Virus record (IMG/VR): IMGVR_UViG_3300046096_000124
Coordinates: 1 to 35,463 of that record
DNA from: a virus
DNA: 35,463 bases
Direction: 5' to 3' (one strand)
Part shown: positions 1 through 35,463 of the stretch, piece by piece
How the letters are laid out: every line of letters begins with the position of its first letter
Position numbering within the stretch: position 1 is the stretch's first letter
Translations under genes and position numbers: made by a program
Notes under the pieces: model-generated
Database searches by the model: none
Told to the model about the DNA's origin: nothing
What the model saw: only the letters and a program-made list of their open reading frames with translations

Positions 1-122
1 TCTGTTGATTGTGCAACCGCTTCTGCAACAATCTCATTTACAGTTTCTTGATTAACTTCTGCATTTTCGTTTGTTTCAACTACTTCTGCATTCTCTACAA
101 CCTCATTTTTGTTTTTTAACAT
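1..122 (-). CDS. Major capsid protein, N-terminal part (runs off the window start)
   Basis: An open frame starts with ATG at 122 and runs off position 1. It encodes about 40 residues, beginning MLKNKNEVVENAEVVE, rich in Glu, Asn and Val and likely helical. It lies 9 nt after the prohead protease stop, where HK97-type phages encode the capsid protein, whose N-terminal delta/scaffold segment is usually helical and removed by the protease. The C-terminal part of a capsid protein lies at the opposite end of the window (34565-35463), so the two are probably one gene on a circular or permuted genome. A direct end-to-end join is out of frame, so at least 2 nt (2 modulo 3), and possibly many more, are missing. 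The assignment is by position and composition only. Confidence 0.6.
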   Translation of the reverse strand, partial: MLKNKNEVVENAEVVETNENAEVNQETVNEIVAEAVAQST

Positions 123-131
123 AAAATTAAA

Positions 132-965
132 TTATCTTCTTAATGTTTTTTTAACTTTTAATAATTCACCAATTCCTTTATTTATCATAAGGATGGCATC
201 TCGCTTTGTTATTGACTTGCGAGCATCGGCTTTTGTCATGTTTTGCAACAAGCTTTTTACCGATTCTTTCGCTTCATCAAGTTCTGAATCAACAACTTCA
301 TCACCTGGTGAATCTGTTGTTATTTCTTCACTCACTGATTCTATTTTACCACACTCATCACAATCACAATCATCTCCACATTCTTTTTCTGTGGATTCTG
401 CACCGACCTTTTGTGATTCATCTTGATTTTCGCATGGACAACCTTTTTCAATCGCTTTGCCAATGGCTTCAACATTCATACCAATAGATTTTGCGAGTGC
501 ATAAGCATTTGCTGGCACATTTACACATGAAACTTCAAGCAATGTATTTTCGCGCAATATGATTTTATCATTTTGCTGATCATACTCATAAACATCATTG
601 AGAAATCCACAACTAAATGCATTCATGAATGATCCTGCATATAATCCAAACAATTCTTTTGCAAATGGTGAAACATCTGCTGCAAATTGCATTGCACCCT
701 CCAAACCATTTGGACCATCATATAAATCAATCATCTTTGCAACTGCTGGAATTGAATGATCGTGATTGAAAAGCACGACTGGATTCAAAAGATATTCTTT
801 AACATTCCAACCTCTTTGATCTACCACTTCGCCATGGCGATCTTCATCAACTGTTGAAAATACACCTCTGATGATGTAATTTGCCAAGTCTTCCTGTGAT
901 GTTGCACCTTTTGTAAAAATGATGCCTTTCTTGAAATTTTTATTTGTGATTTCTCTTTGTTTCAT
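132..965 (-). CDS. Prohead maturation protease (S78/U35 family) with acidic Cys-rich C-terminal extension
   Basis: The 277-residue protein begins at an ATG with a -10 box 6 nt upstream. Residues 20-165 match the HK97 gp4-type prohead protease pattern: 'RGVFSTVDEDRHGEVVD' near 33-49, a catalytic His in FNHDHS (66-71) and a nucleophile Ser in AFSCGF (116-121). The enzyme would cleave capsid and scaffold N-termini inside the prohead. Residues about 175-235 form an unusual extension rich in Asp, Glu and Cys, with 'ECGDDCDCDECGK' near 195-207. A basic segment (about 245-277) follows and may act as scaffold. It sits between portal and capsid genes, the usual order. The protease call is firm; the role of the extension is unknown. 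Confidence 0.88.
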   Translation of the reverse strand: MKQREITNKNFKKGIIFTKGATSQEDLANYIIRGVFSTVDEDRHGEVVDQRGWNVKEYLLNPVVLFNHDHSIPAVAKMIDLYDGPNGLEGAMQFAADVSPFAKELFGLYAGSFMNAFSCGFLNDVYEYDQQNDKIILRENTLLEVSCVNVPANAYALAKSIGMNVEAIGKAIEKGCPCENQDESQKVGAESTEKECGDDCDCDECGKIESVSEEITTDSPGDEVVDSELDEAKESVKSLLQNMTKADARKSITKRDAILMINKGIGELLKVKKTLRR

Positions 966-971
966 ATTTTT

Positions 972-980
972 ATTATACCA
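972..980 (-). promoter_or_regulatory. Extended -10 promoter of the protease gene, leaderless spacing
   Basis: The minus strand reads TGGTATAAT, an exact extended -10 (TGn-TATAAT). The hexamer ends at 972 and the protease ATG starts at 965, leaving 6 nt. Transcription would start about 7 nt after the hexamer, that is on the A of the ATG. No SD is present. The promoter call is strong as a pattern; leaderless initiation is inferred. Confidence 0.75.
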
Positions 981-991
981 TACACTATTTT

Positions 992-3148
992 TTATTCTTT
1001 AAATGCTGGTGCCATAACACACCTGCAATTCGGTTCACCTGGTGCTGATAATCCATTTGAAAATGCTTCATCAATTTTTTTAACTTCACCATTCATTGCA
1101 ATGTGTGCTGGCCTTGTGCGATTATCAACTGTTGCAATCCATTCTTTATGAGTCACAACACCTGATTTTTTATAACTTGTTAAAAGTCCAAGATTGTTTG
1201 CAAATGTTGTTTCTGTTCTTGCAATCAAATCTGCTCTTGTTAAAGACATATCAACAAATAATGCTTGAATATTATCTGCAATTGCATTTATACCCAAACC
1301 TGCCTTTGTGCCTGTTTCTACAACAACCATGATGCGATCAATTGTTGTTGAAATAACTGATTCTGAAAGCATTGCAACTCTTTCATCAATCTTCTTTTGC
1401 AAATCATCTGTGACCACAAAAGATTCTTGTGGTGCAATTGCTTGCAAAGTTTCTTCACTTGCTTCTTTCACAAACTTTTCAACAAATGGCAATGATATTT
1501 CTGCAAATGCTTTGATCTCTTTGTTTTTGTTAAACAAATCATCTGCTGATATTGCCTTTGTAAATGCTTTTGATCCATTTGCAATTATGTTTCTGACTGT
1601 TTTTGTGCCAAGATCATCAAAATATGTTTTTACCTTTGCACCATATTCATTTGATTTCTTGTCTAAAATGTCATTTACCGCCTTGTAATATGAGTCCCTT
1701 TCATTTTCATCAGTGAGCTTTGAAAGTTCGCTGTATGCCCCAATTTTTGGCTTTTGGATGGCAATCTTTTCAAATACTTCTGATGTTTTTAATTTTTGCA
1801 TCACATTTTTGTGAATTTCTTTGTTTATTTCATTCAATGCAACAAAAATTTCTTTTGCAATAACTTTTCCATGCAAGTTTCTAACATTGATTTGTGCATC
1901 TTTTGCTGCTTTTAATTTTGCAAATTCTTCACCCATTGTTTTTTCTTGCTGTGGCAATCCACCAACTGCAACCATATTTTGTGGCAAATATCTTGTATAT
2001 CCACCCATGATTGGCTGTAATCCCTCCCATTGTCTGATTTCATTCACAAGATAATAACCATTTTTGATTCCTATCTCATAAAGTTTATGAATGCTCTCTT
2101 TATTTTCTGGTGTTGGATCTTCATAAGTAATAAAAAGACGTGGATCAAAATCTGTATAAACTAATTCTTCATTTAACTTTTCAACAATTCTTTTGAATAA
2201 TGGATTGATTGTTTCTGATAAGAATATTGAAATTGCTGCTTCTTTTTCTGCATATTTAACATTGTCTGTGACTGAAATAATTGCTTTTGGCACTTTGAAT
2301 GCTGTTAAAATATCATCTCTTGTGAATTTCAATGATTCAATATAATCCATTTCTTTTTGATCAAGTGATGCTCTTTCATATTGCATGCCACTTTCAAGAA
2401 TCGCAACATTTGAATCTCTGTTTTTACCAGAAAATCTTGTTTCAAATTCTTCACGCAACATGTCTTTCTGTTCTTTTGATGCTTTGCCTGGCAATTTAAT
2501 AAATGCTTTTGGCTGGCCATCTCTTTCAAAAAAATCTTTCTGCATTCCAACTGCATGATCTTCTGTTTCAATTCTTTGCTTTGCTGGTGTGATTGGTGAA
2601 AATCCACGCAATGTATCATATGGACTGAAAAATTTAAAATGCACAATGTCTTGTGTTTCAATTCTAATCTTTTGTGTTGGTGTTTTTAAGAAATTATAAC
2701 CAGTGATCACACCCTCTGTATCTTGTAATATTTCAATTCTATCTGGCCTGATGTTTCTCAATTCTGTGATCTTGCCATTTTCTCTAACTTTGAATATAAA
2801 TGCTTCCCCCCCCAAAAGCATATTGATCACAAGTGATTCCATAAACTCCGCCTTTGTTTGTGAATTGTTTGGCTTGTAAATAAGATCAAGCACTGCATGT
2901 GAATTGATTTCTTTTGTGTCACCCTTTTGATTTGCGATTTGATAAAGTTCAACATCAATGCCTGAAATCTTTTCTGCTATTTTAGAAACACACGCATAAA
3001 CATACAAAGATTTTGAATAAGCATCAAAATTGTTTTTAAGAGAAATGCCACGACCTGCAAACAATTGTGCAAGCTGAATATCCATTGATGAATAGATGCT
3101 TTTCTCTTTTGATTGAAACACTGATTTGATTGATTTGATTATATCCAT
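992..3148 (-). CDS. Portal protein fused to a MuF/gp7-like head morphogenesis domain
   Basis: The 718-residue protein begins at ATG 3148 with TATAAT 8 nt upstream. Residues about 30-420 resemble HK97-type portals ('SLYVYACVSKIAEKI' near 47-61, 'AFIFKVRENGKITELRNIRPDRIEI', 'IVHFKFFSPYDTLRGFSPI'). The portal forms the dodecameric vertex channel where terminase docks. The last 80-90 residues match the Mu gpF / SPP1 gp7 minor head protein ending ('TRADLIARTETTFANN', 'HKEWIATVDNRTRPAH', 'EPNCRCVMAP'), normally a separate gene. It is about 300 residues longer than a plain portal. Neighbours are the large terminase upstream and the protease downstream. A run of eight G at 2806-2813 lies in the portal half. 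Confidence 0.9.
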   Translation of the reverse strand: MDIIKSIKSVFQSKEKSIYSSMDIQLAQLFAGRGISLKNNFDAYSKSLYVYACVSKIAEKISGIDVELYQIANQKGDTKEINSHAVLDLIYKPNNSQTKAEFMESLVINMLLGGEAFIFKVRENGKITELRNIRPDRIEILQDTEGVITGYNFLKTPTQKIRIETQDIVHFKFFSPYDTLRGFSPITPAKQRIETEDHAVGMQKDFFERDGQPKAFIKLPGKASKEQKDMLREEFETRFSGKNRDSNVAILESGMQYERASLDQKEMDYIESLKFTRDDILTAFKVPKAIISVTDNVKYAEKEAAISIFLSETINPLFKRIVEKLNEELVYTDFDPRLFITYEDPTPENKESIHKLYEIGIKNGYYLVNEIRQWEGLQPIMGGYTRYLPQNMVAVGGLPQQEKTMGEEFAKLKAAKDAQINVRNLHGKVIAKEIFVALNEINKEIHKNVMQKLKTSEVFEKIAIQKPKIGAYSELSKLTDENERDSYYKAVNDILDKKSNEYGAKVKTYFDDLGTKTVRNIIANGSKAFTKAISADDLFNKNKEIKAFAEISLPFVEKFVKEASEETLQAIAPQESFVVTDDLQKKIDERVAMLSESVISTTIDRIMVVVETGTKAGLGINAIADNIQALFVDMSLTRADLIARTETTFANNLGLLTSYKKSGVVTHKEWIATVDNRTRPAHIAMNGEVKKIDEAFSNGLSAPGEPNCRCVMAPAFKE

Positions 3149-3156
3149 ATATTTAT

Positions 3157-3165
3157 ATTATACCA
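3157..3165 (-). promoter_or_regulatory. Extended -10 promoter of the portal gene
   Basis: The minus strand reads TGGTATAAT; the hexamer ends 8 nt before the portal ATG at 3148, giving a predicted leader of about 2 nt. It lies in the gap between the terminase stop and the portal start. Confidence 0.72.
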
Positions 3166-3180
3166 TTGCTTTTTTTTGTT

Positions 3181-4680
3181 TTATAAGTGGATGATTCTGT
3201 ATTCTGGCATTTTACTCATTTGCAATGCAATTGCCCTTGAAAATACCCTATCATCGTGACCATTTGTTGGATGCTCTGGCCGATCTTTATTATAGATCAT
3301 TGCCATTGCTTCTTCTTTGGCTTCTTTATATCCCTCCAATATTTCTTTTTTTCTATATGATTCTGATAAATCTGAAATCATCACTGGCCTATTTGTGCCT
3401 GTTGTGATCCATTCATCAAAAATCACTTCAAGTTCATTTAATTTATTGACCATGGCAACACCAACACCATTGCCCTCAACTCCCAATCTTATATTATAAC
3501 CTGATAGTAATGATTTGATTCTTAATGCAAAAATATCAATTGGATCTCTTGATCTTAATTCAAAAACAAATGCACCTTTGCCAACATACCTTGTTGGATC
3601 ATAAACACTGAATACATGCCAATCTCCATCTGGTGTGCCTTTTGCTGGATCCAGTCCTGCATATAGTTTCTTTTGCCTGTATTTGATCAGTTCTTCTTCT
3701 GCATCTTCAAAATGTAGATCTTGCACTTCTTTCCATGATCTCAGATTATCAAGTGGCGCTTTTGCATTTTCGTCATGTTCAACTGAAATAAACACACCAC
3801 GATCTGATCGCAAAAAGCATGATTCATCATCTTCTGGATATTCTTGAAAAAACATCTCGCCTTTATCTTCAATCTTATATCTGCGCCATTTGATCATTCC
3901 AGGTGTTAAAACAACATCATATTCATTTTTTGCTGCTTCAATAAGCTTTTTTTCTTCATCTGTGAGTGACTGCAAAACATCTTCATCACTCATGAAATAA
4001 AGTTTTTGCATGTATGGTGTCATCTCTGAAACTTCTTCTTTTATTAAAAACTCAATTGAATATTCATCTGACATATACCATGGAATAAATATTGCATTAA
4101 AAGATGATTCACCTGCCTTTGCTTTTTTGTATAACTCTTTGAAATCATTGTGGCCATTTGGTGTTGATTCAATATCAATATCACCAAATTCACATGCTTC
4201 AACAACCGCATTCAAAACATTTTTCAAATCTTTATAAAATGCTGCTTCTGATAAGTGTGCAAAATGCAAAGTATCTCCACGACCAACAATTGTTTGCCCT
4301 GCTGTTCCTATGAAATAAGATGATGGCAACTTTGTGCGGATCATTGATGCTTCATCATTTTCAAAATCAATTGTGACATCCATCTTTTCCAAAAACAACT
4401 TTGCTGACTTCATCATTCTTTGTGTTGCATCTCTTTCATTTGAAAGTAAAAGGCAATTTACTGGCTTTGTTAAAAAATATGGCATTCTTCTTGCCAATAT
4501 ATATTTTGACATCCCTTGTTGTCTGGCTTTTAAAATGATGTTTCTTTTTTTCCTTTTACTTTCATAATATCTTTGAGCACGATTCAAGACAAAATTCACC
4601 TCCTTTGATCTTTTATCAAGGATTTTAAATGATTTCTCAATAAAGACTGATGGTGTGATTTTAATCTTTTCTTTTATCAT
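3181..4680 (-). CDS. terL: Terminase large subunit
   Basis: The chosen ATG at 4680 gives 499 residues; an ATG 48 nt upstream is possible but would overlap the small subunit more. The ATPase domain carries a Walker-A-like segment 'ILKARQQGMSKYI' (about 49-61, the KxRQxGxS type) and an acidic 'HLSEAAF' segment consistent with Walker B. The C-terminal RNase H-like nuclease shows 'YAGLDPAKGTPDGDWHVF' (first Asp), 'LGVEGNGVG' (Glu) and 'NGHDDRVFSRA' (last Asp). The enzyme would translocate DNA into the prohead through the portal and cut it. It overlaps the small subunit by 20 nt, which favours translational coupling. Confidence 0.93.
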   Translation of the reverse strand: MIKEKIKITPSVFIEKSFKILDKRSKEVNFVLNRAQRYYESKRKKRNIILKARQQGMSKYILARRMPYFLTKPVNCLLLSNERDATQRMMKSAKLFLEKMDVTIDFENDEASMIRTKLPSSYFIGTAGQTIVGRGDTLHFAHLSEAAFYKDLKNVLNAVVEACEFGDIDIESTPNGHNDFKELYKKAKAGESSFNAIFIPWYMSDEYSIEFLIKEEVSEMTPYMQKLYFMSDEDVLQSLTDEEKKLIEAAKNEYDVVLTPGMIKWRRYKIEDKGEMFFQEYPEDDESCFLRSDRGVFISVEHDENAKAPLDNLRSWKEVQDLHFEDAEEELIKYRQKKLYAGLDPAKGTPDGDWHVFSVYDPTRYVGKGAFVFELRSRDPIDIFALRIKSLLSGYNIRLGVEGNGVGVAMVNKLNELEVIFDEWITTGTNRPVMISDLSESYRKKEILEGYKEAKEEAMAMIYNKDRPEHPTNGHDDRVFSRAIALQMSKMPEYRIIHL

Positions 4681-5044
4681 GCTTTTGTTGATCTTCTTCA
4701 ATATCAAATCTTCTCGCAAATTCTTCAACTGTTGTTAATGTGTTTATATTGACTTTCGTATCTCGCATTTCTTCTTCTGTCTTTACCAACCACCATTGCG
4801 CCATTGCTGGATCTTTCTTTGTTAATATCTCTTGTGCAACAACTTCTCTTGCTGTGATATTCACTGTATTCTGCCAAGCTGTCACCTGCAACCGAAGTTC
4901 CTCATCTTTATTTATCCATGTATCAACAGTTTGCTGTGGAATTCCTGCATATGCACATGCACGTTTAACACTGCACCCCCTTTGAAAATAAGGCTTTAAT
5001 ATCTCTAATGTTTTCTTTTTGTTTCTTTTTTTACCTCTTGCCAT
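4661..5044 (-). CDS. terS: Terminase small subunit
   Basis: Starting at ATG 5044 the protein has 127 residues. The basic start MARGKKRNKKK is followed by a helix-turn-helix-like segment ('FQRGCSVKRACAYAGIPQQTVDTWINKD', about 20-47), the DNA-recognition type found in small terminases. An in-frame ATG at 5062 adds MVYNKY, but those codons are the promoter itself (ATGGTATATAATA), so I reject that start. The C-terminus is charged and ends in the overlap with the large subunit. Identity rests on HTH, size and position before terL. Confidence 0.78.
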   Translation of the reverse strand: MARGKKRNKKKTLEILKPYFQRGCSVKRACAYAGIPQQTVDTWINKDEELRLQVTAWQNTVNITAREVVAQEILTKKDPAMAQWWLVKTEEEMRDTKVNINTLTTVEEFARRFDIEEDQQKHDKRKD

Positions 5045-5050
5045 ATATTT

Positions 5051-5061
5051 ATTATATACCA
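5051..5061 (-). promoter_or_regulatory. Extended -10 promoter of the packaging/head operon
   Basis: The minus strand reads TGGTATATAAT. The TATAAT hexamer ends 6 nt before the terS ATG at 5044, so the predicted start nucleotide is the A of the ATG. It lies in the short gap after the methyltransferase gene. Confidence 0.75.
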
Positions 5062-5117
5062 TTATGTGTTTCGGTATATTTATATCATTTTTGCACCTTT
5101 TTTGCTATTTTATGCAT

Positions 5118-6122
5118 TTAATTGATCATAAATAGCTGTTTTTTGATCTGTTCTGCAATTTTTGCTGCCATTAAAGGTGGCACACTCATGCCAATTAAAT
5201 ATCTTGCACCCACTCCATTGTAATTATAATCAAGTGGGTATGATCCAATCAGTGCCAATTCTTTATCATTCAAACCCCTTTTATACACTGGATGAAATGT
5301 TTGACCACCTGCTGGAATTGTATTTGCAACCCTGCCTAAATGCATTTTCTTTGTTGTTTGAAACTTTCCAACTGGACCACCTGGCTTTGCTTCATCCCAA
5401 TACTTTGAATATGTTTCTGTGATTTTCTGCTCTCTGTCTGTATTGTCTGAAACTTCTGCAAATAATATTGGCTTTTCATTGAATGAAAGTTTTAATTTTG
5501 GCATGTTCAAATCTTTTCTTGATCCAATGAAAAATACTCTTTCCCTTTTCTGTGGCAATCCCATTGTTGCACCATTTAATAAAAACAACTGGACATTATA
5601 ACCAAGTGCTGTTAATTCATCCATGATTGTCCTTGTGTATGCTGTGGCATTGCCTGCAAGCATTCCTTTCACATTCTCTGCAACAAATACTTTTGGCTTT
5701 AATGCACCAACCAAATCAATGTAATCAAAGAATAGATCTGACAATTTTTGTTTTGCCTGACCCTCTCTAAATTGCTTTTCTTTTTTCCATGCTTTTTCTC
5801 TCAAACCTGTTGATGAAAATGTGCTGCATGGTGGTGATCCATCTAATATATCTAAATTATAAAATTCATCTGGCAATTCTTTATTTTCTGCCTTTTTTAC
5901 CAAATCACCAATTGGCATTAAAAAATAGTGTTTTGGATTATGATTGATTTTATAGACTTCTGCCATCTGTGGATCAATATCATTTGCACCTATAACCTCA
6001 AATCCAGCGAGTTTATACCCCATTGTGCTACCACCTCCACATGCAAATGTTGAAAGCACTGAAAGTCCATTTTTTGCTGGATAACCATCTTTTAAATTCC
6101 ATTTGTAATTGATTTTATTCAT
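5118..6122 (-). CDS. DNA (cytosine-5) methyltransferase
   Basis: The 334-residue protein contains the C5-MTase motifs in order: motif I 'STFACGGGSTMGY' (about 24-36, SAM binding), motif IV 'GSPPCSTFSSTG' with catalytic Cys99, motif VI 'FVAENVKG' (about 146-153), motif VIII 'LPQKRERVFFIGSR', and motifs IX/X towards the C-terminus ('RVANTIPAGGQTFHPVYKR', 'RYLIGMSVPPLMAAKIAEQI'). It would methylate C5 of cytosine in a target site, likely protecting phage DNA from host restriction. It overlaps the upstream ParB-like gene by 8 nt. No cognate restriction endonuclease is visible. The target recognition region is fairly short. Confidence 0.93.
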   Translation of the reverse strand: MNKINYKWNLKDGYPAKNGLSVLSTFACGGGSTMGYKLAGFEVIGANDIDPQMAEVYKINHNPKHYFLMPIGDLVKKAENKELPDEFYNLDILDGSPPCSTFSSTGLREKAWKKEKQFREGQAKQKLSDLFFDYIDLVGALKPKVFVAENVKGMLAGNATAYTRTIMDELTALGYNVQLFLLNGATMGLPQKRERVFFIGSRKDLNMPKLKLSFNEKPILFAEVSDNTDREQKITETYSKYWDEAKPGGPVGKFQTTKKMHLGRVANTIPAGGQTFHPVYKRGLNDKELALIGSYPLDYNYNGVGARYLIGMSVPPLMAAKIAEQIKKQLFMIN

Positions 6123-6723
6123 ATTGTTGCAAAACTTGTTTCAACATTTCTTCTTTGGTATCACAACCAAGCTTTTCTGTTGCATTTTGAATCAAATCCA
6201 ACATATTTAAATATTCTGTGTAATTGTATGCAAAATTTATCACTGATGGCCTTTGCATGTCATTTGAATCAATTTCTTTGTTTTTATTGTCAAAATCTTC
6301 AATTGTTTCTGTTTTAATATCTTGCAATGCTGGTGGCAACATCTCTGCAAGTTCTTGATCTTCAATTTCTGCCAATTCTTCTTTTGCTAAATTATGATCA
6401 GTTTGAGTCATCGCTGCAATCTCATTATCAAGTATTCTAAATGCTTTTTCATTATCAACTGATAATGCCCAATCTGCTGGACCGCCTGCAATAATATTTC
6501 CTTTATCATCCATGATATATGCCTCTGGCAAATCCATTTTGTTTTTGTAATTCTGATATGCATGCCATCTTCCATGTCCTGCAACAATCACACCATCTTG
6601 ATCAACTAAAATAAACGATCTCCAACCAAATCTTTTAATTGATTTTGCTAATAATTCAATTTGCTCTGGTGTGTGTGCCTTTGCATTCCTATCATAAACT
6701 TTAATATCATTGATTGTTATCAT
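6115..6723 (-). CDS. ParB/Srx-like nuclease-domain protein
   Basis: The 202-residue protein opens with a ParB N-terminal-type domain: 'DIKVYDRNAKAHTPEQ' (6-21), 'LAKSIKRFGWRSFILVDQDG' and the signature 'VIVAGHGRWHAY' (about 45-56). In phages such proteins often sit beside methyltransferases and terminases and may bind or nick DNA. The second half is acidic and glutamine/asparagine-rich with no recognised domain. ATG 6723 is preceded on the minus strand by TATAAT about 9 nt away. Specific activity (CTPase, nuclease or DNA binding) cannot be told from the sequence. Confidence 0.8.
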   Translation of the reverse strand: MITINDIKVYDRNAKAHTPEQIELLAKSIKRFGWRSFILVDQDGVIVAGHGRWHAYQNYKNKMDLPEAYIMDDKGNIIAGGPADWALSVDNEKAFRILDNEIAAMTQTDHNLAKEELAEIEDQELAEMLPPALQDIKTETIEDFDNKNKEIDSNDMQRPSVINFAYNYTEYLNMLDLIQNATEKLGCDTKEEMLKQVLQQYE

Positions 6724-6949
6724 AATTTTGTATTATATCTTCATCGTTTGTAAATAAATTATTTTCTTTTGCATGATGTCTGATGTGGAAATCCGATGCA
6801 AGCGTTTCGCCGCAAAGTGAGCATCGTGTCCAATATGTATTATGTTTGCATTTGGCACGTTCTTTTTGTTTTTTGGCTTCCGCTTTTGATAAGTATTCCC
6901 TTTTATAGTAATTCCTATCTACTGGATCAAATTCATCTTCATCATGCAT
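6707..6949 (-). CDS. Small zinc-finger-like protein
   Basis: With ATG at 6949 the protein has 80 residues. A basic Lys-rich segment ('KAEAKKQKERAKCKH') is followed by Cys/His pairs in 'CKHNTYWTRCSLCGE' and 'DFHIRHHAKE', consistent with a small zinc-binding fold. Upstream in-frame ATGs (to 7006) would draw on the stem of an intrinsic terminator, so I reject them. TATAAT-like boxes lie 20-35 nt upstream. The gene overlaps the ParB-like start by 17 nt, suggesting one transcript. Function unknown; nucleic-acid binding is plausible. Confidence 0.55.
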   Translation of the reverse strand: MHDEDEFDPVDRNYYKREYLSKAEAKKQKERAKCKHNTYWTRCSLCGETLASDFHIRHHAKENNLFTNDEDIIQNYDNNQ

Positions 6950-6993
6950 AATTTTGTTGATAAAATAATATATACCTATATTATATTTCATAA

Positions 6994-7030
6994 ACATAAA
7001 AAGCACAAGAGGTATTTGTGCTTTTTATGT
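6994..7030 (-). terminator. Intrinsic terminator after the early small-gene operon
   Basis: A perfect 15-bp stem (ACATAAAAAGCACAA at 6994-7008 with its complement at 7016-7030) and a 7-nt loop, flanked by A/T tracts inside the stem. It lies 6 nt beyond the stop of the small membrane protein gene at 7037 and should act in both directions. Confidence 0.85.
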
Positions 7031-7036
7031 GGATAT

Positions 7037-7216
7037 CTACTGTGAAAAGTATTTTATGCAACGAGCTGGAAATGCTGTTTTGTCTTTGTAATATTCACAC
7101 TCTTTTGTGTAATCTTCACTGACTACAAAACCAATGATCATCAGTGTGATGAATATTGCGAGGACAATTTCTGCAACTCTGGCCAATTTAAAATCTTTTG
7201 TGATGCTTTTAAACAT
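7037..7216 (-). CDS. Small single-pass membrane protein
   Basis: From ATG 7216 the product has 59 residues. A basic N-terminus (MFKSITKDFKLAR) precedes one hydrophobic helix 'VAEIVLAIFITLMIIGFVV' (about 14-32). The rest is a short charged tail with two Cys. It overlaps the upstream DUF3268-like gene by 76 nt in another frame; longer starts (up to 7321) would overlap far more. The intrinsic terminator follows directly, marking the end of the operon. No family recognised. It might be a lysis or host-envelope modifier, but that is a guess. Confidence 0.45.
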   Translation of the reverse strand: MFKSITKDFKLARVAEIVLAIFITLMIIGFVVSEDYTKECEYYKDKTAFPARCIKYFSQ

Positions 7217-7545
7217 TGCTTTTTGTTGAATTTGCCTATATGGCATCTGTTGTTTGAAATTCCCATCTCTTTTGCGAGTTTCTTGTATAAAGAATCTCTT
7301 GTTGCGATTTTGTTTTTCCATATTGCATCAAAATAAATATGTGTGGCGATCCGCAATTCTCGCAATTGCTTGTCTGCTGGTGTTCCAAATGGCTTTCTAT
7401 AACTATTTTCATCAAGTTTTTGATGAGTTCCAACAGATGCATCACAACCATCACATATATATATTATACCTTGACTATTTTTGCGCAAATCACAAGTCTT
7501 TTTGCAATATGGACATTTCACATTCCATTTCTTCCCTAATTCCAT
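7141..7545 (-). CDS. DUF3268-like zinc-finger protein
   Basis: Starting at ATG 7545 (134 residues; 7578 also possible), the protein has two Cys pairs, 'VKCPYCKKTCDL' (C11, C14) and 'YICDGCDASVGTH' (C31, C34). These are followed by 'PFGTPADKQLRELR', 'AIWKNKI' and 'CHIGKFNKKQC'. This order matches the phage zinc-finger family annotated DUF3268, whose function is not established. It overlaps the preceding gene by about 56 nt. Family resemblance is from memory and would need a profile search. Confidence 0.65.
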   Translation of the reverse strand: MELGKKWNVKCPYCKKTCDLRKNSQGIIYICDGCDASVGTHQKLDENSYRKPFGTPADKQLRELRIATHIYFDAIWKNKIATRDSLYKKLAKEMGISNNRCHIGKFNKKQCLKASQKILNWPELQKLSSQYSSH

Positions 7546-7966
7546 ATTTGTTAAATAATTGTTTAATTTCATCTGCAACTGGCACTTTTCTCACTCTGTG
7601 CCATTCAAGAATCCCTAAAAGCTGATTTCTCACATGATCCTTTTCAACTTTTTCAACTTCTGCAATTTCTTCTTCTGAAAAAGAAATGAGTTTTATTGAT
7701 TGAATTGGTGATATATATTTAACTTTTGGCTTTTTAATGTATTGTTTTTTTGCTGTTTTTATTTTGAATCGTGGCCTTTCAAACTCTGGAAATTGTCTGC
7801 TATGTTCTTTTGCTACTTCATAAGCATCATTTTGATCAAATTCTTTTTCTTTTTTTGGATAGTTTTTGATCTCATAAAAGATAATTTCTGATGATGTTGG
7901 CCAATACCCAAAATATTTTTGCAATATCTTTGAAATCTCTTTTTTATTCAATTTCGCTGATTCCAT
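7490..7966 (-). CDS. Hypothetical protein, possible replication or regulatory accessory
   Basis: A 158-residue charged protein without recognised motifs. It has a Lys-rich middle ('KIKTAKKQYIKKPKVKY', about 67-83) and a helical acidic stretch ('FSEEEIAEVEKVEKDHVRNQL'). The N-terminus 'LNKKEISKILQKYFGYWP' could be a small helical domain. It overlaps its upstream neighbour by 23 nt and its downstream one by tens of nt, consistent with a tightly packed early operon. No membrane segments. Confidence 0.55.
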   Translation of the reverse strand: MESAKLNKKEISKILQKYFGYWPTSSEIIFYEIKNYPKKEKEFDQNDAYEVAKEHSRQFPEFERPRFKIKTAKKQYIKKPKVKYISPIQSIKLISFSEEEIAEVEKVEKDHVRNQLLGILEWHRVRKVPVADEIKQLFNKYGIREEMECEMSILQKDL

Positions 7967-8135
7967 AATTTTCTGGATCTTTTACAATATCAATCGCATA
8001 TTTTATGCCATCAATCCAATGTATTCTTTGGTTATATTCTGGTGTATTTTGTGACACCTCTTTCAACACAACCTGTTCATATTCAAGTCTGTGTTCTAAC
8101 AATTTAATCAAATCACTTCTTTTGTATTCTTGCAT
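7944..8135 (-). CDS. Hypothetical small helical protein
   Basis: A 63-residue soluble protein, MQEYKRSDLIKLLEHRL onward, predicted mostly helical. It overlaps the preceding gene by 23 nt and the next by 23 nt, so expression is probably coupled. Nothing in it points to a specific activity; it is kept as a gene because of its position and compact fit in the operon. Confidence 0.5.
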   Translation of the reverse strand: MQEYKRSDLIKLLEHRLEYEQVVLKEVSQNTPEYNQRIHWIDGIKYAIDIVKDPENYGISEIE

Positions 8136-8448
8136 AAAATTGAATTAAATCTTGCGATTTCAACATTTGTTTTGTAATTTTTGGACTGATCCTGTATGCG
8201 ATTGAAACACTACCATTTTTATTTTGCCAATCTTTTTCTTCAAATATACCTGGATTATCTGCTTTCAACTTTGACATTGTTGTGCTGACTTCATAAGACA
8301 TAAATGTCCATTCTTTCAACTCATCAATGTGATGATCTCCCATGAATTTCCAAAGTGGTATGAATGGCACTTGTGTTTTGTCTGCATGCTTTTTAAACTC
8401 TTTATACAAGAGATAAAACAATAATTGCCTTTGTGTCGTTTTTTTCAT
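8113..8448 (-). CDS. Putative winged-helix-like protein
   Basis: A 111-residue protein. The segments 'QRQLLFYLLYKEFKKHADK', 'YEVSTTMSKLKADNPGIFEEK' and 'SIAYRISPKITKQML' give a helix-helix-strand order reminiscent of small winged-helix domains, but no exact family motif is visible. The ATG at 8448 follows the stop of the upstream gene by 17 nt. It might be a phage regulator. Low certainty on function, good certainty that it is a gene. Confidence 0.55.
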   Translation of the reverse strand: MKKTTQRQLLFYLLYKEFKKHADKTQVPFIPLWKFMGDHHIDELKEWTFMSYEVSTTMSKLKADNPGIFEEKDWQNKNGSVSIAYRISPKITKQMLKSQDLIQFYARIQKK

Positions 8449-8465
8449 AACCAGTTTTGATGATA

Positions 8466-8882
8466 TTATTTAACTTTTTTTGCACCCCTTCTTATTTGTC
8501 CAATTCTTCCCTCTGAAACTCCATATTTCAATGCTAATGCTCTGTGTGTTATTGAAAATGGTGCTTTTTCAATTTCTTTTGTTTGTGCTGGTGTTAATTT
8601 CTTTTTGAAATTTCCAGTCTTTTTTGTGATGCTTTTTACTGGCACTTTCACAATTGAGATTTCTTTTAATTCTGCACCATCTTCATGACCACATGTGCCA
8701 TTTTCACACTTTTCCATTGAATCTTTTGCAATTGTTTCTAAATGATCTTCAATTGCATTGATAAATTCTTTTTCTGCTTTCTCAATCCTTTTTTCTGATT
8801 TCATCAGTTTGATATGTCTGCGAAGATCAAGGAATAAAACGATTGCTAATAAAACTAAAACTGTAATTGATAATATTTGCAT
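8466..8882 (-). CDS. Membrane-anchored helix-turn-helix protein
   Basis: A 138-residue protein with two clear parts. Residues 3-19 ('ILSITVLVLLAIVLFLD') form a transmembrane helix followed by basic residues, so the rest faces the cytoplasm. Residues about 97-133 ('LTPAQTKEIEKAPF', 'HRALALKYGVSEGRIGQIRRG') match the phage HTH seen in AP2/HNH-type and resolvase-like DNA-binding domains. A charged linker with three Cys joins them. A phage DNA-binding domain tethered to the membrane could dock DNA or replication complexes, or sense the envelope; this is inference. Confidence 0.65.
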   Translation of the reverse strand: MQILSITVLVLLAIVLFLDLRRHIKLMKSEKRIEKAEKEFINAIEDHLETIAKDSMEKCENGTCGHEDGAELKEISIVKVPVKSITKKTGNFKKKLTPAQTKEIEKAPFSITHRALALKYGVSEGRIGQIRRGAKKVK

Positions 8883-8886
8883 AAAT

Positions 8887-9138
8887 TTAAATGAATGTTT
8901 TTATTGATTCTAATAATAGTTTGGCTTCTGCTTTTGATGCTGGCAAGAATGATTTTTTTTCTAACCAGATCGCAATTTCTTCTGCCATTGTGAGAAATCT
9001 GTGTTTCTCTGACTTTGACCTACTTTGCATTGTTTTTAATCTGATCACCCTTAATTGATTGATTTTTTTGGCATCAATCTTTTTTTGTGCGATCACAATT
9101 AAAAATACAAATCCGATGAAAAATAAGATGAATATCAT
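8887..9138 (-). CDS. Small N-terminally membrane-anchored protein
   Basis: An 83-residue protein with an N-terminal hydrophobic helix ('MIFILFFIGFVFLIVIA', 1-17), then a basic stretch and an amphipathic helical C-terminus ('MAEEIAIWLEKKSFLPASK'). It ends 4 nt before the membrane-anchored HTH gene, so the two may be translated together and act at the membrane together. No known family. Confidence 0.5.
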   Translation of the reverse strand: MIFILFFIGFVFLIVIAQKKIDAKKINQLRVIRLKTMQSRSKSEKHRFLTMAEEIAIWLEKKSFLPASKAEAKLLLESIKTFI

Positions 9139-9140
9139 AT

Positions 9141-9521
9141 TTATTTAATTTTTAATGATTTCTGATATTTGATGCAAACAATTCTGCCTGCTTCATAATC
9201 AGATTTGTTATAAGCGACCATTTTTAATGTTTGACCAGTGCGTTTTTTCTTCACACTGGCCAATGTTTTTTCTTTTGCTTGTCTTTCTTTGAATGATTGT
9301 TTTAAAAATTCAATGAATGGTGCGACCACCGCAAGCATTGCTGGATTGTCTGAATAATTTGTTAAAAGCACCTGTGCATCTTGAATTGCATCTTTGTATG
9401 TCAATGATGATTCATCTCTTGATGCACCCATAACATGCAATTCTAATTCCTGATGCTTTTTCAATAAATTATTGTAATTTATTTGCAATGTTTGATGTTG
9501 TTTTTTTGTGACAAATAACAT
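9141..9521 (-). CDS. Hypothetical protein with N-terminal coiled coil
   Basis: A 126-residue protein. Residues about 5-32 ('KKQHQTLQINYNNLLKKHQEL') look like a coiled coil. The middle 'YKDAIQDAQVLLTNYSDNPAMLAVVAPFIEFL' is helical and the C-terminus is basic, ending KYQKSLKIK. It lies 2 nt from its downstream neighbour, and TATAAT is about 13 nt before the ATG. Function unknown. Confidence 0.5.
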   Translation of the reverse strand: MLFVTKKQHQTLQINYNNLLKKHQELELHVMGASRDESSLTYKDAIQDAQVLLTNYSDNPAMLAVVAPFIEFLKQSFKERQAKEKTLASVKKKRTGQTLKMVAYNKSDYEAGRIVCIKYQKSLKIK

Positions 9522-9525
9522 AAAT

Positions 9526-9777
9526 TTATTGTTTATTATATACCGCTATCATTGCATAACCTTGTGCCATTCCATCCAATATGCTTTCAACATCTGAATC
9601 TGTGAGCTGAAAGTCTGCAATTTCTTTTTTTAATAATTTTTTTATCTGATCCCATGTTGGATAAGTTTCAAAATGTGATTCACAATTATTTGTGATGTCT
9701 GTTGCTTTTGCAACTGCCGCATTTAATCTTGAATCATATTCTTGATCACCCCAATTTGTTTTTAATTCTTCTTGCAT
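9526..9777 (-). CDS. Hypothetical protein
   Basis: With ATG at 9777 the protein has 83 residues. Earlier in-frame ATGs up to 9819 fall in the 3' end of the preceding gene and add a low-complexity Met-rich start, so I reject them. The C-terminal VYNKQ is encoded by a TGGTATATAAT-like element (GGTATATAATAAACAATAA), so the stop region doubles as the promoter of the next gene. Mostly helical and acidic; no family seen. Confidence 0.5.
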   Translation of the reverse strand: MQEELKTNWGDQEYDSRLNAAVAKATDITNNCESHFETYPTWDQIKKLLKKEIADFQLTDSDVESILDGMAQGYAMIAVYNKQ

Positions 9778-9790
9778 ATGTTTATTTATC

Positions 9791-10054
9791 TTAATCATAA
9801 TCATTGCCATCATCTTCATGAAACTGGCAGATGCATTTTTGTGTTCCTGTTAGTGCTTGATGTGCTTCTCCTGGATATACTGATTCCATTGCATCAGTTT
9901 CCCCTGTGCCGTCACATAACTCACATACCTCATCAAATTCACACCCTCTCTCACACTTATCACACCCATGTTCATGCCCTTGCGGATCTTTATCATCCAG
10001 TTCATAAACATCTGCCCCACAACATCTGGATATTTTTTTTGTTTCATAATCCAT
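9791..10054 (-). CDS. Cys-rich zinc-binding protein (DnaJ-like Cys repeats)
   Basis: An 87-residue acidic protein with many Cys: 'RCCGADV' near 10, 'HGCDKCERGCEFDEVCELCDGTGE' between about 29 and 52, and a C-terminal 'QKCICQFHED'. The CxxCxGxG in 'CELCDGTG' resembles the zinc centre of DnaJ. It probably folds around one or two zinc ions. It sits between a small membrane protein and a hypothetical gene. Role unknown; perhaps a chaperone or RNA/DNA-binding factor. Confidence 0.55.
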   Translation of the reverse strand: MDYETKKISRCCGADVYELDDKDPQGHEHGCDKCERGCEFDEVCELCDGTGETDAMESVYPGEAHQALTGTQKCICQFHEDDGNDYD

Positions 10055-10060
10055 ACATTT

Positions 10061-10309
10061 TTATAAAATTATCTTTAATAAATTTGTGGTGATTGATCCT
10101 ATATAAAGACCATCATCTGGATTCTGACCTGAAATGATCCATGCCATGAATCCCATGAAATCTATAAACATGATTGCAACCACTGAAATTGCAATTGCTT
10201 GTGCCGACCACACTATCATGTTTTTGATGTCTTGATTTCTTTGATAAGCTAATAAAGATTTGCGACTTATAATGTCACTGTTGATTGATTTTTTATTGAT
10301 ATTTTTCAT
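10061..10309 (-). CDS. Small membrane protein
   Basis: An 82-residue protein with a basic N-terminus (MKNINKKSINSD) and a hydrophobic region 'MIVWSAQAIAISVVAIMFI' then 'FMGFMAWIISG' (about 32-60), one long or two short membrane helices. It is the first gene downstream of the 36-bp promoter repeat at 10354-10389, with a leader of about 45 nt that includes a possible 17-codon leader ORF (10293-10346). No family seen. Confidence 0.5.
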   Translation of the reverse strand: MKNINKKSINSDIISRKSLLAYQRNQDIKNMIVWSAQAIAISVVAIMFIDFMGFMAWIISGQNPDDGLYIGSITTNLLKIIL

Positions 10310-10353
10310 ACAAAATATAAAAGTTATTTTTTGTTAATTTAAGCATTTCTGCT

Positions 10354-10389
10354 ATAAATATATTATATACCAATATATACTTTTTGCAA
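10354..10389 (-). promoter_or_regulatory. Promoter repeat, copy 1 (exact 36-bp duplicate of 16113-16148)
   Basis: The minus strand has TTGCAA (-35-like), a 16-bp spacer and TATAAT inside TGGTATATAAT. The same 36 bases recur exactly at 16113-16148. In this copy the downstream ATG found in copy 2 is replaced by ATA, giving a longer leader. TTATCAACA (10395-10403) and TGTGTATAA (10409-10417), DnaA-box-like 9-mers, lie just upstream of the -35. Confidence 0.72.
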
Positions 10390-10420
10390 TATAGTTATCA
10401 ACAACAACTGTGTATAACTT

Positions 10421-10594
10421 TTATATAGCATTGATTTTCTTCAACTTTTCAATGCACGCATCTTCAATGAATTTTCTTGTGCTGATGTCATTTTTTGCTG
10501 AATACTCATGAATGATTTGCAAAAGACCCTCTGTGTTGAATATCATTCTATAATCTTTTTTGATCTTGCGTTTTGTTTTTTCTTCTTTTTTCAT
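10421..10594 (-). CDS. Small ribbon-helix-helix-like protein
   Basis: A 57-residue gene with start MKKEEKTKRKIKKDYRM and end LKKINAI. The order strand 'YRMIFN', helix 'LLQIIHEYSAKND', turn 'IST', helix 'RKFIEDACIEKLKK' is that of Arc/CopG-type ribbon-helix-helix DNA-binding proteins, which act as dimeric repressors. It starts 3 nt after the zinc-ribbon gene stop. It ends just before the DnaA-box-like sites and promoter copy 1, so it may control that promoter; this is inference. Confidence 0.6.
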   Translation of the reverse strand: MKKEEKTKRKIKKDYRMIFNTEGLLQIIHEYSAKNDISTRKFIEDACIEKLKKINAI

Positions 10595-10596
10595 AA

Positions 10597-10794
10597 TTAT
10601 GCTGTTACCAATTCATCAAATAATGATGCATTGTTTTGATTGTTAATGTTTTGTTTTTCACACATTGGACATATTGTTTCACCATTTTTCGCAAAGTGTC
10701 TTTTGTGTTTTTCTTTTCCGCAAGCTATACATTTATATTTGTATAGTCTGCAAAATTTATTGATCTTGCGTTTTGTTTTCTTTTTGTTTTTCAT
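10597..10794 (-). CDS. Small zinc-ribbon protein
   Basis: From ATG 10794 the product has 65 residues. A Lys-rich start (MKNKKKTKRKINK) is followed by a two-pair zinc ribbon, CIACGKEKHKR then CPMCEKQ, with about 17 residues between the pairs. The C-terminus is Asn-rich and ends DELVTA. It overlaps the methyltransferase gene by 38 nt. Nucleic-acid binding is likely from charge and fold; specific role unknown. Confidence 0.6.
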   Translation of the reverse strand: MKNKKKTKRKINKFCRLYKYKCIACGKEKHKRHFAKNGETICPMCEKQNINNQNNASLFDELVTA

Positions 10795-11212
10795 AATTGT
10801 TTTTGAATATTGCAAGCATTGATGGAAATGGTGCGGGATTTTTTCCATCTCCAAATTTCAATCTGCCACGAATAAATCTTATTTCTGATTGATTATAAAT
10901 ATAATCATGAAAGTAAGATGTATCTGTTCTTGCTGGTATCAATAAAACTACTACCCCCCCCCTCGCCAAATTTGCTTTTCTCACCCAATCTTTTATTTGT
11001 CTGCCATATGGCGGATTGCAAAATACAATCTCATCATCCCAACTTTGTGCAAGTCCATCATCTTCTTTTGTGAAAAACTTTTTACATTTTGCATTTTCTT
11101 TTGTTGCACATGGATCAAGGGTAAAATTAAATTCTTTGTTTAATTCTGTAAAAAAAAATTTTGGTGTTGGCCATTCTGGCGTGTTGCTTGTGAATAATCC
11201 TTTGTTTATCAT
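10757..11212 (-). CDS. Phage DNA N6-adenine methyltransferase (Dam-like)
   Basis: The chosen ATG at 11212, right after the upstream stop, gives 151 residues. The segments 'TSNTPEWPTPKFFFTEL', 'LDPCATKENAKC' and catalytic motif IV 'CNPPYGRQIKDW' (NPPY 66-69) match the phage DNA N-6-adenine-methyltransferase family (PF05869 type), followed by 'LLIPARTDTSYFH' and 'IRGRLKFGDG'. It would methylate adenine in phage DNA. Odd: codons for RGGV contain a run of nine G (10954-10962), rare in this AT-rich genome and prone to slippage. Confidence 0.88.
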   Translation of the reverse strand: MINKGLFTSNTPEWPTPKFFFTELNKEFNFTLDPCATKENAKCKKFFTKEDDGLAQSWDDEIVFCNPPYGRQIKDWVRKANLARGGVVVLLIPARTDTSYFHDYIYNQSEIRFIRGRLKFGDGKNPAPFPSMLAIFKNNYEKQKENKTQDQ

Positions 11213-11216
11213 AAAT

Positions 11217-13289
11217 TTATAAATTAAAACCTTGTAATCTAACAATGCCATCTGCTGTTTTAAATAGCATGTCACCTTTGCCAAGCAATGATTCTGCACC
11301 ATCTTGATCAATGATCACATTTGAATCAATCTTTGATGATGTTCTAAATGCAATTCTTGTTGGAAAGTTTGCCTTGATGTCACCATCAATAATATTCACT
11401 GATGGCCTTTGTGTTGTCACAATCAAATGAATTCCTGCTGCTCTGGCTTTTTGTGCAAGCAATAGAATATCAGTTTTGATGTTTATTTCTTCTTTGATGT
11501 CACTTTCTAATTCTTCAAGTGTTTCCATTGCAAAATCTTTATTTGGATTGATCTTTTTCGCAAGCTGCATTCTGATGCTATTTCTCTTTTTAACTTCTGC
11601 TGAAATAGTCTTTTGCATTGTCACAAGATCACCAAATTCATCAATCACAAGAAATATATATGGCATGTCTTTCATGTCTGCAATGTTTCTAACTTTTGCT
11701 TTTTGCATGTCTGTGTATCTGCTGTTCATAACTTCAACAAGATAATGCACTGATTCTGCAATTGCTAATGTGTCACTTTCATAAACTGTTGCAATATCTG
11801 AAAATTCTGCAAGTTCAACCATTTTTGGATCAAATAACCATAATTGAGAATTGCCAACATTTTTTAATTGCTTGATAATTGATGAAAGAAAAACTGACTT
11901 TCCAGCACCTGTTGCACCTGCTACAAGCAAATGTGGTGCTTGTCTGATGTCAAAATGCTCATCTTTACCATAAACATCAACACCCATTGCAACATTGAAT
12001 CCATCTGATTTTGGTGTGTGTGTTGGAAATGTGCGATCTGCTTTTGGCACTTCAAAACCAACCAATGATGAATTTTGAATTGGTGCCAATACTCTGATGC
12101 CTGAAACTCCCATCACCTGCTCAACATCTTTTGTAAATGATCCAATCTTTGACATTTTAATTCCAACTGATGGATCAAATCTGTATAAATCAACAGAATT
12201 GCCATTGATCACTGAATCAAATTCAAGACCAAATCCATGTTCTGCCATTTTCATTTTTATTTTTTCTTGTGGTGTCATATTTGTATAATCTAATGTTTTA
12301 CCTGAAACAAACTTTGTTGAAATAGTATCTAAATACTTTTTCATTGAGCTTGTTTTTTGGATTTTCTTTTTTAAGAAATCTGTTATATTATCAACTTTTG
12401 CTAATTTGAATGCTTTGGCTTTTGCCTCATCATCATCCAATCTATGAATGTATGCAAGAATGCTCACATCTTTATCAAACATTGCATTGAAATTTGGCAC
12501 ATACACTTGATGGCCAAGCAATGCATTTGTGACATCATCATACATTCTATAAAACAATTCAAATATTTCTGGTGTGTCTTTATAAACAATTGTATATTCT
12601 TTCACCTGATCTGAATTGTCTTTGTTTTTAGAATATTTGCATTCACGAAATGTCATGTCATGCGGTGCTTCACCTGTTTCTGCATATACCAAAAAATACA
12701 TGAATGCTGCTTGTAATAATTTTGCTGCATCAATAGTTTCATCTGATGAAAATTTACCTGTTGTTTTATGATCATCAATTCTGATTCTGTTTTTTACATC
12801 TTTATAAACAAAGTCTGGCACACCTTTCAATGCAATTGGCAAATCTCTGCCATCAACTTGCACTTTGTGTTTTAATACTTTTTCAACAAACAATATTTCT
12901 TTAACATTTTTCATTGGAAATGCTTTGATATATTCAAAGAATGAGAATGCAAATTTTTCATTTAATTTTTGTCTATTCTCAATGCTTGATGTATAACCAA
13001 TAAATCCATCTGAATAATTTTTTAAATATGTTTCGCCTGATTCAAGTGCTTTTTTTGTTGCTTCTGCATCTGATCCGCCTGCAATCTTTTCATTCAAAAA
13101 TGCTTCAACTGATTTGTGAATGGATTTGCCAAGCACTGCTGAAACTGATGTTGTCGTGTCAATCACATCACCATTTATATTATTGACCTTAAACATGAAT
13201 GGATTGTTTGCAAACTTTGTAAATGAGCTGTATGAATAATGCTCTACTGGAAAAACTTTGTCACTATTCAATATTGATCGCTGGACCAT
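11217..13289 (-). CDS. Fusion of RecB/Cas4-like PD-(D/E)XK nuclease and FtsK/SpoIIIE DNA translocase
   Basis: With ATG 13289 (13295 also possible) the protein has 690 residues and overlaps the recT end. The N-terminal nuclease has 'HYSYSSFTKFANNPF' (about 17-31), 'GKSIHKSVEAF' (54-64), 'KGVPDFVY' (Asp159) and 'RIDDHKTTG' (Asp-x-Lys near 172-175), then a Gln ('LLQAAFMYFL'). This is a complete RecB-family motif set. Residues about 340-690 match FtsK: a beta-domain ('DPSVGIKMSKI', 'VGFEVPKADR'), Walker A 'HLLVAGATGAGKSVF', 'DPKMVELAEFSDIATVY', Walker B 'FLVIDEFGDL', 'LAQKARAAGIHLIVTTQRPS' and 'GAESLLGKGDMLF'. An extra charged insert of about 40 residues follows Walker B, and the KOPS-reading gamma domain is absent. 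Beside recT it would take the place of the partner exonuclease, with a built-in dsDNA motor. The fusion lies in one uninterrupted frame. Confidence 0.88.
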   Translation of the reverse strand: MVQRSILNSDKVFPVEHYSYSSFTKFANNPFMFKVNNINGDVIDTTTSVSAVLGKSIHKSVEAFLNEKIAGGSDAEATKKALESGETYLKNYSDGFIGYTSSIENRQKLNEKFAFSFFEYIKAFPMKNVKEILFVEKVLKHKVQVDGRDLPIALKGVPDFVYKDVKNRIRIDDHKTTGKFSSDETIDAAKLLQAAFMYFLVYAETGEAPHDMTFRECKYSKNKDNSDQVKEYTIVYKDTPEIFELFYRMYDDVTNALLGHQVYVPNFNAMFDKDVSILAYIHRLDDDEAKAKAFKLAKVDNITDFLKKKIQKTSSMKKYLDTISTKFVSGKTLDYTNMTPQEKIKMKMAEHGFGLEFDSVINGNSVDLYRFDPSVGIKMSKIGSFTKDVEQVMGVSGIRVLAPIQNSSLVGFEVPKADRTFPTHTPKSDGFNVAMGVDVYGKDEHFDIRQAPHLLVAGATGAGKSVFLSSIIKQLKNVGNSQLWLFDPKMVELAEFSDIATVYESDTLAIAESVHYLVEVMNSRYTDMQKAKVRNIADMKDMPYIFLVIDEFGDLVTMQKTISAEVKKRNSIRMQLAKKINPNKDFAMETLEELESDIKEEINIKTDILLLAQKARAAGIHLIVTTQRPSVNIIDGDIKANFPTRIAFRTSSKIDSNVIIDQDGAESLLGKGDMLFKTADGIVRLQGFNL

Positions 13290-14163
13290 CGGCATCTGCT
13301 TGCTGATCCTGATTTTCTTCTTGATTATCTTTGTTGCCATGTATTTGTTTAAATTTGCCCATTTGCAAGGCATTATTTTCTGCTAATTTTTTAACTTCTG
13401 CAATTCTTGAATCCTGATTATCAATGTCAATCGCTTTGTTGATTGTTTCATTTTTTGGAAGAAGTTTTGCATGTTGTTTCAATACTGTTTTTTTCCACAT
13501 CCAGTATTCACCATCATTTTCTGGATTCCAAGGTGAATATTTACCTGTTGGATCATATGATTTGGAATACTTTGCTGCATGTGCAACAATATCTTTTCCA
13601 TTCATATATTTGATATTTTCCTCACCATTGAATTTAATCATCACATATGCGCCAATCGCTTCACCTCTTTCCTCTTTTGATAATCTAAAATCAACTGTGT
13701 GTTTAAATTCACCATTGATATATTCAACTTTGTCTTTTTCTCGCACAACTTCTGCCACAATTTTTTCAACACCTGCTTTATAGAAAAGTGTGACTAATCC
13801 CTGATAACCAACTTGCAATTGTGCTTCTGTTTGTTTGATCCATGTTTCTTTACCATCTGCACCAATAACTTTTTTCTTGTTATCATATGGCAACACATAT
13901 GCTTCACCTGAAATAAGTGATGGCATGAATCCAAGCTGTGCCATTTGCATATATGAATTGATAAGTGATGATTGTGAGCATGTAATCAACTTTGGATTTC
14001 GCTGACAATCTGCCACAATTGAGCTGATGAATTTCATGGCTGTTTTTTCATCACCCAAGAAATTCATGATTTGTTTTTTATAGACTGTGTTTAAATCTAC
14101 ACCAAACTTTTGTAAAGGCGATAATGCCTTTGTTGTATTCTGATCGTTTTTTATATCTGACAT
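13264..14163 (-). CDS. recT: RecT family single-strand annealing protein
   Basis: The 299-residue protein shows the RecT core: 'IMNFLGDEKTAMKFISSIVADCQRNPKL' (about 32-59), 'SLINSYMQMAQLGFMP', 'GEAYVLPYDNKK', 'EAQLQVGYQGLVTLFYKAG', 'EVVREKD' and 'YSPWNPENDGEYWMWKKTVLKQHAKLLPK'. RecT proteins coat resected single strands and anneal homologues for phage recombination and repair. The Gln/Asp-rich tail is variable. Its 3' end overlaps the nuclease-FtsK gene, its presumed resection partner. An inverted repeat (14190-14216) and TATAAA-like boxes lie upstream. Confidence 0.92.
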   Translation of the reverse strand: MSDIKNDQNTTKALSPLQKFGVDLNTVYKKQIMNFLGDEKTAMKFISSIVADCQRNPKLITCSQSSLINSYMQMAQLGFMPSLISGEAYVLPYDNKKKVIGADGKETWIKQTEAQLQVGYQGLVTLFYKAGVEKIVAEVVREKDKVEYINGEFKHTVDFRLSKEERGEAIGAYVMIKFNGEENIKYMNGKDIVAHAAKYSKSYDPTGKYSPWNPENDGEYWMWKKTVLKQHAKLLPKNETINKAIDIDNQDSRIAEVKKLAENNALQMGKFKQIHGNKDNQEENQDQQADADGPAINIE

Positions 14164-14189
14164 ATTTATAATTTAATTTGATAATAATT

Positions 14190-14216
14190 TATAAAGATTC
14201 TGTCACCATCTTTATA
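14190..14216. promoter_or_regulatory. Operator-like inverted repeat upstream of recT
   Basis: TATAAAGAT, 9 nt spacer, ATCTTTATA: perfect 9-bp arms 27-53 nt before the recT ATG, within a cluster of TATAAT-like boxes. The form suits a dimeric regulator binding over a promoter. A DnaA-box-like TGTGTATAA lies at 14269-14277, just past the end of the same gap. Confidence 0.5.
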
Positions 14217-14290
14217 TAATCATTATATAATTATTATATAAAAAAAGCAACTGATTTTCACCAGTCACTGTGTATAACTTTTGGATATTG

Positions 14291-14662
14291 TTATATATGC
14301 TTTTTTAAGAAATTTATTGCATCATCACACCCATAACATATTGCACATTTGGCACCAACTGATTGTAAATTTTCAATCCATATCAATTGATCATCTGAAA
14401 CATTTGATGGTGATTTTCCTTTTGCATTTTTTCTTCTTTTTAATTCTACAAACACAATATTTGTTTTTGTCACAATAATATAATCTGGCACACCTTTTCT
14501 TTTTCCCATTGCCTGCATTTTATTATAATAACCTGGATTTCTGATTGATGATTCATTTGGTATATGTGAAAAATTTAAAATCTTTTTTGACATATAAAGT
14601 GCATTTAAATATTGTGTAAATGCTTTTGCTTCATCATCTTCTTTTGGTGGTAGTATTTGCAT
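14291..14662 (-). CDS. VRR-NUC domain nuclease
   Basis: The 123-residue single-domain protein shows the VRR-NUC core: 'RKGVPDYIIV' (catalytic Asp), 'IVFVELKRRKN' (Glu-x-Lys), 'VSDDQLIWIENLQSVGAKCAICYGCDDAINFL'. These small PD-(D/E)XK proteins are common in phage replication regions and are thought to be structure-specific nucleases such as junction resolvases. It starts 3 nt after the SSB-like stop. A good match in length (most are 90-130 residues). Confidence 0.88.
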   Translation of the reverse strand: MQILPPKEDDEAKAFTQYLNALYMSKKILNFSHIPNESSIRNPGYYNKMQAMGKRKGVPDYIIVTKTNIVFVELKRRKNAKGKSPSNVSDDQLIWIENLQSVGAKCAICYGCDDAINFLKKHI

Positions 14663-14665
14663 ATT

Positions 14666-15028
14666 TTAAAATGGTATATCATCTGCATTTACATCACCAT
14701 AATCCATAACTGTTTCAACATTTGAATAATCAACTTCATCATCTGCCATTCTTTGATCAAAATCTTTGTCAAATTGTTTATCTTTTTTTTCTGATGTCTT
14801 GTAATCACTTGATGGCTTCCAATCATCAACATAACAATTTGCACCAAACTTTGCTTTGTCACTTTTACTGATAATTAAATTGATCCACTCACCTTTTTCA
14901 TTTTGCAACCATTCAATCAATTCTTTTCTATTGACTGATAATTTTGCAAGCATCCACTGTTCAACTTTTTCTGGTGATCTTTTGGCAATTATTCCTTTTG
15001 GATAAATGTATTGTTTTTTTTCTGACAT
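14666..15028 (-). CDS. Single-stranded DNA-binding-like protein with acidic DDIPF tail
   Basis: A 120-residue protein. The N-terminal 70-80 residues ('YIYPKGIIAKRSP', 'LSVNRKELIEWLQNEKGEW', 'KAKFGANCYVDDWKP') suit a small beta-rich fold. The tail is acidic and ends exactly in DDIPF, the protein-interaction tip of bacterial SSBs. It probably binds ssDNA and recruits partners such as RecT or host replication proteins. It lies in the recombination operon between a small gene and the VRR-NUC gene. The OB fold is not proven from motifs alone. Confidence 0.7.
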   Translation of the reverse strand: MSEKKQYIYPKGIIAKRSPEKVEQWMLAKLSVNRKELIEWLQNEKGEWINLIISKSDKAKFGANCYVDDWKPSSDYKTSEKKDKQFDKDFDQRMADDEVDYSNVETVMDYGDVNADDIPF

Positions 15029-15029
15029 A

Positions 15030-15311
15030 TTATTTTTTGTCTATTAAATTTTTTGCCACTTCGTGCATATCTTTTTTTGTAAATACAAGAATTGTTTGCC
15101 TAATACTTTCACCTGCTTCATGTGCCAACATTTCCATCTGCTCTTTTGAAATGAAATCTTTGTGTGCCTTGAATGTATGTGAAAACAACACTGTTGAAAA
15201 TACTAATGCCGCATCAAACAAATCACCATCTGTGTATTCTCTAAAAATTCCTGCATCTTCCAGCATAATTGTTGCTGTATCACTTAATTTTTTTTGTATA
15301 TTTTCTAACAT
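15030..15311 (-). CDS. Hypothetical helical protein
   Basis: From ATG 15311 the product has 93 residues, beginning MLENIQKKLSD. Predicted helical, with an acidic N-terminal half and no Cys. The stop is followed by the SSB-like ATG with 1 nt between. TATATAAT lies directly before the ATG and overlaps the stop of the HU-like gene. No recognised domain. Confidence 0.5.
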   Translation of the reverse strand: MLENIQKKLSDTATIMLEDAGIFREYTDGDLFDAALVFSTVLFSHTFKAHKDFISKEQMEMLAHEAGESIRQTILVFTKKDMHEVAKNLIDKK

Positions 15312-15315
15312 ATAA

Positions 15316-15528
15316 TTATATAAATTTATCAAGTCCGCGCACAAACATTTTTATGTATTCAGATGATTTGAATGCGATGATATTAACTTTTTGTTTTTTA
15401 AATGGCTCAACTTTTGTTTTGATCTTCAAAATGCCAATATCTTTTATAATGGCACGACCTCTCAAAGCAAGTTCCTGATAGATCTTTTCTTTTTGTTCTT
15501 CTGTTAATTCAATACTAATTTTTCGCAT
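15316..15528 (-). CDS. Minimal HU/IHF-like DNA-binding protein (tentative)
   Basis: A 70-residue basic protein. The segment 'GRAIIKDIGILKIKTKVEPF', followed by 'VNIIAFKSSEYIKMFVRG', resembles the second half of HU/IHF (beta-arm and the FKxS..K..v ending), preceded by one helix ('TEEQKEKIYQEL'). It is shorter than HU (about 90 residues). It might compact or bend DNA near the origin. It overlaps the upstream gene by 14 nt. Resemblance is weak and needs a structural check. Confidence 0.45.
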   Translation of the reverse strand: MRKISIELTEEQKEKIYQELALRGRAIIKDIGILKIKTKVEPFKKQKVNIIAFKSSEYIKMFVRGLDKFI

Positions 15529-16114
15529 AATCTTTTTTTACTTTTTCAAATGTTTTATATTGACCATCTAAATCAACAATTTCATTATTGCAATAATACT
15601 TATTTTTTAATTTCTTTACAACATACATTTTGACATCTTTCATTGAGCTGATTATAAGCACACCATCTTCAACTTCTTTGAAATCCATCATCATTGCTAA
15701 CTGTCCAAGATATTTTATAAATTGTGTTTCAAAATGATTTTCATCAAAAATATTTCTGATGCACACTGGCAACCCTGGCACAAATTCATAATTATTATTT
15801 TCAATAGTAATTCCATCAATGTGACCTGTTATTTCAACATTATTTCTGATGAATTTAAATGTTCCATCCACAACACGATCAAATTTTTTATCTACTATTT
15901 CAATATTTTTTAAAATATCTAATGTTGCCAAATCACAACCTTTTGCCAAACCTCTTTTCAATATTTTTTGATAAAAGTCTGCCTTTGAAACTTGATCATC
16001 TGCAAATTCCAACAAAAGATCATGTTCTGACTTTCCAAAATCATATATTGTAAAACCAGTTTTCTTTTTGTTTTTCCTTGTAAATTCACAAGCATCAAAA
16101 TTTATGATTTGCAT
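15515..16114 (-). CDS. Cas4/RecB-like protein with an altered catalytic motif
   Basis: The ATG at 16114 gives 199 residues; an upstream TTG extension (MVYNIF) is promoter sequence. The segment 'VEITGHIDGITIENNNYEFVPG' (about 93-114) has the nuclease-like Asp100 and Glu110, but the Lys expected two residues later is Val112. It continues with 'FETQFIKYLGQLAMMMDF', like the Q-motif helix of Cas4/RecB folds. It may be an inactivated nuclease acting as a structural subunit, or another fold altogether. It is the first gene after promoter copy 2, so probably strongly expressed. Confidence 0.5.
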   Translation of the reverse strand: MQIINFDACEFTRKNKKKTGFTIYDFGKSEHDLLLEFADDQVSKADFYQKILKRGLAKGCDLATLDILKNIEIVDKKFDRVVDGTFKFIRNNVEITGHIDGITIENNNYEFVPGLPVCIRNIFDENHFETQFIKYLGQLAMMMDFKEVEDGVLIISSMKDVKMYVVKKLKNKYYCNNEIVDLDGQYKTFEKVKKDYAKN

Positions 16115-16148
16115 AAATATATTATATACCAATATATACTTTTTGCAA
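16113..16148 (-). promoter_or_regulatory. Promoter repeat, copy 2 (leaderless, exact duplicate of 10354-10389)
   Basis: The minus strand has TTGCAA, 16-bp spacer, TGGTATATAAT, and the ATG of the Cas4-like gene 6 nt after the hexamer. Identical over 36 bases to 10354-10389. A perfect DnaA box lies just upstream. Confidence 0.78.
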
Positions 16149-16153
16149 CTTGT

Positions 16154-16162
16154 TTATCCACA
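16154..16162 (+). promoter_or_regulatory. DnaA box (TTATCCACA)
   Basis: Exact consensus bacterial DnaA box, between the end of the initiator gene and promoter copy 2, 6 bp from the -35. Related 9-mers TTATACACA occur at 17618, 18097 and 18778 and, inverted, at 10409 and 14269. It could mark an origin or allow host DnaA to control the promoter. Confidence 0.5.
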
Positions 16163-16164
16163 CA

Positions 16165-16899
16165 TTATTTATTGGCTTCTGCTTTTTTTTGCATTGCTTT
16201 CACAATGTCTGATGAATCTGCTGTTTGTAAAACAACTTTTCCTTTCATGTCTGCATCTTTTTTAAACTTATCTGGAAACAATCCTTGATAATCATTTTTA
16301 ATTGAATGTTGAATGATCTTCACATGCTCTTGCTTGTATTCTTCAAGTTCTTTCAATTGCATTTTGATTGCTTTCTCACTCAATGGCTTTTTCTTTTCAA
16401 CACGTCTAAATTCTACCCACTCATTCCAAACATCTTTATTCACCCATGCTGGCAATTCCAATTGCACTTCAACAACAATTTTCTTTTCTCTTTTTGGCTT
16501 TGCTGGTGTATCTTCTTCATCTTCTATTATTATTTTTTTATCTTTGAAAATATCATTGTAAATATTTCTAATATTTTCTGGCAATGCTGCAACAATCTTT
16601 TCAAGTCCTGTAATCATTGATGGATTGAATGATTGATTTTTTCTGTGGTTCACAAGAATGATCCAATCATCAATTCTTTTAATTTTGTGATCTTTTTCAA
16701 ACTTTTGCAAAACCACTTCAACAACATCTGGATCATAACCAGTGCCAAAACCAATTCTTTTTGCTGTGATTTCATAAACACCTGCAAGATTGCAAAGTGG
16801 ATTTGTTAAAAGAAATAGAAAAATAAGTTTATGATCTGGTGAAATTCTTTCAATGTAATTATCTGACCAAAATGTGTCGTTTATATATTTTTTTGCCAT
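16165..16899 (-). CDS. Replication initiation / replisome organiser protein (DnaD-like N-terminus)
   Basis: A 244-residue protein. The start 'KKYINDTFWSDNYIERISPDHKLIFLFLL' and 'NPLCNLAGVYEITAKRIGFGTGYD' (about 35-58), then 'KDHKIKRIDDWIILVNHRKNQSFNP', are typical of winged-helix phage replisome organisers. These bind the origin and recruit the helicase loader. The C-terminal half has a long charged linker and 'WNEWVEFRRVEKKKPLSEKAIKMQLKELE', often seen in DnaD/initiator tails. The helicase-loader gene ends 4 nt before its start. Typical length is 200-300 residues. Confidence 0.82.
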   Translation of the reverse strand: MAKKYINDTFWSDNYIERISPDHKLIFLFLLTNPLCNLAGVYEITAKRIGFGTGYDPDVVEVVLQKFEKDHKIKRIDDWIILVNHRKNQSFNPSMITGLEKIVAALPENIRNIYNDIFKDKKIIIEDEEDTPAKPKREKKIVVEVQLELPAWVNKDVWNEWVEFRRVEKKKPLSEKAIKMQLKELEEYKQEHVKIIQHSIKNDYQGLFPDKFKKDADMKGKVVLQTADSSDIVKAMQKKAEANK

Positions 16900-16903
16900 A
16901 CAT

Positions 16904-17440
16904 TTAATTTATTCTTTTATTATCTCCGACCACTTCATAAAATTCACACATCTCTGATAATCTGCTGGTGATTCTTTCACCATATCTTGTGTTTAATTCA
17001 ATCAAGTTTAAATTTGTTGAAATAAACAATGGCTTTCCATTTTCATATGCATCATTGATGATCATGAATAAAAGCACATTTGAATTTTCTGTTTCTTTTT
17101 CTGCACCAAGATCATCAATAAAAATAAAATTTTTATCTTTTAATCTGGCAACTACATTTGGAAATGATCTTGAATCATTATAATAAAGTGACATTTCAAA
17201 AAGTATTTCTTGCCATGTTTGAATGTTTGAAAAATACCCCCTCATTCCACCTGACAAATATTTTCTTATGGCATGCATTGCGTGTGTTTTACCTCTGCCT
17301 GTTAATCCATAAAAAACTATTCCCTTTTTATAACCATATTCTTTTGTGCCATCTTCTTTTGTTTTTTCAAACAAATTTTGTTTTATTAAATTTTGTATTT
17401 TGACATCTAACTGTGAGATGTCTGCATTTGTGTATTTCAT
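16904..17440 (-). CDS. DnaC/DnaI-like helicase loader ATPase
   Basis: The ATG at 17440 gives 178 residues; a TTG at 17500 would add 20 residues but reads through the leader hairpin. Walker A 'FYGLTGRGKTHAMHAI' (43-58), Walker B 'NFIFIDDLGAE' (104-114), sensor 1 'PLFISTNLNL' (137-146), and an arginine-finger-like 'RYGERITSRL' (152-161) identify an AAA+ loader. It would load host DnaB at the phage origin. It is upstream of the initiator in the same transcript. The C-terminus is compact, as in phage loaders. Confidence 0.88.
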   Translation of the reverse strand: MKYTNADISQLDVKIQNLIKQNLFEKTKEDGTKEYGYKKGIVFYGLTGRGKTHAMHAIRKYLSGGMRGYFSNIQTWQEILFEMSLYYNDSRSFPNVVARLKDKNFIFIDDLGAEKETENSNVLLFMIINDAYENGKPLFISTNLNLIELNTRYGERITSRLSEMCEFYEVVGDNKRIN

Positions 17441-17491
17441 GTGATTTGTCGTTTTATTTTTAATCACCGAATTGTGTTTTTCGTTTTTTCC

Positions 17492-17552
17492 TATATCCAA
17501 GTGTTGATTATTTGAAAATGGTGATAAACAAATTTTTCAACAACTGGATATA
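17492..17552 (-). promoter_or_regulatory. Leader hairpin before the helicase-loader gene
   Basis: TATATCCAAGTGTTGA (17492-17507) is the near-perfect inverted partner of TCAACAACTGGATATA (17537-17552), 14 of 16 positions. An inner TTGAAAA/TTTTCAA pair adds to the stem. GAAAATGGTG (17514-17523) can instead pair with CACCATTTC (17557-17565), so two exclusive folds exist in the 137-nt leader. Confidence 0.5.
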
Positions 17553-17583
17553 AGACACCATTTCACCTTTCGGCTTGTAATTT

Positions 17584-17594
17584 ATTATATACCA
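17584..17594 (-). promoter_or_regulatory. Extended -10 promoter of the replication operon
   Basis: The minus strand reads TGGTATATAAT, just beyond the stop of the PLA2-like gene. The predicted start is near 17577, giving a leader of about 137 nt before the loader ATG, unlike the leaderless promoters elsewhere. The leader holds the inverted repeats described at 17492-17552. Confidence 0.68.
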
Positions 17595-17606
17595 ATATGC
17601 AAAAAA

Positions 17607-17942
17607 TCAATAGCGAGTTATACACAATTGGCAATCTCTTGATTTTATTGTCTTGCCATTGCCACCATAATTAAAAAACTTTGCACCAAACAACCTGACT
17701 GCTATGAAATAAATCAATGCCCAAGTGCTCAAAATTGCCCTCTGGTGAGCTTTTTGATGCCTGTATATATCTTTCATCATCATTGCATAAAACTTGATGT
17801 CACACTCAATTCTGCGAGCTTCATCACCCCCTTTCAAATATCCCTCATCATGTTTTTTACAAGATGCTTCAAAAAAAGCATGAAATGGTGGCTTTATGAT
17901 CCAACCTTTCGGCCCACAATAATATTTTTTATCATTTTTCAT
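17607..17942 (-). CDS. Phospholipase A2-like protein
   Basis: A 111-residue protein. 'YYCGPKGWIIKPPF' (7-20) resembles the calcium-loop start of secreted/phage PLA2 domains. 'FEASCKKHDEGYLKGGDEARRIECDIKFYAMM' (24-55) carries the catalytic His-Asp pair (H31, D32) and a second Asp (D48), with paired Cys28 and Cys47. A hydrophobic helix (about 70-86) may associate with membrane. Phages and parvoviruses use such domains to breach lipid membranes; here a role in lysis or entry is inferred. UGA is its stop. It sits alone between the control region and the replication operon, away from the lysis genes. Confidence 0.75.
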   Translation of the reverse strand: MKNDKKYYCGPKGWIIKPPFHAFFEASCKKHDEGYLKGGDEARRIECDIKFYAMMMKDIYRHQKAHQRAILSTWALIYFIAVRLFGAKFFNYGGNGKTIKSRDCQLCITRY

Positions 17943-17951
17943 TATAATTTA

Positions 17952-17960
17952 ATTATAACA
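17952..17960 (-). promoter_or_regulatory. Extended -10 promoter of the PLA2-like gene
   Basis: The minus strand reads TGTTATAAT; the hexamer ends 9 nt before the ATG at 17942, predicting a leader of about 3 nt. Confidence 0.65.
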
Positions 17961-18090
17961 TCCTAATATAATATATATAATTATATTTAATATAATATAA
18001 TACGCATTGTCACAATGTGACTGTGACACCCTGACCCCAGACTGACCCCAGACTGCCTAATAACAAAAAAGCATTGATAAATATAATTAA
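17961..18090. other. Repeat-rich control region, candidate origin or operator
   Basis: No gene. It holds a pure A/T tract (about 17965-18002) suited to strand opening. A palindrome GTCACAATGTGAC (18009-18021) follows, with a second TGTGAC at 18022-18027, then an 11-bp tandem repeat CTGACCCCAGA (18031-18041 and 18042-18052) with a partial third unit. These GC-rich repeats stand out in the AT-rich genome. Close to DnaA-box-like TTATACACA sites and just upstream of replication genes, it could be an origin with iterons or a regulator-binding site. Confidence 0.5.
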
Positions 18091-18122
18091 AAAAAGTTAT
18101 ACACATGCGTGTATAACTTTTT
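18091..18122 (-). terminator. Bidirectional intrinsic terminator after the SLT-like gene
   Basis: A perfect 14-bp stem (AAAAAGTTATACAC and its complement) with a 4-nt loop and T-tracts on both sides, 8 nt past the stop at 18131. The left arm contains TTATACACA, a DnaA-box-like 9-mer. Confidence 0.85.
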
Positions 18123-18130
18123 GTTGGAAA

Positions 18131-18640
18131 CTATTTTTGAGCAAGAATTTGTTTAATTTTCTTCACATCACATGTGCCATATTCTGCATATCTCACATAT
18201 GATGACCACAAAAATCTTCTTTGTGGATTGTTTTTGAAATCCCATGCCATCAATTCAATTTGATCAAATGCTGAATAATAATTTAGATTTTGATTTGTTT
18301 CTTTTTTATATTTCACAAGTGATTCATTAAATGTCGCTTTGTGATAACCTGTTGGACCCCATCCACGACCACCATCATGTGTGACATTTACCCTATATGT
18401 TGATTCACATTTTATAATTTCATCAAACATTTTGTGATTGAGTTCATATTTTTCTGATTTTAATTTTATGATCTCTTTCACTGTTAAATCTTTGTTTTTT
18501 ATACTTATTTTTGAAACTGTTGTTGTTGCAACTGATTCTGCTTTTGCAATATAAACAATTTCTTTTTTCGGGATCATCTTGTTAAAGTAAAAAACTAATG
18601 ATGACCCCAATATTAAACCAAATATAATAATCTTTTTCAT
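18131..18640 (-). CDS. Membrane-anchored lysozyme/SLT-like transglycosylase
   Basis: From ATG 18640 the protein has 169 residues. Residues 3-20 ('KIIIFGLILGSSLVFYFN') are a signal or anchor helix. The domain at about 70-160 has 'DEIIKCESTYRVNVTHDGGRGWGPTGYHKATF' (putative catalytic Glu79) and 'SAFDQIELMAWDFKN', the pattern of small SLT/lysozyme-like proteins. It would cleave glycan strands of peptidoglycan outside the membrane, for lysis or entry. Comparable 'CES...DGG...G' proteins are, from memory, frequent in Patescibacteria. The leader is about 98 nt and the gene ends at a strong terminator. Confidence 0.65.
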   Translation of the reverse strand: MKKIIIFGLILGSSLVFYFNKMIPKKEIVYIAKAESVATTTVSKISIKNKDLTVKEIIKLKSEKYELNHKMFDEIIKCESTYRVNVTHDGGRGWGPTGYHKATFNESLVKYKKETNQNLNYYSAFDQIELMAWDFKNNPQRRFLWSSYVRYAEYGTCDVKKIKQILAQK

Positions 18641-18744
18641 ATTTTTTAAATGATCATGCAACAATCCTCATGAGCTGTCTGGCTGACTAATGCCAAATGC
18701 TTTTGCCTTTCTGTCTGCATAACTTATACCAATGCATTATTATA

Positions 18745-18753
18745 ATTATAACA
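18745..18753 (-). promoter_or_regulatory. Extended -10 promoter upstream of the SLT-like gene
   Basis: The minus strand reads TGTTATAAT, and 14 nt further a weaker TGGTATAAG (18723-18731). The predicted leader to ATG 18640 is 80-100 nt and contains CAGACAG twice. Confidence 0.55.
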
Positions 18754-18827
18754 ATTGTAAAATTTAACACAACAAAGTTATACACACTTTTATATATTCC
18801 TATATAATATTTTGTGTGCAAAACAAA

Positions 18828-18883
18828 ACAAAAAGCACACTTCATAAGTGTGCTTTTTGTCTGGTGGAAAACGACAACCACCT
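18828..18883 (-). ncRNA. Putative small RNA B: 5' hairpin plus terminator
   Basis: A TGGTATAAT box (18890-18898) predicts a start at 18883. The RNA of about 56 nt would begin AGGTGGTTGTCG, fold GGTGG with CCACC, and end in a perfect 15-bp stem, 3-nt loop terminator (18828-18860) followed by T-rich sequence. No start codon with room for a protein. The unit is a promoter, hairpin and terminator only. Expression is untested. Confidence 0.55.
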
Positions 18884-18889
18884 ATAAAT

Positions 18890-18898
18890 ATTATACCA
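18890..18898 (-). promoter_or_regulatory. Extended -10 promoter of small RNA B
   Basis: The minus strand reads TGGTATAAT with no gene within leaderless distance; the terminator of small RNA A lies 5 bp upstream, so this is an independent unit. Confidence 0.6.
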
Positions 18899-18902
18899 TT
18901 TC

Positions 18903-19052
18903 ATAAAAAAAGTGCGATCATGTTTTTGACCGCACTTGCCATACTTTCGCAATGGCTGCGAGATATGAGATCACCTCCTTTCAGTCAAAGTCCAGTTCAA
19001 GCTGGCACTCTATGAAAAAGAAACATAATTGCATTTGCAACACCTCCTTTCT
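18903..19052 (-). ncRNA. Putative small RNA A carrying two complements of the 16S rRNA 3' tail
   Basis: From the predicted start at 19052 (TGGTATAAT at 19059-19067) to a terminator hairpin with T-tract (18903-18937), about 150 nt. The first 12 nt, AGAAAGGAGGTG, and GAAAGGAGGTGATC at 18969-18982 are exact complements of the conserved bacterial 16S end (GATCACCTCCTTTCT). These are the strongest SD sequences I see in a phage that otherwise avoids them. The first SD stands 8 nt before an ATG opening a 17-codon frame (18981-19034, start MQLCFFF); the second has no ATG at proper distance. It may be a 16S decoy, a type I toxin-like mRNA, or a remnant of one. Confidence 0.55.
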
Positions 19053-19058
19053 CTCTTA

Positions 19059-19067
19059 ATTATACCA
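19059..19067 (-). promoter_or_regulatory. Extended -10 promoter of small RNA A
   Basis: The minus strand reads TGGTATAAT, 6 bp downstream of the terminator that closes the preceding gene, so it starts a separate transcript. Confidence 0.65.
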
Positions 19068-19072
19068 TGATA

Positions 19073-19107
19073 ACAAAAAGCACCTCATTTTGTGAGATGC
19101 TTTTTTG
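19073..19107 (-). terminator. Intrinsic terminator after the small Ala-rich gene
   Basis: Stem AAAAAGCA + CTCA with one mismatch, 5-nt loop, then TGAG + TGCTTTTTT, 7 nt after the stop at 19114. Functional in either direction by T-tracts. Confidence 0.75.
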
Positions 19108-19113
19108 TTGAAA

Positions 19114-19302
19114 TTATTTCACTTCATCACCTGCTGCATTTGCTGGATCTTTTGGATCATTTGCTGCTGCATTTGCTGGCTTTGTTTCTTTTGTGGCTTT
19201 TTTTGTTTCAATCTCATTTATTTCTTTGATTGTTAAAGTCTGGCCAACATATTTTGCGAATGCTGGATTTCTCACTGCATCCTCTTGTGTAATTGTGCGC
19301 AT
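19114..19302 (-). CDS. Small Ala/Lys/Glu-rich hypothetical protein
   Basis: A 62-residue protein, 'MRTITQEDAVRNPAFAKYVGQTLT' in two stretches, then a disordered tail with repeated 'PANAA' and 'NDPKDP' units. TATAAT lies at 19318-19323, predicting a leader of about 9 nt. It is monocistronic or the end of the lysis operon, closed by the terminator at 19073-19107. No family recognised. Confidence 0.5.
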   Translation of the reverse strand: MRTITQEDAVRNPAFAKYVGQTLTIKEINEIETKKATKETKPANAAANDPKDPANAAGDEVK

Positions 19303-19366
19303 AAATTTATGTGTAAAATTATATTAAAGATATATATTGCTATATACCCATATATAATTATAACAC

Positions 19367-19801
19367 CTATAAATATTTATTCCAATCAATTTTCTTGTTG
19401 ATAAAATCATTTAGTGTATAACCAAGCATCAATTGAAAATGTGGCCTATCAACAAAAGACTTCCATGCACCACCCCATTCCAACCCAACAGATTGACCAA
19501 TTTTGCCTATTGCCTGCCAAGAAGATTCTGGCACTGCATATGTTGTTTTTCCATTGATCTTAAACACACAATCAAATGCAACCCCATAATTATGTAATGA
19601 TTGCCCTGGCTTTGCATTTGTCACAATATACCCTGATTTTGTGCGACCTTGATCATATAATTCTTTTTGTCTTTCAAATGATCTAAAACCCTCTGTGATC
19701 ACAATTTCAAAACCTGATTTTGCACACTCTTGAATAAACAAATCACACAATCTTTGCACCTTTGGCTGCAATCCCAAATTATTTACTTTTTTTTTTGACA
19801 A
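19367..19801 (-). CDS. M15/VanY-type peptidase, endolysin
   Basis: A 144-residue protein with the zinc peptidase pattern of phage L-Ala-D-Glu or D,D-peptidases: 'VITEGFRSFERQKELYDQGRT' region (34-53), 'PGQSLHNYGVAFDCVF' (zinc ligands His70 and Asp77), and 'GLEWGGAW...DRPHFQL' (His121). Complete for a single-domain enzyme. It would cut the peptide stem of peptidoglycan at lysis. The start overlaps the end of the cysteine peptidase gene by 19 nt, so both are likely co-translated. No signal peptide, so export would need a holin. Confidence 0.87.
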   Translation of the reverse strand: MSKKKVNNLGLQPKVQRLCDLFIQECAKSGFEIVITEGFRSFERQKELYDQGRTKSGYIVTNAKPGQSLHNYGVAFDCVFKINGKTTYAVPESSWQAIGKIGQSVGLEWGGAWKSFVDRPHFQLMLGYTLNDFINKKIDWNKYL

Positions 19802-20790
19802 AGTTCATTCAACTTTGTGCGAGTTATTGGCCCAACATTTCCTGTTGTTTGAATACCATATTTTGCTTGAAATGTTTTGACTGCTCTTAATGTTTGATCA
19901 TAAAAATTTCCTGTATCAAGTCCTTTTGCAAGACAACCCTCAACAATCAAAACTTGTTGCAACATTTTAACTTCTGCATTATTTCTCAATCCATATTGTA
20001 AATATTTTGTGAAAATATATGCTGGATATACATTTTGAATAACAGTTTTTGATTCAACTGAAAATCTTAATCCAAAATGTGGCTTGTATGAATCACCCTC
20101 AAAAATATAGTTTGGATAATGATCAAATATTTTATAATATGGCAAATTGTTTCTTTTTTCCAATTTAATCATATTGATTGCATGTGTTGCTGGTGTTTGA
20201 ATACCAATTTGCACTGGTGCATATTTCAATGCATTTTCTGTGGCTGAATATTGATCATCTGTGAAATCTGGATTGTTATCAAAAAATACCCAATCATAAA
20301 AGATGTCTAAAACTTCAAGCACCTTTGCTGCCTTTTGTTTCATTGCTTCTGTGATCACTAATGCGTTGTGATATTCTTCCCATGTTTTAACATCACCAAA
20401 TGGCAAATCCTGCTCTGGTATGAATCCAATTGTGCGAATTGTATCTGCAACTTTTCCAAATGTATTTCCTTGCTTTGTGGTGCCTGACATTATAGCAACA
20501 AACCTATCTGAAATATTAAAATCAGAATCAAAACCAAGTTCAAACAATTTATTTTTAACATCTTGTGGTGCAAGTTTTAAAAGCATTTCAATACTATTGC
20601 AAGCTGAAAATGTTGTGCAACTCATTGTGTCAAATGATGCATTAAATTGATTTTCTGTTTTTGGCAAAAGACCACTCCAATCACCAGATGGATTTTTTAT
20701 TGATTTGATTGGTGTTTCTTTTCCTGCAACATAATCTGTTGGCTTTGGAAATTCAATAATAAGTCCTGTTTGTTTTATATTGTTATTCAT
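19783..20790 (-). CDS. C1 (papain-like) cysteine peptidase with peptidoglycan-binding domain
   Basis: A 335-residue protein. The region 'FDTMSCTTFSACNSIEML' (53-70) fits the papain active-site Cys helix (Cys58). A later 'THAINMIKLEKRNNLPYYKIFDHYP' supplies a His and the following strand. Residues about 265-330 ('LQQVLIVEGCL', 'TLRAVKTFQAKYGIQTTGNVGP') form a PG_binding_1 repeat. It probably acts on wall peptides or surface proteins, as a lysin or virion protein. TGTTATAAT is 8 nt before the ATG. It heads a two-gene lysis pair with the M15 enzyme. Confidence 0.75.
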   Translation of the reverse strand: MNNNIKQTGLIIEFPKPTDYVAGKETPIKSIKNPSGDWSGLLPKTENQFNASFDTMSCTTFSACNSIEMLLKLAPQDVKNKLFELGFDSDFNISDRFVAIMSGTTKQGNTFGKVADTIRTIGFIPEQDLPFGDVKTWEEYHNALVITEAMKQKAAKVLEVLDIFYDWVFFDNNPDFTDDQYSATENALKYAPVQIGIQTPATHAINMIKLEKRNNLPYYKIFDHYPNYIFEGDSYKPHFGLRFSVESKTVIQNVYPAYIFTKYLQYGLRNNAEVKMLQQVLIVEGCLAKGLDTGNFYDQTLRAVKTFQAKYGIQTTGNVGPITRTKLNELCQKKK

Positions 20791-20798
20791 ATATCTTA

Positions 20799-20807
20799 AT
20801 TATAACA
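20799..20807 (-). promoter_or_regulatory. Extended -10 promoter of the lysin pair
   Basis: The minus strand reads TGTTATAAT; the hexamer ends 8 nt before ATG 20790, leader of about 2 nt. Confidence 0.65.
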
Positions 20808-20809
20808 TT

Positions 20810-21139
20810 TTAAATTTTATCACTTATTTTATTAAATATCTTTTCTGAAAGTGCTGGTGATTGTTTAATCAATCTTTCCAGCAAATTATATGAAAGCACT
20901 GCTGCAAATGTATATGCAATTGATGATGTGCCAACTTCAAATTCCATTTTTAAAAGAAATTTGTTGATCATGTCACCAATAAATGGCCCTAACAAAAAAG
21001 ATGATGCAAACATCATTGCCGCTTCTTTTAATGTTGCACCTCTATATATCACATATGTTGTTGTTGCAACTAAAAGAATCCAAATATGCTCTGGCACCAT
21101 TTTTATTTTATCAATTGTTGTTATGATTATTTGTTGCAT
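20810..21139 (-). CDS. Candidate holin (multi-pass membrane protein)
   Basis: A 109-residue protein with hydrophobic segments at about 19-34 ('IWILLVATTTYVIYRG'), 38-57 ('EAAMMFASSFLLGPFIGDMI') and 72-86 ('SIAYTFAAVLSYNLL'), then a basic tail ending ISDKI. Size, membrane topology and position just before the lysins suit a holin. It overlaps the upstream small gene by 13 nt. It could also be another phage membrane protein; there is no diagnostic motif. Confidence 0.6.
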   Translation of the reverse strand: MQQIIITTIDKIKMVPEHIWILLVATTTYVIYRGATLKEAAMMFASSFLLGPFIGDMINKFLLKMEFEVGTSSIAYTFAAVLSYNLLERLIKQSPALSEKIFNKISDKI

Positions 21140-21342
21140 ATGATGTATATTTGCGCTTTAATTTTTGCCCAGTTTCTCACATCCTGTTCCTCAAGAATTC
21201 CAGCATTTAACACTTGATCAATCAAACCTGTGACAAGTGTGTTTATACCATCCTGAAAATAACCGCCCCCATACATGAAAGCAAATAATTCTTGCATCTT
21301 CTGTGCCTTGATTTCTTCAATTGTTAATTCTTGTGGATCCAT
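21127..21342 (-). CDS. Small hypothetical protein before the holin
   Basis: A 71-residue protein, MDPQELTIEEIKAQKMQ onward, acidic and helical, with 'LITGLIDQVLNAGIL'-like hydrophobic heptads (about 38-51). It lies between the beta-propeller fibre gene and the candidate holin and overlaps the latter. Small proteins of this kind near holins are sometimes tail or lysis accessories; no family assigned. Confidence 0.5.
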   Translation of the reverse strand: MDPQELTIEEIKAQKMQELFAFMYGGGYFQDGINTLVTGLIDQVLNAGILEEQDVRNWAKIKAQIYIICNK

Positions 21343-21357
21343 ATATTTATTTTAATT

Positions 21358-22539
21358 TTATTGTCTTAATGTGATCCAGTATGTGCCATCAGAAATGACA
21401 CGAAAAGATCGTGTGTTTGCACTCCATGATGAATATGGAATTGTGATTATTGTTAATGCATTATCTGTGTTTGTTGGCACTATATCCACCAATATTTTAC
21501 CAAAAATAAATGGTGAATTTACATAACCATATGGCGCTGTAATCAAATATTCTTTACCTTTGTTTGCAACTGATGGTGCTGGTAATGTTAATGAAAGCAC
21601 TGGCACATATGTTGAAATTTGTAATTTAGAAAATTGATTTGGTGATGATGATTGCCCTTCAAAAATAAAAGTCCCATCATTATATGCACTACTTCCTGAT
21701 GAATACTGACATTTTGTCAAAATTGATTCTAATTCTGTTGTAAAACTATATTTACAAAAATATGGAATACCATTAATTTGTTTTCTGTAATAAATTGAAT
21801 TATCTGCTTGCCTATATGATCCTGCATTTGATGGAATTATATTTGATATTGCATAAGCAACACCTCCTGTAATTCTCCAAGATTGTGCATTTGTTGTTAT
21901 ATAAATATTATCTGATGCATCACACCAAATTGCATCAACTGTATTTCCATGCAAATCTGTTGATTGCACTGTTGAAACAACCCCAGCTGGTGTTATTTTA
22001 TAAACTTTGCCTGTATATCCTACCGCATACAAATCACCAGTCACTGGATTTCTTGTTAATCCGTAAACACTCGCTGGACATGTTGCAAAGTTTGTAATTG
22101 CACCAGCTGAGTCCATCTTTTTGATATTTGCTGTGTAGTCTGTATAAAACATGTTTGTGCCATCTGTTGCATGGCATGTTATGCCATTTGCATTTGCATT
22201 CCCTAAAACAGAATAAGTATTTGTGGCAATGTTATATTTTGCAAGCTGTGTTGTTCCTGACGCTGATCCAAAAAACAAAACATTGTTATCTGCTGATGCA
22301 AAGTTTTTATCACCGTATAAATAATGCCCACTCATTGTTAAGTTTGTATATGAATTTGATGCTGCTGATGGCTTCAAAATTAAAACATCATCATCAAGTG
22401 TTGGTGTATATGGCGATGTCACATCTTTTATTGTCCTTAAATTTCTGCCAACATATTCAAAAGTATCATTCAAATCTGTTTGAGTGACTTTTTCGCCTGT
22501 TATGAATTGTGTTAAAAGTGATTTTAATCTAATTGACAT
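21358..22539 (-). CDS. Tail fibre-like protein with a beta-propeller
   Basis: A 393-residue protein. The N-terminal 45 residues ('SLLTQFITGEKVTQTDLNDT') look like a virion attachment segment. Residues about 70-290 contain repeated blades of the form 'YxxDGT..xYxTD...NIKKMD..GAIT', 'DLYAVGYTGKVYKITPAGVVS' and 'NIYITTNAQSWRI', typical of NHL/SBBP beta-propellers. The C-terminal 80 residues ('LPAPSVANKGKEYLITAP') resemble a phage fibre tip domain. Likely a receptor-binding or adhesion protein at the tail end. Position after the hub and before lysis genes agrees. Confidence 0.65.
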   Translation of the reverse strand: MSIRLKSLLTQFITGEKVTQTDLNDTFEYVGRNLRTIKDVTSPYTPTLDDDVLILKPSAASNSYTNLTMSGHYLYGDKNFASADNNVLFFGSASGTTQLAKYNIATNTYSVLGNANANGITCHATDGTNMFYTDYTANIKKMDSAGAITNFATCPASVYGLTRNPVTGDLYAVGYTGKVYKITPAGVVSTVQSTDLHGNTVDAIWCDASDNIYITTNAQSWRITGGVAYAISNIIPSNAGSYRQADNSIYYRKQINGIPYFCKYSFTTELESILTKCQYSSGSSAYNDGTFIFEGQSSSPNQFSKLQISTYVPVLSLTLPAPSVANKGKEYLITAPYGYVNSPFIFGKILVDIVPTNTDNALTIITIPYSSWSANTRSFRVISDGTYWITLRQ

Positions 22540-22545
22540 ATATTT

Positions 22546-23007
22546 TTATAAGACTGTTAAAGTCCAATCAAGTGTTAATGTTTGTGTGTTTGTTTTTACA
22601 ATATCTATTGCAACCCTTGAAAGTAATGTGCCTGTGTTTGCTGTGCCTGATCCACCTGCAAATATTCCTGCTTCTTTATGAGTTCCAACCGCTTCTGTTG
22701 CACCAAAAAATGCTGTAACAAAAGCAATATTTGATGCTGATGTTCTTGATGCAACCGCATTTCTATATGCTTCTGTTTGCAATTGTGTATTTCCATTTGC
22801 TGGTGCATTTGTGCCTGATCCAACTGCTGCATATGTGGCAAGCAAAGGTGTTGCTGGTGATGGATTTGTAAGATGTGATGCAAACAAAGCGCGTGCTACT
22901 GTTGGCACAATATTATCATATTCTTTTATGATTTTCTCACCTGTGTTAATATCAGTCAAAGTGAATTTATAGTGACCTTTTAATCCAAATTTTTCTTGTT
23001 TTTCCAT
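22546..23007 (-). CDS. Phage tail/baseplate-associated protein
   Basis: A 153-residue protein beginning MEKQEKFGLKGHYKFTLTD. The segments 'NIVPTVARALFASHLT', 'YAAVGSGTNAPANGNTQLQTEAYRN', 'FFGATEAVGTHKEAGIF' and 'TLTLDWTLTVL' recur in a broadly distributed phage tail protein group. Beta-rich with a conserved 'DWTLT' end. It lies between the hub and propeller genes with an exact leaderless-type promoter 6 nt upstream. Specific role unknown. Confidence 0.6.
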   Translation of the reverse strand: MEKQEKFGLKGHYKFTLTDINTGEKIIKEYDNIVPTVARALFASHLTNPSPATPLLATYAAVGSGTNAPANGNTQLQTEAYRNAVASRTSASNIAFVTAFFGATEAVGTHKEAGIFAGGSGTANTGTLLSRVAIDIVKTNTQTLTLDWTLTVL

Positions 23008-23013
23008 ATACTT

Positions 23014-23022
23014 ATTATACCA
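23014..23022 (-). promoter_or_regulatory. Extended -10 promoter, leaderless spacing
   Basis: The minus strand reads TGGTATAAT; the hexamer ends 6 nt before ATG 23007. Overlaps the gap after the hub stop. Confidence 0.74.
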
Positions 23023-23026
23023 TATG

Positions 23027-25549
23027 CTAATTTGCTAATGGTGACCCGTTTAAAATAAAATTCTTCTTTTTTGGCTCATCTATTTCATACCAAACATTGT
23101 CAAACCATGCATTCATTGATAATGTCCCTGGTGCCCAATGCCCATAACAAAATGCAATTGGCTGAATATAGCTTGTGTTTGCTGTTGTTGTAAATTCAAC
23201 AACATATTCTGTCCAATTTGTTGTTGTTGTGATTCTTGCACCATCTGCCTGTATTCCTGCATTTGTGCCATCTGCTTTTGATTCAATAAAAGACATACCT
23301 GCGCCTTGTCCTGCTGGTGCTGATCCTGAATAATATTGTGTTTTCATCCAATAGTGGAATTTGTATTTTGTATTTGGCAATACTTTACATTTTGATTTGC
23401 CTAAATAACCAATAAAATTATCTAATTCACCATTTAAAAACAACTCACAATATGATGATGTGCCTGGCAAAGACATTTTAACTGATTTTGTGCCTTGATA
23501 TTTTGTTGTTGTATCAATTGAAACCACACCACCATTCACCCCAACTGGTGTATATTCTGAAAAACCATTTTCAAAATCACTATTTGGATATGTAATGTTA
23601 TAAATATCGCCAAGCACAAATTCAACTGGATAATCAAGGCCACGATCAATAAAAGTTTCATTTACATTTATATTTTCATCTGGCAAATCAACTGCTGCTG
23701 TGATGCTAAAAGTTTCTGCAACATTTATTGTTTCATCATTGAAAATTGCTTTTTCAAGTGTTTCATCTGCTGTGTCATTTACCAAACGATCTTCTGATCT
23801 TAAAAGATCAATCAAAATGCTAATTATTGACATTGTGCGTAATGTTGCAAGTTTTACATCATAAATAATCAATGGATCATCACCGCCTGAAATCATTGAC
23901 ATTGAAACACTTTGAATCAACAAATCTTCATCAAATCCACGATTTGCTGATGCAACATTTATGATCTGCCCTGATCTCAAACCAGAAATATATGTTTTAA
24001 AACCACCCTCAATAACACTTTGGCCATATGCTTCAAGTTCTGCTTTTGCAAATGCAAATGCCTCCTCTTTTGATTTTATTGTGAGATCTTTTTTTGCAAA
24101 TTCATATACTCCATATTTTTCAATTGAAATTGAATCTTGAAACTGCACCTGCACTGGAAAAAGTGGAATACCCTCAAATGTGATATTGTTTGTGCCTGAT
24201 GTTGGCGCAACCCTGAATCTCACATATTTTTCTTGATAAGACCAGAAACAATCTGCTGCATCTTCTGGTGTTAAATAATCAAGACCACAAGTTTGTGTGA
24301 CCCCACCAATTTTAACAACTGGCATTTGTGAAAATTTATTTGCTAATACAAAGTGCTTTTTCACACCATCACCATTTTGTGATTCTGTTCTCAATGCACC
24401 CTCTGATTCTCCACCCCTAATATAAACACGATTTCTTAATTGTGAAATATCGTTTGAAATAAAAAGTGAATTATAAATGTGATTTTCTAATGTATCAGAA
24501 AGATTAAATGGTGAATTTATTGTGTTTTTTTCAAAGAAATATATTGATTTATCATAATCAACATACCATTGAAAATTTGTTAATTTTGAAAGTTTTTCAA
24601 GTGCTGCTGTCACTGAAATTCTATTGAAAGCAACTGTTTTAACATTCAACTCACAATTTACATTTTTAACATTAAATGTATTGACTGTTGAAACTTTAAA
24701 TTCATCAACAAATGCTGTCATGTTTGTGCCTGTGACTGCAAAACCAACTTCTGTGAATCCTGATGCAATATATATTGGATCAGAAAAATATTGTTTAAAA
24801 TCAGTGTGCGAAATTGTGAATGATTGTTTTACAACTCCATTTACTTTTATATCAAATTTTGCATCACTATATCCTGGCCTTTTTGTAGATTTAAAAGCAA
24901 AAACATAATATCCTGAAACAAGCGGATTCATATATTTATATCCATAACCTGGACCATCACCAGTTCCTGCATCATCTTGCAACGTCATCACCTGATTGCC
25001 ATCTGTTGCATTTGCTTGACCATAAGCTGATCCATTTTCTGCAAGTCCTGATCTGCCACTAAATGCCCATGTATAACCATTTGGCCTTAATTTAAATTTT
25101 CCAGGCTCTGCACTCACATCTGGCACTTCAAAAGAATACACATCATCTTGATATGGCAAACTCACTGATTCCATTCCTTTTTTCCAATCAATGATGTATC
25201 TGTAATAAATATCTTTGATCACTTCATTTACAGTAATATCTTTGTATCTTTCAACAACCAATGATCTATCAAGATATTGTGACCAGTCTTTGCAATCAAC
25301 TGAATATGTGATTTCTTTGTTGAAATCCATTGATTCTTCAACTTTTGTGGTAACACCGCCATAAACTAAATTTGCATCATCATACATCGCAACTTCCTGT
25401 CCAACTTCTGGCTTTGTTGTGATTGATCCATATTTATATGTTTCAAACTGCAAAGTATCAACACGTTGATTGATGTTGTCTGTTTTTTTGACACTGCCCA
25501 TCAAAACTTTTGATGATATATCTACATTGTTTATTTTAATTATTATCAT
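23027..25549 (-). CDS. Large tail hub/baseplate protein with carbohydrate-binding-like modules
   Basis: An 840-residue protein. The N-terminus ('INNVDISSKVLMGSVKKTDN', 'GSITTKPEVGQEVAMYDD') resembles the gp27-like or Dit/Tal hub fold of siphophage tails. A jelly-roll-like insertion lies near 150-290 ('SGRSGLAENGSAYGQANATDG'). A second module occupies about 650-830 ('NSDFENGFSEYTPVGVNGG', 'YQGTKSVKMSLPG', 'YKFHYWMKTQYY'), a CBM4/9-like pattern. It would form the tail tip and bind cell-surface sugars. The start overlaps the tape measure stop (ATGA), so translation is coupled. Confidence 0.72.
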   Translation of the reverse strand: MIIIKINNVDISSKVLMGSVKKTDNINQRVDTLQFETYKYGSITTKPEVGQEVAMYDDANLVYGGVTTKVEESMDFNKEITYSVDCKDWSQYLDRSLVVERYKDITVNEVIKDIYYRYIIDWKKGMESVSLPYQDDVYSFEVPDVSAEPGKFKLRPNGYTWAFSGRSGLAENGSAYGQANATDGNQVMTLQDDAGTGDGPGYGYKYMNPLVSGYYVFAFKSTKRPGYSDAKFDIKVNGVVKQSFTISHTDFKQYFSDPIYIASGFTEVGFAVTGTNMTAFVDEFKVSTVNTFNVKNVNCELNVKTVAFNRISVTAALEKLSKLTNFQWYVDYDKSIYFFEKNTINSPFNLSDTLENHIYNSLFISNDISQLRNRVYIRGGESEGALRTESQNGDGVKKHFVLANKFSQMPVVKIGGVTQTCGLDYLTPEDAADCFWSYQEKYVRFRVAPTSGTNNITFEGIPLFPVQVQFQDSISIEKYGVYEFAKKDLTIKSKEEAFAFAKAELEAYGQSVIEGGFKTYISGLRSGQIINVASANRGFDEDLLIQSVSMSMISGGDDPLIIYDVKLATLRTMSIISILIDLLRSEDRLVNDTADETLEKAIFNDETINVAETFSITAAVDLPDENINVNETFIDRGLDYPVEFVLGDIYNITYPNSDFENGFSEYTPVGVNGGVVSIDTTTKYQGTKSVKMSLPGTSSYCELFLNGELDNFIGYLGKSKCKVLPNTKYKFHYWMKTQYYSGSAPAGQGAGMSFIESKADGTNAGIQADGARITTTTNWTEYVVEFTTTANTSYIQPIAFCYGHWAPGTLSMNAWFDNVWYEIDEPKKKNFILNGSPLAN

Positions 25550-27600
25550 GCAATTTTTATATTTTGTTTTAATATATCAACAAGACCTGCACCGATTTCT
25601 TCTGCAATTCCATTTTTACCCATGAATGAATTGCCTGTGATATTTATCACAATTGCACCACCACCAAATGATCCTGCTTTTGAAATTGATCCATAACCTT
25701 GTGGCACAAATAATTCTGGCCCATTTTCACCAACAATATATGGTGATTGTGGATTTACTGGACCACCACCTGCTCTGAAAAGATTTGTCACACCACTTGA
25801 AACAGTGTTATATCCACTTGAAATTGATGATCCAACACTTGAAACAAGAGATTTTGCACTGTTAAATGCATTCATAACTCTTTGTATTTGCTGTTCAATC
25901 CAATCAATACCTGATTTAATTGTGCTTTTGATTGATTCCCAAATGCTCACAAAAGTCCCTTTGATTGATTCCCAAACATTATTCCAAACTGTGCTAATTG
26001 AATCCATCGCTGCCGCAATTCCATTTTTCAAAAATTCATATTTGCTTCTGATATAATCAACTAAAACACTGATTTGATTTGAAAACCATGTCCATTTCAA
26101 AACCATCCAATTTATAATCTGATCTTTATTTTGCCACAATAATTTCATCACTTCAATCATTGCAAAAATCTGTCCAATGATTGGCAATGCAATTAAAAAT
26201 TTACCATAATCATCCCAAAGTGCTTTTAATTGTGTTGTGATTTCTGTCCAATGATTGTATAAATACACACCTGCTGCAATCACTGCTAAAACTGCAATCA
26301 CAATCAAACCAATTGGCCCTGTTATCAATACCCATGCCGCACCAACTGCTGGTGCTATTGTGACAATTGCTGCAAATATAGCAATCAATCCTGTAAATGC
26401 TAATGTCAAACCAATGATCCATGCTGAAAGTGTTGGATGCTTTGCAACAAAGTCACCCAATGCCTGCACAACTGGCTGTATTGCATTAAAAAGTGCCTCA
26501 AATGCTGGCTTTACTGATGTTCCAATAGAGATTGCAACATCATCAATAACACCCTTGAATTGCTCCAAAGTTCCCTTTGTATTATCCCATCTTTTTCTGG
26601 CATTCTCTGCTGCATCAGTCCCCTCAATTGCTGTTTGTAATTTTGTGAATCCATCTGCTGTTTGCTCTGACAATGCTGAAACTGCCCTCATGGCATCAGT
26701 TCCAAATATCAATGTCATGTAATAGTTCCTTTGTTGATCAGTCAAACCAGACATTGAATTGTGCAAAACTTGTGTGATTTCTGCCATTGATTTAATGGAT
26801 CCATTTGTATTATAAAATTGATTTTGACCATCTTTTGTCATCAAATTTAATTCCATCATGGCTTCTGTTGCTTCTTTTGATTGTGGCACAAGTCTTTGAA
26901 ACATTGTTTTCAATGATGTTCCTGCATCTGATCCTGATTTAAAACTGTTTGAAACTGCTGTGACTGTGGTGTTATAATCTTTCAAAGAAATACCCATTGC
27001 TTTTGCTGCACCTCCACCTTGTGCAAGTGCAAGTGCGTAATCATCAATGCTGAATTTTGATTGATTTGTTGTGCCTGTGATTGAATTTACAACTTGTTTC
27101 AAATCTTTTGTTTGCAAACCAAAAACAAGCATTGCTGATGTCGCAATATCTGCTGCTGTTGCCAAATCTGCACCTGTGGCTGCTGCAAGATCAAGTGTTG
27201 AATCAATTGCCCCATCCATTATTTGTGCTGTGTTTAATCCATTTTTTGCCAACATTTCCATTGCACCTGCCGCTTCTGTTGCTGAATATCCAGTTTCTCG
27301 CCCTAATTGTCTTGCTTTATTTGTTAAATTTTCAAATTCTGCTGATGTTGGTGCTAAAACTGCATTTACCGCTGACATTGTATGCTCAAATTCAACAAAC
27401 ACATCCATTGATCCTTTTACAACCAAACCAATACCAGCAAAAACCGCACCTGCGACTTTGCCTGCGTCTTGTATTTTCTCTTTATTTGTTTGTATATATC
27501 CATTAAGACCATCAACAGATTGCTTCACCGAATTTATCGCTGCTGTTGCATTGTTTTGTGCCTCAATAATGAGTGTTAATTTTTCTTGTGATGTTGCCAT
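25546..27600 (-). CDS. Tail tape measure protein
   Basis: A 684-residue protein. Residues about 60-330 match the TP901 tape-measure core ('ARQLGRETGYSATEAAGAM', 'GADLATAADIATSAMLVFGL', 'DALALAQ'-like segment, 'GTSLKTMFQRLVPQS'). Hydrophobic stretches at about 392-450 ('IIGLTLAFTGLIAIFAAIVTI', 'IGLIVIAVLAVIAAGVYLY') suit membrane insertion during DNA entry. The C-terminus has the usual 'RAGGGPVNPQSPYIVGENGPELFVP'. It sets tail length, at roughly 0.15 nm per residue about 100 nm. UGA is the stop, overlapped by the next ATG. Confidence 0.93.
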   Translation of the reverse strand: MATSQEKLTLIIEAQNNATAAINSVKQSVDGLNGYIQTNKEKIQDAGKVAGAVFAGIGLVVKGSMDVFVEFEHTMSAVNAVLAPTSAEFENLTNKARQLGRETGYSATEAAGAMEMLAKNGLNTAQIMDGAIDSTLDLAAATGADLATAADIATSAMLVFGLQTKDLKQVVNSITGTTNQSKFSIDDYALALAQGGGAAKAMGISLKDYNTTVTAVSNSFKSGSDAGTSLKTMFQRLVPQSKEATEAMMELNLMTKDGQNQFYNTNGSIKSMAEITQVLHNSMSGLTDQQRNYYMTLIFGTDAMRAVSALSEQTADGFTKLQTAIEGTDAAENARKRWDNTKGTLEQFKGVIDDVAISIGTSVKPAFEALFNAIQPVVQALGDFVAKHPTLSAWIIGLTLAFTGLIAIFAAIVTIAPAVGAAWVLITGPIGLIVIAVLAVIAAGVYLYNHWTEITTQLKALWDDYGKFLIALPIIGQIFAMIEVMKLLWQNKDQIINWMVLKWTWFSNQISVLVDYIRSKYEFLKNGIAAAMDSISTVWNNVWESIKGTFVSIWESIKSTIKSGIDWIEQQIQRVMNAFNSAKSLVSSVGSSISSGYNTVSSGVTNLFRAGGGPVNPQSPYIVGENGPELFVPQGYGSISKAGSFGGGAIVINITGNSFMGKNGIAEEIGAGLVDILKQNIKIA

Positions 27601-27605
27601 AAGAT

Positions 27606-28090
27606 TTATTGTTTAATTTTGGAATTCAACTTTTCAAGCTGTTTATTTTCTTCCATCCATACTTTAATTATACCATCCACAAACCATGTTGGCTGTGCCA
27701 TATATTCATCGTATGTCCATCGCATCTTTGTGCAAACATCAATCATCCTCCGATCTATGATTTTTTTTTTCCTTTCATTGATTCCCTAACTTCTGCAAGC
27801 ACCTCATTGTATTCATCAACTGGAAGATCTTGCACAAGATCAAAAACATTTGCTGATTGACCATTTACTGATTTAATAACATGTTTTATTGCTTCATTGT
27901 CAATAAGTAATGCAACATCCATTGAAATTGATGATGTTTCAACCCCATTTTGCCCCGGCTTCATTTTCATTTGTGCAAACATTGGTGCATTGATTTGTTG
28001 ATGTTCGCGCCCATTGATCCAGTCAAGCATAACAATTTTTGTGCCTGCTGTTGTTGTAAATTCTTTGATTCTGTTTGTATCGTTTTGCAT
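27606..28090 (-). CDS. Tail assembly chaperone GT fusion via -1 frameshift
   Basis: The upstream frame (28090-27755) encodes 111 residues and ends after GKKKS. Just before the stop is A10 (27761-27770, GGAAAAAAAAAATCA), an A-AAA-AAA slippery site. A -1 shift joins a second open frame of about 50 residues ending at 27606 ('IIDRRMIDVCTKMRWTYDEY', 'QPTWFVDGIIKVWMEEN'). The fused length of 485 nt plus one re-read base equals 162 codons exactly. G and GT products are needed to load the tube protein on the tape measure. It sits between tube and tape measure genes, the universal place. The downstream frame has no good start of its own and fills an otherwise empty 154 bp. Confidence 0.85.
27755..28090 (-). 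CDS. Tail assembly chaperone, unshifted product (gpG-like)
   Basis: 111 residues, beginning MQNDTNRIKEFTTTAGTK. The core 'IVMLDWINGREHQQINAPMF' and the helical region 'DVALLIDNEAIKHVIKSVNG', then 'DLVQDLPVDEYNEVLAEVRE', suit gpG-like chaperones. It ends in a Lys-rich tail encoded by the slippery run. It is the abundant form expected when ribosomes do not shift. Confidence 0.8.
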   Translation of the reverse strand: MQNDTNRIKEFTTTAGTKIVMLDWINGREHQQINAPMFAQMKMKPGQNGVETSSISMDVALLIDNEAIKHVIKSVNGQSANVFDLVQDLPVDEYNEVLAEVRESMKGKKKS

Positions 28091-28109
28091 AAATTTAATT
28101 TATTTTTAT

Positions 28110-29105
28110 TTAGTATGTTGCTAATTCATTCACCACTTTAACTGTGATTGCTGAATTGTCTTCTAATGAATAGTGACATGAAATGCCAAGTTCTTCTGTG
28201 ACAATATCATCAATTGGCCTGTTGGCTTTATAATCTTTGATTGTCACATTTGGAAGTGTGATTTTAATCTCTGGATTTGATGCTGTTCCAATTGTTTTTG
28301 ATGTATTGATCATTGAAATTTCCATCGCAAACACTGTTGCATTTACATATTTATCATGATTGTCTTTGCCTGTATAATCAACAGTCAAAGTTCCTTCAAT
28401 TTCATAAGTCATCCCGAGAATGTCTATTGGTGAGATTGATGCCACACACATTTGAGGCTTTGCATTATTGGCAATTTTCATTTTAAAGTCTTTAATACAG
28501 ATTGCATCTGCTGATGAAAGACCTGCAACATCACTTGCAATTTTCACACGAATATCATGATTTCTGAAATAGTGATCATCATCTGAAAAAGCTGGTGTGT
28601 AAGATGGTGTTTTTTCTGCTTCACCTGCTGCCAAAAATGATGCTGTTGCATTCACAAGATCATCCATTGGTGTTGAAAGTTCAAGTGCTGAAACAAGTGC
28701 AAGTTTATATTCATAATCTGTGAATCCTGGCTGTGATAATGCAAGTGTCAAAGATGGATTTGATGGATTTGATGAAAGCACTGAAAAAGTGTGTTCATAC
28801 ACTGTTGCATCTCCAACCTTTGCTGTTGAATTTACATTGCCAAGCAATGATTTTAATATATAACCAATTGTTTTATTTCTAACATTAAATTCAAGTTCGC
28901 CCTCTGCTCTTTTGTGAGTGACTTCTTGACCTGATGATGAAAATCGTGTGCCACGAGTTTCTTTGATTGCTGTTTTTTCAACAACAACATTTATTCCAGC
29001 TGGTGCTCTTGCTGGGATCCAAGCTGCTGGTGCAACTGGTGTTCCTCTTGTTGTTTCTTTACCAACCCCAAGATTTACATTTTCACCTAAAAGATAGTTT
29101 GCCAT
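28110..29105 (-). CDS. Major tail tube protein
   Basis: A 331-residue protein beginning MANYLLGENVNLGVGKE. The early 'TRGTPVAPAAWIPARAP' and 'TRGTRFSSSGQEVTHKRAEGELEFNVR' are typical of phage tube proteins that must assemble around the tape measure. Beta-rich throughout, with a possible immunoglobulin-like second half (about 200-331, 'YEIEGTLTVDYTGKDNHDKYV'). Next to the chaperone genes. Larger than many (160-230 residues), which supports an added domain. Confidence 0.82.
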   Translation of the reverse strand: MANYLLGENVNLGVGKETTRGTPVAPAAWIPARAPAGINVVVEKTAIKETRGTRFSSSGQEVTHKRAEGELEFNVRNKTIGYILKSLLGNVNSTAKVGDATVYEHTFSVLSSNPSNPSLTLALSQPGFTDYEYKLALVSALELSTPMDDLVNATASFLAAGEAEKTPSYTPAFSDDDHYFRNHDIRVKIASDVAGLSSADAICIKDFKMKIANNAKPQMCVASISPIDILGMTYEIEGTLTVDYTGKDNHDKYVNATVFAMEISMINTSKTIGTASNPEIKITLPNVTIKDYKANRPIDDIVTEELGISCHYSLEDNSAITVKVVNELATY

Positions 29106-29120
29106 AATATTTTGTGTTTG

Positions 29121-29294
29121 TTAATTTTTTTGTGATGTTAATTCTATTGCTAATTTGTGCGCTTCTTCAAGCGTTGTGGCTTCAACAACAACACCCAAAG
29201 ACGGAAAACTAAATTTCTTTTTCCTTATGATTTCAACAGAATCAATTGATTCTGGCTTCATATCCTTTGTATTGTATTTGTTATCTTTTGCCAT
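29121..29294 (-). CDS. Small hypothetical protein in the tail operon
   Basis: The ATG at 29294 gives 57 residues (MAKDNKYNTKDMKPE). An upstream start (29327) would encode MLMQMVWYNIN, which is promoter sequence inside the previous gene's end, so I reject it. The core 'KFSFPSLGVVVEATTLEEAHKLAIEL' is beta-alpha. A leaderless-type promoter lies 6 nt upstream. No family. Possibly a tail accessory. Confidence 0.55.
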   Translation of the reverse strand: MAKDNKYNTKDMKPESIDSVEIIRKKKFSFPSLGVVVEATTLEEAHKLAIELTSQKN

Positions 29295-29300
29295 ATTTAT

Positions 29301-29309
29301 ATTATACCA
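29301..29309 (-). promoter_or_regulatory. Extended -10 promoter containing the upstream gene's stop codon
   Basis: The minus strand reads TGGTATAAT; its TAA is the stop of the tail-terminator-like gene and the hexamer ends 6 nt before ATG 29294. Confidence 0.75.
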
Positions 29310-29724
29310 TACCATCTGCATCAACAATCTTTATACATTCAAGATTTATCTCTGCCATTCTAAATATTCCACCCTCTCTTTCTTCATATTGCCAAACAGA
29401 TGGCACTGGCTTCACCCAATCGCATGCTGGATCTAAAACATTTCTTTTGTTAAATAGTTTGATCACATCATCTGCAACAGATTCAAGTGCAAGTTCTTCT
29501 GCTTCCTGATTTTCTTCACTTGTAATTGGATAATATACTCTGACTTTAAAAACAAAAGTTCTTTTGTCTTTCAATGTTGATCCATAATCAGTTTGATTTT
29601 CTGATGGTGAAATAACCGCAACTGGATAACCCTCAAATCTTGTGCGATCTGTTAAATATACTTTTTCAAGCTTTGCTGATGTGTCAAGCACTTCTTTTAT
29701 TTTTTGTCTTATTTCTGAAAACAT
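29302..29724 (-). CDS. Tail terminator-like protein
   Basis: A 140-residue protein. 'MFSEIRQKIKEVLDTSAKLEKVYL' then 'FEGYPVAVISPSENQTDYGSTLKDKRTFVF' and 'YPITSEENQEAEELALESVADDVIKLFN' follow the pattern of gpU/gp17-like tail terminators that cap the tube. It is placed after the gp10-like gene and before the tube, as expected. A GATAAT box sits 6 nt before the ATG. It ends in GMV, with the stop inside the next promoter. Function is by position and fold pattern. Confidence 0.65.
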   Translation of the reverse strand: MFSEIRQKIKEVLDTSAKLEKVYLTDRTRFEGYPVAVISPSENQTDYGSTLKDKRTFVFKVRVYYPITSEENQEAEELALESVADDVIKLFNKRNVLDPACDWVKPVPSVWQYEEREGGIFRMAEINLECIKIVDADGMV

Positions 29725-29736
29725 ATATTTATTATC

Positions 29737-30189
29737 TTATATTTCAATTATATCACGAATGATTGCTGCAAATTCATCATTGACCTCATCGCGCTTGTTA
29801 TCAACTGCCCTTTGCAAGAATGGATTTGCCTTTGTGCCTGGATGTTTTACAACTTTGCCAAAGATTCTACCTGATCTTCTATCTGCCAAAACTTTTTTTG
29901 TTTTGATTCTTATTTCATGTGGCCTTGATCCCTCATGCACAACCAAACCATATGATGCACCAACAACAACCGCTGCTTTTGCAATTCCAAGTGTATTTGC
30001 TGAAATAGATTGTCTTAAATTTCCACCATTGGCTTGTTTATTCACCGGTGCTTCTTTCATGGCTTCTGCTTGAATTAAAAAAGATGATTTCACAACTGCT
30101 TTGTGCAAACCTTTTGTTATTTCAATTGGCATTCTTGCAAAATGTGATTGTATTTTATCAATGTTTTTTATTTCAATTTTTATTTGCAT
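29737..30189 (-). CDS. HK97 gp10-like tail completion/connector protein
   Basis: The ATG at 30189 gives 150 residues. 'FARMPIEITKGLHKAVVKSSF' then 'SYGLVVHEGSRPHEIRI' and 'VKHPGTKANPFLQRAVDNKRDEV' are the hallmark segments of the HK97 gp10 family, a head-tail connector ring component. It starts 1 nt after the preceding stop. Length typical (130-170). Confidence 0.88.
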   Translation of the reverse strand: MQIKIEIKNIDKIQSHFARMPIEITKGLHKAVVKSSFLIQAEAMKEAPVNKQANGGNLRQSISANTLGIAKAAVVVGASYGLVVHEGSRPHEIRIKTKKVLADRRSGRIFGKVVKHPGTKANPFLQRAVDNKRDEVNDEFAAIIRDIIEI

Positions 30190-30190
30190 A

Positions 30191-30502
30191 TTATTCAAAT
30201 ACTTTTATTCTTATCTCTTGATGTTTGCACTGCCTCATGAATGCAAATTTTTCAATTGAAATGATCCTATATTTCAAATCATCCACAAATATTTGATCTT
30301 CATCTTTAATATCATGTGTTGATGCACAAAACATCAAAAATTCTTTACCAAATGATCCTGAAAGACCTTGTGTTTCGTCTCCTGAAAATGGCTGAATATG
30401 GCATGGCACATTTGCAATCGCAACAGAAAGTGCTTTTTTTGCACCTGTTGTTGTCTGAAATCTTTGAATTTGTGCTGTTTTTGTATAGTGTTTTTCAATC
30501 AT
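30191..30502 (-). CDS. Head-tail joining (stopper-like) protein
   Basis: The ATG at 30502 (103 residues) follows the connector gene's stop by 4 nt; longer starts would overlap that gene. The small beta-rich sequence 'KHYTKTAQIQRF', 'SVAIANVPCHIQPFSGDETQGLSGSFGKEFLMFC' and 'DDLKYRIISIEKF' fits the SPP1 gp16 / lambda FII-type stopper fold that closes the connector. Assignment is mainly by order between gp6-like and gp10-like genes. Confidence 0.65.
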   Translation of the reverse strand: MIEKHYTKTAQIQRFQTTTGAKKALSVAIANVPCHIQPFSGDETQGLSGSFGKEFLMFCASTHDIKDEDQIFVDDLKYRIISIEKFAFMRQCKHQEIRIKVFE

Positions 30503-30506
30503 ATAT

Positions 30507-31079
30507 TTATAAAGAAAGTCTTTTATATGGATCAAGCAAATCTTTTGCCTGTAAAATCTTTGATCTTTCTTCACTTGTCACATAACTCACTGAATATCTG
30601 CCAATTGTTTCTGATTTTACTTCTGCACCAGATGCTGGATTTTTTGCTGAATTTAATAAATGTGCAACCAAAATTGTTGCTGCAAGTCTAATATCATCTG
30701 GTATTTCATTTTCTGGAAACATCCCCCATTTTGCTTTCACTGAAATGTTGCCAACACCTGTTGGAAAATACCCCGATTTTCGCCTGATTTGCCACTTTAT
30801 AGCACTGTTATATGGAAAGGTGATGTATTCCTCATCTGACATCAATTCATCGCTTATACGGACCTCCTCAACATCATTGCATGAATCTATGATGACACTC
30901 TCATGCTTTTTTGCATCAAAGATTCTTGTTTGTGCTGTTTCATTCATGATCAAAGTTCTATCAATGAAAGAATCAATCCATTTTTGGACTGCTGAAATCC
31001 ACACATCCAATTGTGTATCAAATGTTGGATCTATTTCTACCATCAAATAATTTTCTATATCTTGCTTTGTGATTATCAT
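30507..31079 (-). CDS. Head-tail connector protein (gp6/gp15-like)
   Basis: A 190-residue protein with 'MIITKQDIENYLMVEI' then 'TQLDVWISAVQKWIDSFIDRTLIM' (helical), and 'IPDDIRLAATILVAHLLN', 'RYSVSYVTSEERSKILQAKDLLDPYKR', the helical layout of HK97 gp6 / SPP1 gp15 adaptors that bind the portal. TGTTATAAT is 8 nt upstream. Neighbours are the stopper and gp10-like genes. Confidence 0.78.
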   Translation of the reverse strand: MIITKQDIENYLMVEIDPTFDTQLDVWISAVQKWIDSFIDRTLIMNETAQTRIFDAKKHESVIIDSCNDVEEVRISDELMSDEEYITFPYNSAIKWQIRRKSGYFPTGVGNISVKAKWGMFPENEIPDDIRLAATILVAHLLNSAKNPASGAEVKSETIGRYSVSYVTSEERSKILQAKDLLDPYKRLSL

Positions 31080-31087
31080 ATACTTAT

Positions 31088-31096
31088 ATTATAACA
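31088..31096 (-). promoter_or_regulatory. Extended -10 promoter of the connector genes
   Basis: The minus strand reads TGTTATAAT; the hexamer ends 8 nt before ATG 31079, leader of about 2 nt. Confidence 0.65.
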
Positions 31097-31336
31097 TTAT
31101 TCACATTCACAAGGTGTCACTGGCAAATTTACTGGATTGATGATGCCTATTTTTGCACCTGTTTCAAATGCTCTTGAATTAAAGAATAAATTTGCTCTAC
31201 TTTCACCAGAATTTTCTTCAACTGGATTGAGTGGTGAAAAAGTATTGTTAATAAAACGATCAATCCTGCGTTCAAAAACAGATTGCTTGTTAATATTTCC
31301 ATAAGTTTGTGTGGCAAAAGTAAAAGTTCCATACAT
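31097..31336 (-). CDS. Hypothetical structural-region protein
   Basis: A 79-residue protein, MYGTFTFATQTYGNINKQ onward, ending 'VTPCECE'. It begins 1 nt after the TM protein's stop (TAG-T-ATG), implying translational coupling. It contains 'YGNIN' and 'RRIDRFINNTFSPL'. No known family; it might be a minor virion or scaffold factor. Confidence 0.5.
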   Translation of the reverse strand: MYGTFTFATQTYGNINKQSVFERRIDRFINNTFSPLNPVEENSGESRANLFFNSRAFETGAKIGIINPVNLPVTPCECE

Positions 31337-31337
31337 A

Positions 31338-31520
31338 CTATTTGCCTAAAAATGGCTGATCTGAATCCCCTTTATTTGCAAAATAAAAAGAAAATGCCAT
31401 TGATGCTAACATCATAAAATCTTTTGGATCTACTTTGCCAAGAAAGGTGAGCACCGACACTGCCACCGCCATTAAAATGAAAACTATTTTTGATGCTGAT
31501 TGAAAAATATTGCTGTTCAT
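31338..31520 (-). CDS. Small two-helix membrane protein
   Basis: A 60-residue protein with hydrophobic helices 'IVFILMAVAVSVLTFLG' (about 12-28) and 'FMMLASMAFSFYFANKG' (about 35-51), joined by a short KVDPKD loop. Small hairpin-type membrane protein, holin-like in form, but within the structural genes rather than the lysis genes. Exact leaderless-type promoter 6 nt upstream. Function unknown. Confidence 0.6.
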   Translation of the reverse strand: MNSNIFQSASKIVFILMAVAVSVLTFLGKVDPKDFMMLASMAFSFYFANKGDSDQPFLGK

Positions 31521-31526
31521 ATATTT

Positions 31527-31535
31527 ATTATACCA
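31527..31535 (-). promoter_or_regulatory. Extended -10 promoter, leaderless spacing
   Basis: The minus strand reads TGGTATAAT; the hexamer ends 6 nt before ATG 31520. Confidence 0.75.
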
Positions 31536-31537
31536 TT

Positions 31538-32905
31538 TTATATATAAGAGATATTAACTTTGACCTCTGATGCCGCAACTGCTGTTGTATCTGTATCTGC
31601 TGCTGCACCAGTAATTGCAAGAGATATACCTGTTGCATACCTCATACCCTGCGACCCGAAATTAACATTTACAACTTGCCCTGCTGGAATTGGAATTGTA
31701 ATTGCTGGCACTGATGTTCCAACTGTTGGCGCAGCTGCAAGATTATATAATTTTAAAAATCTTGCAGCTGCATTTATATTTGAAACAACAACACCATAAA
31801 CTGTTCCTGCTATGTTTTTAACAAGTGTTGCATTTGTTGTTGCTGCGGAATTTACAATTGATGCTGTTGGTGTTGCTGGTGTGTTTGTCGTTGTGCCTGC
31901 TGATGTTAATGATCCAGTCACTGAAACTGTTTGTAATATTGCAATTGGCACCGCATTTAAAAGTGATTGATTGCCTGCACCTTTTTCAATTGCAACTTTT
32001 AATGCATTTGCTGAAATGAGTGAAACTCTTTCAATATCAATGTTTGTATTTGATGCTGGTGCTGTTCCACCATTTACAACACGAATTTGCACATAAAGTG
32101 GCAAATCTAATTCTGGCATTCCATAAGTCATTTGTGATCTAACTGTTGAAATTGTGTTTGTTGAAACAGTGTTTGTTGAAAATTGAATACCTGCCTCTGT
32201 TCTTTGAATTTCAAATGTTTGAAATGTTGATGTTGCATTTGTTGCTGTTGCTGCATTTTGCAATCCATTCCCTTGATTCATTGTGCCTGTTCTTGCTGTT
32301 GTGTTCACTGTTCCAGAAAGATCCCATTGTGCATATGTGTTATTTATGCCATCAGTAAGTTCAAGAAATACATTTTGATTTGCAATTCTTTGTGAAAGCA
32401 TTGCTGTAAATCTCAAAATAGATGCACCAATAAATTGTTTTTTAGATCTTATTGTGGTGATTGACCCTGCTGTTGTGCCTGCTGCAATTCTCGCATACCC
32501 TGATGCCTTTGTGAGTGTCATTCCTGCACCAACTGTTGGCGATTGCCATTTGTTTAAATCAACAGACCCTGTGCCTGCAAAATCATCTTCCAAATAAATC
32601 ATGTTTTGATCTACTTTACCAATCACATTATCATTCACACCAATATGTTTTGGACCACTTTCACCGATCACATAAAGAATCATCAATTGATCTGCATCAT
32701 TCATTGCTGATGTATCAAAAGCAAGTGTCAAAACATTGTTTGCCACTGTGCCACCCTTTGCTGGATTATTGAATTGATAAATAATCACATTTGATGTGAC
32801 ATTTGTTATAAGCTGGACATGTTCAATTTCAATTGAATCAAAATCATTGAAAGTGATTGTCTTTGCTGTTTTATTGAATATGTAATTTTTGATGATTTGT
32901 GCCAT
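31538..32905 (-). CDS. Large virion surface/structural protein, function unknown
   Basis: A 455-residue protein. The first 100 residues ('NYIFNKTAKTITFNDFDSI', 'NVIIYQFNNPAKGGTV') appear beta-rich. A middle domain (about 110-300) has 'YLEDDFAGTGSVDLNKWQSP', 'FIGASILRFTAMLSQRIANQN' and 'TFEIQRTEAGIQF', resembling a LamG/jelly-roll sugar-binding module. The C-terminus is Ala/Thr-rich ('TNTPATPTASIVNSAATTNA') and ends KVNISYI. Together with its fibre-like neighbours it may form capsid or tail appendages. The assignment is from composition and position. Confidence 0.55.
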   Translation of the reverse strand: MAQIIKNYIFNKTAKTITFNDFDSIEIEHVQLITNVTSNVIIYQFNNPAKGGTVANNVLTLAFDTSAMNDADQLMILYVIGESGPKHIGVNDNVIGKVDQNMIYLEDDFAGTGSVDLNKWQSPTVGAGMTLTKASGYARIAAGTTAGSITTIRSKKQFIGASILRFTAMLSQRIANQNVFLELTDGINNTYAQWDLSGTVNTTARTGTMNQGNGLQNAATATNATSTFQTFEIQRTEAGIQFSTNTVSTNTISTVRSQMTYGMPELDLPLYVQIRVVNGGTAPASNTNIDIERVSLISANALKVAIEKGAGNQSLLNAVPIAILQTVSVTGSLTSAGTTTNTPATPTASIVNSAATTNATLVKNIAGTVYGVVVSNINAAARFLKLYNLAAAPTVGTSVPAITIPIPAGQVVNVNFGSQGMRYATGISLAITGAAADTDTTAVAASEVKVNISYI

Positions 32906-32917
32906 ATGTTTTTTTGT

Positions 32918-33148
32918 TTATAGTGCAACCGCAAGTGCTATTGCATCCGCTTCTGATATGCCACCACCTGATGTTGTTGCAAATTCAAGTCCTGTGCCTG
33001 CCGCATTTACTTTCAAGAATTTATCATTTTGACCAGAAACTGAATTTAAACCTATACCACCATTTTGTATTGGCAAAACTCCCACAACTTCACTTGTGAG
33101 ATCAACTGCATCTGATTTTTGTTCATCATTTAGTTTTGTTTTTGCCAT
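32918..33148 (-). CDS. Short fibre-like protein
   Basis: A 76-residue protein: 'KTKLNDEQKSDAVDLTSEVVG', 'LPIQNGGIGLNSVSGQNDKFL', 'VNAAGTGLEFATTSGGG'. The 'LPIQNGGIG...FLKVNAAGTGLEFA' pattern is common in phage fibre proteins just before a distal repeat region. It looks like one fibre module encoded alone, lying between larger fibre-like genes. Confidence 0.6.
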   Translation of the reverse strand: MAKTKLNDEQKSDAVDLTSEVVGVLPIQNGGIGLNSVSGQNDKFLKVNAAGTGLEFATTSGGGISEADAIALAVAL

Positions 33149-33158
33149 ATGTTTATAA

Positions 33159-33863
33159 TTATGATCTTATGTAATCAACATGCACCTTGTCACCAGTTAA
33201 TGGTGCTGATAAAAATGTAATTGTTGTGCCTGAAACTGTATAATCATTGCCTGCACCAACTTCTTGTCTTAATCCATTGAGATATACAACCAACTTTCCT
33301 GAAACAAATGCATTTGCTATTGTAAATGCTGTGTTTGATCCATTTATAGCACCTGATGGCACTTCTGCGATCACCCATCTTGATGCAAGATTCACTGCTG
33401 CCTGTGCTGTATCAAGAGAAACACCTGATGAATTTACAAGAATACCTGATGATGCTGGTGTTTTAACAGAAATAACGCCACCTGTGATTGTATTTATACC
33501 ATCGCCTGCTGTGAATGATATTGCTGAAACTGCACTATCAACATATGCTTTTGTTGCTGCATCGCCTGCATTTGTTGGTGTGCCAAGTCCTGTGATTTTA
33601 TTGCCACCCATTGCAATTGCACCTGACATTGTGCCACCTGATAATGAAAGTTTTGTTGCGATGTTCGTATTGATTGTTGTGGCAAAGTTCGCGTCATTGC
33701 CAAGTGCTGCCGCAAGTTCATTTAATGTATCAAGTGCTGATCCTGCACCATTCACAAGATTTGATATTGCTGTATCAACATATGATTGTGATGCTGGTGT
33801 AAAAGCAAGACGATCTGCGGTAATTGATGCTGCTTTTATTTGTTTTTCTCCATGTATTTGCAT
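33159..33863 (-). CDS. Fibre protein with tail-fibre repeats
   Basis: A 234-residue protein. 'SALDTLNELAAALGNDANF' (about 43-61) and 'GGTMSGAIAMGGNKITGLG' followed by 'DAATKAYVDSAVSA' are classic phage tail-fibre repeat signatures that trimerise. The last about 75 residues ('VPSGAINGSNTAFTIANAF', 'LVVYLNGLRQEVGAGNDYT', 'SAPLTGDKVHVDYIRS') form a beta domain also found at the end of the upstream gene (33914-34489). It would give a fibre shaft with a binding tip. Confidence 0.72.
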   Translation of the reverse strand: MQIHGEKQIKAASITADRLAFTPASQSYVDTAISNLVNGAGSALDTLNELAAALGNDANFATTINTNIATKLSLSGGTMSGAIAMGGNKITGLGTPTNAGDAATKAYVDSAVSAISFTAGDGINTITGGVISVKTPASSGILVNSSGVSLDTAQAAVNLASRWVIAEVPSGAINGSNTAFTIANAFVSGKLVVYLNGLRQEVGAGNDYTVSGTTITFLSAPLTGDKVHVDYIRS

Positions 33864-33912
33864 AAATTTATAATTATTTGAAAGTTATTTGTTAATCTCG
33901 TTTTATATTTAT

Positions 33913-33921
33913 ATTATACCA
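33913..33921 (-). promoter_or_regulatory. Extended -10 promoter overlapping a stop codon
   Basis: The minus strand reads TGGTATAAT; its TAA stops the upstream gene. The next ATG (33863) is 49 nt away, giving a leader of about 43 nt, longer than at most sites. Confidence 0.6.
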
Positions 33922-34489
33922 TGTCATAACTGACATAGATCACTTCACCTGGATCTGGTGCAACAGTCATTGTGAATGAATTTGTTGATGTAAGTGCAAA
34001 ATCTGCTGATGATTGTGCAAGTCCATTCACATATACCTGCAAATTTGAATAATTTTCTAATGTTTGAAACACTTTATTTGATCCATTGATTGCACCTGTT
34101 GGCACGATCATCACCCTTTTTTGTAGCACTGTTAAACTTGAAATCTTTTCATCAATATCTTGAATTGTTTTTGCTGTTAAAACCAATGCAAGAAAATATC
34201 TTTTACCTGTTTTATTGTGTGTTTGTGCTGTTGTATCTTCTTGACCCCTTGAAACTGTGAGTGTATCCCCTGTGATTGCTGTGACCCTGACAATCTCTTT
34301 TTTTAAATCATCTGCTGGATTTGGATGATCTGTGACATTCCACCATACAAGATTAAATGCACCATCTATCGCTGGATTTGGCAATTTAGCACCTTGACCT
34401 GTATATAACAAAATAGAAGTGGATGAATCATCATTGCCACCTTGCACCTCTACCTGACAAAAATTTTTTACTGGATCAAGATAATTCAT
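33914..34489 (-). CDS. Virion protein with a shared C-terminal adhesion domain
   Basis: A 191-residue protein, the first gene after the capsid gene. 'FCQVEVQGGNDDSSTSILLY' and 'IVRVTAITGDTLTVSRGQED', then 'LVLTAKTIQDIDEK', form a common phage structural module. Residues about 125-191 ('VPTGAINGSNKVFQTLENY', 'LQVYVNGLAQSSADFAL', 'PDPGEVIYVSYDMV') repeat the C-terminal domain of the next fibre protein. It ends inside a promoter (ATG-GTA-TAA). Possibly the base of a fibre or a decoration protein. Confidence 0.6.
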   Translation of the reverse strand: MNYLDPVKNFCQVEVQGGNDDSSTSILLYTGQGAKLPNPAIDGAFNLVWWNVTDHPNPADDLKKEIVRVTAITGDTLTVSRGQEDTTAQTHNKTGKRYFLALVLTAKTIQDIDEKISSLTVLQKRVMIVPTGAINGSNKVFQTLENYSNLQVYVNGLAQSSADFALTSTNSFTMTVAPDPGEVIYVSYDMV

Positions 34490-34518
34490 TGCTTTATATT
34501 CTGCTTTTGAGCATAACC

Positions 34519-34544
34519 CTGATGGGATTATTTAATCCCATCAG
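34519..34544. terminator. Perfect palindromic hairpin after the capsid gene
   Basis: CTGATGGGATTA, 2-nt centre, TAATCCCATCAG: 12-bp arms between the capsid stop and the next gene. No T-tract follows on the minus strand, so it may be an attenuator, RNA stabiliser or operator rather than a classical terminator. Confidence 0.55.
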
Positions 34545-34564
34545 AATATGATCACAAGTTAAAC

Positions 34565-35463
34565 CTATGATGCATTTGTTTTAAGTCTTGCAAGTGCTTG
34601 CTCATTCGCAACCACATAACCAGTTCTTTTAACAATTCTCACACCTACCATATCCTGCTCTGCAAGATTGATCTGTGTTGATCCATCTGCATCAGTGATT
34701 GTTGCCTCTGAAAGCATTTTCACTTTTATCTCACCTTTATCTCCATAAATAGCACCAAGTTTCATATCTCCGAAAAGCACGAAATGCTTGTTTGCTTGCT
34801 GTGGATTTGTAAGATCAGTGTTTGGCATTGCTTCAACTTCAACAACTGGCTTGCCCCAAAGTGTTGGAAGACTTCCTGATGTCACTATATCTCTAAAGAT
34901 ATATTGATCATTTGCATCTTTCATCAATCTACAAAGATCAAGTATTGCCGAGCTCATGTAATATTTTCCACGAGTTCTTGCTGCCTTTTTAACTTTGCCT
35001 TGTAATTTTAACAAGTCATCTGCTGTCATTGCTGCAAAAGTAGATCCTGCTGCAATTGCAAGTGCTGGTATAGATGATGTTCTTAAAAGACCAGTCCAAA
35101 CTGTTCCATCTCCATCAAAGTATTGTAGATCTTCTTCAACTGCAACTGCTTCAACAAATAGCTCTGCTACAAGTTTAACAATGTCAATTTGTGAATCTTC
35201 AATCAACTCTTCTGTGATTGGCACAATGGCTGTTAATTTCTTCAAGATTTGAGTCACAACACCAAATTGTGCTTTTGTGCCTCCTTTCTTTCCACCCTCT
35301 AATGTCCAGAAAACTGAAACAGATGATGCAAGTTTTGGAATTATACGAGTATCACCTGATCCACCAAATGGCAAATATCTCATTTCTTGTCTTGCAACAC
35401 CATAACCCTCTTTTTCAATTCTCAAAACTTCTGTTGAAAGTTCTGTTGGCACTGTATAAGCAC
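34565..35463 (-). CDS. Major capsid protein (HK97 fold), C-terminal part (open at window end)
   Basis: The frame is open to the window end and encodes about 299 residues. 'AYTVPTELSTEVLRIEKEGYGVARQEM' in two pieces, 'LPFGGSGDTRIIPKLASS' and 'FWTLEGGKKGGTKAQFGVV' represent the N-arm/E-loop region; 'LTAIVPITEELIEDSQIDIVKLV', 'YFDGDGTVWTGLL', 'YMSSAILDLCRLMKDANDQYIF', 'LPTLWGKPVVEVEAMP' and 'HFVLFGDMKLGAIYGDKGEIKVKM' follow the HK97 P- and A-domains. It builds the icosahedral head. The N-terminal delta segment is presumably the fragment at 1-122; the join is incomplete. A GTG at 35452 is internal, not the true start. Confidence 0.88.
   Translation of the reverse strand, partial: AYTVPTELSTEVLRIEKEGYGVARQEMRYLPFGGSGDTRIIPKLASSVSVFWTLEGGKKGGTKAQFGVVTQILKKLTAIVPITEELIEDSQIDIVKLVAELFVEAVAVEEDLQYFDGDGTVWTGLLRTSSIPALAIAAGSTFAAMTADDLLKLQGKVKKAARTRGKYYMSSAILDLCRLMKDANDQYIFRDIVTSGSLPTLWGKPVVEVEAMPNTDLTNPQQANKHFVLFGDMKLGAIYGDKGEIKVKMLSEATITDADGSTQINLAEQDMVGVRIVKRTGYVVANEQALARLKTNAS

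Follow-up and report, generated by a model that had tools for sequence, protein, structure and literature searches.

Phage recombination pairs are usually viewed as a motorless nuclease combined with an annealase, and resection in cells as a process driven by separate helicases. In the RecE/RecT, lambda Exo/Redbeta and YqaJ/RecT systems, a RecT/Bet annealase gene stands beside the gene of a PD-(D/E)XK nuclease, with RecE and lambda Exo forming oligomeric rings that lack a motor. AdnAB, AddAB and RecBCD combine a motor with a RecB-family nuclease for end resection, their motors being unwinding SF1 helicases. In HerA-NurA, which consists of two proteins, a hexameric pump of the FtsK/HerA superfamily feeds a nuclease that sits at one opening of the ring; the HerA motor carries a HAS barrel, and the gene partner of this system is Mre11-Rad50. 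HerA-NurA of T. kodakarensis was reported to split the duplex at the nuclease, cutting both strands (PMC12977600). Single polypeptides with the nuclease in front of a HerA/FtsK motor occur in DndH/SspH and other HerA/FtsK-capture systems, where DndH, a protein of about 1700 amino acids with helicase, beta-sandwich, recognition and inactive methylase domains, serves host defence together with DndF and DndG (PMC10853773). A survey of annealing proteins in Firmicutes lists YqaJ, DUF3799 and DUF1351 as direct neighbours and never mentions FtsK in its text (PMC8093625).

Here, we analyzed a phage locus at which a nuclease and an FtsK-type motor are encoded as one chain next to recT. The window, meaning the whole stretch of DNA analysed, is a complete IMG/VR record of one 35,463-base contig and otherwise represents an ordinary tailed phage with terminase, portal, capsid protease, major head protein, tape measure and endolysin. 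With the capsid protease at one contig end and the major head protein cut off by the opposite end (1-965, 34565-35463), the record probably represents a nearly complete genome in circularly permuted form.

The preliminary description had reported an uninterrupted frame of 690 codons; its coordinates were correct, with the gene on the minus strand and stops throughout the same interval of the plus strand (Table 1). The frame is open over 11217-13373 and yields 718 amino acids if counted from the first ATG (13373). Met29 (13289) is the likelier start, since the 718-aa form reaches deeper into recT, the upstream gene, which overlaps the fusion start with its 3' end. Based on Pfam, the domain order is PDDEXK_1, FtsK_alpha and FtsK_SpoIIIE, each above the curated cut-off (46-243, 1.7e-10; 368-443, 5.3e-12; 457-659, 5.5e-28; numbering of the 718-aa form). 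The earlier assignment of a PD-(D/E)XK nuclease followed by an FtsK alpha/beta motor and adjoining RecT therefore holds, and all motifs quoted for it are present.

Table 1. Features of the fusion locus in the 35,463-base window.
Feature	Position	Strand	Support or remark
Nuclease-motor fusion gene	11217..13289	minus	690 codons, one open frame; same architecture in 43 other contigs
RecB/RecE-type PD-(D/E)XK nuclease, N-terminal, about residues 11-260	12510..13259	minus	PF12705 1.7e-10
Subtype-1 helical linker, residues 265-352, conserved VDNITDFLKKKIQ	12234..12497	minus	conserved in 27 phages
FtsK alpha domain, residues 340-415	12045..12272	minus	PF17854 5.3e-12
FtsK beta motor, residues 429-690	11220..12005	minus	PF01580 5.5e-28
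Charged insert after Walker B, residues 557-606	11472..11621	minus	variable among relatives
RecT single-strand annealing protein, 299 aa	13264..14163	minus	PF03837 1e-33; phrog_148 4.6e-51
RecT tail motif LQMGKF, residues 266-271, proposed docking peptide	13351..13368	minus	L-x-M-G-x-L/F pattern
Upstream replication/recombination genes	14291..17500	minus	same orientation as fusion
VRR-NUC	14291-14662	minus	
ORF with SSB-like tip	14666-15028	minus	
Replisome organiser	16165-16899	minus	
DnaC-like loader	16904-17500	minus	

The search for the same domain order in viral databases and for its linkage to recT, proposed in the preliminary description, revealed a family. The fusion was found in 43 viral contigs beyond the window, and the distinct contigs, including the window, fall into two subtypes: 28 belong to subtype 1 with a long linker and 16 to subtype 2, in which the linker is shorter and different. 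Subtype 2 forms one side of a fully supported branch in the fusion tree. Within subtype 1, to which the window belongs, identity is 42-59%. Scanning 2.9 million viral contigs with the nuclease half returned three relatives, all of them with the full fusion downstream of an annealing-protein gene, and further alignment searches were based on the linker (16 contigs), on RecT (31) and on subtype 2 (16). Both the nuclease half and the alignments were required, as scans with the whole window protein or with RecT by itself returned no relatives. Nuclease and motor share a single frame in every complete family member, several copies being truncated at contig ends, and an annealing-protein gene is linked to the fusion wherever the upstream region is present. 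The GC content of the members checked ranges from 33% to 61%, suggesting diverse hosts.

Outside these contigs, only parts of the architecture were detected. Among 50,697 GenBank phage records, tblastn with the full protein gave motor-only matches and none at 80% coverage, and the nuclease half gave zero matches; the corresponding subtype-2 search and a plasmid search likewise contained no record reaching 80% coverage. The sole match in a scan of genome collections was a Ruminococcus FtsK, and no cellular or named-host member was found there. Matches to FtsK from fecal phages were discarded as ordinary membrane FtsK, probably from bacterial fragments, and so was the FtsK of Bacillus phage BSP18, where the match extends past the motor but the nuclease domain is missing. 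No family in Pfam, PHROG, NCBIfam or PADLOC shows this nuclease-motor architecture beside RecT, and a search of openly licensed papers gave no description of a nuclease-FtsK fusion with RecT. Hence, we found a nuclease-motor fusion beside RecT described nowhere, while single chains and pairs of pump and nuclease are already known in other settings. One family member (L026; record G006) is prophage-like, with an integrase, an RtcB ligase and a second HerA/TraD-like ATPase (14106-15422 and 51908-52936); its flanks were inspected and are not diagnostic of the host.

Regarding the nuclease, the predicted catalytic residues are His58, Glu136, Asp159, Asp173, Lys175 and Gln193. The first five are invariant in 33/33 aligned fusions and Gln193 is kept in 32 of them, which answers the concern raised earlier that catalytic residues might prove non-functional in relatives. 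The nuclease domain was modelled mostly with pLDDT above 90 (82.5 with pTM 0.73 when modelled separately together with the linker). Two folds are tied as closest to this model, namely the nuclease domain of AdnA (Z 15.6 over 221 residues at 3.6 A) and RecE of E. coli (Z 15.5 over 204 residues at 3.6 A); lambda Exo is more distant (Z about 9). Fold and residues (His, Asp, Asp-x-Lys, Gln) together place the domain in the RecB/RecE branch of PD-(D/E)XK enzymes, and judging from its sequence, it is presumably active in DNA cutting. One relative (L033, 7272-9269) retains the catalytic residues but lacks some 36 residues where the nuclease domain ends. The linker following the nuclease was predicted with low confidence in the structure models; in subtype 1, it is a candidate docking site for the RecT tail.

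The motor contains Walker A (GATGAGKS), Walker B (IDEF) and the arginine finger Arg616. Lys464/Ser465 of Walker A, Asp550/Glu551 of Walker B and Arg616 are unchanged in 30/30 fusions, the other three of the 33 rows being truncated by their contigs. Alignment to the P. aeruginosa FtsK chain equates Arg616 with the arginine finger R620, Lys639 with the DNA contact K643 and Lys378 with the exit-ring contact K377 (roles as named in PMC7321959), and all three residues are invariant across 15 aligned fusion proteins. The full-length model matches FtsK 6t8o (Z 32.8, 308 residues, 2.6 A); the single-chain model reached pLDDT 77 and a pTM of 0.47, at which the relative orientation of the domains is not fixed. 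With alpha and beta domains, both Walker motifs and the arginine finger, the protein belongs to the FtsK/SpoIIIE motor family. It differs from the cell-division translocases of that family, as Pfam detected no N-terminal membrane domain in the protein and no PF09397 in the record.

As already recognized, the gamma domain, which reads the DNA sequence in FtsK, is missing: the protein stops at the last strand of the beta domain, and PF09397 is absent from the whole record. One relative (L031, 7145-7360; record G011:29015-29179) encodes a stand-alone gamma domain (PF09397, 1.1e-25) at a distance of about 4 kb downstream from its fusion. With its occurrence in 1/34 phages, a trans-acting gamma domain was rejected as a general component. 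The charged insert highlighted in the preliminary description exists in the window, but it varies among relatives and is nearly absent in two of them (L013, L020), so we dismissed it as a special defining element.

Compared with the systems introduced above, the locus combines features of several of them. It resembles RecE-type pairs in a nuclease fold close to RecE and, judging from the tail motifs, may also couple the annealase tail to the nuclease, but differs from the RecE and lambda Exo pairs by the ATP-driven double-stranded DNA motor carried on the nuclease. The suggested parallel to HerA-NurA stands as far as the way of working is concerned, with an FtsK/HerA-superfamily pump, predicted to be hexameric in the fusion, feeding a nuclease at one ring mouth. 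The fusion is not a member of that system: it is a single chain, its motor is FtsK-type with an FtsK alpha domain, its PDDEXK_1 nuclease is RecE/AdnA-like and unlike NurA, and its gene partner is RecT. With FtsK/SpoIIIE, it has the alpha and beta domains, Walker motifs, arginine finger and DNA-contact loops in common, whereas the membrane and gamma domains are missing and a nuclease takes the N-terminal position. DndH/SspH resembles it in the nuclease-first arrangement, but the fusion is a 690-aa phage protein linked to RecT, and the PADLOC SspH match covers the motor part only. Finally, AdnAB, AddAB and RecBCD, which include the nearest nuclease fold, differ in that the motor of the fusion is a double-stranded DNA pump.

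Next, we considered which gene occupies the position downstream of recT. In the RecT-only search, the fusion lies directly downstream in 29/31 contigs, and the remaining two (L053, L056) encode a YqaJ exonuclease in that place (1.8e-17, 3.6e-19) and no fusion anywhere in the whole record. Across 34 whole phage records, fusion and YqaJ are mutually exclusive: YqaJ occurs in exactly these two, and the 32 fusion phages are free of it, with no match to PF09588 in the window record. DUF3799 is absent from all 34, and PDDEXK_1 gives a single match in 30; of the other four records, the two with YqaJ lack it and two with the fusion score under the threshold. In a tree of the RecT core, from which the tails were excluded, the YqaJ-paired RecTs are nested among fusion-paired ones and the subtype-2 RecTs fall in two separate places, indicating that partners have been exchanged. 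Linked to a RecT/Bet gene and exchanged for a known exonuclease, the fusion gene thus takes the place of the nuclease in an exonuclease-annealase pair.

The tails of the annealing proteins follow the identity of this partner. In subtype 1, the disordered-looking tails contain L-x-M-G-x-L/F or a near form; the strict pattern matches 25/27 of these proteins (LKISDI and LKMSSL being the two deviating forms), 0/15 of subtype 2, 0/2 of the YqaJ-paired RecTs and 0/8 of an outgroup of RecTs from GenBank phages, seven of which lie beside YqaJ or another exonuclease. Conversely, D-x-x-G-x-A-(5)-H is found in 15/15 subtype-2 partners and in none of the other groups, and shuffled tails match the two patterns at 0.7% and 0.27%. 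The patterns were drawn from the data by inspection; the subtype-1 pattern, established with the first 16 phages, matched 9/11 later ones, and the first subtype-2 pattern matched 6/9 later contigs. The codons of the L-x-M-G-x-L/F motif vary between phages, which argues for selection at the protein level. Three subtype-1 annealing proteins are Bet-like rather than RecT-like (phrog_2449/252), yet retain L-x-M-G, and the phages encoding them do not form one clade in the fusion tree (three changes; a single clade was rejected). Some linkage between tail and partner is to be expected in subtype 1, where the tail adjoins or overlaps the fusion gene. In subtype 2, recT and the fusion may be separated by as much as 2.4 kb and the motif nevertheless fits the partner, which a tail simply hitch-hiking with its neighbouring gene would not explain. 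All four phylogenetically independent contrasts from the RecT tree point in the expected direction, a number too small for significance (p 0.125).

Taken from sequence comparison, these patterns suggest that the RecT tail may dock on the fusion. Precedent for coupling an annealase tail to an exonuclease comes from Redbeta, whose C-terminal domain binds lambda Exo, presumably for loading as the strand becomes exposed (PMC8303780), with contacts at this domain being required for duplex recombination (PMC5052646). The two YqaJ-paired RecTs (L053, 2018-2923; L056, 3998-4945) have a longer, probably helical tail with neither motif, in the style of the Redbeta C-terminal domain, whereas close relatives with the fusion as partner end in tails of the short-motif kind.

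Altogether, the fusion is likely an ATP-powered nuclease for processing DNA ends, acting as the exonuclease partner of RecT in place of RecE, YqaJ or lambda Exo. The idea of a self-powered resection machine feeding RecT thereby gains comparative support from the YqaJ swap, the annealing-gene linkage and the partner-matched tails. With somewhat less assurance, we favour the wider view of a phage exonuclease-annealase pair with an FtsK-type duplex pump on the exonuclease, in which the annealase would be loaded from a single-chain, hexameric pump-and-cut ring and exchangeable RecT/Bet tail motifs would specify the nuclease, providing a third route to recombination-ready ends. Six copies would form a ring through their FtsK alpha/beta domains on a free double-stranded end, and ATP hydrolysis would drive the duplex through it from the beta face, where it enters, to the alpha face, where it leaves. 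In FtsK, translocation runs from the beta ring towards the alpha ring, at which the DNA exits (PMC7321959), and this by analogy would put the N-terminal nuclease at the DNA exit; folds and direction are carried over here from solved relatives. There, the emerging DNA would encounter the six RecE-like nucleases, which the linker connects to the alpha ring, and one of its strands would presumably be degraded exclusively or at a higher rate than its complement. RecT, tethered by the short motif in its disordered tail, would then be loaded on the exposed strand for annealing.

The behaviour of T. kodakarensis HerA-NurA (PMC12977600) bears on this last step, since cutting of both strands as described there would by itself leave RecT no tail. 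By the same analogy, the phage ring could cut both strands as well unless RecT or a strand preference spares one. It is conceivable, if unlikely, that the fusion is a destroyer in the manner of HerA-NurA, which pumps duplex in and degrades both strands of the host chromosome for nucleotides or of competing phage DNA, its position next to recT reflecting an early operon only. Pairs of nuclease and HerA/FtsK motor are indeed common in anti-invader systems such as DndH (PMC10853773). For such a free-standing enzyme, however, neither the annealing-gene linkage in 43 contigs with two types of annealing protein nor the mutual exclusion with YqaJ and the partner-matched tails would be expected, and the PADLOC matches are restricted to the motor.

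Even less probable is a role after annealing instead of before it, with the pump travelling along replicated or annealed DNA and the nuclease cutting flaps, branches or concatemers. Such a processor of branches and junctions would likewise be linked to RecT and could dock on it, and the fold family includes the structure-specific enzymes Dna2 and MGME1. Against it, the fusion fills the slot of the end-resecting YqaJ in near relatives, RecE is among the two nearest folds, and the window already supplies a VRR-NUC nuclease from an upstream gene. We regard as very improbable the suggestion of a DNA-processing step before packaging, in which a second translocase-nuclease would ready or trim concatemers for the terminase. 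Packaging motors do resemble those of the FtsK superfamily, and the motor has a weak match to phrog_2666 (terminase), but the window encodes its own portal, capsid protease, small terminase and terminase-like large subunit, and the fusion gene sits with recT and the replication genes, apart from the packaging block. An identity as the terminase large subunit itself was rejected, given the separate terminase genes and a nuclease in N-terminal instead of C-terminal position. That the window is a metagenome contig is all that speaks for a misassembly joining two genes or for a decayed gene, a notion of next to no probability, refuted by the recurrence of this order, with active sites conserved, in 43 other contigs.

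If the fusion indeed serves RecT as a single-chain pump-nuclease, it would constitute a new solution for end processing. It would also offer a simple two-gene system for asking how a duplex translocase yields single strands, a question disputed for HerA-NurA, and how annealing proteins become matched to nucleases. Matched pairs of RecT and fusion could further serve recombineering in bacteria where lambda Red and RecET perform poorly.

Further observations concern neighbouring genes and other phages. In Omega-type mycobacteriophages (L009, 5923-8301), a stand-alone FtsK motor adjoins a Ku protein, so that a duplex pump is again paired with end-repair genes. In the window, the 120-aa ORF at 14666-15028 upstream of recT ends with NADDIPF, resembling the C-terminal tip of bacterial SSB, and gave no convincing Pfam or PHROG family; it is possibly a phage ssDNA-binding protein or a mimic of the SSB tip. 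A similar ORF, ending with NPEDIPF, adjoins YqaJ in L053. Lastly, a 205-aa ORF of the window (15515-16132, minus strand) without family matches shows, by eye, a PD-(D/E)XK-like fold minus the catalytic lysine (GHIDG...YEFVPG...Q).
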